From positions 310,001-374,000 of the forward strand of contig NZ_CP084469.1 in assembly GCF_020405205.1 (NCBI RefSeq): a DNA stretch of 64,000 nucleotides. Reading direction: 5' to 3'. The notes under the pieces were generated by a model. It made no database searches. It saw only the letters and a program-made list of their open reading frames with translations, and was not told the origin of the DNA. How positions within the stretch are numbered: position 1 is the first letter of the stretch; every line of letters starts with the position of its first letter. This DNA is from Natrinema salinisoli (GTDB lineage Archaea > Halobacteriota > Halobacteria > Halobacteriales > Natrialbaceae). This document shows positions 1 through 64,000 of this stretch, piece by piece. A program made the translations under genes and the position numbers.

Positions 1-1
1 C

Positions 2-1666
<1,665 letters not shown>

Positions 1667-1755
1667 TCGAGTGTGCGTACCGACGCGGATCGCACAGCAG
1701 TCACTGATCGCTTTCGCCGGCCGATCCCCGCCCGATCGGAACGGTTCCCGGGCGA

Positions 1756-3030
1756 TTACTCGCTTCTGATCACGACTTCGTCGTCCGTGATCTCCATTAT
1801 CTGCGAGGACTCGACCGGATAGTCATCGTCGCCGTGGCCACCCCAGTCCATGCGCGCTTTGAGTCGGTCCGTCAGCCCCGGCTCCGGATCGACGTACGCC
1901 GTCTGGCCCTCGACTTCGGCGATCATGCCGATCTGCTGGCCCGACTCGTCGACGACGTCTTTCCCCTGATCGTGGTGCGAGAGCTCGACCCTCGACGCGT
2001 CCGCCATCTCGTCGGACGTTCCCATGCCGGACTCGGTGCTCGCCATCGACTCGTCACCCGTCGCTCCGGTTTCCATCTCGCCTATTTCCATGGTTTCGTA
2101 CTCCTCCGCGTCGATGATTTCGCCCTCGATCATCTCGCTGCGGACCACCTCCGACTCGACCAGTTCGGACTCCTCGAGGACGTATCGCATTTCCAGCCGT
2201 TCGTCGAGCTCCTCTTCGACCGTCCGCCGCTCGATGAGTTCGCTCTCGACGGCGTCGCCTTCGGTGCGCTGGCTCTGGATGACTTCCCGCTCGAGCACCT
2301 CGTCGGTGGTCACGTCCGATCGGACGACGTCGCTCTCGAGGATCGATCGCTGGACGCTCTCGAGTTCGATGTCCGTCTGGACGACGTCGCTTTCCATCTC
2401 CTGGTCTTGCTCGATGTCTACGTCTACGACGCGGCTCTCGACGATGTAGCGTTCGATCTCTTCGATCGTGTCGAGGCGGGTTTCGTCGACGGTCACCTCG
2501 ATCATATCGTCGGAGATGAATTCCGTCTCGACGACCTCGCGGGACAGGAGCTCGGAATCGACGATCTCGCGTTCGACCAGGTCCGTGTCGACTACCTCGC
2601 TCTCGATCGTGTCCCGCTCGACGACCTCGGTCTCGACGACCTGCGTCTCGACGATTTCGGTCGTCACCGTCTCGCCCTGACGGAGTTGTTGCTCCATTTC
2701 GTCCCGACCGAGGTCGGCCCGTTCGAACGCGTGCTCGCGCTCGACGATCTCGAAGAAGCCCATTTCATCGCCGGCGGGTTCCTCCTCGTGATAGACGAAG
2801 ACGAGGTCGTCGTCTTCGAACCGCTGCTCGAACTCGTCCCAGGTGTACTCCTCGTGGTGCTCGCCCATCTCGTCGCGGCGAGCGAAGGAGTGACCGTGGT
2901 CCTCGCTGTCTTGGACTCTGACCGGAACGGCGTCGCGAGAATCGGCCCACTCTCGGATTCGCTCGGGATCGGTAGTCATCCGTCGCTGATCGGGCGCGTC
3001 CGCGTCGTTCGAGGGTGTATCGTTTGCCAT
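1756..3030 (-). CDS. Acidic pentad-repeat protein with PRC-barrel-like C-terminus
   Basis: 424 residues, very acidic, no signal peptide or membrane segment. Residues ~18-85 resemble a small stress-protein domain seen alone in bacteria (DPERIREWADSR, later YTWDEFEQRFEDDDLVFVYHE). Residues 126-175 are ten back-to-back five-residue units with two hydrophobic positions followed by acidic, variable, acidic (IVETQ, VVETE, VVERD and so on), continuing in looser form to about 310. A Gly/Ser/Met-rich linker follows, then residues ~350-424 look like a PRC-barrel beta domain (GKDVVDESGQQIG). The repeats could form a beta-solenoid or an extended stalk. Function is unknown; a stress or envelope role is only a guess. 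Starts at ATG 3030. Confidence 0.85.
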   Translation of the reverse strand: MANDTPSNDADAPDQRRMTTDPERIREWADSRDAVPVRVQDSEDHGHSFARRDEMGEHHEEYTWDEFEQRFEDDDLVFVYHEEEPAGDEMGFFEIVEREHAFERADLGRDEMEQQLRQGETVTTEIVETQVVETEVVERDTIESEVVDTDLVEREIVDSELLSREVVETEFISDDMIEVTVDETRLDTIEEIERYIVESRVVDVDIEQDQEMESDVVQTDIELESVQRSILESDVVRSDVTTDEVLEREVIQSQRTEGDAVESELIERRTVEEELDERLEMRYVLEESELVESEVVRSEMIEGEIIDAEEYETMEIGEMETGATGDESMASTESGMGTSDEMADASRVELSHHDQGKDVVDESGQQIGMIAEVEGQTAYVDPEPGLTDRLKARMDWGGHGDDDYPVESSQIMEITDDEVVIRSE

Positions 3031-3289
3031 CTCGCCAGGTATTGGGACCGAGCCGTACTTCAGTCGATAGGGTCATTCCGTCGGAACAGTGTCTCATTTC
3101 TCGGGACCCCTCTGTCGGCCGGCACGGGCCGGCCCGTAATCCGTTGTTTCCCTCTCGGGTGGTGACTGTTTCACGGATCGAGTAGCCTGTAGTCGACTGT
3201 TACCACAGAAAGTAGTTCAGCGAGTCGGTCAATAGCCGGTCACTCTGCACCGCCGCGCCACGAGCGGCGACGATCGACGGCGGTTGTGG

Positions 3290-3880
3290 TCACTCCGACT
3301 CGTACTCGGCCCAGATGTACCGCGTCGCGACGCTCCGATAGGGTCGCCAGGGTTCGGCGATCTCGCGCATCTCCGCGCGAGTCAGTTCGTCGCCGTCCGC
3401 GTACAGTTGCTCGATACCGCGACGAACGGCGAGGTCGCCGAGGGGAAGCACGTCCGGTCGCTCGAGGACGAACATGAGGTACATGCGGGCGGTCCACGCG
3501 CCGATCCCCTTGATGTCGGTGAGGAGATCGACGACCTCGTCGTCGGAGTACGAGGCCAGTCCGCTCTTCGTGTAATCGTTCTCCCGAAACGCGTCCGCGG
3601 CGTTCCGGATGTACTCGACCTTGCTTCGGGAGAGCCCCGCATCTCGGAGCGCCGCCTCGTCCGCGGCGAGGACGGAGGCCGGCGTCACGTCGCCCTCGAG
3701 GACGTCGAAGACGCGCTCTCGGACGGCAGCCGCGCTCGCCGTCGACAACTGCTGGTTGATGATCGTAATGCAGAGTCGCTCGTACTCGTTCCAGTCGCGT
3801 TCGGCGTAGGGATCGTGTCGGTCGACGAGACCCGCCATAACGGGATCCTCTCGGAGAACGGAGTGTGCCTCTTCTCTCAT
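3290..3880 (-). CDS. DNA-3-methyladenine glycosylase, AlkA/HhH-GPD family
   Basis: 196-residue base-excision-repair glycosylase of the helix-hairpin-helix GPD superfamily, expected to remove alkylated bases. The hairpin and catalytic region are clear: LTDIKGIGAWTARMY, then about 20 residues later LPLGDLAVRRG, whose Asp matches the catalytic Asp of AlkA. INQQLSTASAA matches the helix that begins the family core. I chose ATG 3880; the ORF stays open upstream, but that extension is Pro/Arg-rich and unlike the family. There is no FeS cysteine cluster, so it is not endonuclease III. It is shorter than E. coli AlkA because the N-terminal domain is missing, as is usual in archaea. Confidence 0.88.
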   Translation of the reverse strand: MREEAHSVLREDPVMAGLVDRHDPYAERDWNEYERLCITIINQQLSTASAAAVRERVFDVLEGDVTPASVLAADEAALRDAGLSRSKVEYIRNAADAFRENDYTKSGLASYSDDEVVDLLTDIKGIGAWTARMYLMFVLERPDVLPLGDLAVRRGIEQLYADGDELTRAEMREIAEPWRPYRSVATRYIWAEYESE

Positions 3881-3959
3881 GTAAAGGGGTGGATACGGGA
3901 GTAGGGGGCCGAGAACGCATATGCGTCTCGGTAGCGGCACCCGGTCGGACCGGGACCGC

Positions 3960-5840
3960 TCACTCGAGGTGGTGGTAGTCGAGTTCGTATCCTTCCTCGA
4001 GCGCCTCGCGAACGGCCGGACTGGGTTCGGCGACGCCGCGCCGGCTGATCGAGAGCCCGCTCGTGCCGGCCGCGTGGACGAGGTTGACTCGCCAGTCGGA
4101 CTCGGTCTCGGGGTAGTCCGTCCGGTAGTGAGCGCCGCGGGATTCGGTACGCTCGAGGGCCGCCCGGAGCATCGCCTCGGCGACGGTGAGGCTCGCCGAG
4201 AGGTCCACGGCGTACTCGAGGGGCTTCGAGGTGAGCCCGCCCTCCACGCGGAGGTCGGCCGTTCGGCCCCGAAGCTGCTCGAGCGCTGCGAGCCCCTCCC
4301 GGAGTCCCGCCTCGTCGCGGAGGATACCGGCGTGGTCCCACAGCAGGTCGCCGAGGTCCTCGAGGAGTTCCGTCGGCGTGACGGCCCCGTCAGATGTGGC
4401 GAGTTCGCCGAGGGACCGAAACTCCCGTTCGGCTAGCGCACGCTGACTGTCGGTAACCGTGGGATCCTCGTCGCCGGCGGTCACCGCATCCGCGACGTGG
4501 TCGCCGACGAGTTTCCCGATCGCGACGGTTTCGGCCAGCGAGTTCCCGCCGAGGCGGTTCGCGCCGTGGACGCCTGCAACCGTCTCACCGACTCCGTAGA
4601 GCCCATCGACGCCGGTTTCGCCCGTTCGGAAGTCGATATCGACACCGCCCATCGTGTAGTGGGCCGTCGGCGCGACTACCATCGGTTCCTCGGTGATGTC
4701 GACTCCGAGGGACTCGAAGCGTTCGACCATCGACGGCAACCGCTCGCGGACGTACTCGGCATCCCGATGGGAAACGTCGAGATAGACGCCGCCATCGTCG
4801 GTGCCTCGACCCTCGCGGACTTCCTGCGCGATGGCTCGCGCGACGACGTCGCGCGCGTCGAGTTCCATCTGGTCGGGCGAGTACCGCTCCATGAACCGCT
4901 CACCCTCCGAATTGTAGAGCCGACCGCCCTCGCCGCGGACCGCCTCGGTGACCAGCCGGCCGTCCCACTCCTCGCCGTAGCGTTCGCCGACCATCCCCGT
5001 CGGGTGGAACTGGACGAACTCGAGGTCCAGCAAGCGCGCACCGGCCTCGAGCGCCAGCGCCTGTCCGTCACCGTTGTTCTCGTCGTCCCGCGAGGAGTGG
5101 CGGTGATAGAGCGCGGAGAACCCGCCCGCCGCGAGCACGACGTGGTTCGTCCGGAACAGCAGGCCCTCGCCGGTCTCCATGTCGAAGCCGACGGCCCCGT
5201 CGACGCGCTCGCCGTCGGCGAGCAGCCGGGTGATCATCACGTTCTCGCGGTAGGGGATCTCGAGGTCGCGAGCGCGACCGATCAGTGTCTCGAGCATGGC
5301 CTCGCCGGTCCGGTCGCCGACGAAACAGGTGCGGCGGTAGGACTGCGCGCCGAAGTACCGCTGGTTGATGTCGCCCTCGGCCGTTCGATCGAAGGACATC
5401 CCCCACTCGACGAGTTCGCGGATGCGATCGGGCATCTCCCGTGCGGTCAGCTCGACGGCGACGGGGTCGTTCAGCTGGTGCCCCTCGTTGAGGGTGTCCG
5501 CCGCGTGGATCGTCCAGTCGTCCTCGGGATCGAGCGAGCCGAGCGCGGCGTTGACGCCGCCGGCCGCCCACGTCGTGTGCGCGTCGCCGTGGTCGCGCTT
5601 GCCGATCACGAGCGGTTCGACGCCCGATTCGGCGAGTGCGATGGCCACGCGAGCGCCCGCCGCACCCGCCCCGACGACGAGCACGGGCGTCGTCACCACC
5701 TCGTACTCGAGTTCGTCGTCCGACGCGGGATCGCCCTCGGTCTCGATGCGGTTCTCGACGCCGGCGGTTGCTCGCGGGTGACTCGGCGCTCGGTGGTCGT
5801 CAGTTGCCGTTTCTCGGTTGTCGGACGGTGTTTTTGTCAT
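3960..5840 (-). CDS. FAD-dependent SdhA/FrdA/NadB-family flavoprotein
   Basis: 626 residues. The N-terminal ~50 are a disordered acidic extension, followed by a Rossmann FAD motif (VLVVGAGAAGARVA). Family active-site elements are present: RGEGGRLYN, TAHYTMGG and GANRLGGNSLAE. Archaeal copies are commonly annotated L-aspartate oxidase (NadB, first step of NAD synthesis). Two details lean towards succinate dehydrogenase or fumarate reductase: AHTTWAAGG places a His where those enzymes attach FAD covalently, and RYFGAQSYRRT..DRTG is SdhA-like. No iron-sulfur subunit and no nadA or nadC is adjacent, so the substrate is undecided. Start chosen at ATG 5840; the upstream extension is not family-like. 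Confidence 0.8.
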   Translation of the reverse strand: MTKTPSDNRETATDDHRAPSHPRATAGVENRIETEGDPASDDELEYEVVTTPVLVVGAGAAGARVAIALAESGVEPLVIGKRDHGDAHTTWAAGGVNAALGSLDPEDDWTIHAADTLNEGHQLNDPVAVELTAREMPDRIRELVEWGMSFDRTAEGDINQRYFGAQSYRRTCFVGDRTGEAMLETLIGRARDLEIPYRENVMITRLLADGERVDGAVGFDMETGEGLLFRTNHVVLAAGGFSALYHRHSSRDDENNGDGQALALEAGARLLDLEFVQFHPTGMVGERYGEEWDGRLVTEAVRGEGGRLYNSEGERFMERYSPDQMELDARDVVARAIAQEVREGRGTDDGGVYLDVSHRDAEYVRERLPSMVERFESLGVDITEEPMVVAPTAHYTMGGVDIDFRTGETGVDGLYGVGETVAGVHGANRLGGNSLAETVAIGKLVGDHVADAVTAGDEDPTVTDSQRALAEREFRSLGELATSDGAVTPTELLEDLGDLLWDHAGILRDEAGLREGLAALEQLRGRTADLRVEGGLTSKPLEYAVDLSASLTVAEAMLRAALERTESRGAHYRTDYPETESDWRVNLVHAAGTSGLSISRRGVAEPSPAVREALEEGYELDYHHLE

Positions 5841-6141
5841 CGAGTGGATATTAGCGACGAGCGCGTTTAGGTGTCGTCCCGAACGATGCAGAATGCGCGC
5901 TACAAGGGCTGAAATCGCCCTATAACGCAATATTTGGGGGAGGAGGGGAGTCAGAAAGACGTACTTCTACTGTCAGAATCAACTCAGTCTTCACGGCGCT
6001 CTGACTGTCACCACTAACGCGTCCGATCAGTCGATTCACACCCGCCGAGAGTCGTCCGTCGCCGTGATCCAGCGACGCTCCGATTCGTCGACGATCGATA
6101 CCGGAATTCCACTCACACGGCGGCTCGATGCAGCCCGAGAG
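5841..6141. other. Intergenic stretch without a gene
   Basis: About 300 bases between the flavoprotein start and the ATPase stop. It holds AT-rich patches (including tataacgcaatattt at about 5920) that may serve the flavoprotein promoter, and a small GGGC/GCCC hairpin just inside them. I see no small ORF with family features here. Confidence 0.5.
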
Positions 6142-8709
6142 TTACAATTCGTCGGTGCCTTCCTCGAGTTCCCCGGGCGTCTCCGGTTCGATGTTCGCGA
6201 GACGCATGGCGTTGCCCGTCACGCCGAGACTCATCCCCATGTCGCCGACGACGACTGCGTGAATGATCGTCACGTAACCGAACGGCGTGCCGATCGCGAG
6301 GATCGCCTTGACCGCCAAGCTCGCCCAGATGTTCTGTCGAATGACGCCGTTCGCCGTGTTCGAGAGCCGATAGAGGTACGGCAGTCGCGTCAAGTCGTCG
6401 CCCATCAGCGCGACGTCGGCCGTCTCGAGCGCCGTATCGGTTCCCGCCGCGCCCATGGCGATCCCGACGCTGGCGGTCGCGAGGGCAGGGGCGTCGTTGA
6501 TCCCGTCGCCGATCATGGCGACGTGACCGCCGTTGTCGTCCTCGTCGCCCTCTCCTTCGAGTCGCTTGATCCACTCGAGTTTCTCGTCGGGGAGCAACTC
6601 GGCGTGGTACTCGTCGATTCCGACCTGTTCGGCGATCGCGCGGGCGGTCCCCTCGTTGTCGCCGGTGAGCATCACGACGCGGACGCCCGCGTCCTGGAGG
6701 CTGGAGACTGCCCACTTCGCTTCGGGGCGGACGCGATCCGCGACGCCGATGACGCCAAGCGGACCGTCCTCGGTGCCGACGACCACGACGGTCTTCCCCT
6801 CGGCCTCGAGCGTCGGGATGACTTCGCTCAGTACGTCGAGACACCCGTCGCGTTCGCAGTCGGGCCGGGAGTCGGTGTCCGCCGATTCGAGGACCGTCCC
6901 GCCGTCGGTCGTTGCGTGGACGTGCTCGAGGTCCGCCAGCCCCTCGAAGAGGGCGGGTTTCCCGACGTAGTGGGTCTCGCCGTCGATATCGGCGCGGACG
7001 CCCTTGCCGGTGAGCGCATCGAACCCCGAGACGTCGGCGTCGTCCGCGTCGAGCCCCCGTTCCGCTGCGTAGCCGACGATCGCTCGGCCGATCGGGTGTT
7101 CGCTCCGGCGCTCGGCCGCGCTCGCTCGTCGGAGGACGTCGTCCTCGTCGGCCCCCTCGAGCGGAACGACGTCGGTCACCGACAGATCGCCTGTCGTGAG
7201 GGTCCCGGTCTTGTCGACCGCGAGCGTGTCGCTCTCGGCGACCGCCTCGAGATGACGACCGCCCTTGATGAGGACGCCGTTGCGCGCGGCGCTGGTGATG
7301 CCCGAGACGACGCTGACCGGGGTCGAGATGACGAACGCGCAGGGACAGGCGATGACCAGCAGGGTCAGCCCGCGCAGGAACCACGTGTTCCAGGACGCGT
7401 CGACCAGTAGCGGCGGGCCGGCGGCGACCGCGATCGCGAGTACGACGACGATCGGCGTGTAGACGCTCGCGAACCGGTCGACGAACTGCTCGCGTTTGGT
7501 CTGCTCGCGCTCGGCGTCCTCGACGAGTCGAACGATCCGATCGATCGTCGAGTCGCCGGCCTCGCTCTCGACCGTAATCTCGAGATAGCCGGACTCCGCG
7601 ATCGTCCCGGCGAAGACTTCGTCACCCTCGGTCTTGTCCGCGGGCACGCTCTCGCCCGTGATCGGCGACTGATCGACCGCGCTCTCCCCGTCGACGACGG
7701 TACCGTCGGCGGGGATCTTCTCACCCGGCCGAACGACGACGCGGTCGCCGATCGCGAGCTCCTCGGCCGGGATCGTCTCCTCCGAGCCGTCGGCTCGCTT
7801 GACCGTGGCCGTGTCCGGCGAGAGGTCCATCAGCTCTCGCAGGGAATCGCGCGCCCGGTCCATCGAGAACCGCTCGAGCAGCTCGGCGATGCTGAAGAGG
7901 ACGGCGAGCATCGCCCCTTCGAAGGGGTGGTGGGCCGCGACCGCGGCGACGATGCCGACGCTCATCAGGAAGTCGATGTCGAGGCTCCGATTGCGCGCGG
8001 AGTAGTAGCCGTTCCGGAAGATCGGCGCGCCGGCGACGGCTGCAGTGGCGATGAACAGCAAAGCCGCGAGGTCGTAGCTCCGACCGAAGACCGAAAACAG
8101 GGTCGGATCGAGAGCGGGAACGACGAACTCGAGCGCCATCCCGAGGACGACGACGACGGCACCAGCGCCCGTGACGACTGCGCGCCGACTTTGCCAGACC
8201 GACTCGTCGGCGTCCATCGGATCGCCCCCGTCGCTAATCGGTGTCGCGTCGTAGCCCGCCGACCCGATCGCGTCGACGACCGTCTCGGGATCGGTAGCAG
8301 CATCGACCGTCACCGTCACGCGCCCCGACGTGGGACGGGTCTCGATCTCGGTAACGCCGTCGACGCCCTCGAGCGCGTTCTCGACCTTGCTCGCACACGA
8401 GGCACAGTCCATGTCGGGGACGGACACCGACAGCTCGGTCCCCGCCGACTCGATCGCGTACCCCGCCGCACGGACCCGATCGCGAACCGCGTCCTCGCTC
8501 GTCCGCGTCGGGTCGTACTCGACGACGAGCCGGCCGCTCGTCACTCGCGGGTCGAGGTCGTCGATCCCCTCGAGACGCTCGACGCTCTTTGTCACCTTCC
8601 CGGCACAGGAGGGGCAGTCCATGTCGGGTATCCGGAGCTCGAGAGTCCGACTCGAGCTCTCGGGATCCGTCTCCGAATCCGGCGGCGTCGGTGGGTGAGA
8701 GTCGCTCAT
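6142..8709 (-). CDS. P1B-type heavy-metal ATPase, Zn/Cd/Pb-type
   Basis: 855-residue ATP-driven metal exporter of the inner membrane. Two N-terminal metal-binding HMA domains carry DMDCPSC (Cys32, Cys35) and DMDCASC (Cys102, Cys105). Then come membrane helices, an actuator domain with TGES, the CPC helix (ACPCAFVISTP, near residue 455), the phosphorylation motif DKTGT (near 500), HP (SEHPIG), TGDN and GDGINDAP. CPC with S-x-P, a Lys in the next helix (LAVKAI) and Asp-x-Gly in the last (VVVGDMGMS) is the P1B-2 signature, pointing to Zn/Cd/Pb rather than Cu. A short Cys-containing insert (PDCERDGC) sits in the nucleotide-binding region. The HTH-10 regulator gene lies just upstream in the same direction. 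Confidence 0.93.
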   Translation of the reverse strand: MSDSHPPTPPDSETDPESSSRTLELRIPDMDCPSCAGKVTKSVERLEGIDDLDPRVTSGRLVVEYDPTRTSEDAVRDRVRAAGYAIESAGTELSVSVPDMDCASCASKVENALEGVDGVTEIETRPTSGRVTVTVDAATDPETVVDAIGSAGYDATPISDGGDPMDADESVWQSRRAVVTGAGAVVVVLGMALEFVVPALDPTLFSVFGRSYDLAALLFIATAAVAGAPIFRNGYYSARNRSLDIDFLMSVGIVAAVAAHHPFEGAMLAVLFSIAELLERFSMDRARDSLRELMDLSPDTATVKRADGSEETIPAEELAIGDRVVVRPGEKIPADGTVVDGESAVDQSPITGESVPADKTEGDEVFAGTIAESGYLEITVESEAGDSTIDRIVRLVEDAEREQTKREQFVDRFASVYTPIVVVLAIAVAAGPPLLVDASWNTWFLRGLTLLVIACPCAFVISTPVSVVSGITSAARNGVLIKGGRHLEAVAESDTLAVDKTGTLTTGDLSVTDVVPLEGADEDDVLRRASAAERRSEHPIGRAIVGYAAERGLDADDADVSGFDALTGKGVRADIDGETHYVGKPALFEGLADLEHVHATTDGGTVLESADTDSRPDCERDGCLDVLSEVIPTLEAEGKTVVVVGTEDGPLGVIGVADRVRPEAKWAVSSLQDAGVRVVMLTGDNEGTARAIAEQVGIDEYHAELLPDEKLEWIKRLEGEGDEDDNGGHVAMIGDGINDAPALATASVGIAMGAAGTDTALETADVALMGDDLTRLPYLYRLSNTANGVIRQNIWASLAVKAILAIGTPFGYVTIIHAVVVGDMGMSLGVTGNAMRLANIEPETPGELEEGTDEL

Positions 8710-8740
8710 TACTTGCCTCTACACACTCGTCACCTATACC

Positions 8741-8760
8741 GGTTATTTGGCGTGCGCCAA
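8741..8760 (-). promoter_or_regulatory. Putative operator at the P-ATPase promoter
   Basis: A perfect 6-2-6 inverted repeat, TTGGCGtgCGCCAA (8747-8760), abuts an AT-rich TATA-like stretch (AAATAACC on the minus strand, 8741-8747). That stretch is about 34 bp upstream of the ATPase ATG, the right spacing for a haloarchaeal promoter with little or no leader. A dimeric regulator bound here could block or assist TBP/TFB. The neighbouring cysteine-rich HTH protein is the obvious candidate, but the link is inferred. Confidence 0.5.
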
Positions 8761-8799
8761 CTCGATTCCGCTCGTGCGACGGGGTCGGTCGGGACCCCG

Positions 8800-9546
8800 T
8801 CAGTGACCCGCCGCGAGCGTCTCGAGCGAGTCGTCTTCCGTCACGAACGTCGTCGCGAGGCTCGCTTCGGCCCGTCGGAGGCGGTACGAGAGCGTCGATC
8901 GCGGCACGTTGAGTTCGTCCGCGAGCTCCGAGAGATCGATCCGTCGGGGCGTCTCGTAATACCCGTGTTCGACGGCTGCTCGTAATGCATCCCGTTGTTC
9001 GGGCGGAAGCGAATCCTCCGACTCGGGGCGGTTCCGGTCAGGATCGAGATCGGTCAGCCGCAGCATCTCCATGCCCGCACACTCGCCGACTTCGTCGCCG
9101 AGCGCGTCGAAGAAGTCGTGGATCGGCGCGTCGCTCCCGAGGACGATCCGCCACCGGTACCGCCGGCCCTCCCGGTAGGTCTCGAACAGTAGCCCCTCGC
9201 CGAGGTACTCGAGCGCGAGGTGAGGAACCGACGTACAGACGTCGGTGCGGTCCCAGTAGGTGTAGACGACGAGCTCGTCGCTCGAGCGATCGAGGACCTG
9301 CGTCTCGCAGTCGGCGCCGCAGTCGTCTCGAACCAGACAGTCCGCACAGTAGGAGGGCTCCCGATAGGCCGCCTCGAGGGCTTCGACTCCCTCCGCGGAG
9401 CCGGTCGCGTGATCCACGCGCCAGAGACTCTCCGACGTCACGTGACACGACAGCGACCGAACCGTCGTGTCCGGGTGGGCCTCGAGCGCGTCCGCGACCG
9501 GATTCGTTCCGGGGTCGTACTCGAGGGCGAAGACGAACTCTCTCAT
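8800..9546 (-). CDS. HTH-10 (Bat-like) regulator with Cys cluster, likely metal sensor
   Basis: 248 residues. The C-terminal ~60 form the HTH-10 domain of the bacterioopsin-activator family (ELADELNVPRSTLSYRLRRAE). The N-terminal part is a haloarchaeal sensor region with a compact cysteine cluster, YCADCLVRDDCGADC (spacing C-x2-C-x5-C-x3-C), suited to binding a soft metal. It is encoded 90 bp upstream of the Zn/Cd-type ATPase on the same strand, with an inverted repeat in the gap, which suggests metal-responsive control of efflux. Start at ATG 9546; a start nine codons further upstream is possible. The metal and whether it activates or represses are inference. Confidence 0.85.
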   Translation of the reverse strand: MREFVFALEYDPGTNPVADALEAHPDTTVRSLSCHVTSESLWRVDHATGSAEGVEALEAAYREPSYCADCLVRDDCGADCETQVLDRSSDELVVYTYWDRTDVCTSVPHLALEYLGEGLLFETYREGRRYRWRIVLGSDAPIHDFFDALGDEVGECAGMEMLRLTDLDPDRNRPESEDSLPPEQRDALRAAVEHGYYETPRRIDLSELADELNVPRSTLSYRLRRAEASLATTFVTEDDSLETLAAGH

Positions 9547-9724
9547 AGTGAGTACATGGGGCCGACGTGACAAATGGTTTCCCGCTCGCCCGACTCGCTA
9601 CCAAACACGACTCAACCAATGTACATTACCATTAGATATAATACTGTGACCGAACGAAATCAAAACGGAGGCCGCGTCTCCAGAGGTGGGGGCAGTGGAG
9701 GAACGAACGCCCCGGGTGATGGCA

Positions 9725-9810
9725 CACCCGAGACTGGCTTCCAAACCCGCGAGTGTTCAGGAAGCATGACGCAATACATTCCATCGGGACATAAACGTCC
9801 CACACGACAG
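9725..9810 (+). promoter_or_regulatory. Conserved leader region, copy 1
   Basis: 86 bases roughly 70% identical by eye to 46290-46377. Both precede a small ORF that overlaps a 54-residue zinc-ribbon gene. Shared blocks include CACCCGAG, GCTTCCAAA, AAGCATGA and ATAAACGTCCC. The core GGGAC-ATAAAC-GTCCC (9786-9801) can form a hairpin; copy 2 has GGGAT, which still pairs as RNA through G-U. An AT-rich TATA-like patch lies ~90 bp upstream (about 9635), so the block may be transcribed leader RNA. Alternatively ATAAAC is itself the TATA element and the rest is an operator. Confidence 0.55.
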
Positions 9811-9891
9811 TCGAATCGCCCGAAACAGCCATCCTCGGTACCGATTTCCCGATCGAGACGGCTCGTGGACCGTGGTCGCAATGGGGCGTGA
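9766..9891 (+). CDS. Small basic leader ORF, copy 1 (uncertain)
   Basis: 41 codons, rich in Arg, Pro and Ser. Its first 15 residues (MTQYIPSGHKRPTRQ) match those of the equivalent ORF in copy 2 (MIPYIPPGYKRPARQ). It ends 11 bases inside the zinc-ribbon gene, and copy 2 ends with a 4-base overlap, so translational coupling is possible. The substitutions between copies do not favour silent positions, so conservation may be of the nucleic acid rather than of a peptide. Confidence 0.3.
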   Translation: MTQYIPSGHKRPTRQSNRPKQPSSVPISRSRRLVDRGRNGA

Positions 9892-10045
9892 TCGATCGGC
9901 GTCCGAAGTCGAGTCCTCGAACCCCGTATGCCCGCGCTGTGGCGATCCCGTCACGTTCGTCACCGCCGTCGGACCCCAGACCGGCACCGCCAGTCCCTGC
10001 GGCTGTTCGGTCCCGCCCGGGCTGATCGAGTGCGAGAACGACTAG
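9881..10045 (+). CDS. 54-residue zinc-ribbon microprotein, copy 1
   Basis: Small protein with CPRCG (Cys17, Cys20) and a second pair PCGC (Cys40, Cys42), spaced to hold one zinc ion. The C-terminal 33 residues match the paralogue at 46443-46607 at about 26 positions, including TGxASPCGCSVPPGL. The first ~15 residues are variable and look disordered. Function is unknown; small CPxCG proteins in haloarchaea are often regulatory or protein-binding. Start at ATG 9881; an in-frame GTG lies three codons upstream. A GGGCTC/GAGCCC hairpin just after the stop (about 10050-10068) could end the transcript. Confidence 0.75.
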   Translation: MGRDRSASEVESSNPVCPRCGDPVTFVTAVGPQTGTASPCGCSVPPGLIECEND

Positions 10046-10327
10046 TTTCGGGGCTCTGTATCGAGCCCGGCGGTTGGTCGGGACCACCACCATCCCTCGA
10101 GTCGCTCGTCGATCGGACTGCCGAAGCTGGTCCCGAGTGTTCGGTATCGTAATCACGTAGCGAAAATGGCCGGGAGCGGGCTCCGAGCAACGCGAGGAGC
10201 GCGCGACTCGGGGGAGGGCAGGCACTCACCCGATACCCACCGCGAGCGAGTGAAACGAGCGAGCGGGCCGACGACCGACGTGGAGTGACGCGAAGCGTCA
10301 CGGAACGGAAGGAGGAGTGCTTTTAAT

Positions 10328-10376
10328 CGAAATTTTGCCGAGGGCCGCCGAAGGCGGCCCGCAGAGCAAAATTTCG
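10328..10376 (-). terminator. Large inverted repeat, likely terminator of the acyl-CoA dehydrogenase gene
   Basis: A perfect 11-bp outer arm (CGAAATTTTGC / GCAAAATTTCG) surrounds an inner perfect 8-bp stem GGGCCGCC / GGCGGCCC with a three-base GAA loop. It begins four bases after the stop of the minus-strand gene at 10381. A second hairpin (GTGACGC-gaa-GCGTCAC, 10285-10301) lies just beyond. The remaining 10046-10284 shows only GAGCGAG-type low-complexity sequence and no gene. Confidence 0.6.
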
Positions 10377-10380
10377 TTCG

Positions 10381-11526
10381 TTAGTCGTCCAGCAGTTCCC
10401 GCGCGATGACGTTCTTCTGGATCTCGGTGGTCCCCTCGTAGATCTGGGTGATCTTCGAGTCGCGGTAGAAGCGCTCGACGGGGAAGTCGTTGACGTAGCC
10501 GGCACCGCCGTGGATCTGGACGGCCTCGTTGGAGACTTCGACGGCGACGCGGGAGGCGTACTCCTTGGCCATCGATGCGAGTTTGGTGATGTCGTTGCCC
10601 TGATCGACGTTCCAGGCGGCCTTGTAGGTCAGGTTGCGCGCGGCCTCGGTTTCGGTGGCCATCTCCGCGAGCTTGTGCTGGATGGCCTGGAACTCCGAGA
10701 TGGACTGGCCGAACTGCTCGCGGTCCTCGGCGTACTCGAGGGCGGCCTCGAGGGCGCCCTTGGCGATGCCCAGTCCCTGTGCGGCGACGCCGGTACGGGT
10801 GGCGTCGAAGAACTGCATCTGCTGGAGGAACGCGGCGTCGCGGTCGCCGATGAGGTTCTCCTCGGGGACGCGGACGTCGTCGAAGATGAGTTCGGCGGTG
10901 TCGGAGGCGCGGATGCCGAGTTTGCCCGTGATCTTGTCCGCGCTGAAACCGTCGCGGTCGGATTCGATGACGATCTGGCTGAAGCCGTCGTAGCGGCTCT
11001 CGGCGTCGGGGTCGGTCTTACAGAGCGCGACGAAGAAGTCACCGACGCTGCCGTTGGTGATCCACATCTTGTTGCCGTTGATCACCCACTCGTCGCCGTC
11101 CTTCTCGGCACGTGTCGAGACGGAGGAGACGTCCGAACCGGTGTCGGGCTCGGAGATCGCCGCGCCGGAGATCTTCTCGCCTTTCGCGACGGGCTCGAGG
11201 AAGCGTTCCTTCTGGTCTTCGGTCCCGAATTCGCGGATGGCCTCGGTCCCGAACGAACAGGCCATGATCGAGAGCGCGATGCCGGGATCGACCGAGAACA
11301 GTTCCTCGGCGATGATGACCGACTCGAGCGTCGAGTAGCCGGCACCGCCGTACTCGATGGGGATCGAGGAACCGACCAGCCCCATCTCGGCGGCCTTGTC
11401 GACGACTTCGTGGGGGAACTTCTCTTCGGTGTCGTACTCTTCGGCGTGGGGCTCGATCTCGTTCTCCGCGAATCGGCGGACCTCTTCGCGAATCTGCTGT
11501 TGTTCTTCGTTGAGTCCGAATTCCAT
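10381..11526 (-). CDS. Acyl-CoA dehydrogenase
   Basis: 381 residues, normal full length for the family. This FAD enzyme introduces the alpha-beta double bond into acyl-CoA, the first step of beta-oxidation, in the cytosol. Visible elements: N-terminal helical domain, ISEPDTGSDVSS and WVINGNKMWITNG of the beta domain, and the C-terminal IYEGTTEIQ whose Glu is the usual catalytic base. It diverges from the hydroxyacyl-CoA dehydrogenase/hydratase fusion with a 115-bp shared promoter region, so the two probably work in one pathway. Starts at ATG 11526 with the typical MEFGLNEEQQ opening. Chain length and electron acceptor cannot be read from the sequence. Confidence 0.94.
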   Translation of the reverse strand: MEFGLNEEQQQIREEVRRFAENEIEPHAEEYDTEEKFPHEVVDKAAEMGLVGSSIPIEYGGAGYSTLESVIIAEELFSVDPGIALSIMACSFGTEAIREFGTEDQKERFLEPVAKGEKISGAAISEPDTGSDVSSVSTRAEKDGDEWVINGNKMWITNGSVGDFFVALCKTDPDAESRYDGFSQIVIESDRDGFSADKITGKLGIRASDTAELIFDDVRVPEENLIGDRDAAFLQQMQFFDATRTGVAAQGLGIAKGALEAALEYAEDREQFGQSISEFQAIQHKLAEMATETEAARNLTYKAAWNVDQGNDITKLASMAKEYASRVAVEVSNEAVQIHGGAGYVNDFPVERFYRDSKITQIYEGTTEIQKNVIARELLDD

Positions 11527-11641
11527 GAATAGTCGTTATTATCCGAACGATAAAGACCTTTGTAACCAGTAGTAAACAGAAGTATAGTTTCTATTCGGTG
11601 AGAGGGAAACGTTGAAACGGGTCCGAATTGGATATTTGACC

Positions 11642-13615
11642 ATGGACCTTGAGGATATCAACACCATCGCAGTTCTGGGTGCGGGAAACATGGGTCACGG
11701 TATCGCGGAGGTCGCCGCGATGGCGGGCTACGACGTGAACATGCGCGACATCAAAGACGAGTTCGTTCAGAACGGCTACGACCAGATCGAGTGGTCGCTG
11801 AACAAGCTCGCCGAAAACGACCAGCTCACGCAGGAGGAGGCCGACGCCGCCCTCGACCGCGTGACCCCGCTGGTCGACATGGAAGAAGCGGTCAGCGACG
11901 CTGACTTCGTCATCGAGGCGGTCCCCGAGCAGATGGAGATCAAGGAGGACGTCTACACCGAACTCGAGGACGCCGCGCCGGATCGCGCCATCTTCGCGAC
12001 AAACACCTCGAGCCTCTCGATTACGGATCTCGCGGAGTTCACCGAGCGTCCCGAACAGTTCTGTGGGATGCACTTCTTCAACCCGCCGGTTCGGATGCCC
12101 CTCGTCGAAGTGATTTCGGGTGCCGAAAGCGCCGACGAAACGCTCGACGTCACCGAGGAACTCGCCGAGGACCTCGACAAGGCACCGGTCAGAGTCCACA
12201 AGGACTCGCCCGGCTTCATCGTGAACCGGATCCTCGTGCCGCTGATGAACGAGGCGTCCTGGCTCGTCAGCAACGACGAGTCGACCGTCGCCGAGGTCGA
12301 CTCGACGACCAAGTACGGCATGGGCCTGCCGATGGGCAGCTTCGAACTCGGCGATCAGGTCGGCAACGACGTCAGCTACCACGTCCTCGAGTACATGAAC
12401 GAGGTGCTGGGCGAGGCCTACGAACCGGCCCCGCTGCTGGTGGAGAAAGTCGAGAACGAGGAGCTCGGAAAGAAGACGGGCAAGGGCTTCTACGACTACG
12501 AAAACGGCGAGGGCGTGCAGATCCCGTCCGATCAGCAGTCCGAATTCGTCGAGGAGCGACTCCTCGCGACGATGGCCAACGAGGCCGCCAAGCTGATCGG
12601 CGGCGACGTCGCCCCGCCGGAGTCGATCGACGAGGCCGTCCAGCTCGGGGCCGGCTTCCCCGACGGCCCGGTCAAGCTCGTCGACGAATACGGTCTCACG
12701 ACCCTCCACGAGACGCTCGAGGAGGCCTACGAAGAGACCGGACACGAGCGGTACGCGCCCGCGGAGTACCTCGCGGAGCGAGCCGCGGAAGGCGGGTTCT
12801 ACGATGCCGACGAGGACTCGGACGAGCTCGAGTTCGAGACGATCCGCGTCGAGTACCCCGGCGACATGGTCGGCCACATCGTCATCGACCGGCCCCACCG
12901 GATGAACACGATCAGCGACGACCTGCTCGAGGAGCTGTCGGCGGCGATCGAGCGATTGGAAGCGGACGACGACGTTCGCGCGCTCCTCGTCACCGGCGAG
13001 GGCGAGAAAGCGTTCTCCGCGGGTGCGGACGTCCAGAGCATGGCCGGCAACGGTGCCGACCCGCTCGAGGGACAGGAACTCTCGCGGCTGGGTCAGTCGA
13101 CGTTCGGCGAGCTCGAGGCCTGTGACATGCCTGTCGTCGCGGGAATCGACGGATTCTGTCTCGGCGGCGGGATGGAGCTAGCGACCTGTGCCGACCTGCG
13201 CGTCGCGAGCGACCGCTCGGAGTTCGGCCAGCCCGAGATCGATCTCGGACTGATCCCCGGCTGGGGCGGCACGCAGCGTCTCAAACACATCGTCGGCGAG
13301 GGCCGCGCGAAGGAGATCATCCTCACCGCAGAGCGCTTCGACGCCGAGACGATGGAAGACTACGGCTTCGTCAACGAACTCGTCGACAACGACGAGCTCG
13401 AGGACCGCGCGCTCGAGCTGGCGACCGACCTCGCCGGCGGCCCGCCGATCGCTCAGAAGTTCACCAAACGAGCGATGCTCGCCGGTCGCGACGATACCGA
13501 TGCCGGGCTCGAGTACGAGGCCTCGGCGTTCGGCCACCTGATGGCAACGGACGACCTGATGGAGGGTATTACGGCCTTCATGGGGGACGGCGAGCCGGAG
13601 TTCGAAGGGAAGTGA
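11642..13615 (+). CDS. 3-hydroxyacyl-CoA dehydrogenase / enoyl-CoA hydratase fusion
   Basis: 657 residues. Residues ~1-290 are the NAD-binding and catalytic part of 3-hydroxyacyl-CoA dehydrogenase (VLGAGNMGHGIAEV; ATNTSSLSI; GMHFFNPP; DSPGFIVNRIL), and ~300-385 are its second C-terminal domain. Residues ~400-657 are a crotonase domain (AFSAGADVQSM oxyanion-hole region; FCLGGGMELATCADLRVAS; FGQPEIDLGLIPGWGGTQRL). One chain thus performs hydration and NAD-dependent oxidation of beta-oxidation. The order is dehydrogenase first, the reverse of bacterial FadB, as in other archaeal fusions. I start at ATG 11642, ten codons inside the longest ORF, because MDLEDINTIAVLGAG fits the family start. It diverges from the acyl-CoA dehydrogenase gene. 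Confidence 0.93.
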   Translation: MDLEDINTIAVLGAGNMGHGIAEVAAMAGYDVNMRDIKDEFVQNGYDQIEWSLNKLAENDQLTQEEADAALDRVTPLVDMEEAVSDADFVIEAVPEQMEIKEDVYTELEDAAPDRAIFATNTSSLSITDLAEFTERPEQFCGMHFFNPPVRMPLVEVISGAESADETLDVTEELAEDLDKAPVRVHKDSPGFIVNRILVPLMNEASWLVSNDESTVAEVDSTTKYGMGLPMGSFELGDQVGNDVSYHVLEYMNEVLGEAYEPAPLLVEKVENEELGKKTGKGFYDYENGEGVQIPSDQQSEFVEERLLATMANEAAKLIGGDVAPPESIDEAVQLGAGFPDGPVKLVDEYGLTTLHETLEEAYEETGHERYAPAEYLAERAAEGGFYDADEDSDELEFETIRVEYPGDMVGHIVIDRPHRMNTISDDLLEELSAAIERLEADDDVRALLVTGEGEKAFSAGADVQSMAGNGADPLEGQELSRLGQSTFGELEACDMPVVAGIDGFCLGGGMELATCADLRVASDRSEFGQPEIDLGLIPGWGGTQRLKHIVGEGRAKEIILTAERFDAETMEDYGFVNELVDNDELEDRALELATDLAGGPPIAQKFTKRAMLAGRDDTDAGLEYEASAFGHLMATDDLMEGITAFMGDGEPEFEGK

Positions 13616-13913
13616 CTCCCGCGACTATCGACGCTGCGAGGTAAGGGCAGGTTCGGTCGACGTATCGCGTCTCGATCCGATCCGATCGTTCCGACTCTAC
13701 CGTCTTTCTTGCGGACCGCTCTCATGATCGTCGCGGAGCCGTACCGATAGACTGACACTCCTCCTCGCCGAATAGGATAAATCACTGAATAGTAGCGTGT
13801 ATTTGAGGGAGATATAATTATGAAAACTTACATTTGGTCGCGAGATTTATCACAGAGAGGTACCATTGGTGACGCGTGGCTGTAATCGATGAAGAGAACG
13901 GAGGGGTTACCCA

Positions 13914-14486
13914 ATGAGTGACGGGCCCGAGGTGCTCGTCGTCGACGACGAAGCTCGTCTCGCGGATCTGTTCGCCGCGTGGCTGCAGGGCGAGTGGGCC
14001 GTCGAGACGGCGTACGACGGGGAGGAAGCGCTCGAGAAGATGGCCGACTCCGTCGAGGTCGTCCTGCTGGACCGGCGGATGCCGGGACTCTCCGGTGACG
14101 AGGTCCTCGAGCAGATCCGCGATCGGGGATACGATTCCCGCGTCGTCATGGTGACGGCGGTGGATCCGGACTTCGACATCATCGAAATGGGCTTCGACGA
14201 CTACCTCGTCAAGCCGGTCTCGAAGGACGAACTCGTCGATATGGTCGACGACGTCGCCGGCCGCTCGGATTACGAGTCCGACATTCAGGAATATTACGCG
14301 CTCGTCTCGAAGAAAGCGCTGCTCGAGTCCGAGAAAGCAGACCGCGAACTCGCCGACAACGAGGAGTATCAGGACCTCTGTGACCGCGTCGACACGCTCG
14401 CGGATCGAGTCGACGAGACGGTGTCCGGTATGTCTTCCCACGACGATTTCGTCGGTGCGTTCCAGGACCTGCAGTCCGAAAACTAG
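13914..14486 (+). CDS. HalX-type response regulator
   Basis: 190 residues. N-terminal receiver domain with acidic pair (VVDDEA), phospho-acceptor Asp in VVLLDRRMPG, MVTA and YLVKPV. The C-terminal ~65 residues (DIQEYYALVSKKALLESEKA...) form the HalX domain, a haloarchaeal output module without a recognisable DNA-binding fold. Its stop codon overlaps that of the opposed histidine kinase within a single CTAG. The convergent pair may be cognate, although they cannot share a transcript. The 298 bases upstream hold AT-rich TATA-like patches (about 13813) and no other gene. Confidence 0.92.
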   Translation: MSDGPEVLVVDDEARLADLFAAWLQGEWAVETAYDGEEALEKMADSVEVVLLDRRMPGLSGDEVLEQIRDRGYDSRVVMVTAVDPDFDIIEMGFDDYLVKPVSKDELVDMVDDVAGRSDYESDIQEYYALVSKKALLESEKADRELADNEEYQDLCDRVDTLADRVDETVSGMSSHDDFVGAFQDLQSEN

Positions 14487-16459
14487 CCCGTGGTTTCGAA
14501 CTCGAATCGAGCCCCTCCCCCGTCGCTTTCCGTCGCGATGACCGACCATCCGTGTCCGGCAGCGACCTCTCTGGCGATCCAGAGGCCGATGCCGAGCCCC
14601 TCCGTCGACGACGACACGGACGGATCGAAGATCCGTTCCCGGAGTTCGTCGGGCAGCCCCTCGCCGTCGTCTTCGATGTAGAATCCACGCTCGCGTTCGT
14701 CTCCCTGACCGCTCTCGAGTAGACCGACGCGAACGGTTTCGGTCGTTTCGCCGTGTTCGATACTGTTGCGGAAACAGTTCTCGAGGAGTCGCAACAGTCG
14801 CGACCGATCGGCCTCGAGCGTCATCGTGGCCGGTACCGACAGCGTCACCCCCTCGGTCGAAACGTGATCCCACGCCTCGCGGGCGATCGACTCGAGGTCG
14901 ACGGGGTCGGTGTCCGTCGCCCACTCGCCCTCGCGCGCGATCGCGAGGACGTCCTCGATGATCGACTCCATCCGGTCGAGTCCGTCGTGGATCTTGTCGG
15001 CGTACTCGGAATCGCCCGTGTCCTCGAGCAGTTCGAGGTAGCCCTGGGCGACGCCGAGGGGATTGCGGAGGTCGTGACTGACGATCCGCGCGAAGGCGTC
15101 GAGTCGCTCGTTGCGTTCCCGGAGTTTTCGTTCGCTTCGCTTCCGCTCGGTTACGTCGCGGAGCACGCCGACCGAACCGAGGAAGTCACCGCCGGGAACG
15201 AGGACGGCGATCTGTGCTTCGCAGGGGATCGTCTCTGCGGCTTTCGTTTCGAGGTCGAGTTCGAGCGTATCGGTGTTGGCCCCGGTATCGAGCAGCGATC
15301 GAATGATTTCCTCGCCGGCCGCGACGTCGTCGGGATCGAACAGGATCGACGCGTGTTCGCCCAGTAGTCCCTCGCGGCTGTAGCCGGTCATCTCGACGAG
15401 CGCATCGTTGACCGTCATGAAATGGCCCGCGTCGTCGAGGACGTACATGCCGTCACCCGCCGTTTCGACGAGTCGCTCGTAGCGATGGAGGGTCCGCTCT
15501 TGCTGTTGGAGTCGACCGCGGACGGCGATCGTCTCGAGGACGTGCGACGCGGCTGCAACGCTCGAACGGATCGCGGCCCGTTCGTGGGTGGAAATCGGCT
15601 CGGTCGCGTAGACGACGGTGACGCCGTAAAGCTCGCCGTTCGCGGCGAGCGGTGCGACGGCGACCGACCGCACCCCGTGATCGTATGCGCGGTCGCCGAA
15701 CGGGACCGCGTCGCGACTGTCGTCGTCGCACTGTCGGTACTCGAGGTTGCGGGTCCGCACCACTCGCTCGAGCAGCGGGTGGTCGCCGGGTCCGATGCTG
15801 AACGTTCGTTGCAGCGGCCACTCCATGGCGTCAGGGTCGGAGAGCCACGGGATGATCGCGCGTTCGCCGCGATCGTACTCGCCCACCCAGGCGAAGGTGA
15901 ACCGGTCGCCCTCGGTCAACTCCTCGCGCAGCACTCGTTCGACGGTGAGCGTCGACGTGGCGTCGACCAGTCGGCACCGAACGCGACTGACGAGCGCCTC
16001 GAGGTCGTCGGGAAGATCAGGAATCGACGACGGGGTCCCGCCGGCCGTGTCGGAATCGCCCGCGGTGGCATCGGGGCTGATGTCCGCCCGTCTCTCGGCA
16101 CCGGCTCTGACGTCGATGCGGTCGGTGATCGTGTTCGCCAGCCGGGTTGCCGACGTCGTGTCGTCCGCCCGGTCGATGATGTCGCCCAGTACGGCACCGT
16201 CGTCGGCGGTTTCGTCCCAGTGGACGAACGTCGGCGTGCCGGGAGCCTGGGAGTCGACGGCGTCGACGAGCGCCGGCACGTTCGCGACGGTTCCCGCGTC
16301 GATGACGACCGCGTCGATCAGCTCCCGCTCGAGCCGGTCGATCGCCTCGGCGGATCGCTGGGCGATGACGACGTCGACGGGTGCGTCGGTGAGCGACAGC
16401 GTGATCGATGCTCGCGTCGAGCGGTTGCTGCTCACGCAGAGCACGCGTGGCCGGCTCAT
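14483..16459 (-). CDS. Sensor histidine kinase (pseudo-receiver, GAF, PAS)
   Basis: 658 residues, cytosolic, no membrane helix. Residues ~1-120 resemble a receiver fold, but the acidic pair is replaced (CVSSNRST), so phosphorylation there is doubtful. Residues ~150-310 form a GAF-type domain, and ~320-440 a PAS domain (MYVLDDAGHFMTVNDALVEMTGY). HisKA carries the phospho-acceptor His in IVSHDLRNPLGVAQ (~460). The HATPase lobe has NSIEHG, DDGEGLPD and GLGIGLWI. It converges on the HalX regulator with overlapping stop codons. Signal unknown; the GAF/PAS pair suggests a diffusible ligand or redox cue. Confidence 0.92.
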   Translation of the reverse strand: MSRPRVLCVSSNRSTRASITLSLTDAPVDVVIAQRSAEAIDRLERELIDAVVIDAGTVANVPALVDAVDSQAPGTPTFVHWDETADDGAVLGDIIDRADDTTSATRLANTITDRIDVRAGAERRADISPDATAGDSDTAGGTPSSIPDLPDDLEALVSRVRCRLVDATSTLTVERVLREELTEGDRFTFAWVGEYDRGERAIIPWLSDPDAMEWPLQRTFSIGPGDHPLLERVVRTRNLEYRQCDDDSRDAVPFGDRAYDHGVRSVAVAPLAANGELYGVTVVYATEPISTHERAAIRSSVAAASHVLETIAVRGRLQQQERTLHRYERLVETAGDGMYVLDDAGHFMTVNDALVEMTGYSREGLLGEHASILFDPDDVAAGEEIIRSLLDTGANTDTLELDLETKAAETIPCEAQIAVLVPGGDFLGSVGVLRDVTERKRSERKLRERNERLDAFARIVSHDLRNPLGVAQGYLELLEDTGDSEYADKIHDGLDRMESIIEDVLAIAREGEWATDTDPVDLESIAREAWDHVSTEGVTLSVPATMTLEADRSRLLRLLENCFRNSIEHGETTETVRVGLLESGQGDERERGFYIEDDGEGLPDELRERIFDPSVSSSTEGLGIGLWIAREVAAGHGWSVIATESDGGGARFEFETTG

Positions 16460-16659
16460 GACGACTGTAGTCTGACTGCGTGCATCTCCATCACGACGGT
16501 ACCAGTCCTGTCAACATAGATGACGGTGGGGGGAGATTGTTCTTTCGACTACGTCGTCTCGGCGGGCAGTTCGGACTGGACCGGGTGGTGACGTCGACGG
16601 CAATTCAGCGCGACGAAGCCGGAGGAAAAACCGTGCTAGCGCCGGGTTCGCGTGGCCAC

Positions 16660-17811
16660 TCAGGGAGCCTGTCCGTAGATGAGGTTGCGCTGGATCTCGT
16701 TCGCTCCCTCGTAGATGACCGGGATTCGGGCGTCGCGGTAGACGCGAGCGATTCGGCGCTCGTCCAGGATCGAGCGCCCGCCGTGGAACTGCATGCCCTG
16801 CTCCGCGACGTCGACGGCCGTCTCCGTCGCTTTGGTCTTCGCCATCGCGGCCCAGTAGCCGGCGTTGTCCTGGGTTTCGACTTTCTCGCGGGCGCGCCAG
16901 ACGAGCGTTCGGGCACTTTCGAACTCGACGAGCATGTCCGCGAGGCCGTGCTGGACGGCCTGGAAGTCGCTGATCGTCCGCCCGAACTCCTCGCGGTCGT
17001 GCGTGAACTCCCAGGCTTCTTCGATGGCGGCCGCGGCGATCCCCAGTCCGTGGCCGGCGACGGCGACACGGCCGTGATTGAAGAAGTCCGCGAGCAGCAT
17101 GAAGCCGTCCCCCTCCGAGCCGATCAGGTTCTCCTCGGGGATCCGGCAGTCGTCGAACTCGATGTGTGCCTGCTTCGAGGCGCGCATCGCCATCTTTTCA
17201 GGGATGTGTTCGGCGTCGTAGCCGTCGGTATCGGTCGGGACGATGAACATCGAGTGATTCCCGTAGCGGTTGTCATCGTCGTCGCCCGTGCGAGCGTAGA
17301 GCGTTATCCAGTCGGCCTCGACGCCGTTGCCGATCCAGTACTTCTCGCCGTTGATGACGTACTCGTCGCCGTCCTTCTCGGCCGTGGTCTGCATCCCCGC
17401 GAGGTCGCTCCCCGTGTCCGGTTCCGACACCGCGAGTCCCGACCGCTGCTTACCCTCCGCCACGGGTCGGATATACTCCTCACACTGCTCGTCGGTGCCG
17501 TGTTCGTACGTGATCTCGCAGCCGAAACTCGCCAGCTGGAGCGTCAGCGCGATCCCCGCGTCGGCCCGGTAGAACTCTTCCGTCATCGCGAGCAACTGCG
17601 CGAGATCGAGCCCCCGGCCGCCCCACTCTTCCGGGATGTCCTGCGCCACGAGGTTAGCGTCCCGACCCGCCTCGAGGATCTCCTCCGGATACTCGCCCGA
17701 CTGGAAGTACTCCTGAGCGTTCGGTTGGATGTGTTCGCGTGCGAACTCGCGGGCCTCGGCTTTGACGTCGCGTGCGTGCTCCGGGACGATGCTGTCGTCG
17801 AGTAGTTCCAT
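16660..17811 (-). CDS. Acyl-CoA dehydrogenase (second copy)
   Basis: 383 residues, full length. It shows the same family landmarks as the copy at 10381 (LAVSEPDTGSDLAGM; YVINGEKYWIGNG; IYEGANEIQRNLI with the presumed catalytic Glu) but differs widely elsewhere, so it is a distinct paralogue probably with another acyl specificity. It stands alone; the neighbours are a kinase and a membrane protein. Starts at ATG 17811. Branched-chain, glutaryl or long-chain substrates are all possible. Confidence 0.93.
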   Translation of the reverse strand: MELLDDSIVPEHARDVKAEAREFAREHIQPNAQEYFQSGEYPEEILEAGRDANLVAQDIPEEWGGRGLDLAQLLAMTEEFYRADAGIALTLQLASFGCEITYEHGTDEQCEEYIRPVAEGKQRSGLAVSEPDTGSDLAGMQTTAEKDGDEYVINGEKYWIGNGVEADWITLYARTGDDDDNRYGNHSMFIVPTDTDGYDAEHIPEKMAMRASKQAHIEFDDCRIPEENLIGSEGDGFMLLADFFNHGRVAVAGHGLGIAAAAIEEAWEFTHDREEFGRTISDFQAVQHGLADMLVEFESARTLVWRAREKVETQDNAGYWAAMAKTKATETAVDVAEQGMQFHGGRSILDERRIARVYRDARIPVIYEGANEIQRNLIYGQAP

Positions 17812-17907
17812 ACCGTTTACACGGTCGCATGGTGGAAATACCCGGCGTCGAATATTGCAATCCCCGACTGCACACCGCAGTCGCCCTTCTTCCGCGACTG
17901 GAGACCG

Positions 17908-18354
17908 TCAGCCGATGATATTCACGAGGTCGTCCGTCGAGGCGGCCGTCTCCGCGTGTCGCTCGAGCAGCCGGATGTCCCAGACGAGATCGGCCAGCAG
18001 GTGCGCGTAGAGGACGACGCCGGTCACGATCGCGAGCGGGACGTTGATGAGTGCGAGCAACGGGACCGTAATGCCGCCGATCACCACGTGGCTCAGCAGT
18101 CGCGAGAGGACGCCGACGTCGCCGGGTTCGAAGATCGTCGACTGGTCGGCGACCGCCGCACGCGGGTTCGACAGGCAGAAGCGAACGGCGTCCCAGGAGC
18201 CGGTCTTGAATCGGGCGATGAGGAAGTGATCGAGATCGATGAAGACGCCGACGGCGGTACCGTATGCGACGATGATCACGGCCGGAACGGGAACACCGAA
18301 GAGGGAGATCGGGGGAAGCAGGACGGCCAGTATCGCGGCGATGACAACCGACAC
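17908..18354 (-). CDS. Membrane-bound putative metal-dependent hydrolase (DUF457/YdjM-like)
   Basis: About 148 residues with four hydrophobic helices. Conserved polar groups in membrane helices (IDLDHFLIARF; LLSHVVIGGI; YAHLLADLVWD) match the inner-membrane hydrolases often described as LexA-binding. The only standard start codon in frame is GTG 18354. The frame stays open to 18384, however, and the codons just upstream read IYSKHHAVV, a plausible family N-terminus, so initiation at a non-standard ATT (18376-18378) is possible. Substrate unknown. Confidence 0.7.
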   Translation of the reverse strand: MSVVIAAILAVLLPPISLFGVPVPAVIIVAYGTAVGVFIDLDHFLIARFKTGSWDAVRFCLSNPRAAVADQSTIFEPGDVGVLSRLLSHVVIGGITVPLLALINVPLAIVTGVVLYAHLLADLVWDIRLLERHAETAASTDDLVNIIG

Positions 18355-18473
18355 GACTGCGTGGTGTTTCGAGTAAATCGGGACTCACCTGGCGAAGACG
18401 CCCACGCGAGGTCACTAAATCGTCCCGCAGATCTTCGGGACGCTAGATCGAGGGGGTTCGTCTCGATCTGTGA

Positions 18474-18851
18474 CTACCCGGCGAACCCCGAAAGGAGCCA
18501 CTCGTCGCCGTCGCCGTCGTCGTCCGCGATACTCGGCGCGCTCACGAGGACGAACGCGCTCTCTGCGTCCCCGTTCCGAATCTGACGCGTCGACGATGGG
18601 GGAATCCACAGTGCGTCACCGGCCTCCATCGTCACCGGTTCGTCGTCGACGACCACCGTCGCATCGCCCTCGATGAGGACGTAGATCTCCTCGTGTTCGT
18701 TGTCGGTGTGATCGTGGGGCTTGCTGTTCCAGCCGGGATCACAGCGAGCCACCGTCACCCCTACCTGCTCGGTCTCGAGCGGGTCGCTGAGAAAGTGCAT
18801 CGCGCTCGAGACCTGCTCGACCTCCTCGTAGTTGACCTTCCGGTATGTCAT
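18474..18851 (-). CDS. Cupin-domain protein
   Basis: 125 residues forming one small beta-barrel. The first cupin motif PHDHTDNEHEEIYVLIEG supplies two His and a Glu as metal ligands; the second (ALWIPPSSTRQIRN) lacks the usual final His. Such proteins range from isomerases to sensors, and the substrate cannot be assigned. Starts at ATG 18851. The 119-base gap to the gene on its left holds only the possible extension of that gene. Confidence 0.85.
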   Translation of the reverse strand: MTYRKVNYEEVEQVSSAMHFLSDPLETEQVGVTVARCDPGWNSKPHDHTDNEHEEIYVLIEGDATVVVDDEPVTMEAGDALWIPPSSTRQIRNGDAESAFVLVSAPSIADDDGDGDEWLLSGFAG

Positions 18852-18918
18852 ACGGACCTCTTCGAGAGACGGTAGTAAAACTATACTGTCTACTGTCCTC
18901 GATCGGGCAAGACGGGAG

Positions 18919-19344
18919 CTACCCCTGCGCGAGCGGATCGAAGCTGTCGACCGGGATGACGGAGTAGTCGACTGTCAGCGCGTCCTTGGTCGCTCGAATC
19001 TTGCCGACGAACGTCGAGATGTCCTCGAGTTCGCCCTCGAGGACGAACAGTTCCATGCAGTAGTGATCGCCCACGTGGCTGTGGAAGTTCGACGCGACGA
19101 GGTCCTCGTGTTCGTGGCGGAGGTGCATCATTCGTTCCTCGACGCTCGTCGTTTCGTAATCGAAGAGGACGGTGACGATCCCCATCAGGTCTCGCTCCTC
19201 GAGTCGGGTGTCTTCGAACTCGCCGAGCAGGTTCCGCGAGGCTTCTCTGACGACTTCGCTTCGACCGGTGTACCCGTGCTCCTCGGCGAACTGGTCGAGC
19301 CGCTCCAGGAGTTCGTCGGGCATCGAGACGCTGACGACTGCCAT
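18919..19344 (-). CDS. nikR: Nickel-responsive repressor NikR
   Basis: 141 residues. The N-terminal ribbon-helix-helix ([33 protein letters not shown]) binds DNA as a dimer. The C-terminal ACT-like domain carries the nickel ligands: a His in RHEHEDL, then [12 protein letters not shown] providing two His and the Cys. In other organisms NikR represses nickel uptake when nickel is abundant. No nickel transporter gene is in this window, so its targets are elsewhere. Start chosen at ATG 19344 because [13 protein letters not shown] fits the family; an in-frame start seven codons upstream is less likely. Confidence 0.93.
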
Positions 19345-19463
19345 GTAATAACCCGGCCGGGTCATCTATTAAGGCTTATCGTATTATGCGGTCGCGGATA
19401 ATGGATCGGCCCTCCGATCGATCGTCGAAACGACGCCCGAGATGTCGGTCGGGGACGACGGAA

Positions 19464-20234
19464 CTAGACGTGGTCTTTCGGAAGCAAATCATCGAACCGC
19501 TGGGCGGCGAGCCACTCACAGAGCTGGACGAGCTGGTCGCTCGCCGCCTCGAAGAGCTGCCGTCCCTTTTCGGCCGACGCATCAGTCTGATCCCCCAGCA
19601 CGCCGTTTTCGGTGTTGTCCGCCGCGTCGTAGAACGTTCGCGACCCGTGTTTGACCGTCCCGGCCGCCTCGACGCTCGGAATGCCGGTGTCCCTGGCCTC
19701 CTCGAGGCGCTCGTCGTGGACCAGGTCGGGCTCGAGATACTGGATCATCGAGGTCTCCTTCGGCCCGCCGTGGGGGCCGTTCTGTTCGAACAGATCGTCG
19801 ACGAGGTCTGGGATCGACTCGTCCCACATCCACTCGATCGCGTAGGCGACCCCGTCCTGGCGGAGTCGGCCGCCGACCTCCCGGAGGTGCGGAACGTTCC
19901 CGCCGTGGGCGTTCACGTAGATCACCCGATCGATGCCGTGAGAGGTGAGATTCCGCGTCAGCGATTCCATGTACTGTCTGAACGCCGGCGGCTCGACCCA
20001 CATCGTCCCGTGGAACTGGCGGTGGTGACCGCTCACGCCGACGTTGATCGTCGGGGTACACAGGTAGCCGGTCCGGTCGGCGACCTCCCGCGCGAACGCT
20101 TCACCGATCAGGTGGTCGGTCGCCTCCGGGAGATGCGGCCCGTGCTGTTCCGTCGACCCCAGCGGGACGAGCGCGAGCGACTCCGATTCGAAGTACGTCT
20201 CCAGATCCGGCCAGGCTTCGTCTGCGAGATACAT
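19464..20234 (-). CDS. Creatininase-family amidohydrolase, possible ArfB
   Basis: 256 residues. Metal-binding landmarks of the family are clear: LVPLGSTEQHGPHLPEATDH, NVGVSGHHRQFHGT and VNAHGGN, followed by a Glu in GPHGGPKETS. In archaea one member, ArfB, removes formate from the product of GTP cyclohydrolase III in riboflavin/F420 synthesis. arfA is present at 42095, so ArfB is a reasonable candidate, but creatininase-type or mycofactocin-type relatives cannot be excluded. Start ATG 20234 (MYLADEAWPDLETYF) fits the family; a long upstream extension in frame is not family-like. Confidence 0.85.
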   Translation of the reverse strand: MYLADEAWPDLETYFESESLALVPLGSTEQHGPHLPEATDHLIGEAFAREVADRTGYLCTPTINVGVSGHHRQFHGTMWVEPPAFRQYMESLTRNLTSHGIDRVIYVNAHGGNVPHLREVGGRLRQDGVAYAIEWMWDESIPDLVDDLFEQNGPHGGPKETSMIQYLEPDLVHDERLEEARDTGIPSVEAAGTVKHGSRTFYDAADNTENGVLGDQTDASAEKGRQLFEAASDQLVQLCEWLAAQRFDDLLPKDHV

Positions 20235-20975
20235 GGTAGTCCCTCGTGCGCGGATCACCAATAGCGTAGTGTCCGAGGCGCGATCGAGTTCCCCCGATTC
20301 CGATGCACGGACTCGGCAGCGCGCCCGGAGACGATCGGGGTTCGGATCTCTCCGGCGAAAATTGCCGACGACGGGGCGGACGGGTAATTTCGTATTACCA
20401 GAATTCGGTCGCTCACCGAGTGGACGACGAATTGCTGTCGTTTCCTTTCCGACGAATCTCTGTTCTGGTTCGAAACCAGGAACTATATTCGAACGGAGAG
20501 TCCCAGAATCAGGTCTATGGCCACTATTTCGTTCGAAAAGGCCATAATCCGGATTTTGCAACTGCGACTTTGACGGCCGTGTTCCGTGCCGGCAGCATCG
20601 GCGTCTACTCACCGAACAGCAGTCGATCCGCGACGGAACACCGGACGCTCTCCATGAGTGAAACTAGACAGGTTCGGTCGTCCGGGGACGAGCGTGGATC
20701 GTGACCCACGTCCCGCCGTGGCGACCCCGATTTCGAATGAGATCACAAAACGCGTTTATCGCACGACTGCTCGAGGTCCGTTCCGTAATCGAGTGCGACC
20801 CTCTTTCTCGCCTCGGTGGGAATCCCTATCGATCCGTCACGGTACGATTGCCGCGCAATTCGCCGTAACGGACACTTCAATCGCGGTACCGACATCGGCC
20901 GTGATTGGTTGGTTTCATGACTGATTGATAGGCACTCAATTACAAAGGACGAACGCGACCACTCGCGAGTCGTAC
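20235..20975. other. 740-base intergenic region, no convincing gene
   Basis: Base composition is less GC-biased by codon position than in neighbouring genes, and none of the overlapping ORFs has recognisable features. A 15-base palindrome, CTGGTT-CGA-AACCAG, lies near 20465-20482. AT-rich patches near 20750 and 20935 may serve the membrane-protein gene at 20976. It could hold an unrecognised RNA or a decayed gene. Confidence 0.5.
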
Positions 20976-21788
20976 ATGTTTCCACCGTACCCCGCACAAG
21001 CACAGGTGCCGGACTGGTTACAGGACCCGATCGCACAGTTGGTAACGTTCCTCCCGCGGATAATCGGCGCGCTGGTGATCCTCTTCATCGGCTGGATCAT
21101 CGGCCGACTGGCCGCCGCCGCCGTGCGACGGATCGCCGACGGCGTCGAACTCGATCGGATGGTCCTCGAGACGCCGCTCGGACGGATACTGGGCGGCACT
21201 GAACAGGCGGTCTCGAGTGCGTTCGGATCGCTGGCGAAGTGGTTCGTCTACGGCCTCGCGATCCTCGCGGCCGCGAACGCGCTTGCGATCGCGACGCTGT
21301 CGGAGTGGATCTCGACGGCGGTCTCGTACTTCCCGGCGTTCATCGCGGGCCTGCTCGTCATCACCTTCGGGTTCGTCATCGCCGATTTCATCGGTGACGC
21401 CATCGAGCGGACCCAGGCAGCGACGGAGACGGCCTATACCAGCTTGTTCGCAAACGGGGCTCGACTGTTCCTCTACTTCACGGCGATCGTGATCGGTCTC
21501 GACACGATGGGGATCGACGTCGGCATCCTCTACGTGTTCGCACGAGCGCTCGCGTGGGGACTCGGCGCGGCCGTCGCCATCGGCGCGGGCATCGCCTTCG
21601 GCTGGGGCGGCAAGGACTACGTCTCCCAGAACATCGACAGCTGGATGGGACGGACGAGCGAAATGGCACCGAGCGAGGGCGGATCGTCAGGGGGCCAGTC
21701 CCGAACCGGTGACCGAACCGACAGCAGTCGGAGCGCCGATCGGGAGCGCGGCTCCGAGCCCGGTCCCGGACCGAGCGACGACGACTGA
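20976..21788 (+). CDS. Conserved-TM-helix membrane protein, mechanosensitive-channel-like
   Basis: 270 residues with four to five membrane helices (PRIIGALVILFIGWIIGRL; LAKWFVYGLAILAAANAL; FIAGLLVITFGFVIADFI; LFLYFTAIVIGL; an Ala/Gly-rich ALAWGLGAAVAIGAGIAFG). It resembles the Pfam conserved TM helix family found in small MscS-type channels, but the soluble beta domain of MscS is missing. The C-terminal ~60 residues are a disordered Ser/Gly/Asp tail. Starts at ATG 20976 (MFPPYPAQAQVPDWL). Function as an osmotic channel is plausible but unproven. Confidence 0.82.
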   Translation: MFPPYPAQAQVPDWLQDPIAQLVTFLPRIIGALVILFIGWIIGRLAAAAVRRIADGVELDRMVLETPLGRILGGTEQAVSSAFGSLAKWFVYGLAILAAANALAIATLSEWISTAVSYFPAFIAGLLVITFGFVIADFIGDAIERTQAATETAYTSLFANGARLFLYFTAIVIGLDTMGIDVGILYVFARALAWGLGAAVAIGAGIAFGWGGKDYVSQNIDSWMGRTSEMAPSEGGSSGGQSRTGDRTDSSRSADRERGSEPGPGPSDDD

Positions 21789-21837
21789 TCGGCCTCCGTT
21801 CGCCGACCCATCGCAGGCGATATCGACTGCGCGACGA

Positions 21838-22371
21838 TCAGTCGGCTTCGATCCCGGTCGCTGGCCGATCCGGTTCCGGAGCGTCACCCTCCTCGCGCGG
21901 AAAGAGCGGTTTGACCGGGACGATCACGTGTGCTCGCACGAGCCGGTCCCCGTTCCGTCGCCACTTTTTCAGGTGCGCTACCGAGTGTGAGCCGTCGTAG
22001 CCGTCTTCGATCCGTTCACAGAGCGCGTCGAACTGGTCCTCGTCGAACAGTTCGGCGGAGACGCGATCCGTCTCGACCGCGACGCTTCCCCGTCGGGCGT
22101 AGACGTCGAGGCGCCCCTCGAACGCGTGCTCGAGGGCCTCGATCCAGTCGTGTATTTCGCCGACCGTCGGCTGGTCCGGGGCGGTCGGAAAGGTGATCGA
22201 CGCCTGGTACTGATCAGGACGCTCCCGAGCGTGTCGCTGCCAGAGTCGTCCCACGGACCGCGCAGTCGCGGATCCCGGGACTCGCGACACTACGCTTGTT
22301 AGCCGGTCGGTCGCAGCCGCCACGCGCCGTCGAAGAGCCGTCGCGGGGTCGGCTCCATCGCGTTCCCTCAT
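21838..22371 (-). CDS. Hypothetical haloarchaeal protein
   Basis: 177 residues, not recognised. A basic N-terminal helix (residues ~10-50) is followed by a mixed alpha/beta region with a regular acidic character (FPTAPDQPTVGEIHDWIEALEHAF) and an Arg/Lys-rich HLKKWRRNGDRLVRAHVIV, then a Pro/Glu-rich tail. No membrane segment or metal motif. Start at ATG 22371; a GTG three codons upstream is also possible. It stands alone between two divergently placed membrane-protein genes. Confidence 0.65.
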   Translation of the reverse strand: MRERDGADPATALRRRVAAATDRLTSVVSRVPGSATARSVGRLWQRHARERPDQYQASITFPTAPDQPTVGEIHDWIEALEHAFEGRLDVYARRGSVAVETDRVSAELFDEDQFDALCERIEDGYDGSHSVAHLKKWRRNGDRLVRAHVIVPVKPLFPREEGDAPEPDRPATGIEAD

Positions 22372-22509
22372 TGGTCTCACGTTCGAGTTGCGGGCACCGG
22401 TAATACGTCCTTTGTTGTCGCGACGTCGTCGATCGACTGAAAGTCATTTGATCCGGACGATCGCCGGTCCGCGGGAGTTTTGTACAATAGGTTACTACCG
22501 GACCTCAGA

Positions 22510-22962
22510 ATGCCTCGTTCAGGCCCAAACCCTTCGATTCCGGTCCTCGCCGGGTCGGTGGCGATCGTCGCGACCGGCGTCGCGGTTAATACCGGCTTAG
22601 ACACCTCGGCTCGAACCGTTCCAGCCCTTCTGTTGATCGCGCTCGGCGTCGCCGGCGTCACGAGTACAGCACGAGAGTCCAGTACGGTACAACTCCGCCG
22701 CGGGGCGAAACGATGGTGGCTGCTCGCGTTCGCGACGTTTCTCCCCTACGCACTCGCGACGGCGCCCGACAGCGAGTCGGCAGCGGCCGTCGGTGACGCG
22801 TTCGCCGGCCCGATCGTCGGCCTGGCCCTCGAGTCCATCGCGGGCGCGATGGTCTGCTGTGCGGTGGCGATGACGGTCCTATACGCCTTCGCCTGGTACG
22901 GGATCCATCCCGGACGACCGACGCCCGAGGAACGGGTCCTCACGGACGGCGGCGACGAGTAG
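22510..22962 (+). CDS. Small four-helix membrane protein
   Basis: 150 residues with four hydrophobic helices and a charged C-terminal tail (PGRPTPEERVLTDGGDE). No known domain. It precedes the large sensor kinase at 23100 by 137 bp on the same strand. The gene after that kinase (26714) encodes another four-helix protein of similar size, so the two may be distant relatives or partners of the kinase. Starts at ATG 22510. Confidence 0.65.
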   Translation: MPRSGPNPSIPVLAGSVAIVATGVAVNTGLDTSARTVPALLLIALGVAGVTSTARESSTVQLRRGAKRWWLLAFATFLPYALATAPDSESAAAVGDAFAGPIVGLALESIAGAMVCCAVAMTVLYAFAWYGIHPGRPTPEERVLTDGGDE

Positions 22963-23099
22963 TACGATTCGCCGGGCCGATCTGTCGATCGTTCCACCGA
23001 GAGTATAACTGTCGAATTCGGTGGTAAGAAGTATTGAAACACTCGAATAGTGGCGTATTCGGCGTTGAGCTTATCCGTTCGAGCGGCCTCTGTGGGCCA

Positions 23100-26000
23100 A
23101 TGACCGAACGGGTGGAACAGACGGATCCAGTTCCCTGGAGCGACGACGGCGATCGGGCGGCGTTCGAGTGGTACCGGACGCTCGTCGACACCGTTCCGGA
23201 CGGCGTGTTTCAGCTGGACGACGGGGATCGAATCGTCGCGATCGACGACACCCTCCTCGAGATGACGGGCTGGACCCGCGAGGCGATCCGCGGCGAGCAC
23301 GTCTCGCTGCTGCTGGGCGAGTCCGGAATCGAGGCCCTCGAGCAGGACTCGTCGGCAGGGTCCGGCGAAGCGGCGGCCGATGGCGACGATCCTCTCGAAC
23401 CCACCTCGACCGTCGTCGAGAGTCGAATTCGAACTGCGACCGAGACTCGGATTCGCTGTGAACTCCGACTCGGAACGGTTCCGGCCGGCGAGGATCGCCG
23501 GGGAACGGTCGGCCTCGTCCGAGAACTCGAGCCTCGAGCGGCGGGCTCCGATTCAGAAGCCGGAGCGAACGGAGCCCCGTCGTTCGACGCGATTACGACA
23601 GTATTCGAAGGGGCCGACGTCGGCGTATTCGTACTCGACCCGGAGTTCGACGTCGCGTGGATCAACGAAGCGACCGAACGATACTTCGGTCTCGACTCGA
23701 CGCCGGTGGTCGGCCGAAACAAACGGCAGTTGGTCGACGAGACGATCCGCACGCGAATCGACGACTCGGATCGGTTCGTCGAGATTCTCGAGTCGACCTA
23801 CGACGACAACAGCGATACGGAGCGGTTCGAATGTCACGTCACGGGAGGCGATACCCGCGAGGAGCGCTGGCTCGAGCACCGGAGCAAGCCGATCGAATCC
23901 GGACCGTACGCGGGCGGTCGAGTCGAGCTCTACTACGATATCACCGACCGACACCAGCGTGCCTCTCAGCTCCGCCGGTTGAACGAAACCGTTCGCGACT
24001 GGTTCGAGGCCGACACGCGCGAAGGGGTCGCAGATCGAGCCTGTCGTCACCTCGTCGACGTTCTCGACCTCGACATCAACGGCATCTTCCTCCACGACCC
24101 GGAAACGGCGGTACTCGAGCCGGTCGCCTGGTCCGACGCGGCCAGCGAGCTGATCGACGAGCACCCGACGTTCGCGGAAGGCGAAGGAATCGCCTGGCGC
24201 GTCTTCGAGTCGGGCGAGCCGGCTATCTACGACGACGTGAGAGCCGATTCGGAGGTTTACAACCCGGAGACGCCGATTCGGAGCGAAATCTGTCTCCCGA
24301 TCGGCGATCACGGCGTCGTCATCATCGGTTCCGAAGAGCGAACCGCGTTCGACGACGCTGATCTCTCGCTCGCGAAGATCGTCGCCTCGAGTCTGGAAAT
24401 GACCTTCGATCGGATCAGTCACGAACGGACGCTGGAGCGCGAGCGCTCGCAGACCGAAGCACTCCTCCGGACCGCTCCGGTCGCGATATCGGTCGAAGAC
24501 GCCGACGGCGAGACGGTGCTGGCGAACCGACACGCACAGATGGCGCTCGGGATCGAGGACGGCGAGGCGCTCGGCGAGACCGAACTCCTCGCTCGGCGGA
24601 CCGTCGTCGACGCCGATGGGAAGCGGATCGATTCCGAGCAGGGGCCCTCGGCACGCGTCAGGGAGACCGGCGATCCGGTCCGCGACGAGGAGCTGGTTAT
24701 CGAAGGGGCGTCGGGAGAGAAGCTGTGGTTCTCGATCACCGCTGTTCCCGATTTCGACTCCGACGGTTCGCTCGAGCGAGTCATTTCCGCCGGCGAAGAC
24801 ATCACCGCGCTCAAGGAACAGGAGCGACGCCTCGAGCGCCGCAAGCGAGAACTCGAGACCGAACTGGGCGAGATCCTCGGGCGCGTCTCGGACGCGTTCT
24901 ACGCGCTCGACGACGAGTGGCGGTTCACGCACGTCAACGATCGCGCGGCGACGCTGCTCGGCTATTCGGAGTCGGAACTCGTCGGCCGGAATATCTGGGA
25001 GACGTTCCCGAACGGCACGAGATCCGATCTCGCCGACCGCTATCGGGAGGCGATGGAGACCCAACGCCCCGTGTCGTGGGAGCGCTACTCCGAGACGCTC
25101 GAGATCTGGATGGAAATTCAGGCGTACCCCTCGGAAACGGGGCTGTCGGTCTACTTCCGGGACATTACCGATCGGAAGGTACGCGAGCGACGACTGGAAC
25201 AGTACGAACGGATCTTCGAAACCGTCGAAGATGGTATCTACGTCCTCGACGACGGCGGTCGGTTCACGATGGTCAACGAGGCCTACGAGTCCCTCACCGG
25301 GTACGATCGCGCGGAGTTGATCGGTCGCCACGCCTCACTCGTCGTCGACGAGCGAGTGATCGAACTCGCCCGAGAGGTCGCCGCCGATGCGAGCAGTGTG
25401 CCGACGATAGAGACGGAACTCGAGACGAAATCCGACGATCGGGTTCCGATAGAGGCGACGGTGACGTCGATCGCGTCCACCGGTACTGACGGCGAACGGA
25501 TCGGCGTCGTTCGGAACGTCACCGAACGGAAGGAACGACAGCGTCGACTCGAGGCGAGCGAACAGCGGTACCGAACCCTCGCCGAAAACTTCCCGAACGG
25601 GATCGTCGCCCTGTTCGACGACGAACTGCGGTACACGGCCGCTGGCGGGCAGCTCCTCGGTGAGATCGGCATCGATCGGGAAACCGCAATCGGCCAGTCG
25701 ATCTACGAACGCTACCCCGACGAACTGGTCGCGGAGATCGAACCGCACTTTCGGGCCGCACTCGAGGGCGACGAGCGATCCTTCGAGTTGGCCTACCGCG
25801 ACCGCCAACTCCGGGCCACGACCCTCCCCGTCCGGACCGGCGGCGAGGTCACCGGTGGAATGCTCGTCGTTCAGGACATCACCGAGCGGACCGAGTACCA
25901 GCGCAAGCTCGAGGAGTCGAACGAGCGACTCGAACAGTTCGCCTACGCCGCCTCGCACGACCTCCAGGAGCCCCTGCGGATGGTCACGAGCTATCTCCAG

Positions 26001-26603
26001 TTGATCGAGGGGCGGTACGCGGACGAACTCGACGAGGACGGCCGGGAGTTCATCGACTACGCCGTCGACGGTGCCGAGCGGATGCGCGAGATGATCGACG
26101 GCCTGCTGGCGTACTCCCGGGTCGAAACACAGGGCGATCCTCTCGAGCCGGTCGATCTCGATGCGGTCTTCGCGGATGTCCGCGAGGACCTCCAGGTCCG
26201 TATTGACGAAGCGGACGCCGAAATCACGGCGGAGTCACTCCCTCGCGTCGCTGGCGACGCGAGCCAGCTTCGACAGGTGTTCCAAAACCTGCTCTCGAAC
26301 GCGATCGAGTACAGCGGGGACGAACCGCCGCGGATCCACGTCAGCGCCGACCGCGACGGCAGCGACTGGGTAATCTCGGTCCGCGACGAGGGGATCGGCA
26401 TCGACCCGTCGGATCAGGACCGGATCTTCCGCGTCTTCCAGCGCCTCCACAGTCACGAAACACACGACGGAACGGGGATCGGACTCGCGCTCTGTCACCG
26501 GATCGTCGAGCGCCACGGCGGCGAGATTCGGGTCGACTCCGAACCCGGGGACGGGGCGACGTTCTCGATCACCCTGTCAGCTGTCGACGAGGCCGCGAAC
26601 TGA
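23100..26603 (+). CDS. Large multi-PAS/GAF sensor histidine kinase
   Basis: 1167 residues, no membrane helix. By eye: PAS (~25-120), PAS (~165-285, GVFVLDPEFDVAWINEATERYF), GAF (~300-450), then four more PAS domains from ~455 to ~935 (for example AFYALDDEWRFTHVNDRAATL and GIYVLDDGGRFTMVNEAYESL), each ending in an ITDR/VTER-type linker. HisKA carries the His in AASHDLQEPLRM (~952), followed by HATPase (NAIEYS; DEGIGIDPSD; GTGIGLALC). It integrates several cytosolic signals. No response regulator is adjacent, so the partner is unknown. The AASHDLQEP box is the phytochrome-like HisKA type. Start ATG 23100. Confidence 0.92.
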   Translation: MTERVEQTDPVPWSDDGDRAAFEWYRTLVDTVPDGVFQLDDGDRIVAIDDTLLEMTGWTREAIRGEHVSLLLGESGIEALEQDSSAGSGEAAADGDDPLEPTSTVVESRIRTATETRIRCELRLGTVPAGEDRRGTVGLVRELEPRAAGSDSEAGANGAPSFDAITTVFEGADVGVFVLDPEFDVAWINEATERYFGLDSTPVVGRNKRQLVDETIRTRIDDSDRFVEILESTYDDNSDTERFECHVTGGDTREERWLEHRSKPIESGPYAGGRVELYYDITDRHQRASQLRRLNETVRDWFEADTREGVADRACRHLVDVLDLDINGIFLHDPETAVLEPVAWSDAASELIDEHPTFAEGEGIAWRVFESGEPAIYDDVRADSEVYNPETPIRSEICLPIGDHGVVIIGSEERTAFDDADLSLAKIVASSLEMTFDRISHERTLERERSQTEALLRTAPVAISVEDADGETVLANRHAQMALGIEDGEALGETELLARRTVVDADGKRIDSEQGPSARVRETGDPVRDEELVIEGASGEKLWFSITAVPDFDSDGSLERVISAGEDITALKEQERRLERRKRELETELGEILGRVSDAFYALDDEWRFTHVNDRAATLLGYSESELVGRNIWETFPNGTRSDLADRYREAMETQRPVSWERYSETLEIWMEIQAYPSETGLSVYFRDITDRKVRERRLEQYERIFETVEDGIYVLDDGGRFTMVNEAYESLTGYDRAELIGRHASLVVDERVIELAREVAADASSVPTIETELETKSDDRVPIEATVTSIASTGTDGERIGVVRNVTERKERQRRLEASEQRYRTLAENFPNGIVALFDDELRYTAAGGQLLGEIGIDRETAIGQSIYERYPDELVAEIEPHFRAALEGDERSFELAYRDRQLRATTLPVRTGGEVTGGMLVVQDITERTEYQRKLEESNERLEQFAYAASHDLQEPLRMVTSYLQLIEGRYADELDEDGREFIDYAVDGAERMREMIDGLLAYSRVETQGDPLEPVDLDAVFADVREDLQVRIDEADAEITAESLPRVAGDASQLRQVFQNLLSNAIEYSGDEPPRIHVSADRDGSDWVISVRDEGIGIDPSDQDRIFRVFQRLHSHETHDGTGIGLALCHRIVERHGGEIRVDSEPGDGATFSITLSAVDEAAN

Positions 26604-26713
26604 GTACCCCAGGGTACCGAGACCGGCGACGCCACGACCGCGACTCGAGCGAGCAGCTCGAGGAGGCCAGCCAACAGCTATATATCCGGCCACCTACTCA
26701 ACCCGCTAAAGCC

Positions 26714-27169
26714 GTGTCCGACGTGATTCCGACGAGAGACGGTTCGGACCGATTCCCGCTCGCCGCGGCACTCACCTGTTTCGCCGTCGCCGGCGTTGCG
26801 ACCGTCGTCGACGGGGTCGGGCTCACGCTCGGTGCGACCGGGGTCGCCATCGGCGGCGTTTACTGTCTCGCACGCGATGCCGGTTCCGTGACCCGACGGG
26901 CGCTGGCCCAGACGGCGCTGGGACTGTGGGTCGCGTTCCTGGGAGTCGCCGGAATCCACGCTATCGGTTTCGAGACGGTCGGCGCGGTCGTGCCGGGGCC
27001 CACAGCGGTGACGTTCGTCGCCGTATCGGCGGCCACGTGGGCGACGTTGCTCGGCGCCGCCGGATCGACGATCTTCCTCGGCTTTCGGGAGTACGGCTCC
27101 TCGGTCCCCGTCGACGACCCCGACGACGCGGTGTTCGACGGCGAGACGTCCGACTATTCGACTCGATAA
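26714..27169 (+). CDS. Small four-helix membrane protein
   Basis: 151 residues with four hydrophobic segments (LAAALTCFAVAGVATVV; GVAIGGVYCLA; TALGLWVAFLGVAGIHAI; WATLLGAAGSTIFLGF) and an acidic tail (DDPDDAVFDGE). No recognised domain. GTG start at 26714. Lies 110 bp after the large kinase on the same strand and overlaps the convergent methyltransferase gene by 16 bp at its 3' end. Resembles in layout the protein at 22510. Confidence 0.65.
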   Translation: MSDVIPTRDGSDRFPLAAALTCFAVAGVATVVDGVGLTLGATGVAIGGVYCLARDAGSVTRRALAQTALGLWVAFLGVAGIHAIGFETVGAVVPGPTAVTFVAVSAATWATLLGAAGSTIFLGFREYGSSVPVDDPDDAVFDGETSDYSTR

Positions 27170-27822
27170 CTCACCGCGATCCCTTCGCCGAGCGGAACGA
27201 CGATCGTCTCGAAGGCCGGATCGGCGCCGACCGTCTCGAGGTAGTCGATCACTCCCCGCGTGTGTTCGTCGACGGCCGTCGGCGAACCGCCCTCGGCCCA
27301 CTCGAGGAGCGCGTCGAAGTCGACGACGCTCGCCGTGATCGCGTTGTCGGCGACGACGACGCCGCCCGCGGGAATTTTCGATCGAACGGCTTCGAACGCG
27401 TCCGCGTAGCGATCCTTCTGGTGGTCGATCAGGACGACGTCGAACGGACCCTCGTAGCGGTCGACGGTCTCCATCGCGTCGCCGAGTTCGTACGTCGCGA
27501 GTCCGTCGTACCCGCCCGCGGCCATGTACTCCCGGGCGAGCTCGAGTTCGGCCTCGTCGACCTCGGTGAGGACGAGCTCGCCGTCGTCGGGGAGCGCGTC
27601 GGCGAACCAGTAGGCCGAGTAGCCGTAGCCCGAGCCGAACTCGAAGATGCGCTCGGCCTCGTTCAGCCGGGCGACGAACCGGAGGAACGCGCCGACCTCG
27701 GGGCCGACGTGGGGGAAGCCCTCGGCCGCGGCGTACTCGTCCATCTCGATCAGGGTCTCGTCGGGATCCGGGCCGACCGCGCGTACGAAGCGGGCGATCT
27801 CGTCGGAGAGGACGTCAGTCAT
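27154..27822 (-). CDS. O-methyltransferase (class I, SAM-dependent)
   Basis: 222 residues. The SAM-binding motif is IFEFGSGYGYSAYWFADAL, with the acidic ribose contact in LTEVDEAELELAREY. VVLIDHQKDRYADAF matches the metal-binding Asp of catechol O-methyltransferase-like enzymes, and VVVADNA follows. Small phenolic or thiol substrates are typical for the family; the actual one is unknown. Start ATG 27822. Its 3' end overlaps the opposite gene by 16 bp. Confidence 0.88.
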   Translation of the reverse strand: MTDVLSDEIARFVRAVGPDPDETLIEMDEYAAAEGFPHVGPEVGAFLRFVARLNEAERIFEFGSGYGYSAYWFADALPDDGELVLTEVDEAELELAREYMAAGGYDGLATYELGDAMETVDRYEGPFDVVLIDHQKDRYADAFEAVRSKIPAGGVVVADNAITASVVDFDALLEWAEGGSPTAVDEHTRGVIDYLETVGADPAFETIVVPLGEGIAVSYRVE

Positions 27823-27892
27823 ACGCCATCTTACGGGTGCCAGCCCATAGAGTTCGGGGAGTCCAGTCGGGGCGTTCGCCTCGAAGGGTCCG

Positions 27893-28846
27893 TTACCGAT
27901 TCCGACTGACCGGGAACGAGATCCGGTCCGGGTTTTGCTTGAACCGCTCGAGGACCCGCTCGTAGAGGTCGTTTTTCGTCTGCTGGCCGCGTCGCGGATG
28001 GACGAGGTATCGGAGTCGGAGCTCGACCCACGACTCCTGCTGGACGACGTTGACCGACGGGCCGTCCCGAACCTCGAGTTCGACCGGCGTCTCGGCCAGG
28101 AGTTCGCGGTAGCGGGCGATGTTCTGGGCCATCCGTTCGCCGAGGTACTCGTCTGCAACGTCGGTCAGTTCCCGGCGGGCGAACTCGAGGTCGGTCTCGT
28201 AGGAGAGCTGAATCGAAATCTCGTTCCAGACGTACGGAAACTGCTCCCACGAAAAGTTGTAGACTTCCGACGAGAGAACGGTGCTGTTCGGCAGGGTTAC
28301 GACCCGGCCCGAGGGTTGATTCGAGGAGACGAGTTCGCCATTGATCTCCCACAGGGTGGTCACGAGGAAGTCGACCTCGATCACGTCGCCCTTGGCGTCC
28401 CCGATCCGGACGCGATCACCGACCTGATAGGGACGTTTGACCATGATGTAGACCCAGCCCATCAGCGAGAACAGCGGTTGCTGCAGCGCGAAGGTGATCG
28501 CGAACCCGACGACGCCAAGCGAGAAGAGCACGCCGACCCACTGCTCCGTCAGGACGCCGAGCAAGCCGATGACGGTGACCGCACCGAGGCCAAAGCGGAG
28601 CACGTTTCGCGCGTCGTGAGCGCGGCGCTTGCTCGCGATCCGCTGGATCAGCAGATGTCGAACCAGCTGATAGACCCCGTACGTTCCGGCGACGACGGCG
28701 ACTGCCAGCAGGGTCTTCCGAGCGATGACACCGCCGGCGACGCCTCCGGTCGACAGCCACGTCAGATCCACCGTCGGCGCTGCGTTCGCAGCGACCGTGG
28801 CGACGACCGAAACGATCAGCGAGGAAATCCCGAGGAGCCTGTTCAC
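27893..28846 (-). CDS. Small-conductance mechanosensitive channel, MscS family
   Basis: About 317 residues. Three to four N-terminal helices lead into the pore helix region (VGVLFSLGVVGFAITFALQQPLFSLMGW), followed by the MscS beta domain (RPYQVGDRVRIGDAKGDVIEVDFLVTTLWE; GRVVTLPNSTVLSSEVYNFS) and the alpha/beta cage. It releases solutes on hypo-osmotic shock. The start is uncertain: GTG 28846 (VNRLLGISSLI) has a weak AT-rich patch 25-30 bp upstream, while GTG 28891 would add 15 residues. It diverges from the dCTP-deaminase-like gene. Confidence 0.9.
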   Translation of the reverse strand: MNRLLGISSLIVSVVATVAANAAPTVDLTWLSTGGVAGGVIARKTLLAVAVVAGTYGVYQLVRHLLIQRIASKRRAHDARNVLRFGLGAVTVIGLLGVLTEQWVGVLFSLGVVGFAITFALQQPLFSLMGWVYIMVKRPYQVGDRVRIGDAKGDVIEVDFLVTTLWEINGELVSSNQPSGRVVTLPNSTVLSSEVYNFSWEQFPYVWNEISIQLSYETDLEFARRELTDVADEYLGERMAQNIARYRELLAETPVELEVRDGPSVNVVQQESWVELRLRYLVHPRRGQQTKNDLYERVLERFKQNPDRISFPVSRNR

Positions 28847-28969
28847 TCGAGCGGGTTTCGATGCGCGAGTGAAAACGATTGTGTTGCACACGTCTCCGTG
28901 GCGTCGCAGCGACCGTTCCCGATCGGTGACAGTATCCTTTTTGCCCTCGGAATCGTTATTCCACTCGAC

Positions 28970-29425
28970 ATGTCCCCCGATCACCCCCTCTCCGAGGCCG
29001 TCGACAACCTGGTGTACGAACCGGTACAGGTCACCGACCACGGAGTCGACCTGACGGTCAGCGCCGTCTACGAGGTCGCCGCCGCCGGCCGCCTCGACTT
29101 CGGCGGCGACGAACTCGAGGACGCCGACCTCGAGCCCGTCCCGACGGAGATGGAACACCCCCACGACGAGTTCGGCTGGTGGCACCTCGAGGGCGACCAG
29201 TACGTGCTCCAGCACAACGAGTTCCTCACCGACCTCGCGGAGCCGGCACAGCTCCAGCCGCGCAACGAACTGCTCGCTCGCGGCGGCTCGCATCCCTCGA
29301 TGCAAGTCCGGAATCACCTGCCCCTGATTCCGCTGACGGTCGCCGACGGCGGGCTCAAAATCAAGGAGAACGCGCGGGTATCGACGCTCGTACCGATCGG
29401 GAACGGGTCAGCATCGAGCGAGTAA
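28970..29425 (+). CDS. dCTP deaminase / dUTPase-family protein
   Basis: 151 residues. It resembles the haloarchaeal branch of the trimeric dCTP deaminase/dUTPase superfamily: VTDHGVDLTVSAVYEV near the N-terminus, HNEFLTDLAEPAQLQPRNELL, and IKENARVSTLVPI at the end. The usual catalytic motif of true dCTP deaminase (Ser-Arg-x-x-x-x-Gly) is not evident, so it may be a divergent or regulatory member. Starts at ATG 28970, with T-rich TATA-like sequence about 35 bp upstream. Confidence 0.75.
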   Translation: MSPDHPLSEAVDNLVYEPVQVTDHGVDLTVSAVYEVAAAGRLDFGGDELEDADLEPVPTEMEHPHDEFGWWHLEGDQYVLQHNEFLTDLAEPAQLQPRNELLARGGSHPSMQVRNHLPLIPLTVADGGLKIKENARVSTLVPIGNGSASSE

Positions 29426-29446
29426 CTTCGCCTCGAGTGGATTCCA

Positions 29447-29659
29447 CTACGATTCGTAGGCGATGTGTTCGATGGCGACCACCAGCCGATAAAACAGGAA
29501 TAGGAGAACGACTATGCCAACGACGACGAGCGGGAGGATGAAAAAGACGAAGACGGAACTGGGGCTAACGAAACCATATCCGATTGTCACAAGCCAGCAA
29601 AGAACGAGTACGATTCCGACAGGCGACCGAATCAGGTCGTGGAGTGAGAAGGCCGACAT
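29447..29659 (-). CDS. Small two-helix membrane protein
   Basis: 70 residues with two long hydrophobic helices (GIVLVLCWLVTIGYGFV and VFVFFILPLVVVGIVVLLFL). No known domain. Starts at ATG 29659, preceded by an A/T-rich stretch (29680-29705) suitable for a promoter. Stands alone. Confidence 0.6.
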   Translation of the reverse strand: MSAFSLHDLIRSPVGIVLVLCWLVTIGYGFVSPSSVFVFFILPLVVVGIVVLLFLFYRLVVAIEHIAYES

Positions 29660-29751
29660 AGGAAAGCCTTCTAACAGAAAACTCAAAATAATTTCGGATA
29701 GAGTACGTTACAAAACGAATTGGATCCACATCGGAACCGGCGGTGGCCGGC

Positions 29752-30552
29752 CTATCGGCCTTCGTACTCGGGATCGCGGTCCTCGAAGAAGGCGTTGACC
29801 CCCTCCTCGTGATCCTCGGTCTCGAAGACGATTCCCTGTGCCGTCGCCTCGTCGGTCAGGGCCTGTCCGAGCGACTTCTCGAGGCCCTCGCCGAGGAGGC
29901 GGTTGGCGTGGCGCAGCGCGATCGGCGGGCCGGAGACGATCTTCGCGACGAACTCGTCGAGCTGCTCGTCGAACTCGTCGGCCCCGTAGACGTGGTTGAC
30001 CAGTCCGAGGCCGAGGGCTCGATCCGCGCCGATGATGTCGCCCGTGAGGACGAGTTCCTTCGCGACGTTCTCGCCGACGACGCGGGGGAGCAGATAGGAG
30101 GTGCCCGCGTCGACGCTCAGCCCGACCTGCCGGAAGACGAAGCCGAAGACGGCGTCTTCGGTGGCGAGTTGCATGTCACAGGCCAGCGCCAGGTTCGCGC
30201 CGGCACCGACGGCGGGGCCGTCGATGGCCGCGACCGTCGGCACCGGGAACTCGACGAGCCGCCGCATCAGTTCGTTGGTCGACCGCTCGAGCGTGCGGAC
30301 CCGTTCGTCGGCGGGAACCTCGTTTTCGATGCCCTCGACCATCGATTCGATGTCGCCGCCGGCGGAGAACGACCCGCCCGATCCCTCGACGACCACGCAG
30401 CGGGCGTCGCTGTCTTCGATCTCGTCGAGGGCTTCGGTGAGCCCCGCACTGATCCCCTCCGAGAGGGGATTGCGTCGGTCCGGCTGGTTGAGCGTAATCG
30501 TCGCGACCCCCTCGTCTTCGATGTCGAGGAGGACGTCGTCGCCGAGCGCCAT
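29752..30552 (-). CDS. Enoyl-CoA hydratase/isomerase family protein
   Basis: 266 residues of the crotonase fold. Oxyanion-hole segments are GGSFSAGGDIESM and DGPAVGAGANLALACDMQLA; VFGFVFRQVGLSVDAGTSYLLPR covers the catalytic region. The usual Glu of hydratases is not obvious there, so it may act as an isomerase or a different acyl-CoA crotonase. Its ATG overlaps the TAA of the upstream acyl-CoA synthetase by one base (TAATG), so the two are almost certainly co-translated and handle the same acyl-CoA. Confidence 0.9.
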   Translation of the reverse strand: MALGDDVLLDIEDEGVATITLNQPDRRNPLSEGISAGLTEALDEIEDSDARCVVVEGSGGSFSAGGDIESMVEGIENEVPADERVRTLERSTNELMRRLVEFPVPTVAAIDGPAVGAGANLALACDMQLATEDAVFGFVFRQVGLSVDAGTSYLLPRVVGENVAKELVLTGDIIGADRALGLGLVNHVYGADEFDEQLDEFVAKIVSGPPIALRHANRLLGEGLEKSLGQALTDEATAQGIVFETEDHEEGVNAFFEDRDPEYEGR

Positions 30553-32132
30553 TATTCGCCCCCCTCCTGCTCGCGAAGCTTAAATTTCTGCACTTTCCCG
30601 GTCGTCGTTCGCGGGAGTTCCTCGACGAACTCGACTTCGCGGGGGTGTTTGTACTCCGCGAGGTTGGTCAGGCAGTACTCCTTGATCTCCTCCTCCGTGA
30701 CGTCGCCGTCCGGGGTGCGAACGATGAACGCCTTGACGGTCTCGCCGCGGCGGTCGTCGGGGATGCCAGCTACGGCGGCGTCGGCGACGTCCTCGTGCTC
30801 GAAGAGCAACTCTTCTACTTCCCGCGGGTAGACGTTGTAGCCGCCGGTGACGATCATGTGCTTCTCGCGGTCGACAACGTAGAAGAAGCCGTCCTCGTCT
30901 CGGTAGCCGATGTCGCCGGTGTGGAACCAGCGCCGGCCGCCCTCCTCGGTGAAGGCTTCCTCGTTGGCCTCGGGCAGCCGGTAGTACCCCTTCATCACGT
31001 TCGGCCCGGCGACGACGATCTCGCCGGTGATCTCGCGGAGATCGGCGTTCTCCTCGTCGATCGGTCCTTCTTCGACCGGTGGGAGTTCCTCGAAGTCCTC
31101 ATCGACGACTTTCGAGTCGACGTCGGGAACCGTCTTGCCCACGCTGCCGACGCGGCGGCCCTCGAGCGGGCTGTTGAAGTGGGTGATCGGGCTGGTCTCG
31201 GTCAGGCCGTATCCCTCGTAGACCTTCGGCTCGTAGAGCTCCTCGAACCGGCGCAAGACCTCGACCGGGATCCCGGAGCCGCCGACGCCACAGAGGCGCA
31301 CCGACGAGAGGTCGAACTCCTCGGCGTTGGGCTGGTTGATGACGTCGTTGTACATCGCCGGCACGCCGTGCATGATCGTCAGTTCCTCCTCTTCGATGAG
31401 CGAGACGGCGTCCTGTGCGTCCCACTCCGCCATCGGGTAGAACGCGGCGCCGTTGAAGAGCGCCGTGTTCATCACGACGGTCATCCCGTAGATGTGGAAC
31501 AGCGGCAACACGCCGAGCTGTTTGTCGTCCGGCCGAATCCCGTCCGGAATGAGCTTCGACGCCGAGTTCGCGTTCGACGCGAGGTTGCTGTGGGTGAGCT
31601 GGACGCCCTTGGGCTGCCCGGTCGTCCCGGACGTGTACGGCTGGACCGCGACGTCGTCGTCATCGCGATCCGCGATGTCGGGATCGCCCGGCTCGAGGAA
31701 CTCCTCGAGCGGCGTCGCACCCTCGGCGTCGCCGCCGATACTGACGACGTGCTCGACGTCCGTCTCGTCTTTGACCTCGGTGACGAAGGGGACGAGGTCT
31801 GCCAGGGCGACGACGACTTTCGCCTCGCTGTCGCTGAGCAGATGGCCGATCTCCCGAGCCTTGTACTGGGGATTCATCGGGACGACGACGCCGCCGGCGC
31901 GAAGGGTCCCGTGGAAGGCGATCAGAAACGGCGGGACGTTGGGCAAATAGAGTGCGACGCGGTCGTCCTCGCCGAGTCCTCGTTCCTCGAGCGCGTTCGC
32001 GAAGGCACCCGTTTGGCCCCAGAACTCCTCGTAGTTCGTCTCCGACCCCCGAAAACTGATCGCGGTGTTGTCGCCGTGGTCCGCGACGGCGTCCGCGACG
32101 TTAGTGACAAGATTTGTCATAGTCCGTGCCAT
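30552..32132 (-). CDS. Acyl-CoA synthetase (fatty-acid-CoA ligase)
   Basis: 526 residues of the ANL superfamily: converts a carboxylic acid, CoA and ATP to acyl-CoA via an adenylate. Core motifs: PYTSGTTGQPKGVQLTHSN, VYEGYGLTETSP, GDIGYRDEDGFFYVVDR and the C-terminal catalytic Lys in TTTGKVQKFKL. It is the first gene of a two-gene operon with the crotonase at 29752. Two starts, ATG 32132 and ATG 32120, are both plausible. AT-rich sequence at 32140-32165 may be the promoter. Chain length cannot be fixed by eye. Confidence 0.93.
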   Translation of the reverse strand: MARTMTNLVTNVADAVADHGDNTAISFRGSETNYEEFWGQTGAFANALEERGLGEDDRVALYLPNVPPFLIAFHGTLRAGGVVVPMNPQYKAREIGHLLSDSEAKVVVALADLVPFVTEVKDETDVEHVVSIGGDAEGATPLEEFLEPGDPDIADRDDDDVAVQPYTSGTTGQPKGVQLTHSNLASNANSASKLIPDGIRPDDKQLGVLPLFHIYGMTVVMNTALFNGAAFYPMAEWDAQDAVSLIEEEELTIMHGVPAMYNDVINQPNAEEFDLSSVRLCGVGGSGIPVEVLRRFEELYEPKVYEGYGLTETSPITHFNSPLEGRRVGSVGKTVPDVDSKVVDEDFEELPPVEEGPIDEENADLREITGEIVVAGPNVMKGYYRLPEANEEAFTEEGGRRWFHTGDIGYRDEDGFFYVVDREKHMIVTGGYNVYPREVEELLFEHEDVADAAVAGIPDDRRGETVKAFIVRTPDGDVTEEEIKEYCLTNLAEYKHPREVEFVEELPRTTTGKVQKFKLREQEGGE

Positions 32133-32280
32133 ACGTTTGCGTGTATCGTAAAAAAGATTTACATCGTTCGACGACGGCGGCGACTTTCCTTACCAACGAT
32201 AAGGGCGTTGCTACGTATCGGATAGTGACAGAAACCGGGAATCGAACTCGGCGTATGGTTCGCCACCCGTCGGGCTGGCG

Positions 32281-33108
32281 TTAGTTCTCGGGAAAGACGC
32301 CGTCCGGTTCGAGCTCCTTGAGCGGACCGACCCGTTCGCCTGTGGTCGCGTACCGATAGAGTGCGGTGCGAACGACCATGCCGAGAACCTGTGCGACGAC
32401 GATCGTCGCGACGAGGAGGACGCCGCCCGCGATTCCCACCACGTACGCCGCGATGCCCGTGGGTGAAACGAACGCGACGCCGAGGAGGCCGAGTCCGATC
32501 AGACTCACCGGAAGCAGGGCGAGCCCGATTCCGATGGTGGCGGAGATGCTCTCGCCCCACGTTCGGGAGAAGGCCCCGCCGCTCTTACGCAGGTCCGAGC
32601 GGAGCGCGTCGGTGCGGTCCGTGACGATCACCGGAACGACGAAGAACGTCAGGAGCCCCCAGGTGAGATCGAGGACCGACCGGGTGAGCGTCCCGACTCC
32701 GGGGACGTTGTCCTCGGCGATATAGAGGGCAGTGCCGATAGTCGCGGCCAGCAGACTCCACTTCGCAATCCGACCGCGGACGTCCCACGCGGCGGCCAGC
32801 CCGTCGCGGGCGGTCGTCTCCTCCCCGGCGAAGTGTCGAGCCGCGCAGTGGACTACTGCGGCGTTGAAGAAGACCCCGATCCCGGAGGCGACGGCGATTG
32901 CCGCGAACATCGTCCCGTACTTCACGAGGCTGTTTGCAAACACGGCGGTCGCGAGCCCGTAGTGGAGCACCACCACGGCGATGGCCCCGTACGCGCTCCC
33001 GACGACGGCGAGGCTCAACAGCGGGAGGATCGCGAGGCGGGGATGGGCTCGAAACACGTCGAGGCTGGCATCAACGGCGTCGAATCCATGTCTGAATCGT
33101 CCTGTCAT
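32281..33108 (-). CDS. Polytopic membrane protein, DUF6159-like
   Basis: 275 residues with about six hydrophobic helices in three pairs (LAILPLLSLAVVGSAYGAIAVV; TMFAAIAVASGIGVFFNAAVV; LLTFFVVPVIVTD; IGIGLALLPVSLIGLGLLGV). The opening RFRHGFDAVDASLDVFRAHPRLAILP and the amphipathic link RSDLRKSGGAFSRTWGES resemble the DUF6159 family of unknown function. Starts at ATG 33108 and diverges from uspA. The 148 bases to the synthetase start hold nothing I recognise. Confidence 0.8.
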   Translation of the reverse strand: MTGRFRHGFDAVDASLDVFRAHPRLAILPLLSLAVVGSAYGAIAVVVLHYGLATAVFANSLVKYGTMFAAIAVASGIGVFFNAAVVHCAARHFAGEETTARDGLAAAWDVRGRIAKWSLLAATIGTALYIAEDNVPGVGTLTRSVLDLTWGLLTFFVVPVIVTDRTDALRSDLRKSGGAFSRTWGESISATIGIGLALLPVSLIGLGLLGVAFVSPTGIAAYVVGIAGGVLLVATIVVAQVLGMVVRTALYRYATTGERVGPLKELEPDGVFPEN

Positions 33109-33227
33109 ATTTCCTCTTGTTCGCCTGGAATATATATTCCTGTCGTTCGGTTGACTATCTGAGGGGGACCGTACCCGTACGGACGGACTCGAGGGTATTT
33201 ACGACCGCACTCCTAATTTCCCGTATC

Positions 33228-33848
33228 ATGTATCAGGACGTCCTCATCCCGACCGATGGGAGCGACGGGACTCGCCGATCGCTCAATCACGGACTGACGA
33301 TCGCGGGTCGATTCGACGCCACGGTTCACGCGCTGTCCGTCGTTCCGGAGGGGCCGCTGGGTACGCTGCAGACCGACGAGGCGATCCCGGCCGCGGAACG
33401 GGCGGTCGAGCGGGTCGAGGCCGAAGCGACCCGGGAGGGAGTCGACGTCGTCACCGCGGTCGAACAGGGTGTTCCCCACGAAGAAATCCTCGCATACGCC
33501 GACGATCACGGGATCGACATGATTGTCATGGGTACGCAGGGCCGGACCGGGCTCGACCGCGTGCTGGTCGGCAGCGTTACCGAACGGATCGTCCGAATGG
33601 CCGACGTACCGGTCGTGACCGTCCGTCTGACCGAGGATATCCGGATCGAAGACTCCGACGAGGCGGCAGATATCGCCCGAAAGACGGCCGAACGCGAGGG
33701 GTACGACGACGTGACCGTTCTGGAGGATCCACATCGGACCAGCGCCTCCTGGATCGTGCCCCTCGAGACCGATAGGGGACCACTTCACGTCCACGTCGAT
33801 GCCGTCACGAGCGAGGGACGCGTCGCGACGGGACCCGAAACCGAGTAA
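33228..33848 (+). CDS. Universal stress protein UspA with C-terminal extension
   Basis: 206 residues. Residues 1-~140 are a UspA domain with the ATP-binding signature GTQGRTGLDRVLVGSVTERIV and the opening DVLIPTDGSDGTRRSL. About 60 further residues form a small haloarchaeal add-on domain found on other Usp proteins. Starts at ATG 33228; the longer ORF upstream is not family-like, and a TATA-like gggTATTT lies ~30 bp upstream. Cytosolic stress role, target unknown. Confidence 0.9.
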   Translation: MYQDVLIPTDGSDGTRRSLNHGLTIAGRFDATVHALSVVPEGPLGTLQTDEAIPAAERAVERVEAEATREGVDVVTAVEQGVPHEEILAYADDHGIDMIVMGTQGRTGLDRVLVGSVTERIVRMADVPVVTVRLTEDIRIEDSDEAADIARKTAEREGYDDVTVLEDPHRTSASWIVPLETDRGPLHVHVDAVTSEGRVATGPETE

Positions 33849-34070
33849 CGGCTGTCCACGACGCCGAGCGACCACACGCCCGAAGCGAACCCGACGCAAT
33901 CACGATTTCAGAACGCGGTGGGGGCGTTCGTCGACCCAACCGCGGAGTAGGGAGACACAACGTCCGTTGGGAAGGGCCGACACGGAGCAAACGATCCGTT
34001 GTCCCCTCGTAACGAAGCGACTGCTTTTTGGTCGGGATCCCGGTTGGCGGTCACGAATGAGGGACACAGC

Positions 34071-35102
34071 GTGAACCGGCGATCGCTCTTACGAGGTACA
34101 GCGGCGAGTACCATCGGTCCGGTTTCGTCTCGCACAGTCCGATCCCAGTCCGACGGGAGACGGGCGATCGCTGACGGCTCGGGCGTGATCGTCCGACTCG
34201 CGGACGTAACCGACCCGATCGACGGCGGTGGCTCGCTCGAGTGGACCGCCGAACTCGAGAACGCGACGGATCGGCCGGTGCGTCCGACCGTCGAGTACAC
34301 GGTCGACGGCGAGCCGGTCGGTACCGTCACGCTCACGCTCGACCCGGGAGAGACGGAGCAGCCGTTTTCCGGGAGCTACCGGGTCGAACCGGCAGCCCGG
34401 GACCGCGAGGTCTCGCTTCGAGTTACGGCCGCCGGCGATTCAGCCGAGCGAACGGTCACGGTATCGGGAGTCGACGAACTCGAGACCGAGCGGAGCCGTC
34501 CGGCCGACGAACTCGCCGTCCGGCCGGGAACGACGGTTCTCTTCGAAGCGGGAGCCGCCGATCCGAACGCGTCGCAGTTTACCAGTTGGTGGGCGAACGG
34601 AGAACACGTCAGCGACTCGATGGTCGGGCCCGCGTGGCAGTCGATCTACTACGCGGAGCGAAACGCCCACTACTGGCAGTACACGGCCGAGTCCGTGGGA
34701 ACTGACGAGATAATCGCCGGAATCGATACCGACGACGGGAACTACCGGGTCGACTGGACGGTCAACGTTACGCCCGGTGGACGATCGTCCCCGACGATCG
34801 ACGGCGCACGTCCGAAACCCGGGAGACTCCCCGTCGATCGAGCGGAACCGACCGCCCTCGAGATCGACGTCGACGATCCGGACGGCGGCCTCGAGCGCGT
34901 CGTCTGGTGGCTCGGCCAGGCGGACCAGATCATCGGAACGTCCGAGATCAGCGGCGCCACGGATACGGCGTCGCTGACGGTCGAGGAAGGTCTCTGTCAG
35001 ACGTGCCCGATCATCGCCTGGGTGATCTGTGCGGACGGGCGGTTTACCTCGGAGTCCCTCTGGGAGGTCGACGTCACCGCTCTCGAGACTGACACCGGTT
35101 GA
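34071..35102 (+). CDS. Probable secreted Ig-like-domain protein with weak Tat signal
   Basis: About 343 residues. GTG 34071 gives VNRRSLLRGTAASTIG, resembling a twin-arginine signal, although the hydrophobic core is short. The body is rich in beta strands and acidic residues: a CARDB/Ig-like domain (~35-150, WTAELENATDRPVRPTVEYT) followed by two further beta domains. A Cys pair (CQTCPIIAWVIC) sits near the C-terminus. A T-rich stretch at 34024 may be the promoter. Export is inferred; an upstream ATG (33999) would bury the signal. Confidence 0.65.
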   Translation: MNRRSLLRGTAASTIGPVSSRTVRSQSDGRRAIADGSGVIVRLADVTDPIDGGGSLEWTAELENATDRPVRPTVEYTVDGEPVGTVTLTLDPGETEQPFSGSYRVEPAARDREVSLRVTAAGDSAERTVTVSGVDELETERSRPADELAVRPGTTVLFEAGAADPNASQFTSWWANGEHVSDSMVGPAWQSIYYAERNAHYWQYTAESVGTDEIIAGIDTDDGNYRVDWTVNVTPGGRSSPTIDGARPKPGRLPVDRAEPTALEIDVDDPDGGLERVVWWLGQADQIIGTSEISGATDTASLTVEEGLCQTCPIIAWVICADGRFTSESLWEVDVTALETDTG

Positions 35103-35337
35103 GTCTGTCGATTCCCGAGACGAACGATTCCGTCGAGGTCAGCACCGTACTCGCGGTGACAGCTATCCTCGAGGACACAGGCGGGTCTGGACTCGCCGGG
35201 GGCGTCGAATCGGTCGACGGAACCGACCCAGGACGAGAGATACCTTTTCGGGACAGCTCTCGTTCCAGATCGGATCAGTTCCGTACGGACAGTTCCGCTA
35301 CAGGTATCTTTTTGTGAGTGTGTTCGCATGGTACTGT

Positions 35338-35508
35338 ATGGCAAGTAGTGAGGACCAACTGTCTTCGATGGGGAGAACTACCGCAAGCCGAGGGTGGGTA
35401 GACCGGCTTCTCGACCAAATCGGCTCGCCCGAGGCCGCGACTCTGGTGTCGATAGCGGCTCTGTTTTTCGCGTTTCTCGTCATCGGCAATCAACTCGGAT
35501 TCTGGTAA
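35338..35508 (+). CDS. Small single-helix membrane protein
   Basis: 56 residues with a soluble N-terminus and one C-terminal hydrophobic helix (TLVSIAALFFAFLVIGNQLGF), a layout seen in many small haloarchaeal proteins. Starts at ATG 35338, about 30 bases after the T-rich patch tatctttttg, so it would be nearly leaderless. No homologue recognised. Confidence 0.55.
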   Translation: MASSEDQLSSMGRTTASRGWVDRLLDQIGSPEAATLVSIAALFFAFLVIGNQLGFW

Positions 35509-35879
35509 CGGCTTGGTGACCTCCGAATCGTCGTCCCAAGCATACTGACCGCGCACTACTGGTCGCTTTCGCTCGCGATACTATCCGGGTAGTCTCTTCG
35601 GCAGACTCTCCTGTGTCACGTGACCCGGAGCTGTGACGAACGCAACGCGACCGCTTCGGTTTCAATCGGTGGTCACCGACGGCTCGTCGCGAAATAGGAC
35701 TCTCGAACTCGTTGTTACAAAACGGAAGATGGAGTGGGGAGAGGGGGGCCTCTGGATGGGGATGCAGAGGCGATTAATTATTGTTAGAAATCACTATTAA
35801 TAGTTTCGATACACAGTCAGTCGACGTTCGCGTTCCGTCCCGGACCTCGGGCGAGGGAGGAATCAATCGGTATCAGGCG

Positions 35880-36190
35880 ACCTATCGTATTCGAGTCGGT
35901 CGCAGATTCCTGACCGGCACGCGTTCGGACGGCTCCGCGGGAGTTCTTCGACCCGGTTTCCGCGCGGTGCGTTATCGCCGGGCCTCGGCGTCCCGCGTCG
36001 CCCCCAGGGGGCTTTCGATGAGACAGGCCGGCGACCGGGCCCTATCAGCGACGGGCTTCGACACGGACGTCGCCCGTGACGGCCGTGTCCTCGGCCGCGG
36101 GAGGCTTTGTCGCGTGCGTCCACCGGCCCTTTCGGTTCCGATCGCTACGGACTGCCTTTTGTTCCGCCGGGGGCAGGGAGTGATCCCCAT
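35880..36190. other. GC-rich, strongly foldable segment without a gene
   Basis: About 300 bases of unusually GC-rich sequence between AT-richer flanks, with no ORF of protein-like composition. It holds several stems: GACACGG/CCGTGTC (36061-36091) with an inner CGTC/GACG, GCCCCCAGGGGGC (about 36000), and GGCCGG/CCGGGCC (about 36028). An imperfect dyad with TATA-like sequence (gattatgtaatc, 36208-36219) lies just to the right and could drive minus-strand transcription. I looked for SRP and RNase P landmarks and did not find them. Confidence 0.4.
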
Positions 36191-36302
36191 AGTTGGATAT
36201 CTCACACGATTATGTAATCCTTTCGAACAGTCGCTGGTTCATCGGGCTCCGGCTGGCTACACGGATGGAGTCATTGGCTCGGTCTCGAGAGAAAATCAGG
36301 GT

Positions 36303-36353
36303 GGGATTCGAACCACGGTCGTTCCGCTTCGGTCCACTCCCTGGTTCAAATCC
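36303..36353. repeat. tRNA 3'-end-derived scar
   Basis: Contains GGGATTCGAACCAC at its left end and GGTTCAAATCC at its right end, both T-arm-like. The block matches the units beside tRNA-Ser at 55334-55381 (shared GGGATTCGAACCACGGTC and CTCCCTG). It marks the left side of the accessory island and looks like a remnant of a tRNA-targeted integration or of the same repeat family. Confidence 0.55.
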
Positions 36354-36449
36354 ACGTCCGGCTTTGGAAGTAAGTCACACGAGCGCCGTGCGATCGCGTC
36401 AATCTGTGAATAAATCTCATCAACCACCCCGAAGCGGATATCCTCTCAG

Positions 36450-36575
36450 TTGATAGTTGAGGATAATCCGAGGGACAGGCGCCTTCTTGAGGAGACGTTT
36501 TACGATGACCAATCCCACAACGCCATCCACACCGTTACCGATGGACAAGCAGCATTGAATTTCATCTACCGAAGG
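36450..36575 (+). pseudogene. Stump of a haloarchaeal response regulator
   Basis: About 42 codons (LIVEDNPRDRRLLEETFYDD, then HTVTDGQAALNFIYRR) match the N-terminal part of haloarchaeal receiver proteins, including the acidic pair. The reading frame then departs into AT-rich sequence, so the phospho-acceptor and everything after it are missing. The true start, normally a few codons upstream, also appears lost. A broken gene at the island edge. Confidence 0.65.
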
Positions 36576-36650
36576 CGACTGCGGGGATTTGAGAATAGGA
36601 TATCTGCAACTAAGAAAATATATTTAATAACTTCATACTATATAGAAACA

Positions 36651-36657
36651 TTTAAAA
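36651..36657 (+). promoter_or_regulatory. TATA box of the island cassette
   Basis: TTTAAAA lies 38 bp upstream of the ATG at 36689 in a strongly AT-rich 90-base stretch (from about 36600) that stands out from the GC-rich surroundings. The spacing suits a transcript with a leader of about ten bases. Confidence 0.5.
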
Positions 36658-36688
36658 AATATGTACCAGTTAATGAAATTGCAGTAAG

Positions 36689-37312
36689 ATGAAGGATAAT
36701 GATACGAAAGACGGTGTGGATATAAATAGCCAACCGTTCAACCGGAGACGCATCCTCCAGGGAATGCTCGCCGCGACAGCGACGAGTGGGCTCTCAATGT
36801 CAACCTCCGCGAAATCGAACAGGACCGACGACCACAGTAGCGCGGTACTCGCGTCGGCCACCCCTCCGCAGGGCGGTCGTAAGGCAGTCATCCGCGCCGC
36901 AGAGGGCGGTGCCGAGCTCGCAGTGATCCAGAACAAGAACAAGGAGACTGTCCTGGACGTCGGTGATCAGACACCGCTACACCCTGCGTGGAACCGGCAG
37001 GGGAATCGGCTCGTAGTGTCGCTCGACGGGGACATCTGGATGTATAAGCCGAAAGGTGAGTTCGTCCAGCTGACTGACTCAGGCCGGGATGTGTTCCCAC
37101 AGTTCGAGAAGAACGACATTGTCTTCTTCCGCGGCGACGACACCAAGCGGATTTCCCACGAGGAAATGCGAGGAAATTCCCCACAGACCCTCAACAGCCG
37201 AACTGCCGAGGACACGGAATTCAAACTCCAATACGCGACCGAGCATCCGTCGACTGGTGACGAGCTGGCCGATGAAATCAGCGCGTGGGTTGCTTCAGAG
37301 GGGGACAGGTAA
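36689..37312 (+). CDS. Tat-exported protein with propeller-like (TolB-type) repeats
   Basis: 207 residues. N-terminal twin-arginine signal: FNRRRILQGMLAATATSG, followed by a short hydrophobic stretch. The exported part carries short beta-propeller-like strands (PAWNRQGNRLVVSLDGDIWM; QLTDSGRDVFPQFEKNDIVF) resembling two or three blades of a TolB/WD40 propeller, too few for a closed ring. First gene of an apparent three-gene cassette; its TAA is directly followed by the ATG of the next gene. Codon use is less GC-biased than in the neighbouring chromosome. Possibly a binding protein or secreted effector; unproven. Confidence 0.72.
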   Translation: MKDNDTKDGVDINSQPFNRRRILQGMLAATATSGLSMSTSAKSNRTDDHSSAVLASATPPQGGRKAVIRAAEGGAELAVIQNKNKETVLDVGDQTPLHPAWNRQGNRLVVSLDGDIWMYKPKGEFVQLTDSGRDVFPQFEKNDIVFFRGDDTKRISHEEMRGNSPQTLNSRTAEDTEFKLQYATEHPSTGDELADEISAWVASEGDR

Positions 37313-37792
37313 ATGCCGATCATCAACCAGGACATGGGCGGCGGCTATAAGCTCGTCGTGCTCCTCCACAGCCACGAACTTGACACCAACCGGGCCTTCT
37401 GTGTTCCGTCACACATTCGAAAGCGCTCCGACATCTCCCATTATAATATCAAGATCTACAAAGATGGAGACGAGGTGTTTAACCTACACGGCGGCGCCTA
37501 TCGCGAGCACGACGACCTCTGTCTGTTCATGTTCGAGACGGAACTGCCGTTCAAGTTCTGTGAAGAAGAGTGCTTCGACACGGATCCCGATGTCGGAGAG
37601 ATCTCTGCGTTCGTCTCAGACTCGATTGACGATCTCGCGGACGCTGCTCAGGACTACGAGGCGACCCATAGCGGGGCTGCAGCTGTAGCCGCTGGAGCAG
37701 CCGCAGCCGCAATCCTGTACATTGGACCGGCGAATATCGCGGCTGTGATTGCCGCTGCCTGGGTCGTCCCCGTCATGCCGCCGCCGCCGTAA
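37313..37792 (+). CDS. Unknown protein with alanine-rich hydrophobic tail
   Basis: 159 residues, not recognised. The N-terminal ~110 are mixed alpha/beta with a Cys group (FKFCEEECFDTDPD) and several His. The end is two Ala/Val/Ile-rich segments (AAAVAAGAAAAAILYIG and ANIAAVIAAAWVVPV) closed by PPPP, suggesting membrane insertion or a pore-like hairpin. Starts at the ATG immediately after the TAA of the Tat-exported protein, so the two are translationally coupled. A role as the membrane partner of that protein is inference. Confidence 0.65.
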   Translation: MPIINQDMGGGYKLVVLLHSHELDTNRAFCVPSHIRKRSDISHYNIKIYKDGDEVFNLHGGAYREHDDLCLFMFETELPFKFCEEECFDTDPDVGEISAFVSDSIDDLADAAQDYEATHSGAAAVAAGAAAAAILYIGPANIAAVIAAAWVVPVMPPPP

Positions 37793-37831
37793 CAGAACAC
37801 TCAACCAACCTCAGCCCTTTTTTAATACAAC

Positions 37832-38725
37832 ATGCGAAAATTTACGATCCTACACTACGGCACCGAACCCCATCGCGACGTTAGAATCGTAGCACAGAAT
37901 GTACTGAGGACGACACAGCGGGAGGTAGAAACGGTAGAGGTTATGGGGATCTACTCGCTGCTATCTGAGTACGTCGACTCTGAGGCGGTAGACGTCCTTG
38001 TTGAGGCGGGTGCGACGGACGACGACGACACGCTCCGAGGTGAACTCACTGCGACGCCGGCGGTGCGGGATGCTGTCGTGGCACTGTTGTCTGACTCGTT
38101 GCTGGTCGCGGAGTTCCGAGACGAAAAAGGTGACCCTGTGTTTGCACGAGCGGACAGCGACGCCGACTCGGTGTACCTCGACATCCCGGAGTATCGACGC
38201 CTCGCTGACGCTGTATCACCCGACCAGCTCGCCCGACTATTCCCAGTCAGCAGTGAGTGCGACGCGATTCGTGCGAAGAACGGAACGAATCCGGCAGCTG
38301 AGACGAGCCTGACGGAATACGCTGTCTGGGGGGAAGAATCAGATCAGGCTCCGGTGGTGTCCTCGCTGTGGAGAGATGTCTCGCAGCTAGATCGATCGCC
38401 GTCCTCGGTCTCAATCTGTGGACTCACTGCGGTACTCCAACGGACGGCTCCCGATGCACTGGAGGCGATAGAATTAGCAGGAGCGACGCGAGACGAAATC
38501 GTCGTCTCCGGAGAGATCACTGCCACAGAGGACATACTTCAGGCGTTGCAAGCCGCGTGGGGAGACGGCGTACACTACGTCCGTTGTCGTGACGAGCGAG
38601 GTGATCCTCTGGTAATTCGAGACGGGCCTCGCTCTGATTACCTGTATCTCACAGCAGCGGAACGGGAGCAACTCGGTGAGTGGGCCACGGATACGGTCCG
38701 ACCGTCGAACCGCTGGCGCGAGTGA
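37832..38725 (+). CDS. Unknown protein with tandem internal duplication
   Basis: 297 residues, cytosolic by appearance. Residues ~5-140 and ~162-297 are two copies of one domain. Each begins with a LHYGTEP- or YAVWGEE-like strand, continues with AGAT..GE(L/I)TAT, and ends with FRDEKGDPV or CRDERGDPL followed by a VYL or LYL strand. The family is not recognised. Starts at ATG 37832, 39 bp after the preceding gene, probably one transcript with it. It could be a sensor or immunity-type component of the cassette, but nothing in the sequence decides this. Confidence 0.7.
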   Translation: MRKFTILHYGTEPHRDVRIVAQNVLRTTQREVETVEVMGIYSLLSEYVDSEAVDVLVEAGATDDDDTLRGELTATPAVRDAVVALLSDSLLVAEFRDEKGDPVFARADSDADSVYLDIPEYRRLADAVSPDQLARLFPVSSECDAIRAKNGTNPAAETSLTEYAVWGEESDQAPVVSSLWRDVSQLDRSPSSVSICGLTAVLQRTAPDALEAIELAGATRDEIVVSGEITATEDILQALQAAWGDGVHYVRCRDERGDPLVIRDGPRSDYLYLTAAEREQLGEWATDTVRPSNRWRE

Positions 38726-38738
38726 GAACATCATCGAC

Positions 38739-38944
38739 ATGACCAACGCGATGCTGGCCGAGGACGCACTCCCCGGCTGGCTCGAGGGCGTCGACGAGTA
38801 TGTGATCGACGAAAACTACACGGCGTCGTGGTCGACGTTCTACGCGGCGACTCGAGAGTACGAGAGTATTGAATTCCCTGAAGACCCCGCCTTATTCGCC
38901 GATGAGTTCGCCTCGCTCGAGAGCCTCGCAACGACGATCTCCGA
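38739..38944 (+). pseudogene. Gene fragment, 3' truncated
   Basis: About 69 codons of balanced acidic protein sequence (LPGWLEGVDEYVIDENYTAS, later FADEFASLESLATTISERW). After about 38944 the frame turns into Ser/Thr/Arg-rich shadow sequence of the opposite strand, so the gene seems cut off there. Family not recognised. It abuts a fragment on the other strand, suggesting a recombination junction. Confidence 0.45.
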
Positions 38945-39058
38945 ACGCTGGTCCGCCCAGGTCGGTTGCCATCGGACTTCGTCGACGACGCCCTGGACGG
39001 CGCGACCGGCGAAGCGGACCTCAACCGAAACGCCTTCGTCGATCGGATGGACCGCCAT
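38945..39058 (-). pseudogene. Gene fragment, truncated at the junction
   Basis: 38 codons starting at ATG 39058 (MAVHPIDEGVSVEVRFAGRA, then VQGVVDEVRWQPTW) look protein-like; the ORF continues to 38840 but only as antisense of the plus-strand fragment. It starts 3 bases after the stop of the zinc-finger gene at 39062, like a second gene of that operon whose 3' part has been lost. Confidence 0.4.
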
Positions 39059-39061
39059 GGA

Positions 39062-39379
39062 TCATCCTCGAGCGCGTCGGACGCAGACCGTCGTCGCGGC
39101 CTCGAAGACCTCGGTGTTCTTGCTGGTGAACTCCTCGAGGGACTTCAGGTGGCCGACGGCGTGCTTAAGCTGGTCCAGCTGAACCGGCTCGCCGAGTTCC
39201 CGAAGACGTTCGTATAGGTTCTTCGCCCTCGAGAGTGTGTCTCGACGACTCAGCGGATCCGAGTCGACGTGGCCAGCGATCGCACCACAGTTGCGACACT
39301 CGACGTATCCTGCCGGCGTACCGTCTAGTCGGAGGGCTGGATCGACCGGCCGACCGCACGTAGGGCAGCGCGGTCTCAC
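39062..39379 (-). CDS. Zinc-finger protein of unknown function
   Basis: 105 residues. The N-terminal ribbon has CPTCG (Cys5, Cys8) and CRNCG about 23 residues later, a four-Cys zinc site. The rest is helical and basic (RRDTLSRAKNLYERLREL; QLKHAVGHLKSLEEFTSKN), which could bind nucleic acid. GTG start at 39379. It precedes the truncated reading frame on the same strand and sits between the island and tRNA-Thr. Confidence 0.65.
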   Translation of the reverse strand: MRPRCPTCGRPVDPALRLDGTPAGYVECRNCGAIAGHVDSDPLSRRDTLSRAKNLYERLRELGEPVQLDQLKHAVGHLKSLEEFTSKNTEVFEAATTVCVRRARG

Positions 39380-39412
39380 GCCGCGACACCCCCATTCTTG
39401 CCGCAGGTAGAA

Positions 39413-39500
39413 TGGGCTTTGAACCTTAGGTTCGAACTACCGGCATCTTCCGAACGCCGGAAACTGGCGATACCAGTCGGTAGGGGATTTGAACCTAAGG
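39413..39500. repeat. tRNA T-arm-like remnants beside tRNA-Thr
   Basis: Two degenerate T-arm-like sequences, GGGCTTTGAACC (about 39413) and GGGGATTTGAACC (about 39483), lie just past the 3' end of tRNA-Thr, whose own T-arm reads GGGATTTGAACCC on this strand. A palindrome GAACCT-t-AGGTTC (39421-39433) and a CCGGC/GCCGG hairpin (39440-39460) lie between. They resemble partial duplications of a tRNA 3' end such as integrating elements leave. Confidence 0.5.
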
Positions 39501-39505
39501 ATTTA

Positions 39506-39579
39506 AGCCAGGGGTGGGATTTGAACCCACGAAGTCTCGATTACAAGTCGAGTGCATGAACCGCCCATGCTCCCCTGGC
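39506..39579 (-). tRNA. tRNA-Thr(TGT)
   Basis: 74 bases folding as a full cloverleaf: acceptor GCCAGGG/CCCTGGC, D stem GCAT/ATGC, anticodon stem CTCGA/TCGAG with loop CTTGTAA (anticodon TGT), T arm GTGGG-TTCAAAT-CCCAC, discriminator T. No intron; CCA is not encoded. It bounds the accessory island, whose remnants begin directly beyond its 3' end. Confidence 0.95.
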
Positions 39580-39591
39580 GCAGGCCGTTGG

Positions 39592-40107
39592 TTAGCCGTC
39601 CTCCTTTGAATGTGTATCGTTTTCCTCCGGATCAGTAAGCGAGCGTCCCATGGTTACCCGGAACTCGTCGTACCCCTCGCGACGGTAGAACCGACGGGCC
39701 GACTCGTTGTCGGCCATCACTTCGAGGAGCATCACGTCGACGCCCCGGCGGGCGAGGGACTCTTCGGCGGCCTCGAGCAGCGCGGTTCCGATCCCGCGAT
39801 CGCGATAGTCGGGTTTCACGTAGATATTCGAGAGTAGGCCGCGGTCGGTGTCGAGCTCGAGCGAGCCGTGTTCGACGGTTACGGAGGCGAAGCCGACGAT
39901 CGTCTCGCCTGCTCGGGCGACGAGCAGGCCGTCGTTGACCTGATACGCCGCGAGCGTTTCGCGCATGGTCTCCCGGTTCGCATCGGCGCGAACGGCCGCA
40001 TCGTACTGGCGCTGGTCCCGCGCGAGGCGAACCCAGAGTTCGGCGAGTCGATCGAGGTCGTCCCGAGCGGCCGGTTCAATCGTCGGCTGCGGGTCGTTGG
40101 GGTGCAT
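39592..40107 (-). CDS. GNAT-family N-acetyltransferase
   Basis: 171 residues. The acetyl-CoA site is YVKPDYRDRGIGTALLEAAE, followed by VMLLEVMADNESARRFYRREGY, the typical last strand and helix. The substrate is unknown. The ATG at 40107 lies 32 bases inside the end of pgk, so the two genes are overlapped and probably co-transcribed. Confidence 0.92.
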   Translation of the reverse strand: MHPNDPQPTIEPAARDDLDRLAELWVRLARDQRQYDAAVRADANRETMRETLAAYQVNDGLLVARAGETIVGFASVTVEHGSLELDTDRGLLSNIYVKPDYRDRGIGTALLEAAEESLARRGVDVMLLEVMADNESARRFYRREGYDEFRVTMGRSLTDPEENDTHSKEDG

Positions 40108-41299
40108 TCTCGAGTGCGGTCACGGCGGGAAGCGATTCGGCGGTGAGCATCCGCAGCGCGGCCCCGCCGCCGGTACTAACGTGGGAAAAGCCGTCGACGC
40201 CGAGCCTGCGCAGGGCGGCGGCCGTGTCGCCGCCGCCGACGATACTCGTCGGAATGTCGGTCGCGGCCTCGTAGAGTCGTCGGGTCCCCGTCTGAAACCG
40301 ATCGTCCTCGAAGACCCCGGCGGGACCGTTGAGGATGACCGTCTCTGCGTCCGCGAGGATCCGTCGGTAGTAGTCCAGCGTGGACTCGCCGATGTCCATC
40401 GCCGCCTCGCCGTCACCGGGTGGCAAGGCGTTGACGCCGAGTTCGTGACGGTCCTCGCCGCGGTCGACGGCGACGTCCCGGGGGAGCGCGATCCGGTCAC
40501 CGTAGGCGTCGAGCAGGTCGGCGGCGCGGTCGATCTCGTCCCAGTAGCCCTGATCGTAGATGAAATCCGAGCTCGCATCGCCGAGATCGACGCCGTCCGC
40601 GACGAGGAAGACGTTACCGACGACGCCCGCGGTGAGGATGTCGTCGGCCAGTCCCTTCTCGAGAACGGACCAGGCGACGTCGATCGAATCCGACACTTTC
40701 GCGCCGCCGAGGACGTAGACACGGGGTTCGTCGGTCTCCTCGATCGATCCCAGCACGTCGAGTTCGGTTTCCATCACGCGACCGGCGTAGCCGGGAAGGA
40801 CGGTCGGGAGACCGACGAGCGACGGCTGCGAGCGGTGGGCCGCGGCGAAGGCGTCGTTGACGTAGGCGTCGAGAACCGGCTCGAGCCCCTCGACGAGGTG
40901 GGTGCAGGCGGCCCGCTCCGGGTCGAACTCCATGTACTCCTCGCTGTAGAAGCGCGTGTTCTCGAGGACGACGCAGTCGCCGTTCGTGAGGCCCCTGACG
41001 GCCTCCCGGGCGGCTTCGGTGAAGGTCGCGTCGACGTAATCGACGGGCTGGCCGAGCAGTTCGGCGAGCCGATCGGCGTGGGACTCGAGGGAAACGAAAT
41101 CGTCGCCGCCGGGGCGGCCCTGGTGGGCCAGGACGGCGACGCGGCCGCCGCGGTCGAGCAGTTCTGAGAGCGTATCGACGTGAGCGCGCAGTCGAGCGTC
41201 GTCCGCGAGCGTCCCGTCGTCGTCGATCGGACTATTGACGTCGACGCGGACACCGACGGTAGTCCCTTCGACGGTCAGGTCGTCGAGGGTCTCGATCAT
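40076..41299 (-). CDS. pgk: Phosphoglycerate kinase
   Basis: 407 residues, normal length. Transfers phosphate between 1,3-bisphosphoglycerate and ADP in glycolysis/gluconeogenesis. Landmarks: VGVRVDVNSPID near the N-terminus, LAHQGRPGG, ENTRFYSEE, VLGGAKVSDSIDV, LNGPAGVFE and the nucleotide-binding GGGDTAAALRRLGV. Start chosen at ATG 41299 (MIETLDDLTVEGTTVG), five codons inside the longest ORF. A GNAT gene overlaps its 3' end. Confidence 0.97.
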   Translation of the reverse strand: MIETLDDLTVEGTTVGVRVDVNSPIDDDGTLADDARLRAHVDTLSELLDRGGRVAVLAHQGRPGGDDFVSLESHADRLAELLGQPVDYVDATFTEAAREAVRGLTNGDCVVLENTRFYSEEYMEFDPERAACTHLVEGLEPVLDAYVNDAFAAAHRSQPSLVGLPTVLPGYAGRVMETELDVLGSIEETDEPRVYVLGGAKVSDSIDVAWSVLEKGLADDILTAGVVGNVFLVADGVDLGDASSDFIYDQGYWDEIDRAADLLDAYGDRIALPRDVAVDRGEDRHELGVNALPPGDGEAAMDIGESTLDYYRRILADAETVILNGPAGVFEDDRFQTGTRRLYEAATDIPTSIVGGGDTAAALRRLGVDGFSHVSTGGGAALRMLTAESLPAVTALENAPQRPAADD

Positions 41300-41401
41300 T
41301 ATCGACCTGTCCACCGCGCCTCCCGAAAGGTCTTTCTATCGGAGAGATATGGACCGATGGTTGTTGACACGCTGCATGCCGTTTTTCGGCCTGTCAACTG
41401 G

Positions 41402-42010
41402 TCATACCGTCCGGCAGTCAGAACAGACCAATTGCCCGTTGGCGTCCCACAGCGCATCCGCGAGCGAGCCACAGGCTTCGCAAACGCCCTGGGTCGTGTA
41501 CTCGTCACCGCCGTTGGGACGGACGCCGGTCTCGCCCTCGTCGTTCAGCGGAGCGGCCGCAGGGTCGGCGACCGCGCGATCGCGGTCGATCGGCGGTTCG
41601 CTCGAGCGAGCGGGCGTCATCGTCGCCTGGAACGAACCAGCAGCGGCGATGACGTCCCGCTGGGTGACCAGCCCGACGACCCCGGTCTCGTCTTCGACGA
41701 CGACGTTGCGGATGTTCTGGCGAGCCATCGTGGTGGCGACGTCGGTAAGCGACCGGTCGGGACCCGCCGTGATAACCGGCGTCGTCATCACGTCGCCGAC
41801 AGTCGTGTCGTCGGGATCGTGGCCGTCGGCGACGAGCCCGAGCACGTCCCACTCGGTCACGATGCCGACCGGTTCCGCGCCGCGAACCACCAGCGCACAG
41901 CTCGTTCGCTCTTCCCGCATGAGTCGAACGACGCCGCGGACTGAGTCCGACTCGCTGACGCCGACGTAGTCGGTCGTCAAGACGTCTCTGACTGATAGTT
42001 CCGATTCCAT
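41402..42010 (-). CDS. CBS-pair protein with C-terminal zinc ribbon
   Basis: 202 residues. Two CBS motifs (residues ~5-60 and ~68-125, with VGIVTEWDVLGL and VGLVTQRDVIAA) form a Bateman module that usually binds adenine nucleotides. After a disordered linker the end carries CEACG and CSDC, a four-Cys zinc ribbon. Probably an energy-responsive regulator of an unknown partner. Starts at ATG 42010. Confidence 0.9.
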   Translation of the reverse strand: MESELSVRDVLTTDYVGVSESDSVRGVVRLMREERTSCALVVRGAEPVGIVTEWDVLGLVADGHDPDDTTVGDVMTTPVITAGPDRSLTDVATTMARQNIRNVVVEDETGVVGLVTQRDVIAAAGSFQATMTPARSSEPPIDRDRAVADPAAAPLNDEGETGVRPNGGDEYTTQGVCEACGSLADALWDANGQLVCSDCRTV

Positions 42011-42094
42011 GTGTGAATGAATCCCACGAACGGGCTAAAAGCTACCTCCGTCACACTTAAGCGAACCGGCGGCGAAGTCTACCAATTCCGGTGG

Positions 42095-42865
42095 TTAGGA
42101 CGTTTCCCACTCGAGTTCGACCCGGGTGCCGTCCGCCCGGCAGGTTTCGAGGGCGTGTTTCGCCTCGAAGCCCGCCTCGTGGGCGCTGGCTCCGCGGCCG
42201 ACGCCGACCTGCATCTCCACGTCGACGGCCTCCGCGACGTGGGAAACCGCTTCCTCGTAGTCGGCCTCCTCGAGGTCGGGACAGACGACGATGACGTTGT
42301 CGCCGCCGACGAAAAACGAGAGGCTGTCGTGGGTGTACCGCATGTGTCGCATGAGTTCGGCGTAGCCCTGTTCGATCTCGATGAAGGTGTCGAACGCGTT
42401 GAGTTCGTCCGTGTAGTTGCCGGTCGCGTTGACGACGTCGAAGTGAGCGATCTGGACGTCGTCGTCGGTTCGGTGCGGGTCGTCGATGACCCGGCCCTCG
42501 AGACACTCGCGGCGGTCCTTGTCCTGTGCGCTGCCGGCGTCTTGGAGGCGTTCGGTCGCGTCCGAGAGGGCCTGAACGGGGCTCGTGCCGGTCGCAACGC
42601 CGAGGCTGAGCGTCACGGGATAGCGGTTCCCGACCGACTCCTGGAGGAGAGCGTGATCCTCGAGCGAGCAGCCGTTCGTGACCGCGATCATGTTGTCGAA
42701 CCGGGTGAAGAAGACGTACCCGCCGCGGTTGCCGACGAACTGCGAAATATCCGCGAACAGACGGGACTGCATGGTCTGCAGGTCGGCTTCCCGCCGTGGC
42801 TCCGGCGTCACTGTCCACGGCCCGTAGTTGTCGATCTGAACGAGCGTAACCTGCGTGTTAGTCAC
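42095..42865 (-). CDS. arfA: GTP cyclohydrolase III
   Basis: 256 residues of the archaeal GTP cyclohydrolase III family, which opens GTP to the formylamino-pyrimidine that starts riboflavin and F420 synthesis. The opening VTLVQIDNYGPWTVTPEPRR and the two nucleotidyl-cyclase-like halves (FFTRFDNMIAVTNG; LSFFVGGDNVIVVCPD, each with a metal-binding Asp) are diagnostic. ArfB is the next enzyme; the creatininase-family protein at 19464 is a candidate. Starts at ATG 42865. Confidence 0.93.
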   Translation of the reverse strand: MTNTQVTLVQIDNYGPWTVTPEPRREADLQTMQSRLFADISQFVGNRGGYVFFTRFDNMIAVTNGCSLEDHALLQESVGNRYPVTLSLGVATGTSPVQALSDATERLQDAGSAQDKDRRECLEGRVIDDPHRTDDDVQIAHFDVVNATGNYTDELNAFDTFIEIEQGYAELMRHMRYTHDSLSFFVGGDNVIVVCPDLEEADYEEAVSHVAEAVDVEMQVGVGRGASAHEAGFEAKHALETCRADGTRVELEWETS

Positions 42866-42940
42866 GGTGGCCGACTCTTTCGAACGCCGTCGTATAAGTG
42901 ATACGTAATCCAGATTCGTGATGGGGCCGGAGAGCGGGGC

Positions 42941-43267
42941 TCAGGCGTGTTTCTTTTCGGGATTTTTGCCCTTCGGGTGGTACACCCAAAAGTCACCCTC
43001 GCGCATCGCCGCGCCCACGGCCTTGTGCATGTCGAGCATCGTCTCGAACTCCTCCGGCTCGACGTACTCGAAGATCTCGCTGAGCGGCACGACCGTCTTG
43101 TAGTTGATCCGGATCGGGTAGTCGCCGTACTCCTCGACGAATTCGTCGCGAACCATCGGGAAGTCCTCCTCCTCGTCGACCTTGTCCGCGATGATCCGCA
43201 TGTCGAACTTGCGCATGCCCTCGCTGCCCTCCTCGCCGTCGGGATCGACCGGCCAATCGGTACTCAT
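42941..43267 (-). CDS. DUF5785-like conserved haloarchaeal protein
   Basis: 108 residues, highly charged, no membrane segment. The opening DWPVDPDGEEGSEGMRKFDM and the central EEEDFPMVRDEFVEEYGDYP resemble the DUF5785 family, which I know only from haloarchaea. Function unknown. Start at ATG 43267; a start nine codons upstream is possible but not family-like. Followed on the same strand by arfA. Confidence 0.75.
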   Translation of the reverse strand: MSTDWPVDPDGEEGSEGMRKFDMRIIADKVDEEEDFPMVRDEFVEEYGDYPIRINYKTVVPLSEIFEYVEPEEFETMLDMHKAVGAAMREGDFWVYHPKGKNPEKKHA

Positions 43268-43323
43268 ACTCAAACGTGTGTAGGGGTCCCGCAAAAGGAT
43301 TACTCCTCACCGGCGTCAGCTCG

Positions 43324-45516
43324 TCACCGGTCGATCAGGTCGATCCCAGTGATATCGAACCGCGCACCGCCGCGTTCCCCCTTCTGGACGGTCACCGTCC
43401 ACCCGTGTGCGCCGGCGATCTGTTCGACGATCGCGAGTCCGAGACCGGTCCCGCCGCCGTCGCCCGAGTAGCCGCTCTCGAATACTGTTTCGCGTTCGGC
43501 AGGCGAGATACCGGGACCGTCGTCCGCGACGAAAACGCCACCGCCGTCCGCGTCAGCGCAGTCGCCGACCGTGAGCGTGACCTCGGGGCCGCCGTGCTCG
43601 ATGGCGTTACGGATCAGGTTCTCGAGGAGTTGCGTCAGCCGAGGGCGATCGGCTCGAACGACGGCGTCCGTCTCGATCCGGAGCGTCGCGTTGGCCGTCT
43701 CGACGTGTTGCCAACACCCCTCGACGAGCGGCGCGAGCTCGATCGGTTCGATCTCCGGGCTCGGGTCGCGCTCCTGTGCGATCGCCAGGATGTTTTCGAT
43801 CAGAACCTCCATTCGGTCGTGGGCCCAGGCGACGGCCTCGAGGTCCTCGCCGTCACAGTCGGGGTTCTCGCGGGCCTGCTCGAGCCGACCCTGCGCGACG
43901 TTGAGCGGGTTCCGGAGGTCGTGGGAGACGATACTGGCGAAGCGGTCGAGTCGTTCGTTCTGTGCTTTCAGTTCGCGCTCGCGCGCCTTGCGTTCGGTGA
44001 TGTTGCGCAGGACGCCGACGGTACTCTGAAAGCGTCCGTCCTCGTCCGACGGGAGGGTCGCGATGTGATTCTCGATGGGGACCCGCTCCCCGTCGACCGT
44101 AATGATCTCCATTTCGAACGACGCGTGCTCGCGGTCATCTGCGCTCAGCAACGCGGCGATTTCCGCCTCTCCCTCGGCGATATCCTCTGCGTCCAAGAGC
44201 CGCGAGACGTGTTCGCCCACCAGTTCGTCCGGGGTGTACCCCGTCGTCGTTACGTCTGCGTTGATCGGCGGCACGATCCGGGTAAAGTAGCCGTCGGGGT
44301 CCAGACTGTACACTTCGTCCGGGATCGTTTCGAGAATCGTCTCGTACTGCTCGAGTTCGCGTTCGCGCCGCGTGCGCTCGGTGATATCGCGGACGACGCC
44401 GGCGACGCCCCTGTAGCGGCCGTCCTCGAGCGGGAGCAACGAGACGTGATCCTCGCAGCGAATCGGCTCGCCGGCGCTCGTCTCGACGGTGATCTCGTAG
44501 GTCCCCTGGTACCCAGTGGTGTCCTCGGAGAGCAGCGAGCGGACGCAGTCCTCGCCGCGCTCGACGGAGGCCTCGTCGAGCAGGAAGGACACGTGCTGCC
44601 CGACAAGTTCGTGTTTCGCGTAGCCGGTCATCTCGGCGTAGGCGTCGTTGACGAACTCGTATCGCCCGTCGGCATCGACGGTATAGACGGGATCACCCAG
44701 CGCGTCGATAATCGTCTCGTAGCGCTCGAGGGTGCGCTCGCGCTCCTTGCGGTCCGTGATGTCCTGGACCATACAGATCATGTCGCCGTTGCCGGTCGTC
44801 GAAAGCGAGTGGGATTCGACGAAGGTACTGCCGTCCTTCCGGCGGCCGATCGTCTCGCCGTGCCAGTCCCCCTCCGCGAATACCGCGGGAATGATCTCCT
44901 CGTGGGCGGTCTCGACCTCGTCCTCCGGATAGAGCAGCTCCCAGTGCTCGCCGATCATCTCGGCGGGCTCGTAGCCGTAGAGGTCGGCGTAGGCTCGATT
45001 CACGTACACTAACCGCCCGTCGGCGTCGAGCAGACTGATACCCTCCTGTGCGGTTTCGATGGCCTGAATCTTCCGCTCGCGCTGCAGATGGGCCCGCGAC
45101 GTTTCGACGGCGCTGACCGTTCTCTCGGCCAACGTCGCGTACTGTTCGTCGTCCTCGCCTTTCGGCACGTAGTCCGTCGCGCCGGCCCCGGTCGCCTCGC
45201 TCGCGAGGGATTCCGATCCCGAGCCGGTAAAGAAAACGAACGGAACGTCCTCGTGGGCCTCCCGGACGGCCGCCAGAAACGCCAGCCCGTCCGCGTCGGG
45301 GAGCGCGTACTCCGAGACGATGCAATCGATCTCGGTCGTCTCGAGGCGCTCGAGCGCATCGCTCGCGGTGGTCGCGTGCAGTAGTTCGCTCGGGGAAGCC
45401 GCTCGCTCGAGGAACTCGGCGACCGTGGCCGTACACTCCGCGTCGTCGTCCACGTGCAGCACGCGGATCGGGTCCATCGAGACGCTTCCCGGGAGAGATT
45501 CGTCCCGGATGCTCAT
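43324..45516 (-). CDS. Hybrid sensor kinase: receiver, three PAS, HisKA, HATPase
   Basis: 730 residues, cytosolic. Receiver domain (~17-130) with VLHVDDDAE, but the phospho-acceptor position is Glu69 (CIVSEYALPD) instead of Asp, which should prevent normal phosphorylation. Three PAS domains follow (~145-510; for example VYTVDADGRYEFVNDAYAEM). HisKA carries the His in IVSHDLRNPLNVAQ (~530), and HATPase has NAIEHG, DDGPGISP and GTGLGLAIV. No response regulator adjacent. A second in-frame Met (residue 14) could be the start. Confidence 0.92.
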   Translation of the reverse strand: MSIRDESLPGSVSMDPIRVLHVDDDAECTATVAEFLERAASPSELLHATTASDALERLETTEIDCIVSEYALPDADGLAFLAAVREAHEDVPFVFFTGSGSESLASEATGAGATDYVPKGEDDEQYATLAERTVSAVETSRAHLQRERKIQAIETAQEGISLLDADGRLVYVNRAYADLYGYEPAEMIGEHWELLYPEDEVETAHEEIIPAVFAEGDWHGETIGRRKDGSTFVESHSLSTTGNGDMICMVQDITDRKERERTLERYETIIDALGDPVYTVDADGRYEFVNDAYAEMTGYAKHELVGQHVSFLLDEASVERGEDCVRSLLSEDTTGYQGTYEITVETSAGEPIRCEDHVSLLPLEDGRYRGVAGVVRDITERTRRERELEQYETILETIPDEVYSLDPDGYFTRIVPPINADVTTTGYTPDELVGEHVSRLLDAEDIAEGEAEIAALLSADDREHASFEMEIITVDGERVPIENHIATLPSDEDGRFQSTVGVLRNITERKARERELKAQNERLDRFASIVSHDLRNPLNVAQGRLEQARENPDCDGEDLEAVAWAHDRMEVLIENILAIAQERDPSPEIEPIELAPLVEGCWQHVETANATLRIETDAVVRADRPRLTQLLENLIRNAIEHGGPEVTLTVGDCADADGGGVFVADDGPGISPAERETVFESGYSGDGGGTGLGLAIVEQIAGAHGWTVTVQKGERGGARFDITGIDLIDR

Positions 45517-45742
45517 GGGGTCTGTCTCGGGACGACGAGCATATAGATTGGGGCCAACCCGAAGCGAATTTCCGGAGATGAGCCACGTTTAGTCGATTTT
45601 TCTGAATTACAATCACGAACGGAAGTCGTCAAATCCGATAGGTCGGTCGAGAAAGGTTCGTATCGATGACAACGTCTCAAGACTACGCGCTCGAGCAGGC
45701 ACCCCCGAACCGCGTCGACAGGGGGCCGGGTTTCGGAGTCGG

Positions 45743-46015
45743 TTACTCCGTACCGATTCCATCGCGGAGGTCGATGTCGGTGCGGTCGGCGACGTCGGCC
45801 AGGATCGCACCGGCCCGGTCGTCGTCGACGTCGTCGAGGAGACAGCCGATAAAGGAGGCGAGGAGTTCCGGTCGTATCTGAAGGTCGACGTAGCCTACTT
45901 CGCCGCCGGCGACGACGAAATCGACGTCCCACTCGTTGGCTTCCGGATCGGTCATTCGAATATCCGCCCACTCGTCGGCCGGAGTTTCAGGGTCTGTGAA
46001 AATTTCGTTCGGCAT
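45743..46015 (-). CDS. Hypothetical small acidic protein
   Basis: 90 residues, very acidic, no membrane segment (EWDVDFVVAGGEVGYVDLQI; CLLDDVDDDRAGAILADVAD). Composition and codon usage fit a real haloarchaeal gene. Not recognised. ATG start at 46015. It stands alone; the 226-base gap to the kinase on its left holds nothing I recognise. Confidence 0.6.
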   Translation of the reverse strand: MPNEIFTDPETPADEWADIRMTDPEANEWDVDFVVAGGEVGYVDLQIRPELLASFIGCLLDDVDDDRAGAILADVADRTDIDLRDGIGTE

Positions 46016-46289
46016 GAGTATACGATACTGGCGGCCGGCGCGTATAACCCCTCCGTCGGTTCGCAGGGAGTGAATCCGTCGGAGAGACGGGCTCGAGTCC
46101 GCCCACAGCCGTCCCGGTCACTCGGACTCGCTCGGGAACGTCGATGGCTCGAGCAGTCGGAGGCAATCGGGCTCGAGCCTCCATCGAAAATTCCAATTTT
46201 CATCGGTAATTATAAATTTGAACAGGTTAGGGATTAAATTGGAAGCGAGTCTCATAGAGGGCTACATCGAAATGCCCAGGTGCTGGAAC

Positions 46290-46377
46290 CACCCGAGGCT
46301 TGCTTCCAAATCCCAGACCGGGATTCGCAAGCATGATTCCATACATACCACCGGGATATAAACGTCCCGCACGACAG
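46290..46377 (+). promoter_or_regulatory. Conserved leader region, copy 2
   Basis: 88 bases similar to 9725-9810, in the same position before a small ORF and a zinc-ribbon gene. The core is GGGAT-ATAAAC-GTCCC. An AT-rich TATA-like patch (AATTATAAATTT, about 46208) lies ~80 bp upstream, as in copy 1. A near-perfect dyad GAAAATT-CC-AATTTTC (about 46186-46201) lies beside it. Retained spacing of all parts between two distant loci argues for a functional leader. Confidence 0.55.
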
Positions 46378-46446
46378 CCGGTTCACCCGCCACGACCGTT
46401 ATCGCCTCCGAATTCGGGGTCTCGAGCGATGGGGATGGTTCGATGA
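46333..46446 (+). CDS. Small basic leader ORF, copy 2 (uncertain)
   Basis: 37 codons, Pro/Arg-rich. It shares YIP-G-KRP-RQ with copy 1 near the start and ends with an ATGA overlap on the start codon of the zinc-ribbon gene. See copy 1 (9766) for the caution that the nucleotide sequence, not the peptide, may be what is conserved. Confidence 0.3.
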   Translation: MIPYIPPGYKRPARQPVHPPRPLSPPNSGSRAMGMVR

Positions 46447-46607
46447 AGAGCGACGTCGACGCGAGTCCCGAGCGGAATTCGTCCCCGCTCCCCGACTGCC
46501 CTACCTGCGGCGAGCCCGTCGCCTTCGTCACCGTCACCGGTCCGCACACCGGCTCCGCCAGTCCCTGCGGCTGCTCCGTCCCGCCCGGCCTGCTCGAGCG
46601 CGACTAG
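46443..46607 (+). CDS. 54-residue zinc-ribbon microprotein, copy 2
   Basis: Paralogue of the protein at 9881, same length. Cys pairs CPTCG (Cys19, Cys22) and PCGC (Cys42, Cys44) with TGSASPCGCSVPPGL between and after; the N-terminal ~18 residues differ entirely. ATG 46443 overlaps the TGA of the leader ORF by four bases. A GC-rich inverted repeat follows the stop (about 46607-46632). Function unknown; see copy 1. Confidence 0.75.
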   Translation: MKSDVDASPERNSSPLPDCPTCGEPVAFVTVTGPHTGSASPCGCSVPPGLLERD

Positions 46608-46758
46608 GTCGGGGTGCTCACTCGAGCCCCCGACGATCAGCCGGCCGGTCGGCGATCCGTTCGGGATCATCACACCACCTCCGTCGAGACCATTCGTCGG
46701 CCGGTCGGCTCGGAAGCGGGGCGCTCGAGTCCGGATGTTCTCGGTAGAGTGCAGCTAC

Positions 46759-47499
46759 CTACTCGAATTGGTCGGCAACGAAATCATCGATCGAACAAGC
46801 AGCAAACGGTGGGATGAATTCTTCCGCGAGGAATTTCCGTATGTCGACGTTTGTAGACTTTGGTTCACCTTCGATAACTGCGTCTCGCTTAGCAATTGCA
46901 GCGATTGCGTCCGATAGATCGACTTCAGCGATTGCTTCTTTCGTTTCTCGGGATCGGACATCCTTTGCCCAGAGAACCCAGCGGAGACCATCTGTCCCGA
47001 TGGCGACCAGATATCGTTTCTCTATAGTTTTGAGATACTTTGCAAACGTGTCCGACTCTACGTACTCCTCGATGTCAGCAGTCGCACGTCGCTTGCTTCC
47101 CGTAAGCTGTTCTTCGTTGGCAGCTTTCGCTTCTAGAATGCAATCGGTTTGCGGCGAGACGTTTTTGAGTAGGTAGTCCGGCCGATTGATCTCGATATTT
47201 CGGTAGGTGCTCGGTCGACGGACGAAGTGTGGTCCGGTTCCGACGTAATCCTCTGAGATCGGATTTCGATACCCAAGTCCATGGAGAATTGGTTCGATAA
47301 GATACTGCTCCGTGAAATCCTCTGGTGCTTGCTCGACTTTTGGGCCAGAGAGGGTCCTCGTGGTACGGCAGAGTCGACGCAACTCCCCACCTTCACCTAA
47401 TTCCCGGAACTTTCCGGGAAAGACCGTCAGCTGCTGACGGACCCGTTCTGCGATAACTGTGTCTGCGTTGAGTCCCATGTTCGGACTCTCAGCAGTCAT
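46759..47499 (-). CDS. PD-(D/E)xK-type nuclease, restriction-enzyme-like
   Basis: 246 residues. RPDYLLKNVSPQTDCILEAKA supplies the Asp and the E-x-K of a PD-(D/E)xK nuclease, in a context like the HsdR N-terminal domain (EQYLIEPILHGLGYRN; KRYLVAIGTDGLRWVLWAKD). It starts in an ATGA overlap with the 3' end of the gene at 47496. No methylase or translocase domain is present. Likely the nuclease part of a decayed restriction-modification system, or a standalone nuclease. Confidence 0.7.
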   Translation of the reverse strand: MTAESPNMGLNADTVIAERVRQQLTVFPGKFRELGEGGELRRLCRTTRTLSGPKVEQAPEDFTEQYLIEPILHGLGYRNPISEDYVGTGPHFVRRPSTYRNIEINRPDYLLKNVSPQTDCILEAKAANEEQLTGSKRRATADIEEYVESDTFAKYLKTIEKRYLVAIGTDGLRWVLWAKDVRSRETKEAIAEVDLSDAIAAIAKRDAVIEGEPKSTNVDIRKFLAEEFIPPFAACSIDDFVADQFE

Positions 47500-47900
47500 T
47501 CCCCGACGGCCTCCTCGACGATCTCGATTTCTTCGTCGGTCAACCCGTGCAACTCGTAGACGATTTCGTCGATCAACTCGCCCGTTTTCTCGATCTTTTC
47601 CTCGAGTTCTTCCGCGCGTTCTTTGGTCTCGAGATAGCTCTCGAGTCCGTCGCGAACGTCGTCGGCGGCGGGCAGCGTGAGCTTCCGGAGGCGGTCAACT
47701 AGAGAGTTGGCCTTGGTGGCAGTCTCACGGAAATTCGCGAAGCCGCCGGCCTCGTCGACGGCGACGGGGACGAAGGCTTCGATCAAGTCGGCCTCATCGC
47801 AGTCCCACTCGTCTCGTTCCTGAATTCGCTCGTCGAGATAGTGCCCGGAGAAAAGATTCGGATTCGTATACGGCCGGTCCGACAGCGTCGCCTGATTCAT
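47496..47900 (-). CDS. Short coiled-coil protein, possible methylase remnant
   Basis: 134 residues. The opening NQATLSDRPYTNPNLFSGHY resembles the N-terminus of large Eco57I-type restriction-modification proteins. The second half, with its coiled coil (LETKERAEELEEKIEKTGEL) and ELHGLTDEEIEIVEEAV, resembles their C-terminus. Everything between, including the methylase motif NPPY, is absent, which suggests an in-frame internal deletion. ATG start 47900; co-translated with the nuclease gene. Alternatively a genuine small partner protein. Confidence 0.6.
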   Translation of the reverse strand: MNQATLSDRPYTNPNLFSGHYLDERIQERDEWDCDEADLIEAFVPVAVDEAGGFANFRETATKANSLVDRLRKLTLPAADDVRDGLESYLETKERAEELEEKIEKTGELIDEIVYELHGLTDEEIEIVEEAVGE

Positions 47901-48032
47901 GATACGCGGTACCTCGAATTGTCACACTAAGAAAGCACTGGTAGGAAAGGGCTGCTCGAAGTTTGAATCGTAACTACGAGTCAGTCGAATACACGCCGAC
48001 CTGAGGAATTGACCCCCAGGTTCAATATAAAG

Positions 48033-48040
48033 TATAAATA
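48033..48040 (+). promoter_or_regulatory. Strong TATA-like element with no assigned gene
   Basis: TATAAATA lies about 29 bp before an ATG at 48065, ideal spacing for a leaderless haloarchaeal gene. The ORF from that ATG runs 74 codons, but its second half is the Arg-rich antisense of mct, so a convincing protein is lacking. It may drive a short transcript that ends at the hairpin at 48139. The rest of the 279-base gap 47901-48179 holds no gene I can see. Confidence 0.4.
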
Positions 48041-48138
48041 GCTCGTGTAAGGGGTTCCGTTACAATGAGAACGAACTCGAACAGAATGGCGAACCGCTCG
48101 AGTATCGGTCTGACCAACGATCTCCAAATGGATTGCCG

Positions 48139-48154
48139 TCCGAATCATTTCGGA
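48139..48154 (-). terminator. Hairpin downstream of mct
   Basis: TCCGAA-tcat-TTCGGA, a perfect six-base stem with four-base loop, 25 bases beyond the mct stop. A T5 run precedes the stem when read in the mct direction (A5 follows it in the plus direction). It could stop both mct and any transcript from the TATA element at 48033. Confidence 0.45.
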
Positions 48155-48179
48155 GGGCAAAAACGGGTACTAGCCTCGC

Positions 48180-49355
48180 TCAGTCGTCGGCCGCTTCGGC
48201 GTCGGACGTCTCGCCCAGTATCTCCTCGCGGTGCTCGTCGAGCAGCGGCGCGCGGCCGCGGGGTTCGGGGTTCGTCTCGGTCATCTTGATCGGGGTGCCG
48301 GCGATCTCGACGTCCCTGTCCGCGCCGGGCTGTTCGACGGGGACGAGCATGTTTCGAGCGTGGACGTGTGGGTCCTCGAAGATCTCCTCGGTGTTCTGGA
48401 CGGGTGCGGCGGGGACCCGGCCCTCGAGCAGGCCCACGAGTTCGTCGTTGGTCTGCTCGAGGGCCCAGTCGGCGAGCTCCTCGCGGAGATCCTCGCGGTT
48501 CGCGAGTCGATCCGGCGTGGTGGGGTACTCCTCGGCCAGGTCCTCCCGGTCCATTACGTCGCAGAGTTCGGCCCAGTGGTTGTTGTTGAAGGCGGCGATG
48601 ACGGCGTACCCGTCGTCCGTTTCGAAGGCGTTGTAGGGAAACAGCGTGGGGTGAGAGTTGCCCCGACGGGTGGGGGCCTCGCCGGTGTAGGACTGCTGGT
48701 AGATGGCGCGTTCGGTGAAGCTGAGCATCGAGTCGTACATGCCGGTGTCGACGTACTGGCCCTCGCCGGTCTGTTCGCGGTGGTTGACCGCGGCGAGGAT
48801 GCCGATGCAGTTCAGCGTCGCGGTAAAGAGGTCGCCGACGCCGGGGCCGGTCTTCGTCGGCGGGCCGTCGGGCTGACCGGTGGTCTCCATGACGCCGCCG
48901 AGCGCCTGCGCGATGAGGTCGAAGGAGGGCTGGCCTTGCCGGTCGGTTTCGCCGGTCCGCGGGTCGCCGAAGCCGCGGATCGATGAGTAGATGATGTCCT
49001 CGTTGTACTCCGTGAGCGTCTCGTAGCCGAGGTCGTACTTCTCCATCGTCCCCGAGCGGTAGTTCTCGACGACGATATCGGCCTCTTCGACCAGCGAGAG
49101 GAAATCGGCGCGATCCTCGTCGTCGCCGAGGTTCAGTTCGATGCTCTTCTTTCCCCGGTTGACGCTCTGGAAGTAGCCCCCGTAGGCTTCGGCCTCGGGG
49201 TCGTCGACGAACGGCGGGTTCGACCGGATCATGTCGCCGCCCGGCCGCTCGATCTTGACTACGTCCGCGCCCATGTCCGCGAGCAACATCGTGCAGTACG
49301 GCCCGGCGAGCACCTGGGTTAGATCCAGCACGCGAAGGTTCGAGAGTGCACCCAT
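48180..49355 (-). CDS. mct: Succinyl-CoA:mesaconate CoA-transferase, CaiB/BaiF family
   Basis: 391 residues of the class III CoA-transferases (LRVLDLTQVLAGPYCTMLLA; ADVVKIERPGGD; EGQYVDTGMYDSML with the likely catalytic Asp). Family alone would not give the substrate, but the gene diverges from a complete methylaspartate-cycle operon. That fits the enzyme moving CoA from succinyl-CoA to mesaconate. Start chosen at ATG 49355 (MGALSNLRVLDLTQV); the longer ORF upstream adds an unlikely extension. The 179-base divergent region to mamA is the probable control point of the cycle. Confidence 0.9.
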   Translation of the reverse strand: MGALSNLRVLDLTQVLAGPYCTMLLADMGADVVKIERPGGDMIRSNPPFVDDPEAEAYGGYFQSVNRGKKSIELNLGDDEDRADFLSLVEEADIVVENYRSGTMEKYDLGYETLTEYNEDIIYSSIRGFGDPRTGETDRQGQPSFDLIAQALGGVMETTGQPDGPPTKTGPGVGDLFTATLNCIGILAAVNHREQTGEGQYVDTGMYDSMLSFTERAIYQQSYTGEAPTRRGNSHPTLFPYNAFETDDGYAVIAAFNNNHWAELCDVMDREDLAEEYPTTPDRLANREDLREELADWALEQTNDELVGLLEGRVPAAPVQNTEEIFEDPHVHARNMLVPVEQPGADRDVEIAGTPIKMTETNPEPRGRAPLLDEHREEILGETSDAEAADD

Positions 49356-49501
49356 ATCTGTGTCCGTCCCTTCCGAAACCACTACCAAAACCCTTACCAT
49401 CGATCATGTACTTTGTCTCTGCATACCAACGGTCGTGTGAACATCCAACATAGAGACGCTGTTAGGATGTTTAAGGAGTATTATCATGGAAGATCATTAG
49501 G

Positions 49502-49507
49502 TTTATA
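49502..49507 (+). promoter_or_regulatory. TATA box of the methylaspartate-cycle operon
   Basis: TTTATA lies about 30 bp before ATG 49535, giving a leaderless or near-leaderless transcript and supporting that start over the in-frame ATG at 49520. The region back to mct is AT-richer than its surroundings (for example gttaggatgtttaagg) and may hold operators shared with mct. Confidence 0.5.
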
Positions 49508-49534
49508 CGGTGGTCCCTCATGGTTTTGGATACG

Positions 49535-49975
49535 ATGTCCCAAACGGTCGTCCTCGGCGTGATCGGCTCCGATGCCCACGTCGTTGGCATCACAATCTTA
49601 GAGCAAGCCTTCAGTGCAGCCGGCTTCGATGTCGTGAACCTCGGCGTTCAGACCTCCCAGGAGGAGTTCGCCGACGCGGCGAAAACCCACGACGCGAACG
49701 CTGTACTGGTTTCTTCGCTCTACGGCCACGCCGAGCAGGACTGCCAGGGATTCCACAGCGTCCTCGAGGACGCGGGCGTCGACGCGGTCAGCTACATCGG
49801 CGGCAACCTCGCCGTCGGGCAGGACGACTTCGAGCAGACCCGGAAGACGTTCCGGGAGCTCGGATTCGACCGCGTCTTCGACTCCGAGACGGATCCCGAG
49901 GACGCGATCGCTGCGCTCCGCGAGGACCTCCAGATCTCGCCGACGGAGTCGGAGCGAGCGACTATTACCTCCTAG
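49535..49975 (+). CDS. mamA: Glutamate mutase small (B12-binding) subunit
   Basis: 146 residues of the cobalamin-binding fold. VLGVIGSDAHVVGITIL contains the Asp-x-His-x-x-Gly motif whose His ligates cobalt, and VSSLYGHAEQD and YIGGNLAVG complete the B12 pocket. With MamB it converts glutamate to (2S,3S)-3-methylaspartate, the first special step of the methylaspartate cycle. First gene of the operon, 8 bp before mamB. Start at ATG 49535, placed by the TATA box. Confidence 0.95.
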   Translation: MSQTVVLGVIGSDAHVVGITILEQAFSAAGFDVVNLGVQTSQEEFADAAKTHDANAVLVSSLYGHAEQDCQGFHSVLEDAGVDAVSYIGGNLAVGQDDFEQTRKTFRELGFDRVFDSETDPEDAIAALREDLQISPTESERATITS

Positions 49976-49983
49976 ATGTCTAG

Positions 49984-51417
49984 ATGATACGAGACGAACG
50001 CATTCCATCCGACGAGCTACGGCGTATCGACGAAGAGATCCGATCGAACTGGCCGACGGGGGAGGGCGTCGACTTCGAGGACGCCATCGAGTACCACGAG
50101 TCGCTTCCGGACCACAAGCGATTCGCCGACGTCCTCGAGTCCGCGGACAAACCACTCCTCCAGCCGCGAGCCGGCGTTCCGCGGCTCGACGATCAGATCG
50201 AACTCTTACAGTACCTCCTCGAGGAGGGGAAGGCAGATCTCCTGCCGACGACGATCGACTCGTACACGCGCGACAACGAGTACGAGAAGGCCCAGCAGGG
50301 GCTCGATAAGGCCCTCGAGACGGGCGACGACACCCTCAACGGCTTTCCGGCCGTCAATCACGGGGTCGACGGCTGCCGCGAACTGATCGACGCGGTCGAC
50401 GCGCCGATCGAGGTCCGCCACGGGACGCCGGACGCCCGGCTGCTCGCGGCGATCACCTTCGCCGGCGGCTTCCAGAGCTTCGAGGGCGGCCCGATCTCCT
50501 ACAACATTCCGTATACGAAGCGCCACGGACTCGAGGAAACCATCGAGAAGTGGCAGTTCGTCGACCGGCTGGCGGGGGCCTACACCGAACGCGGCGTGCG
50601 GATCAACCGCGAGCCGTTCGGCCCGCTGACGGGGACGCTCGTCCCGCCCTCGATCGCGATCGCGATCATGATCGTCGAGGGCAAGCTGGCAGCGACCCAG
50701 GGCGTGCGATCGATCACGCTCGGCTACGGACAGGTCGGCAACATCGTCCAGGACGTGGCCGCGCTGAACGCGCTCAAGAAGCTGGGCAACGAGTACCTGC
50801 CCGACGAGGTCGTCGTCACCACCGTCTTCCACGAGTGGATGGGCGGCTTCCCGCCGGATGAGGCCCGCGCCAACGGCGTCATCAGCCTCGGCGGCATGAC
50901 CGCCGCCATCGCCCAGCCGGACAAGGTCATCACCAAGTCGCCCCAGGAGTTCCAGGGGGTCCCGACCAAGGAGGCCAACTCGGCCGGCCTGCGCACGACG
51001 CGGCAGGTCATCGACATGGCGATCGAGCAGCAGATCGACATCGACGGCATCGAGGAGGAACAGGACCTCATCGAGCGCGAGACACGGTGTCTGATGGACA
51101 CCATCTTCGAGCACGGCGACGGCGACGTCGTCCAGGGCACGCTCAAGGCGTTCGACTCCGGTGCGCTCGACGTGCCGTTCGCACCCAGCGACAGCGCACA
51201 GGGTGCCGTCCTCCCCGCGCGGGACGACGACGGTCGCGTCCGCATCTTCGAGTGGGCCGACCTCGAGATGGACGACGACATCAAGGAAATTCACAAGGCC
51301 CGACTTTCACAACGCGCCACGACCGAGGGCCGCGACCAGTCGTTCCGGATGGTCGCGGACGACGTCGACGCGATCAGCGACGGCAAACTCATCGGCCGAC
51401 CGCAGGGTGACGTCTAA
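49984..51417 (+). CDS. mamB: Glutamate mutase large (epsilon) subunit
   Basis: 477 residues, the catalytic TIM-barrel partner of MamA; radical rearrangement of glutamate with adenosylcobalamin. Family landmarks: PLLQPRAGVPRLDDQIELLQ, VNHGVDGCRELIDAVDAPIE, FEGGPISYNIPYTK, EPFGPLTGTLVPPSIAIA. The length matches clostridial GlmE. Its TAA is directly followed by the ATG of mal. Confidence 0.96.
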   Translation: MIRDERIPSDELRRIDEEIRSNWPTGEGVDFEDAIEYHESLPDHKRFADVLESADKPLLQPRAGVPRLDDQIELLQYLLEEGKADLLPTTIDSYTRDNEYEKAQQGLDKALETGDDTLNGFPAVNHGVDGCRELIDAVDAPIEVRHGTPDARLLAAITFAGGFQSFEGGPISYNIPYTKRHGLEETIEKWQFVDRLAGAYTERGVRINREPFGPLTGTLVPPSIAIAIMIVEGKLAATQGVRSITLGYGQVGNIVQDVAALNALKKLGNEYLPDEVVVTTVFHEWMGGFPPDEARANGVISLGGMTAAIAQPDKVITKSPQEFQGVPTKEANSAGLRTTRQVIDMAIEQQIDIDGIEEEQDLIERETRCLMDTIFEHGDGDVVQGTLKAFDSGALDVPFAPSDSAQGAVLPARDDDGRVRIFEWADLEMDDDIKEIHKARLSQRATTEGRDQSFRMVADDVDAISDGKLIGRPQGDV

Positions 51418-52695
51418 ATGGAGATTACAGGATTACACGCCACGCCCGGCTACTCCGGGTTCTTCTTCGACGACCAGCGCGCGATCAAGCAGGGAGCGGA
51501 ACACGACGGCTTCACCTACGAGGGCGAGCCGGTCACCGACGGCTTCGACGAGATTCGCCAGGCCGGCGAGACGCTCATCGTCGATATCGAACTCGCGGAC
51601 GGCTCCGTCCTGCGGGGCGACTGCGCCGCGGTTCAGTACTCCGGTGCCGGCGGGCGCGACCCGCTCTTCCAGGCCGAGGAGTACGCCCCCGTCATCGAGG
51701 GCCCCGTTGCCGACGCGCTCGAGGGGCGCGACGCGACCGACTTCCTCGCCAACGCGGAGCTTCTCGAGGAGCTGCAAGTCGATGGCGACCGGCTCCACAC
51801 GGCGATCCGATACGGCGTTTCGCAGGCGCTCCTGGCCGCAGCCGCCGAGGCCGAGAACACGACGCGCACGGACGTGATGGCCGACGCGCTCGGGACCGAG
51901 CCCGCGACGGAGCCGGTGCCCGTCTTCGGGCAGTCCGGCGACGACCGCTACAATAATACGGAAAAGATGTTCGTCAAGGGCGTTCCCGTGCTCCCCCACG
52001 CCCTGATCAACAGCGTCGAGAAGATCGGCGAGAACGGCGAGACGCTCCTCGAGTACGTGGAGTGGCTCACCGAACGCTCCCAGGAACTCGGCCCGGAAGG
52101 GTACGAACCCCGCTTCCACATCGACGTGTACGGGATGATCGGGGAGATCTTCGGCGCGCCCTACGACCGCGACGAGGTGGTCGACTACTTCGCCGCGCTC
52201 GAGGAGGCCGCAGCGCCGTACCCGATTCAGATCGAGGGACCGATGGACGTCGGGAACCGCGCGGACCAGATCGACGCGATGGTCGAGCTCCGCGAGGGGC
52301 TCGCCGACGCCAACGTCGGCGTCGACATCGTGGCCGACGAGTGGTGTAACACCTTCGAGGACGTGCAGGCGTTCGTCGACGCGGGCGCGGCCGACCTCGT
52401 GCAGGTGAAGACGCCCGATCTGGGCGGCATCCACCGGAGCGGACAGGCGGTCCGCTACTGCGACGGGACCGACACCCGCGCCTACCTCGGCGGCACCTGC
52501 AACGAGACGGAAACCTCCGCGCGGGCCTGCGCCCACGTCGCGCTCGCGACGAACGCCGCGCAGGTGCTCGCCAAGCCCGGCATGGGCTTCGACGAGGGGT
52601 ACATGATCGTCGAAAACGAGATGCGACGGACGATCGCCCGCCGCGAGCGGGACCGACAGCGAACCGGAACTGACGAGGTGACTGCAGATGACTGA
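51418..52695 (+). CDS. mal: Methylaspartate ammonia-lyase
   Basis: 425 residues of the enolase superfamily. Removes ammonia from 3-methylaspartate to give mesaconate. Visible: GFFFDDQRAIKQGA near the N-terminus, FHIDVYGMIG, IEGPMDVG and VADEWCNT supplying Mg2+ ligands, and VQVKTPDLGG with the catalytic Lys. Coupled to mamB (TAAATG) and overlapping mch by eight bases. Confidence 0.96.
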   Translation: MEITGLHATPGYSGFFFDDQRAIKQGAEHDGFTYEGEPVTDGFDEIRQAGETLIVDIELADGSVLRGDCAAVQYSGAGGRDPLFQAEEYAPVIEGPVADALEGRDATDFLANAELLEELQVDGDRLHTAIRYGVSQALLAAAAEAENTTRTDVMADALGTEPATEPVPVFGQSGDDRYNNTEKMFVKGVPVLPHALINSVEKIGENGETLLEYVEWLTERSQELGPEGYEPRFHIDVYGMIGEIFGAPYDRDEVVDYFAALEEAAAPYPIQIEGPMDVGNRADQIDAMVELREGLADANVGVDIVADEWCNTFEDVQAFVDAGAADLVQVKTPDLGGIHRSGQAVRYCDGTDTRAYLGGTCNETETSARACAHVALATNAAQVLAKPGMGFDEGYMIVENEMRRTIARRERDRQRTGTDEVTADD

Positions 52696-53752
52696 TTGGA
52701 CCGATCCGGACACGTTCGCACAGGCGCTCGAGGAAGTCGAGACCAAGGAGAAGGGCAACTGCTTCGAGGATTTCGAGGAAGGCGACCTCATCGAGCACGA
52801 CCCCGGGCTCACGCTGACCGAGTGGGGCAACGAGCAGTGGATGAGCCAGACGCTCAACCACGATCCCGCCTACTGGCGGAGCGACGCGGCCGAAGAGCGC
52901 GGGTTCGACGAACCGCCGATTCACCCGGACTACCTCACCGCCGCGACGCTCGGCATCACCGTCGAGGACCTGAGCGAGAAGGGCGGCTACTTCCTCGGCC
53001 GGACCGACGTCCGCTTCCCCGAGTCGCCCGTCTACGCGGGCACCGAACTCCACGTCGAGAGCGAGGTCGTCAACTGCGCGACCTCGAGTTCCCGACCCGA
53101 GTACGGCATCGTCTCCTGGCGAACCCGCGGTAAAGACGCAGCAACCGGCGACGTACTCTGTTCCTACGAGCGGACGAACATGATTCCGCGACGGGAGCCG
53201 ATGGCTACCGACGGAAGCGGCGCGGCGGCCGCCGAAGGAGACGACGACGGCCCCGAACTCCCCGAGGAGTTCATCGCCCCCGAAGGGGGTTACTACGAGG
53301 ACTTCGTCGAGGCGCTCGAGGAGGCCGAGGATCGCGACGCGGCCGTCGCCTACCGTCACGAGCGCGGTCGCACGCAGGACGACGTGACCGTGGCTTCGCT
53401 GCCGTTGGCGACGCTCAACACGGCCAAGCAGCACCACAACGTCGACGTCATGGCCGATTCGCCGTCGGGCAACATCGTCACCTACGGTGACGTGACCCGA
53501 TCGACCGCGCTGGGACACGCCCGCTCGGACGAGCAGACCTGGCGCGAGGTCGGCTTCGACGACGAATCCTTCCACACGTTCGTCGCCGTCGGTGACACCG
53601 TCTACGCGTTCACGCGCGTGATCGAGGCCGACGACGACGCCTCGAGCGACGAGGCGGGGACGGTGACCTTCGAGCACATCGCGTTCAATCAGGACGACGA
53701 ACCCGTCTACTCGGGGACGCGAACCGCCGAGATTCGAAAGCGTTCTAACTGA
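52688..53752 (+). CDS. mch: Mesaconyl-CoA hydratase
   Basis: 354 residues with two MaoC-like hot-dog domains (N-terminal half with GNCFEDFEEGDLIEHDPGLT; C-terminal half with ITYGDVTRSTALG-like NIVTYGDVTRSTALGHARS). Hydrates mesaconyl-C1-CoA to beta-methylmalyl-CoA. The assignment is by fold, length and its place between mal and the lyase. A low-complexity linker (DGSGAAAAEGDDDGPE) joins the domains. Starts eight bases inside mal. Confidence 0.92.
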   Translation: MTDWTDPDTFAQALEEVETKEKGNCFEDFEEGDLIEHDPGLTLTEWGNEQWMSQTLNHDPAYWRSDAAEERGFDEPPIHPDYLTAATLGITVEDLSEKGGYFLGRTDVRFPESPVYAGTELHVESEVVNCATSSSRPEYGIVSWRTRGKDAATGDVLCSYERTNMIPRREPMATDGSGAAAAEGDDDGPELPEEFIAPEGGYYEDFVEALEEAEDRDAAVAYRHERGRTQDDVTVASLPLATLNTAKQHHNVDVMADSPSGNIVTYGDVTRSTALGHARSDEQTWREVGFDDESFHTFVAVGDTVYAFTRVIEADDDASSDEAGTVTFEHIAFNQDDEPVYSGTRTAEIRKRSN

Positions 53753-53806
53753 CACGATCGAACATCATAATCGACAGCGGACAATTACGAACCCAGACAC
53801 GTACAC

Positions 53807-54850
53807 ATGACTGACGACATTCGACTCTGCCGCACGTTCCAGACCGCACCGGCCGCCGTTCCGAAAGACGACTCGGCGAAGTATCTGACCTCCGCACTCG
53901 AGGCTGAAGGCTTCCAAGCCCCCGACTGGCTCGTCCCCGACATGGAAGACGGGACGGCACCGGACATGAAAGCCGAGGGACTGGAGAACACGATCGAGAA
54001 GGTTCCCCAGTACGACTTCCCCGGCGAAATCTGGCCCCGCGTCGAGTGGAGCTACGAGGACGAGGAGTACTGCGAGAAGGGGCGCAACCAGATCGACCGC
54101 CTCGTCGGCGAGATCGGCGACGAGATCGACGGCGTCGTCGTCCCCAAGGTCGGCCGTCTCGAGGACGTGAAACGCGCCGCCGAGGTCGTCGCCGAGGCGG
54201 AAGCCGAACACGGCTACGACGATGGCTCGATCGGCCTCTCGATCATCATCGAGACTGGCCGCGCCCGCTCCGATCTGCGCGAAATTTCCAAGTTCGGCGA
54301 GGACTCCCGACTCACCGCGCTCGTCTTCGGCCCCGTCGACTACGCCGCTGAACTCGGCGGCCGCGACCTCGGCGACGGCATGCCCCGCTGGGACGGCCTC
54401 CTCGAGGCCCTCTCGAACGAAGCCAGCGCCGGCGGCCTGCTCTCGATCGGCGGCCCCTTCGACGACCTGTTCAAAGAGCGCGCCGGCCTGACCTACTACA
54501 ACGCCGACGAGTACGCCGATCAGGTCGAACACGAGGCCCAACTCGGCCTCGACGGCTCCTGGTCGCTGTACCCCAAGCAGACGATCCAAGCCAACACCGT
54601 CCACATGCCCACGCCCGAGGAACTCGAGCGCGACGTCCACAAGATCGAGCGCTTCAACGAGGCCAAACGCGAGGGCACCGGCGCGGTCACGATCGACGGC
54701 CAGATGGTCGACGAAGCCACGTTCAAGAACTTCCGCAACACCGTCCAGCAGGTCCGCGCGATCGACGACATCCGACCCGCACAGACCGAGGACTACTACG
54801 ACGCTGAACTGCTCGACCGAGCGCGGGAGCTCGAGTTGTCTTACCGCTAA
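53807..54850 (+). CDS. citE: Beta-methylmalyl-CoA lyase, HpcH/HpaI/CitE family
   Basis: 347 residues. Cleaves beta-methylmalyl-CoA to glyoxylate and propionyl-CoA, the last step before malate formation. The family core is LVPDMEDGTAPDMK, VVPKVGRLEDVKRAAEVV, LSIIIETGRARSDLREI and ALVFGPVDYAAELGGRD; the Glu and Asp in these bind the metal. Lies 54 bp after mch on the same strand, starting at ATG 53807, and closes the operon. Confidence 0.94.
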   Translation: MTDDIRLCRTFQTAPAAVPKDDSAKYLTSALEAEGFQAPDWLVPDMEDGTAPDMKAEGLENTIEKVPQYDFPGEIWPRVEWSYEDEEYCEKGRNQIDRLVGEIGDEIDGVVVPKVGRLEDVKRAAEVVAEAEAEHGYDDGSIGLSIIIETGRARSDLREISKFGEDSRLTALVFGPVDYAAELGGRDLGDGMPRWDGLLEALSNEASAGGLLSIGGPFDDLFKERAGLTYYNADEYADQVEHEAQLGLDGSWSLYPKQTIQANTVHMPTPEELERDVHKIERFNEAKREGTGAVTIDGQMVDEATFKNFRNTVQQVRAIDDIRPAQTEDYYDAELLDRARELELSYR

Positions 54851-54988
54851 GGGACGCAAGCGGACGCTAGACTCAACGATTGACTGATTTCGAATTTTCT
54901 CCGATGGGTTCGTTACGGAGAGCAGCGCATGTCGATGACCCTCTGTGACACCCGAATCGACCTCACAATGTGCGGTGGCGCGCGCTGT

Positions 54989-55082
54989 CGGACGACTGAG
55001 CGGTGCGAGGCGCGAACGGAGTGAAGCGCCTCGGAAAGCGAACGGTGACCGAAGGGAACCGTGAGCACAGCGAAGTCGTCCG
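54989..55082. other. Branched RNA-like folded element in a 590-base non-coding region
   Basis: A nine-bp closing stem CGGACGACT (54989-54997) / AGTCGTCCG (55074-55082) encloses two hairpins, GAGGCGC/GCGCCTC (55007-55032) and ACGGT/ACCGT (55042-55062): a three-way junction of about 94 bases. Either strand could be the RNA. The surrounding 54851-55207 has no protein-like ORF and contains GAGCGAGCGAA-type low-complexity sequence. It may be a structured RNA or a non-autonomous repeat common in such genomes. Confidence 0.45.
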
Positions 55083-55207
55083 TCAACACTGTGCGAGGGA
55101 TGAGAGAGCGACTATCAGGAGCGAGCGAATCGGATGGGGAGGGCGTGGCGATTCCCTGTTGCCACGATAGCAGGACTGCTGTTTTCGTTTAGGGTCTCAC
55201 ATTCGAA

Positions 55208-55442
55208 CTACGCCCAGACGTGCTCGCTTCGCTGCGCGCGACTGGTCTCATTCAAATCCCAACGTGTCGTCTTCTCACTCGCGATACACCTCGCGGTGCT
55301 CGTCGTGTAGTGCTCGTGAGAAGACGGGGGGGATGGGATTCGAACCACGGTCGGAGCGAAGCTCCTCCCTGATTCAAATCCCACCGTTCCGTTTCCGCTC
55401 CAGAGACTCCGCACTGCGTTCGTCGTATTCTCTCGCGGAAAA
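55208..55442. repeat. Tandem tRNA-3'-end-derived palindromic units
   Basis: Directly downstream of tRNA-Ser lie two successive units. Each begins with a T-arm-like GGGATTCGAACC or its relative, runs through a long inverted repeat (for example CGTCTTCTCAC / GTGAGAAGACG, and CACCGTTCCGTTTTCC-like against GGAAAACGGTGG) and ends with ATTCAAATCCC (55248, 55371). The spacing from the T-arm in the tRNA to that of the first unit is about 119 bp. The same block occurs at 36303. Likely scars of repeated tRNA-targeted integration or a repeat family that uses tRNA ends. Confidence 0.55.
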
Positions 55443-55526
55443 CGGTGGGGATGGGATTCGAACCCATGAGGCTTGACAGCCACCTGCTCTCAAGGCAGGC
55501 GCGTTGGGCCGCTCTGCCACCCCACC
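55443..55526 (-). tRNA. tRNA-Ser(TGA)
   Basis: 84 bases with the long variable arm of serine tRNAs. Acceptor GGTGGGG/CCCCACC, anticodon stem CCTGC/GCAGG with loop CTTGAGA (anticodon TGA), variable-arm stem GGCT/AGCC, T arm ATGGG-TTCGAAT-CCCAT, discriminator G as expected for serine. CCA is not encoded. Its 3' side is followed by the palindromic unit array. Confidence 0.95.
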
Positions 55527-55567
55527 TCACCTGCACGTTTGCCACACGTTCAAAAAGGGTTGTCGGT

Positions 55568-56308
55568 CTATTCGCGCTCGAGCCCGCCGCCCTCACCCAC
55601 ACGAATCCCCAGTTCGTCCACCAGTGCCGCCGTCGCCTCGGCACCCGGCCGACCGGCGGCCTGCCTGGCCTCGAGTCCGGCGACGGTTTCCCGCAACCCG
55701 GCCGGCGTCGCCACGGTCGGGAGCATCGGTGCGAACCCGACGCCCAGTCCCGCATCGGCCCCGCGCCGTGCCAGCGTCGACAGTTCGGGCGTCGCGTACG
55801 CGTCCGCAAAATCGATCGGTTCGGAAAAGCCCGCGAAGTACGCGTCCCCGCCGGTCGACGGTCCCAGCACGACCTCGTGACGCCGGAGCGACATCGCCGC
55901 GCCGTCGATCTCCGTCCGGCCCACCAGCGGCACCGTCGGCTCGAGTATTCCCACACTTTGGGCACCCTCCTGCTCGAGCAGGTGCGTGACGGTGTTGCCG
56001 ACGCGGGCCGAGCGACTCGAGCCGACCTGCCGTTCGAATCGGACCTCGGCGTCCTCGCCGAGCGCGTCCAGCGCGAGCGCCCGGATTTCGGCTTCGGGGT
56101 CGCCATCCGCGTGCGCATCGGGGAGGGTCTCCGCGTCGCGGTAGTTGATCAGGAGGTCGCCGCCGCTCGAGGAGACGGCCCACAGGACGTCGGCGACGGT
56201 AGCCTCGTAGAGCGCGACGGCTTCAGCTTCGGTGAGCGGTGATCCATCGACGAGCGCGGACAGAACGAGCCCCGCTCGCGGCGGATCGACCGGGACGACG
56301 ACGATCAT
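55568..56308 (-). CDS. DUF2064-like glycosyltransferase-family protein
   Basis: 246 residues. The opening VVVPVDPPRAGLVLSALVDG, followed by LTEAEAVALYEATVADVLWA, resembles DUF2064, a nucleotide-diphosphosugar-transferase-like family close to CofC. VGILEPTVPLVGRTEIDGAA and EVVLGPSTGGDAYFAGF match its second half, with GPSTGGDAYF probably in the active site. The reaction is unknown. Starts at ATG 56308. Confidence 0.8.
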   Translation of the reverse strand: MIVVVPVDPPRAGLVLSALVDGSPLTEAEAVALYEATVADVLWAVSSSGGDLLINYRDAETLPDAHADGDPEAEIRALALDALGEDAEVRFERQVGSSRSARVGNTVTHLLEQEGAQSVGILEPTVPLVGRTEIDGAAMSLRRHEVVLGPSTGGDAYFAGFSEPIDFADAYATPELSTLARRGADAGLGVGFAPMLPTVATPAGLRETVAGLEARQAAGRPGAEATAALVDELGIRVGEGGGLERE

Positions 56309-56419
56309 GCCTCGTACTCCGTGCGCGCGGTCCTTGAACGCGGCGCTTTCGGGGCTCGAGCGGCGGACCCTGGACCGAAATGATAACGAATTATAGTGGT
56401 GTAGCGCCTCGGCCCTGAT

Positions 56420-56638
56420 ATGGACGAACGAACGATCGCCGGACTGCTCGGAACGCTCGTCATCGCCGCGCTGGCAGTCCTCGGCGCGTACGGATTCGGA
56501 ACCGCCTACCTGCTCGACTCTCCCGGCGCGTTCTTCGCGCCGACGATCGGCGCACTCGTCGTCGCGGTCCTCGCCGTCGGCGCGCTGATCGCTTCGGGTA
56601 TCGGCTCGAAGCGCTGGCGTGCGAACCCCTACTGGTAG
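56420..56638 (+). CDS. Small two-helix membrane protein
   Basis: 72 residues with two hydrophobic helices (GLLGTLVIAALAVLGAYGFG; PTIGALVVAVLAVGALIA) and a short basic end (SKRWRANPYW). ATG 56420, about 30 bp after AT-rich taatgataac-like sequence (gataacgaattatag, about 56380), so nearly leaderless. Unknown function. Confidence 0.62.
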   Translation: MDERTIAGLLGTLVIAALAVLGAYGFGTAYLLDSPGAFFAPTIGALVVAVLAVGALIASGIGSKRWRANPYW

Positions 56639-56660
56639 TCGCTCTCGCTGCCGCTGATTC

Positions 56661-57263
56661 TTACCGTTCCTGCCGTCCCTTCGTCTGTCGATAATCGGAA
56701 GCCATCAGTTCGACGAAAGTCTCGAGCCACGCCTGCGTCTCCGCGTCGGACTGCTCGCTGGGCTCGATCATCGGAACGAGCTCGAACCCGCGACCCCGGA
56801 TTCGCGTGGCGTGGTCGTCGGGAAGCGCGAGGTCGTCGACCGGCGTCGTCGTGTACTCCACGCCGAGTTCCCGGAGCGCGCGCTCGCCGACGGGGACGAG
56901 AATTTCGGGGTTGATCATCCTGATCTCTGCGTTGAGATACGGGTCGCAGTTGTCGATCTCCTCGTCGGTCGGCTCCCGGTCCGGATCGCGACAGCGGGTG
57001 AGATTCGTCAGGTAGACGTTCTCGAGCCCGGGCGCATCCGCCGGCGACGTGACGTCACAGAGCCCGAGGCGCTCGAGCATCCGTCGGAGCCCACCGTCGC
57101 CGTCGCTGCCGCCCTCGCCGGCGAACGGGACGCCCAGTCGATCCGCCCGCTCCGTCGGTCGCTCGCCGACGAACAGGAAGTCCGCGCCGACGTCGCCGTA
57201 GCCGTGGACGACCTGCGTGCGCGTCTCACAGAGCGCCGGGCAGTTCCGACACTCCTCGTCCAT
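56661..57263 (-). CDS. Uracil-DNA glycosylase, FeS family 4-like
   Basis: 200 residues. Cysteines in ECRNCPALC and, about 95 residues on, in TRCRDP..NCDPYLNAEI are placed to hold a 4Fe-4S cluster. FLFVGERPTERADRLGVPFA occupies the place of the GEAPG water-activating motif, though not perfectly, so activity could differ from standard family 4. VYLTNLTRC and ILVPVGERALREL follow. Repairs uracil in DNA. Start ATG 57263; a long upstream in-frame extension is not family-like. Confidence 0.82.
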   Translation of the reverse strand: MDEECRNCPALCETRTQVVHGYGDVGADFLFVGERPTERADRLGVPFAGEGGSDGDGGLRRMLERLGLCDVTSPADAPGLENVYLTNLTRCRDPDREPTDEEIDNCDPYLNAEIRMINPEILVPVGERALRELGVEYTTTPVDDLALPDDHATRIRGRGFELVPMIEPSEQSDAETQAWLETFVELMASDYRQTKGRQER

Positions 57264-57474
57264 CCCGTAGGGGTTCGCTCGAGACCGTTGATTCGCGTCC
57301 ACACTCCCGTTTCGGAAGCGGAAAAGAAAAGGAACGCGTCTGGCCGGCGGGTGGCACGCAGAACCGAAGTCGGTGATCGTCAGCGTCGGCAGACGACGAT
57401 GCGCCGGGCGAAATGGGCTCACGAACCGAACTGCCGGGTGCGGACTCCCGCTGGCCGGTGCCTTCGATGCTCGA

Positions 57475-58482
57475 TTACGTGTGGGACTGGGCGGCCTGAA
57501 TCCAGTCGGCTGCACGGGCCTGCGAGATCTCTGCGGCCTCGGCGACGGTGTTCGCTTCCGTCCTGGAGAGGTCCGCGAGGGTTTCGATGCCCGCCTCGGC
57601 GAGCCGGTCGGCGTAGGTCTGGCCGACGCCGTCGATGGCTTGCAGGTTCCGCTCCGCAGCGTCTGCCCCCTGCTCGGACGCGGTTTCGATCGCGTCCGTT
57701 GTGTCGACCGCAAGCTCCTCGGTCGCGTCGGCAGCGTCACCGATCGTTTCCTGGGCGCTCTCTCGAGTCGTCTCGGCGACCGCTTCGGCCTCGTCCTGCG
57801 CCGTCCGCATCGTGGCTTCGGTTCCCTGCTGAATGCTCTCGGCAACCTCTTCGGTCTGGCGCTGGACCGTTCCGACGGTTTCCTCGGCTCGGTCGACGAT
57901 CTCGATCGTCTGCTGTTCGGTCTCCTCCTGTGCGTCGAGGACCGAATCGATCGACTCCGCGAGCATCCGCTGTTGCTGGTCGGTGAGATCCTCGACCGCG
58001 TGAAGGAATTCCGTCTCGAACTCGTCCCAGACCTGGTCCTGACTCCGCTCGAACTCGTCGAACTGCCGATCGACGGTCGATCGAATGTCCGACCCGTTTC
58101 CGTCGAGCGCCGACTCGAGCGCGTTGAACTGTGCGTGCATCAGTTGCTGGACCATTTCGGTTCCCTGCTCGAATCCCTCGTTGAGCAGCTGCTGTGTCTG
58201 TTTCGTTCCCTCTTCGAATCCCTCGTCGATGGTCGACCGGATGTCGTACCCGTTCTCGTCGAGGGCCGACTCGAGAGCCTCGAGCTGGGCGTCGAAGAGC
58301 TGTCTGGCGAGTTCGGTTCCCTGACGCTGGGCGCTTCGCTGCATCGCCATGCTGTTCTGCAGGAACGTCTCGGCGGCGTTCTCCTGGAAGGCGAGTCCCT
58401 GCTGGAATAGCTGCTGGCTCTGTTTGATCGACTGGCGCTGCATTTCGAACGTGCGTTCGATGGGTGATGTGGTGTCAGTCAT
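57475..58482 (-). CDS. Phasin-like coiled-coil protein with HhH tail
   Basis: 335 residues, almost entirely helical, Gln/Glu/Ala-rich, no signal or membrane helix. The N-terminal QQLFQQGLAFQENAAETF part resembles phasins that coat polyhydroxyalkanoate granules. Residues ~56-89 and ~108-141 are an internal duplication (LEALESALDENGYDIRSTID and FNALESALDGNGSDIRSTVD). Long coiled coil to ~275, then a helix-hairpin-helix tail (IDGVGQTYADRLAEAGIETL). It lies 3 kb from the methylaspartate-cycle operon. The granule role is inference; a chromosome-binding role through HhH is an alternative. ATG 58482. Confidence 0.68.
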   Translation of the reverse strand: MTDTTSPIERTFEMQRQSIKQSQQLFQQGLAFQENAAETFLQNSMAMQRSAQRQGTELARQLFDAQLEALESALDENGYDIRSTIDEGFEEGTKQTQQLLNEGFEQGTEMVQQLMHAQFNALESALDGNGSDIRSTVDRQFDEFERSQDQVWDEFETEFLHAVEDLTDQQQRMLAESIDSVLDAQEETEQQTIEIVDRAEETVGTVQRQTEEVAESIQQGTEATMRTAQDEAEAVAETTRESAQETIGDAADATEELAVDTTDAIETASEQGADAAERNLQAIDGVGQTYADRLAEAGIETLADLSRTEANTVAEAAEISQARAADWIQAAQSHT

Positions 58483-58810
58483 GGCTGGTGGTACCAGTGA
58501 CGAGACGAATCGATGCCCCGTCGCTGTTTCCTAGTCGGACGGACAGCGGCTACACGCATAAGTCACACCCCTAAATGGTTTTAGAGGGTGTTTGATACCA
58601 CAGAAAGGTATGAAGTCTCGGTACGGTGCCGTGTCGCAGTTTCGCGTTTCATCTCTCATCGCGATAGCAGATAGACCCACGTTGCTCGGGACGGGCTGAG
58701 GAATGGTCTCGAGTGAGTCGCTTCCCACTGACTCAACACGCAGGATACGACCGAGAAAGGAAGAACAAAGAGCCGCGGATTCGGCGGTGTCGGTATCGCC
58801 AGACCGACAC
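58483..58810. other. Intergenic region with an inverted repeat
   Basis: About 330 bases between two minus-strand genes. A dyad, roughly CACCCCTAAA / TTTTAGAGGGTG (58567-58592), lies about 90 bp upstream of the phasin-like gene and includes a TATA-like CTAAAACC on the minus strand. It may be its promoter and operator. I see no small gene here. Confidence 0.4.
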
Positions 58811-61687
58811 TTACTCTGGGAGCAACATCACGACGGAGGTCGTGTTGTGATAGCCGCTCATCTGTCCGCGTTCCATGCAGAGTTCGCCGTAGGTCTCGAA
58901 CCCGCTGAAGGGAACTCCCAGTTCCTCGTCCATCGCGTTCACTGCCTCGTCGAAGTTCTCTCCGAGGATGATCGAACGACACGCACAGTCGTAAATGAAG
59001 CTGCCGGCGACGTTGCCGGGTGCGTCCTGAATCGCCGCAGTGGCCGTATCGCGTGCGGAGACGATCTGCTCGTCCGCAGGGCTGTGCATCACGCGCACCA
59101 CCGTCCCTTCGGGAACGCCGACGGGGAAGTCGAGCGGCCCCTCCTTCGAGAGCCGTAGCCCGGGCCAGCGGATCTTGTACCCGTCACTGATCGCCCCGTG
59201 ACCTTCCTCGATTCCGAACTCGAACTCCGTCAGGAGCCCGAGCAGTTCCATGCTCTCGTTCTCGACGGCATCGAAGTCGACCTGCCGGTCCGTTCCGGCG
59301 AGGTACGACTCGACCGCCTCGCGCCACGCCTCGAACGCCGGCTTCCCGTCGATCTCGAGAACCGTTCCGCCCTCGGCCTTCGTCACCGTCATCGGCTCGG
59401 AGATGGGTGAGTGACCGTGATCGACCGTAATCGTCACGGGTTCTTTCGAGGCCATGAGGCCGATGACGACCGAATCGCTCGCGATGGTGTCGTCGTGGAA
59501 GACGTGCGTCGCCTCCATCGCGAGGTCGTCACCCGCGGAGCCGCCGGCGAAGCTGACATCGTGGCCGAGGTTCCGCTGCGTGACGACCGCGATCTGGTCG
59601 CTGATCCCGGCCAAACCATCGTGGAGGTTGATCGCCGAGAGGTGCGGGTACCCCTCGACCGAGGCGGGAAGCGTTTCGACCGCTTCGTTCACCGCACCCG
59701 CGACCCCATCGGAGAGATCGGTGCCGAGTCCCGTGAAGAACTTGATCGTGTCACTGGCGACGAGCGAAACCGTCACGGTTCCGTCTGACACCGCCTTCTC
59801 GGTAAATTCGCCCGACGACGACGCCCCGATCAACTTCGCGTCCGATCCGATGACGTCGCGAATCCCCTCGAGAACGTCCGCGTACTCGTACTCGGGCGAA
59901 CAGAAGACCTGACAGAAGTCGACGCGGTCGGTACCCAAGTCGTCGAATGCCATCGTCGCTGCTCGACGCCCCGTGTCGAAACTATCGTCACCCGTCGCCA
60001 TCCCGGTCTGGAACTTCGTCGGCAGTCCGGCGGTCTCGGTCGTGTTCCCGAACGTGAACTCCTCGGAGCCGGCCGTCTCCGGCGAACTCGAGGTCGTCTC
60101 GGAGCGGGACGACGTTTCGGGTGTCGCTTCGGTCGTCGACGATGCCGAAGCGACGTCACCACCGGCTGTCGACGCCTGTCCCTCGGATGGAGAACCGGCG
60201 GCGAGTTCGGTCGGTGACTGCCGATCCATCGCCGGCACGTCCTGGCGCGCTTTGTACATGTCGAGAGTGTCACTGAGCCAGTTCGCGTTTTCGGCGAGCT
60301 GTTTGGTGCTGTCGGAGACGTCCGTGAGCGCGGCCGTCTGTTCTTCTGCGGAGGCGGTGACGTCTTCCGCCAGGTCTGAGGTCTGATCGCTGATCGTCGC
60401 CGTCTCCTCGACGAGCGCGACCACCTGCTGTGTCGACTTCGCCTGTTCGTCCGCGGCCATGTGCATCTCCTGGACGCCGTGGTTGGTTTCCTCGGCGTAC
60501 TCCGCGATTTCCCCGAGTGCCTCGAGCGCGTTTTCGACCGAATCGGTGTGTTCCGCGACGCGATCTTCGGTCTCTCGAACGGTGTTCGTCGCGACCTCGG
60601 TCTGTTCGTGAATGTCCTCGATACGCTTCTCGATGTTTTCGGCGGCGTCCTTGCTCTTCGCAGCGAGCTCCTTGACTTCGGTCGCGACCGCGGCGAACCC
60701 TTCGCCGGAGCCGTCGCCATCGCTGCGAGTCGCCTCGATGTTGGCGTTCAACGCCAGCATGTTCGTCTCGCGGGCGACTTCGCTGATGAACTCGACCAGT
60801 TCGTCGATCGCCTCCATCTCCGTTTGCAGCGTCTCGATCGCTTCGACCGCCTCCGCCGACCCATCCTCCATCTCGTTCAACCCGTCGATCGCCGTTTTCG
60901 CTGCCTTCTGTCCCTGCCGACCGACTTCCGTCGTCCGTTCGGACAGCGTCGCGACCTCGTCGGAGAGACTGGCGATCTCCTCGATACTCGAGGAGAGGTT
61001 CTCCATCTCGCCGTTGACCGACTGCAGGCGCTCGGACTGGACCGTCGCACCCTCCGCGATCTCCTGAATCGTCGCGCTGATCTCGTCGCTCGCTTCGCTG
61101 ACTTCTTCGGTTCCGGACATCACTTCGTTGCTCGAGGAGACGACGAGCGCGATGAAGTCCTTGAGGTGACGCATCGTCCCTTCGAGTTCGTCCATCATCT
61201 CGTTGAAGTCGTCCGCGACGTCTATCGGAGATTCCTCGTCCGAATCGATCCGATGCGTGAGCTGGCCGGCAGCACACAGCTGCATCGCGTCCTGTAACTC
61301 TTCGGTCTGGGACTCGATGCGTTCGTTTCGGTGCCGAGTGTCCTCGAGCTCCGACTCGAGTTCGTCGAGTTGCGTTCGGAGCTGCCGGTTCTCCGTGACG
61401 CGCTTTTCGAAGGCAGTGTCCAGTTCCCGAATCCCGCCGTCAGTGACGGCCGGATCGGGTTCGTCGGTCACCGCTTCGACGCTCGAAACGACGTCCTCGT
61501 GCTCGCTATCGACACGGCGACCGAGGACAGTTCCCGTCCCGCCGACCACTATCGCACCAGCGAGTAGTCCGAGAACGCCACCGAAATGTCCGGCCGCCGC
61601 CATGACAACTGCCGCAACAAAGAGAGCCGCACCGAACTGTACAGTGTAGTTCGGTCCCCCTGTCTCCGTCTGCAAACCATCGTCCAT
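58811..61687 (-). CDS. Chemoreceptor-like protein with C-terminal FIST sensor
   Basis: 958 residues. Two N-terminal membrane helices (FGAALFVAAVVMAAAGHFG; GLLAGAIVVGGTGTVLG) with almost no outside loop, a coiled HAMP-like stretch (~70-165), then the methyl-accepting signalling hairpin (tip ARETNMLALNANIEATRSDG, later VKELAAKSKDAAENIEKR). A Ser/Thr-rich linker leads to FIST-N and FIST-C domains (~556-958; DFCQVFCSPEYEYADVLEGI; GELCMERGQMSGYHNTT). FIST binds small molecules such as amino acids. Here sensing would be cytosolic and downstream of the signalling tip, an uncommon order. Start ATG 61687. Confidence 0.9.
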   Translation of the reverse strand: MDDGLQTETGGPNYTVQFGAALFVAAVVMAAAGHFGGVLGLLAGAIVVGGTGTVLGRRVDSEHEDVVSSVEAVTDEPDPAVTDGGIRELDTAFEKRVTENRQLRTQLDELESELEDTRHRNERIESQTEELQDAMQLCAAGQLTHRIDSDEESPIDVADDFNEMMDELEGTMRHLKDFIALVVSSSNEVMSGTEEVSEASDEISATIQEIAEGATVQSERLQSVNGEMENLSSSIEEIASLSDEVATLSERTTEVGRQGQKAAKTAIDGLNEMEDGSAEAVEAIETLQTEMEAIDELVEFISEVARETNMLALNANIEATRSDGDGSGEGFAAVATEVKELAAKSKDAAENIEKRIEDIHEQTEVATNTVRETEDRVAEHTDSVENALEALGEIAEYAEETNHGVQEMHMAADEQAKSTQQVVALVEETATISDQTSDLAEDVTASAEEQTAALTDVSDSTKQLAENANWLSDTLDMYKARQDVPAMDRQSPTELAAGSPSEGQASTAGGDVASASSTTEATPETSSRSETTSSSPETAGSEEFTFGNTTETAGLPTKFQTGMATGDDSFDTGRRAATMAFDDLGTDRVDFCQVFCSPEYEYADVLEGIRDVIGSDAKLIGASSSGEFTEKAVSDGTVTVSLVASDTIKFFTGLGTDLSDGVAGAVNEAVETLPASVEGYPHLSAINLHDGLAGISDQIAVVTQRNLGHDVSFAGGSAGDDLAMEATHVFHDDTIASDSVVIGLMASKEPVTITVDHGHSPISEPMTVTKAEGGTVLEIDGKPAFEAWREAVESYLAGTDRQVDFDAVENESMELLGLLTEFEFGIEEGHGAISDGYKIRWPGLRLSKEGPLDFPVGVPEGTVVRVMHSPADEQIVSARDTATAAIQDAPGNVAGSFIYDCACRSIILGENFDEAVNAMDEELGVPFSGFETYGELCMERGQMSGYHNTTSVVMLLPE

Positions 61688-61906
61688 AGGAGACAAACGA
61701 AGAGAATGAGGTAAGAACTTGTCGGCCAAATTTAATGTATGTCAAACACACACAGTGTTTGTTACTGGTACTTTTGAACGGAAGAGAACGGTAGAGCAGT
61801 TTTACCGGCCGAACATATCAGTTACGCATATTATCTGTCGGGTAGAGAGCTACGCCTGCAGTCGGTCGAACCGACAGATTCGATCGAGCGGTTTCGAGTC
61901 GAGCGC

Positions 61907-62164
61907 TCAGCGCTCGAGACCGCCCCGCTCGTTGACCTCGAGAATGAACTTCACGTTGCGGACGATTTCTTCGGGAGAGGTTTCCTCACGGTCGTCGTAG
62001 AGGTCGCTGGTCCGGTACAGGATGTTCGCGAGCTGTTTGCTCTCGCTGGTCTCGCCGCGAACGTCGTCGGCGATCTCGCGGAGGCGTTCGACGCGTTCGG
62101 GATCGGGCTCGAAGCCGTCATCCGAGTCGGTGCCAGCCTCCTCGTCGTCACCGCTCGAGCTCAT
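61907..62164 (-). CDS. Small conserved acidic protein coupled to apbC
   Basis: 85 residues: a disordered acidic N-terminus, then helices (PERVERLREIADDVRGET; NILYRTSDLYDDREETSPEE). Not recognised beyond looking like a conserved haloarchaeal protein. Its ATG overlaps the apbC stop (ATGA), so it is co-translated and may assist FeS-cluster transfer. That role is inferred from position only. Confidence 0.72.
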   Translation of the reverse strand: MSSSGDDEEAGTDSDDGFEPDPERVERLREIADDVRGETSESKQLANILYRTSDLYDDREETSPEEIVRNVKFILEVNERGGLER

Positions 62165-63237
62165 CGGTCGGGAGAAGCGGCCTCACTGCGTCGGCTCTGA
62201 GAGATTCCCTGTCGGTGGACGATCCCGGTGTTGTTGGCGACGTTCTCGGTGATGGTCCGAAGTGCGTCGCTCGTGTCGTCCCCGTCTTTCAGGACCGTCG
62301 GCTTCCCGCCGTCACCGCCCTCGCGGACGGCCGGGTCGAGCGGGATCGAGCCGAGGAAGGGGAGTTCGTGTTCCTCGGCGAAGGATTCGCCGCCGCCGGA
62401 GCCGAAGATATCGTGCTCGCCGCCGCAGTCCGGACAGGCGAACGTCGACATGTTCTCGGCGATCCCCAGGACGACCGTGTCGTGTTTGGCGAACATCTCG
62501 AGGCCTTTGCGGGCGTCGTCTAGCGCGACGTCCTGCGGGGTCGTGACGATGACCGCGCCGGTGACGGGCATGGTCTGGAGCATCGTCAGCTGGGTGTCGC
62601 CGGTTCCCGGCGGGAGGTCGACGACGAGGTAATCGAGGTGACCCCACTCGACGTCCTCAGTTAGCTGTGTGATGACCTTGTGGACCATCGGACCGCGCCA
62701 GATGACCGGGTCGTCCTCGCCGGTGAGGAAGGCCATGCTCATCAGCTTCACGCCGTACTTCTCGGGCGGCACGAGGGTCTCGTCTTCGGTGGCCATCGGC
62801 GGCTCGTCGGCGTCGACCATCCGCGGGACGTTCGGCCCGTAGACGTCGGCGTCGAAGAGGCCGACGCGGGCACCCAGCTGCGAGAGCCCGGCGGCGAGGT
62901 TGACCGCGACGGTCGACTTGCCAACCCCGCCCTTTCCGGAGGCGACGGCGATGACGTTCTTGACGTTCGGCAGTACCTGTTCCTCGCTGGTGAGATCGTC
63001 GCGATCGGGAACGCTCGCGGTCAGGTCCGGCTCGAGGCCCTCGGCGGTGAGTACCTCGCGCACCTCGGCGGCGATGTCGCTCTCGCTCGGTGAATAGGGA
63101 GCACCGAGTGCGAGATCGATATCGACCTCGTCGCCGTCGACGGTGATGTCGTTGACGAGTCCGAGCGAAACGATGTCGTCGCCGAGTTCCGGATCCTCGA
63201 CCGCCCGAAGGCGGTCGCGAACGGCGGCTTCGTCCAT
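62161..63237 (-). CDS. apbC: FeS-cluster carrier ApbC/Mrp (NBP35 family P-loop ATPase)
   Basis: 358 residues. N-terminal MIP18/DUF59 domain (~1-85; DIVSLGLVNDITVDGDEVD), then a deviant Walker A ASGKGGVGKSTVAVNLA, LFDADVYGPNVPRM, VVDLPPGTGDTQL and FACPDCGGEHDIFG whose Cys pair would hold the bridging 4Fe-4S cluster in a dimer. Delivers FeS clusters to apo-enzymes in the cytosol. First gene of a two-gene operon. ATG 63237. Confidence 0.95.
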   Translation of the reverse strand: MDEAAVRDRLRAVEDPELGDDIVSLGLVNDITVDGDEVDIDLALGAPYSPSESDIAAEVREVLTAEGLEPDLTASVPDRDDLTSEEQVLPNVKNVIAVASGKGGVGKSTVAVNLAAGLSQLGARVGLFDADVYGPNVPRMVDADEPPMATEDETLVPPEKYGVKLMSMAFLTGEDDPVIWRGPMVHKVITQLTEDVEWGHLDYLVVDLPPGTGDTQLTMLQTMPVTGAVIVTTPQDVALDDARKGLEMFAKHDTVVLGIAENMSTFACPDCGGEHDIFGSGGGESFAEEHELPFLGSIPLDPAVREGGDGGKPTVLKDGDDTSDALRTITENVANNTGIVHRQGISQSRRSEAASPDR

Positions 63238-63303
63238 GTCACTAGGTACTTGCCAGCGTCGAAAAGGGTTGTGTTCGCGTGTAGAGGCACAGTCGGCCGC
63301 TCG

Positions 63304-63627
63304 CTACCCGTTGAAATCGAACCGCGGCCCCCCGTACGTCGGCGGATCTGGATCGAGTTCGACGCCCTGCTCGTACCGCACGAAATTCAGATAGAAGGGG
63401 CGGCCACAGCCCTCGGTGGACTCCCCCTCGAGGTCGGTGACGGTGCCGTCCTCGCCGCAGAGGAATTCGATCCCGTCGGCCGATTCGCGGTCGGGATCGT
63501 CCGGGCTCGCGTAGTCCCAGCCCGGTTGCGCGACCTTCGTGACCGACCGGTCCGCCAGATCCGGCGGCCGCTCGAGGCTGACCACGGCGTTGCAGTGGGG
63601 ACAGGTGTATCGGACGGTGACGGTCAT
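63304..63627 (-). CDS. Zinc-ribbon-like conserved protein
   Basis: 107 residues. CPHCNAVV at the N-terminus and FLCGEDGTV..EGCGRPFYL later give a four-Cys metal site. The rest is acidic and short on helices; NFVRYEQGVELDP near the end. Family not recognised. ATG 63627. Lies 66 bp upstream of apbC on the same strand and may share its transcript. Confidence 0.72.
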   Translation of the reverse strand: MTVTVRYTCPHCNAVVSLERPPDLADRSVTKVAQPGWDYASPDDPDRESADGIEFLCGEDGTVTDLEGESTEGCGRPFYLNFVRYEQGVELDPDPPTYGGPRFDFNG

Positions 63628-63741
63628 CGGCGGGTCTAGGGGGCTCGCGGACGTAAGCCTGCGGGCACCGGTCGGAATTTCGGCCGCTCGATCACCGAAT
63701 CGGTCCGAACGGGTTATCCGACAGCGTGCCGACAGACGTTT

Positions 63742-64000
63742 ATGACCGAGTTCGATCCCGAGAAGTTCGAGGAGAAGTACGTCTATTACTTCGAGGAACT
63801 CGAGGAGGCATACTCCGCGGCCTACCAGCAGCTACACGGCCAGTACGATTCGGCGGTGCTCCGCGCCATCGACCGACAGGTACTGAGCGAGAGCGAGCCG
63901 TTCTACGAAGGAGACGGCGAGTTCCGGGTCGAACTCCCCGAGAACCCGAGAGAACGAGCGGGAGCGGCGGCCGAGCACGAACAGTTCGAGGCCGTCCTCG
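63742..64000 (+). CDS. DUF5783-like conserved haloarchaeal protein, 3' cut by window
   Basis: 86 codons visible from ATG 63742. The opening TEFDPEKFEEKYVYYFEELE and YSAAYQQLHGQYDSAVLRAI resemble the DUF5783 family of unknown function. The next part (EPFYEGDGEFRVELPENP) is still in frame at the window edge. The third-codon-position pattern is strongly GC, as in real genes here. Confidence 0.75.
   Translation, partial: MTEFDPEKFEEKYVYYFEELEEAYSAAYQQLHGQYDSAVLRAIDRQVLSESEPFYEGDGEFRVELPENPRERAGAAAEHEQFEAVL

Follow-up and report, generated by a model that had tools for sequence, protein, structure and literature searches.

The 64,000-nucleotide stretch of DNA analyzed here (the window; G000:C1:310001-374000) is part of a 4.7-Mb haloarchaeal genome of the Natrinema group and carries two copies of a leader block, at positions 9667-9801 and 46241-46369. 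Each copy heads a small ORF and a zinc-ribbon gene on the forward strand. In copy 1, a TATA box (ATATAATA, 9636-9643) stands about 31 nt 5′ of the first strand of a helix called P1 (GGAGGCCGCGTCTC, 9667-9680), which is the predicted 5′ end of the transcript and could also form a small local hairpin. Two hairpins follow: P2 (9689-9713, GGGGC at 9689-9693 with GCCCC at 9709-9713), whose pairs covary, and P3 (9714-9729, GGGTG at 9714-9718 with CACCC at 9725-9729), which comes from the covariation analysis. The 3′ strand of P1 (GAGACTGGCTTCC, 9730-9742) can pair with the P1 5′ strand to close a three-way junction or, through GCTTCC at 9737-9742, with GGAAGC at 9760-9765. The latter pairing forms an alternative helix, SL4 (9737-9765), that ends directly at the start codon of a small basic ORF of 41 amino acids (MTQYIPSGHKRPTRQ..., 9766-9891). 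This ORF contains a further hairpin, SL5 (GGGAC-ATAAAC-GTCCC, 9786-9801), which reads as a TATA-like TTTATG on the minus strand, and it overlaps by 11 nt the ORF for a 54-amino-acid zinc-ribbon micro-protein with a CPxCG...PCGC pattern (9881-10045).

Copy 2 repeats this plan, with a TATA box (46210-46217), a three-way junction (46241-46307; P1 5′ strand 46241-46253, P2 46259-46277, P3 46278-46294, P1 3′ strand 46295-46307) and an SL4 helix (GCTTCC with CAAGC, 46302-46332) that abuts the ATG at 46333. Its small ORF encodes 37 amino acids (MIPYIPPGYKRPARQ..., 46333-46446), contains SL5 (CGGGATATAAACGTCCCG, 46352-46369) and shares a 4-nt ATGA overlap with a 54-amino-acid zinc-ribbon ORF (46443-46607). 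A sequence-only reading of this DNA had located the block, the hairpin GGGACATAAACGTCCC, the Pro/Arg-rich ORF of copy 1 and the overlaps at both loci correctly, although the block reaches farther 5′ than was given there, up to the TATA box at about 9636. On the opposite strand, a HTH_10 (Bat-like) regulator gene lies divergent from copy 1 (8800-9573), and a gene for a heavy-metal P-type ATPase is nearby (6142-8709).

The same reading had called the block duplicated. The repetition is real and far beyond chance, but the copy number is about 26 rather than two: a plain DNA search matches the block approximately 25 times in this genome, and a covariance model (R1) built from 22 leader copies finds 26 strong copies, such that a chance repeat of two copies can be rejected. 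Three of the copies look decayed, with the small ORF truncated to 20 or 15 amino acids in L018 and L030, and with no zinc-ribbon ORF found in L024. Further dispersed repeats, about 70-170 bp long and distinct from the leader unit, lie in both orientations 0.2-0.6 kb from several copies (L013, L014, L016, L018 and L022-L025, and possibly at 10130-10360 of the window).

Across the family, the leader is present in 78 of 125 genomes, with hosts that include Natrinema, Natrialba, Halovivax, Halopiger, Halostagnicola, Natronorubrum and Natrarchaeobius; the block is kept in other family members. Within the genus, the number of copies per genome ranges from none to at least 27, and one genome of another genus has up to 33. 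A broader model (R2) detects the leader in 136 of the 293 genomes sampled from the order, representing 62 of 87 genera, and its matches include multi-copy Haladaptataceae as well as one other family. Searches of Rfam return only tRNAs at the gathering score, along with one sub-threshold chance match, and a description of this leader family was not found in the openly accessible literature. The leader is therefore apparently an undescribed structured RNA.

Such a dispersed distribution might be expected of a mobile DNA repeat, or of a promoter or operator block that acts as DNA. The variable copy number within one genus and the spread of plasmid copies by segmental duplication would both suit this explanation. 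In the megaplasmids of Natrinema sp. SYSU A 869 (L254, L255, L257-L265), units are copied with 0.5-2 kb of flanking sequence at about 90% identity; the zinc-ribbon genes are mostly unlisted in the gene table for these plasmids. A transposable element with fixed ends was nevertheless rejected, as the copies in the window's own genome share the unit only, and the SYSU A 869 plasmid segments differ in length. More generally, common ends are absent, the helices covary (see below), transcription is predicted to start upstream of the block rather than downstream of it, and the mapped start of a viral transcript, PhiH1 T4, falls at the same junction. A feature that is not RNA is thus a highly improbable explanation.

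Aligned copies share a common plan that runs from the TATA box through the P1-P2-P3 junction and the helix abutting the AUG to SL5. P1 pairs a 5′ strand of the form GGARGC..GUCUC with GAGAC..GCUUCC and encloses both P2 (GGGGC/GCCCC, with AAA just 5′ of its 3′ strand) and P3 (GGGUG/CACCC), which follow each other with no linker. Past the junction there is a further hairpin, and then GGAAGC or GAAGCC runs directly into the AUG. SL5, with the consensus GGGAY-AUAAAC-GUCCC, lies inside the small ORF. For 183 of the 190 unique copies, the distance from the start codon (ATG or GTG) to the SL5 end is exactly 37 nt. A TATA-like box is present 29-31 nt 5′ of P1 in 139 of 183 copies. This spacing, which resembles that at the mapped PhiH1 T4 start, would place the start of transcription in Natrialbaceae at the P1 5′ strand.

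Covariance-model alignments are fitted to the structure under test, and the resulting counts, which lean towards the model, are therefore given here with shuffled and slid controls: among 102 sequences, 96.3% of cells are paired compared with 91.0% after shuffling, 19 of the 23 pairs are changed on both sides, and sliding the partner strand reduces pairing to 22-55%. For 60 divergent sequences the separation is wider, with 90.8% of cells paired versus 67.9% when shuffled and a covariation score of 0.529 versus 0.143 (0 of 500 shuffles). These controls, together with E-values from 1e-5 to 1e-16 for the divergent matches to the model, argue against an artefact. Changes in SL5 (helix 4) are compensatory, with five of six pairs doubly changed, although this hairpin is weakly supported in divergent copies, where a stem of at least 5 bp occurs in 45% compared with 29% of controls. 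An early model of five independent local hairpins (SL1 to SL5) was dropped in favor of the P1 junction after folding of single sequences. The hairpin that had been taken as the core of the block is hence present, but it is one of five helices, and the others had been missed. It is nearly certain that the block forms a leader that is structured and acts in cis.

The small ORF could in principle serve as a leader peptide, such that ribosome stalling on its Pro/Arg-rich sequence controls the zinc-ribbon gene. Its conserved start, its overlap with the next gene and its Pro/Arg-rich N-terminus are all features that such attenuation would require or favor. However, over 45 independent pairs the dN/dS ratio is 0.91 for the tail of the small ORF, indicating neutral change, whereas the zinc ribbon is constrained at 0.33. 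Moreover, synonymous divergence (pS) is 0.07 in the first 13 codons, which encode the hairpin, versus 0.25 in the tail, and the first ORFs of divergent loci are unrelated in sequence even though the RNA fold is kept. The shared part is consequently the RNA and not the peptide, and attenuation by a leader peptide is largely refuted, with very little probability left to it. Where the sequence-only reading had offered a leader peptide or a riboregulatory device, the second half of the proposal stands, based on the covariation, the nearly isoenergetic alternative folds described below and the TATA box at a fixed distance.

What is kept is the reading frame and the position at which it ends. In 137 loci, the end of the small ORF and the beginning of the zinc-ribbon gene share 4 nt (84 loci), 8 nt (42) or 11 nt (11). 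Of these 137 loci, 122 show a Shine-Dalgarno match of 4 nt or more at the zinc-ribbon start, and the small-ORF start lacks such a match in 102 loci. Conservation of the frame and its end, without conservation of the peptide, fits translational coupling by termination-reinitiation, a mode of coupling reported for both archaea and bacteria (PMC6728339). As judged from these alignments, the small ORF would be a coupling device rather than a conserved leader peptide. Its partner, the zinc ribbon, has no family above the cut-off in Pfam, NCBIfam or PHROG.

P1 and SL4 share one strand, in that the 3′ strand of P1 has two possible partners, the P1 5′ strand and the bases just before the AUG. Variants in this strand are matched on both sides, as with GGAAACC, GGUUUCC and GAAACC-AUG in locus L104. 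Likewise, the base before the AUG covaries with the base 5′ of GCUUCC: all 128 copies with GCC carry a G there and the 12 copies without this G never have GCC, a degree of pairing that none of 1000 shuffles attains, by a statistic that ignores kinship. In 60 of 170 copies, only three to four contiguous SL4 pairs reach the AUG. Across 149 copies, the computed energies of the P1 and SL4 folds are separated by a median of 0.3 kcal/mol, and the gap stays under 5 kcal/mol in 79% of the copies, using parameters for 1 M NaCl and not for about 4 M KCl. The computed probability that the AUG is unpaired is 0.66 when P1 is formed, compared with 0.28 for the SL4 fold. In 76 copies, about half of those folded, SL4 is able to pair through all three AUG bases.

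A shared strand with two almost isoenergetic partners is best read as a bistable translational switch, and, as judged from these modeled folds, two-state control of the first start codon is the mechanism with the best support. Specifically, we propose that the leader block belongs to a structured cis-regulatory RNA family found across haloarchaea and is transcribed as the 5′ leader of a two-gene operon. Transcription would begin at the P1 5′ strand, and the leader would take up the P1-P2-P3 junction. Alternatively, the P1 3′ strand would pair just before the first AUG to form SL4 and occlude the region where translation of the small ORF begins. The start codon would thus be more open when P1 is formed and closed when SL4 is formed, although the direction of switching is deduced from the computed folds. 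Translation of the small ORF would then run into the zinc-ribbon start through the 4-11-nt overlap. Because of this overlap and the Shine-Dalgarno sequence that the zinc-ribbon start usually has of its own, opening of the first AUG should raise zinc-ribbon synthesis through coupling. A transcribed, structured leader that flips between folds and governs the coupled translation of the zinc ribbon is, overall, the explanation that we consider probable.

In having a junction and a competing helix that hides the start region in a mutually exclusive fold, as computed here, the leader resembles translational riboswitches in general. Unlike these riboswitches, it has no strictly conserved single-stranded binding core that we could identify and its gene set is unrelated, and control by a ligand is a candidate only. 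A zinc-specific riboswitch in particular is weakened as an idea by the PadR, integrase and Cas7-like genes that are also found downstream of the leader.

Divergent copies of the leader precede genes for SWIM zinc-finger proteins, PadR regulators, integrases, zinc ribbons with RAMP-like proteins, and small zinc ribbons. E-values for these downstream products are 2e-7 for PadR and 6e-9 for integrase, and a sub-threshold 0.007 for Pfam SWIM; RefSeq names SWIM zinc-finger proteins under the Haladaptatus matches. One could imagine from such a list that each operon regulates itself, with its zinc-binding or regulatory product binding the junction or SL5 to repress its own translation, since small zinc-binding proteins (zinc ribbon, SWIM) account for most of the products encoded downstream. 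The integrases, PadR regulators and Cas7-like proteins that follow the same RNA mean that there is no single shared product, however, and with divergent products behind 26 near-identical leaders, regulation would cross from one operon to another. Autoregulation therefore appears quite unlikely, and the bistable leader is preferred.

Several operons with this leader are of interest for their gene content. On the Haloarcula halobia plasmid NZ_CP119788 (L074, L298, L325, L327), the leader heads an operon for a zinc-ribbon protein and a protein containing 'VYVGLEVDLLAPGDGVVTDRHHAS'. The latter has no Pfam match and looks by eye like a Cas7/RAMP protein, making an unannotated CRISPR-like or defence operon possible. 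Three other genomes (G400 and G382, with L070, L071, L088 and L089, and G268) have 14-21 copies in which the first ORF is itself a zinc ribbon of 45-48 amino acids, followed by a protein of about 175 amino acids (MTLPVFQFWDRLGES...); several of the G382 copies sit at contig ends, which suggests long, near-identical repeats. Finally, a 219-kb replicon (G435:C7) carries 13 of 16 leader copies, several of them before PadR-type regulators.

The leader also extends to at least one virus. A match to a divergent copy occurs in Halorubrum pleomorphic virus 9 (HRPV9; model E-value 3e-7), at a site between a PhiH1-like repressor and the operon leading towards the integrase. This match came from the divergent copy only: BLAST with the window leader copy found no phage, and scans of viral contigs with a window protein and one sequence pattern gave no match. 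The early-lytic transcript T4 of PhiH1 has its mapped start at 34556, next to RepR, and the first 85 nt of this transcript fold into the same three-way junction. A structural descriptor finds one site each in PhiH1, at the T4 start, and in PhiCh1, at the homologous position upstream of ORF49, and none in 468 kb of Markov-simulated sequence; its features were chosen after seeing PhiH1, making this match supportive rather than blind. As in the leaders described here, P2 of the T4 leader ends with GAAA before its 3′ strand, P3 is closed by GUG/CAC with zero linker, and P1 lies at the mapped transcription start. In addition, a similar TATA box (GATATAAG) stands about 31 nt upstream, the complement of the P1 3′ strand is repeated downstream, and a divergent wHTH repressor gene adjoins. 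The T4 leader differs in that its sequence is too divergent for model R2 to score, in its AUG spacing and small-ORF geometry, and in heading a viral lytic operon rather than a zinc-ribbon gene.

RepR-like genes are divergently upstream of at least eight divergent copies, and Imm-like genes are upstream of five; most zinc-ribbon copies have neither. One of the eight or more lies in the window's own genome (L133, C1:780167-780310), where a virus-type leader adjoins a PhiH RepR-like wHTH gene and the downstream ORF is apparently eroded; this locus is likely a proviral remnant. Given that early operons of temperate haloviruses (PhiH T4, HRPV9) begin with related leaders, as do plasmid or proviral genes, the simplest reading of the zinc-ribbon copies in Natrialbaceae is that they are amplified relatives of a control module shared by hosts and viruses.

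A second PhiH leader, that of T1, bears on the main rival to the bistable switch. The T1 leader is 151 nt long and has a similar plan: a GAGCAGG 5′ strand is complementary to CCUGCUC, GAGC directly precedes the AUG, a hairpin ends 37 nt after the AUG, and genes for PadR and a CxxC micro-protein follow. The interior of its junction differs from that of the leaders studied here, and both the descriptor and the model miss it. This T1 leader is spanned in PhiH1 by the antisense transcript T(ant), which has its start at 38732, a single base ahead of the PadR start codon. By analogy with PhiH T1/T(ant), the SL5 hairpin could be, or could also be, a minus-strand promoter from which an antisense RNA starting at the AUG covers the entire leader, with cleavage of the resulting duplex. 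Indeed, about 150 of 183 copies have TTTATA, TTTATG or TTTAAG on the minus strand at +25 to +30, a spacing suited to a start at the AUG, and the fixed 37-nt spacing between the AUG and SL5 would be explained. Yet the changes in the SL5 stem are compensatory, which a promoter does not need, divergent SL5 loops are not TATA-like (TTGAAT, AAAAAG, GTAACG), and the covariation of P1 and SL4 is left unexplained. We consider antisense control to be unlikely as the principal mechanism, and note that it could act together with the bistable fold.

The gene pair itself has precedent in Halobacterium salinarum, where brz-brb and bp4-OE2447F likewise combine a CPxCG zinc-finger micro-protein with a small basic protein, encoded by overlapping ORFs (7 bp for bp4), next to Bat-like HTH_10 genes (PMC3184054). 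Paired micro-proteins of this type regulate bop in Halobacterium (PMC3184054), which is a functional lead only for the zinc ribbons. Unlike the loci described here, these pairs have no reported structured leader, and the gene order of brz-brb differs. The association with HTH_10 regulators is weak in the window's own genome, in which such genes are found within 1.5 kb of three of the 26 copies compared with about 0.8 expected.

Few cis-regulatory RNAs have been described in archaea, and even fewer in haloarchaea. Archaea may use the leader widely to turn gene expression on or off, and a strongly covarying family found in roughly half of the Halobacteriales genomes sampled is an immediate set of testable switches. 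More tentatively, as a possibility to which we give somewhat less than even weight, these RNAs might constitute an undescribed, haloarchaea-specific switch family common to temperate viruses, plasmids and chromosomes, with 20-30 or more copies per genome. In such a family, one signal, whether a ligand, a host protein or a phage-derived antisense RNA, would co-regulate micro-protein operons and tie viral control of lysis and lysogeny to a host regulon. The PhiH immunity region reportedly yielded one of the first archaeal antisense RNAs in 1993, and a link to this region would make a neglected viral observation a general mechanism. The leader also assigns a likely layer of control to zinc-ribbon micro-proteins that number in the dozens per genome and are mostly unannotated.

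Follow-up and report, generated by a model that had tools for sequence, protein, structure and literature searches.

The window analysed here, a 64,000-nt stretch of the Natrinema salinisoli genome, contains two short open reading frames (ORFs) with a zinc-ribbon-like cysteine pattern, raising the question of whether such ORFs are genuine genes and whether they stand alone. The initial annotation had described two paralogues of equal length with near-identical cores, and this description holds. Both ORFs encode 54 aa on the + strand (copy 1 at 9881..10045, copy 2 at 46443..46607), are separated by 36,562 nt and have cores (CPRCGDPVTFVTAVGPQTGTASPCGCSVPPGLIE in copy 1, CPTCGEPVAFVTVTGPHTGSASPCGCSVPPGLLE in copy 2) that are identical at 84/102 nt over 34 codons. 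Differences between the cores fall mostly in third codon positions, with 29, 31 and 24 of 34 bases identical at positions 1, 2 and 3, respectively. Eight DNA matches were found in the organism's own genome and every one of them was later placed in the same type of unit, confirming that the zinc ORF is a real gene and not a chance reading frame. Comparison of the two copies with their Natrinema salsiterrestre orthologues gave dN/dS values of 0.33 and 0.37, ratios that are rough given two close orthologue pairs and 4 to 15 substitutions per comparison.

The encoded protein is a putative zinc protein. Cys 17, 20, 40 and 42 are invariant in 39/39 aligned relatives, in the layout CPxC..(19)..CxC, where the second knuckle is PCGC. 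Net charge is negative in 48/50 of the zinc proteins listed. No family was found at the cut-off in Pfam or NCBIfam, and none in PHROGs or PADLOC; the best weak family match, to ribosomal S27ae (E 0.0071), lies far below the cut-off. An AlphaFold2 model of medium confidence (pLDDT 73.5, pTM 0.47) has three short strands together with a helix at the C-terminus. Foldseek comparison of this model with the PDB gave a best E of 0.26, and the weak top matches were ribosomal chains, which may hint at RNA binding – a lead, not evidence.

Similar proteins are known from other haloarchaea. For example, the C(P)XCG zinc-finger micro-proteins of Haloferax volcanii, as presented in the accessible part of PMC11241148, are likewise under about 70 aa, carry two Cys motifs and are mostly of unknown function. 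However, while the window copies with their 54 aa fall within this size range (<70 aa), their relatives run longer, and in place of two C(P)XCG motifs there is one CPxC(G) and one CGC, the second motif being PCGC (CxC). The genes considered here also come as RNA-led, apparently coupled pairs, and no such leader is described in that part of the paper.

This RNA leader lies immediately before the coupled ORFs. All eight own-genome matches carry an upstream block reading GGAAGCC...GGCTTCC...GGAAGC-ATG, or close variants of it, with GGGATATAAACGTCCC following 20 nt on. With up to one mismatch allowed, there are 21 occurrences of this 16-mer in the genome and none in a reversed control, and the layout of the unit is identical at all 21 sites. 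A covariance model of the leader (R1) gave 28 matches in the genome, one of them antisense to another, and hence 27 loci. The zinc ORF is present in 25 of these; the exceptions are L119, which looks decayed, and L123, which is of a recombinase type. Counting two copies was therefore an undercount. The view of the ORFs as a real, uncharacterised zinc-ribbon-like small-protein family stands as far as the family and its absence from databases are concerned, and proved incomplete in that it overlooked how many copies there are (some 25), their position at the end of a micro-operon, and the RNA leader. The idea of an isolated zinc microprotein gene in two copies, lacking any notable upstream element, is practically untenable: although the ORF is a genuine gene constrained at the protein level, leader, leader ORF and overlap are common to 25 copies, which already contradicts this reading. 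That there is a real gene within a micro-operon we hold with great confidence.

Two observations concern the surroundings of the zinc ORF. After it, a second small CPDCG...CDDC ORF is found in 6 of the first 21 loci (L022-L025, L028, L033). Copy 1 adjoins an HTH_10 (Bat-type) regulator gene and then an apparent heavy-metal P-type ATPase with MDCPSC motifs (window 6142-9573, - strand), a possible metal context seen at copy 1 only. A general link between leader units and Bat-type HTH_10 genes was considered and set aside, as the genome has 49 HTH_10 matches and 3/27 leader loci lie within ~1 kb of one by eye, which was judged too few.

The unit has a constant order: a TATA box, 30 nt, a folded RNA leader of ~100 nt, the leader ORF and, last, the zinc ORF, with the leader about 100-220 nt upstream of the latter. 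In copy 1, where all elements lie on the + strand, a TATA-box-like element (9637..9642) is found 30 nt before the first base of helix P1. The R1 match, which comprises the leader and the first 38 nt of the leader ORF, spans 9661..9803 (E 2.9e-29, 118.5 bits, for a sequence in the training set). Folds and covariation place the 5' strand of P1 (S1, GGAGGCC..GTCTC) at 9667..9680, the P3 hairpin (GGGGC..GCCCC) at 9689..9713 and the P4 hairpin (GGGTG..CACCC) at 9714..9729. The 3' strand of P1 (S2, GAGAC..GGCTTCC, 9730..9742) can pair with S1 or with S3, a stretch of nine nt directly upstream of the start codon that ends in GGAAGC (9757..9765) and is the alternative partner of S2. The leader ORF (9766..9891) encodes 41 aa beginning MTQYIPSGHKRPTRQ, with a tail that is not conserved as protein. 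Inside it lies the P6 hairpin (GGGACATAAACGTCCC, 9786..9801), 20 nt after the A of the ATG, and the start of the zinc ORF overlaps its stop by 11 nt.

Copy 2, also on the + strand, repeats this anatomy: a TATA-box-like element at 46211..46215, 30 nt before P1; an R1 match at 46235..46370 (E 8.1e-30, again for a training-set sequence); S1 (GGAAGCGAGTCTC, 46241..46253) and S2 (GAGGCTTGCTTCC, 46295..46307), both placed by folds; and S3 (46324..46332), ending in GCAAGC before the ATG and placed by sequence and S2:S3 pairing. The leader ORF of 37 aa (46333..46446) and P6 (GGGATATAAACGTCCC, 46353..46368) were read from the sequence, and the zinc ORF follows with an ATGA overlap of 4 nt. The same geometry was scored in 57 loci: the 27 of this genome and 30 others, each from a different genome. 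In 57/57 loci, the distance from the leader-ORF start to P6 is exactly 20 nt, and a TATA-like element begins 30 nt before P1 in 47/57. Across these units and beyond, the most conserved and most widespread part is the RNA leader, not the zinc ORF.

Single-sequence folds of the leader give a three-way junction in which P1 closes P3 and P4. In a MAFFT alignment of 29 leader sequences, 90.4% of cells are paired and there are 9 double-change cells compared with 2.3 in shuffles, 0/500 of which scored as high. A second alignment of 81 R1-match rows, which includes one spurious antisense row and is biased towards R1 because it was fitted to the model, has 92.5% of cells paired, double changes in 24/27 pairs and 165 double-change cells compared with 30 in shuffles (0/500). 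Both alignments thus have the conserved secondary structure with compensatory changes expected of a regulatory leader. In two of six extra own-genome copies (L118 and L121) P6 reads GAGAC..GTCTC, which preserves the stem but alters the peptide from G to R and from P to L. One helix of the first RNAalifold consensus (columns 17-19/38-40) was judged wrong, and the structure from single-sequence folds was used instead. Rfam 15 gave no match to the leader in window 9560-10380 up to E 5, nor in six loci up to E 1. That the RNA structure is real we regard as virtually certain.

Whether this structure is static or switches between states is a separate matter. Because S3 resembles S1, either can serve as partner of S2. 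S2 and S3 co-vary in distant families: GGTCTTCC occurs with AAGACC-ATG, GGGTTC with GAACCC-ATG, GGCCTTC with AAGGCC-ATG, and GTTGTC with AACAACC-ATG. In a permutation test that ignores shared ancestry, S2:S3 complementarity was 15.31 in 49 distant loci compared with 11.59 (sd 0.42) for permuted partners (0/500), and 14.42 compared with 11.49 in all 106 loci (0/500). It was barely above the permuted value in the 57 Natrialbaceae-like loci (13.67 compared with 13.07), whose similarity in sequence accounts for the small margin. When S1 is blocked, S3 finds an upstream partner in 100/106 loci, as opposed to 295/1060 when S3 is shuffled. Computation thus points to an alternative pairing at the start codon, of the kind found in riboswitches, and suggests that the leader is probably a two-state gate.

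A real leader need not be a switch, since a fixed structure could protect the 5' end and either hold the start codon open or set a constant initiation rate. P1, P3, P4 and P6 are strongly conserved, P1 is present in the single-sequence minimum-energy fold of 72/106 loci, and P6, at +20, could assist initiation on its own, all of which would suit such a role. That P1 is missing from the remaining minimum-energy folds also counts against the two-state reading. A fixed structure, however, does not need S3 to mimic S1, and both the covariation of S2 with S3 in distant loci and the readiness of this helix to form once S1 is blocked speak for two states. We therefore consider a purely static leader unlikely, though not negligibly so.

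The gate, if it is one, would act on the leader ORF, which raises the question of how the zinc ORF behind it is reached. The leader ORF was also considered as a second conserved microprotein, an idea that was rejected: only its first ~15 codons are conserved and these overlap P6, compensatory changes in P6 alter the peptide, and dN/dS relative to N. salsiterrestre exceeds 1 in both orthologue pairs (1.2 and 3.6, equally rough ratios, as against the low values of the zinc ORFs given above). Judged from the sequences compared, the leader ORF preserves its frame and its end, not its sequence. Its length varies from 20 to 79 codons in 50 scored loci, yet its end stays in register; at L036, for example, it has just 20 aa and the ATGA overlap is retained. 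In 49/50 of these loci, all with a recognised zinc ORF, the zinc-ORF start and the leader-ORF stop overlap by 4-11 nt (4 nt in 25, 8 nt in 21, 10 nt in 1 and 11 nt in 2), which is the codon overlap associated with translational coupling. In the one exception, L053, the scripted start is wrong and an ATGA overlap is visible. The scoring left out L020, a CPCYG variant that was missed, and L038, L039, L042, L048, L119 and L123, in which the motif was not recognised.

Individual loci depart from the standard layout. At L042, the leader ORF appears joined in frame to the final part of the zinc ORF (..SPCGCVVSPELFDD), as if by internal deletion. L054 has two tandem leader units ~490 nt apart (1499-1637 and 1993-2131), in the second of which the start is broken (ACG) and P6 is weaker.

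Termination-reinitiation at overlapping genes has been validated for 9/9 H. volcanii pairs, according to the accessible part of PMC6728339, and coupling of the leader ORF to the zinc ORF is very probable. In our view, the leader ORF serves more to deliver ribosomes than to encode a protein. A partial parallel is brz-brb of Halobacterium salinarum, which, in the portion of PMC3184054 consulted, likewise joins a small zinc-finger protein to a small basic ORF on a single transcript. The same portion reports that a related pair overlaps by 9 bp and that transcription of one pair of this type begins right at the start codon (0 bp). In brz-brb, however, the zinc gene precedes the basic one, whereas in the present units the order is reversed, a structured leader precedes the basic ORF, and the sequence of that ORF is not conserved.

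Taken together, our preferred reading, to which we assign a probability of roughly two in three, is that the zinc ORF is the last gene of a leader-gated micro-operon whose genes are coupled in translation. Transcription would start a few bases before P1, going by the spacing of the TATA element, and the transcript would fold into the three-way junction, with P1 enclosing P3 and P4. Alternatively, S2 would pair with S3 and form a hairpin ending at the AUG of the leader ORF. The start would be open with P1 formed and hidden with S2:S3 formed. A ribosome initiating on the leader ORF would meet the P6 hairpin 20 nt later and, on reaching the stop that overlaps the zinc-ORF start, would re-initiate there. 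The leader would thereby gate the entire unit, its opening being handed on by translational coupling, and would probably decide whether the genes behind it are translated. Some signal – a metal, a protein or the state of the ribosome – would set the switch; the small zinc protein itself, acting on the RNA, is a plausible candidate.

Translational riboswitches and ribosomal-protein leaders are built on two mutually exclusive helices, one of which hides the start region, and are placed in modular fashion before unrelated genes. The present leader shares the mutually exclusive helices and the modular placement, but differs in that no Shine-Dalgarno masking is seen, the coding sequence itself contains a conserved hairpin, and Rfam holds no match.

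The leader is widespread among haloarchaea. R1 detected it in 107/391 genomes of the class, and a broader covariance model (R2) in 255/391 haloarchaeal genomes and 78/86 genera; the E-values of both models are rough, and copy counts from the R2 survey, in which 8 candidates were scored per genome, are lower bounds. In a phylum sample, 50/392 genomes had a leader match, all of them inside the window's order. No leader was found outside this order in the samples searched, where 8 candidates were scored per genome and weak members may be missed. Genome G261, which belongs to another family, has 21 leader matches, perhaps a second, independent expansion. At one of its loci (L175), the leader is followed by a 45-aa CARCG..GCPSW microprotein and then by a ~175-aa protein without a recognised family.

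Copy number varies widely, from 0 to about 21 pattern matches per relative genome, with 27 loci in N. salinisoli, and one leader of this genome precedes a recombinase gene. Both observations would suit a mobile repeat that carries ORFs about, with the hairpins as its ends. Nevertheless, in N. salsiterrestre the counterparts of the window copies share a contig and have retained their spacing, at about 36.9 kb, and it is structure and start-codon geometry, not sequence, that are conserved across 10 families, making this explanation very unlikely.

To learn what the leader controls elsewhere, the first ORF behind it was read at 22 distant loci and 29 more, with classes assigned by eye; every leader read stands at an ORF start. 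The classes are a window-like GxKxP leader ORF, a ~150-aa CQVCG protein, SWIM proteins, a CRNCG/CARCG microprotein present in many copies, and a few others. Behind the GxKxP leader ORF, a tyrosine recombinase follows in 8/10 loci, by eye. In Pfam tests, the recombinase of L163 matched PF02899 above the cut-off (E 2.6e-10) and that of L123 matched PF00589 below it (E 4.1e-5). L123 lies in the window's own genome, at about 780 kb, where a divergent leader heads the recombinase-type operon. Another recombinase operon, L127, encodes CPYCGTPVEGLDARGPDQHTFDPCGC, which has the same pattern as the window's zinc protein. For SWIM, the one protein tested matched Pfam PF04434 above the cut-off.

In the CQVCG class, the second gene is RAMP-like, weakly so in Pfam, PADLOC and NCBIfam (PF03787 at E 0.0067, below the cut-off, for one of two; PADLOC Csm3 at E 0.02-0.04), and its relatives are found in 105/391 genomes. 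From its published description, we tentatively identify this gene with HRAMP, an array-less, CRISPR-like haloarchaeal system (accessible parts of PMC8730458 and PMC12669027). In 30 genomes, chosen for having a leader, 13/18 strong RAMP matches lie downstream of a same-strand leader, at a distance of no more than 1.5 kb. This proximity, and the lack of arrays in such systems, would fit an RNA that also acts in trans, for example as guide or ligand of a RAMP complex, with the coupled ORFs as passengers. However, while a RAMP-like gene stands behind many distant leaders, the RAMP protein has no match in the window's genome, with its 27 leaders; in addition, each leader read sits at an ORF start, and the genomes counted were preselected. 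A role in trans is therefore highly improbable, and a leader acting in cis on the ORFs behind it remains the preferred reading.

Leaders are not confined to chromosomes. SWIM proteins of the leader-associated kind occur in five tailed-halovirus records. In BJ1, HRTV-DL1 and Humcor1, inspection by eye and folding found leader anatomy with GCTGTCC...GACAGC-ATG before the operon; R2 scored BJ1 at 11 bits (E 0.06-0.16) and did not report HRTV-DL1 or Humcor1. By anatomy, the leader thus appears to precede early operons of three tailed haloviruses. Among four IMG/VR loci reached via SWIM-protein relatives, one contig (L196) gave a clear R2 match (33.6 bits, E 3.2e-7). A core-pattern scan of IMG/VR was rejected, as R1 scored just two of the 4 stretches matched, and these weakly. 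A Haloarcula halobia plasmid also carries a leader match (63.2 bits). Its CDS is annotated from 1609, with the leader-adjacent ATG at 1501, so that public gene starts behind the leader may be wrong. For ORF7 of Halorubrum virus BJ1, the annotation gives a valine start at 204, and the leader anatomy suggests an ATG near 255-258 instead.

As of 2021, the sole experimentally determined natural archaeal riboswitch was the fluoride one of Thermococcus (accessible part of PMC8241225). The open-access literature searched, including parts of PMC2864571 and PMC8241225, holds no description of the leader. The leader matches no Rfam family, is, as far as this search goes, previously undescribed and is a larger find than the zinc ORF. 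A far broader scenario, which we regard as doubtful, is that a pan-haloarchaeal RNA gates a dispersed regulon of accessory genes, made up of viral early, recombinase and RAMP defence-like operons and families of zinc microproteins. The zinc microproteins would bind the shared leader fold, the 25 host copies would cross-regulate one another, and they could interfere with leader-using viruses.

In summary, a leader present in 255/391 haloarchaeal genomes and at 27 loci here, heading viral, recombinase, RAMP and zinc-protein operons, would, if the reading is true, amount to extensive translational control that has so far gone unrecognised. It would also make the function of many haloarchaeal microproteins testable, by disturbing one RNA fold and watching the coupled genes.
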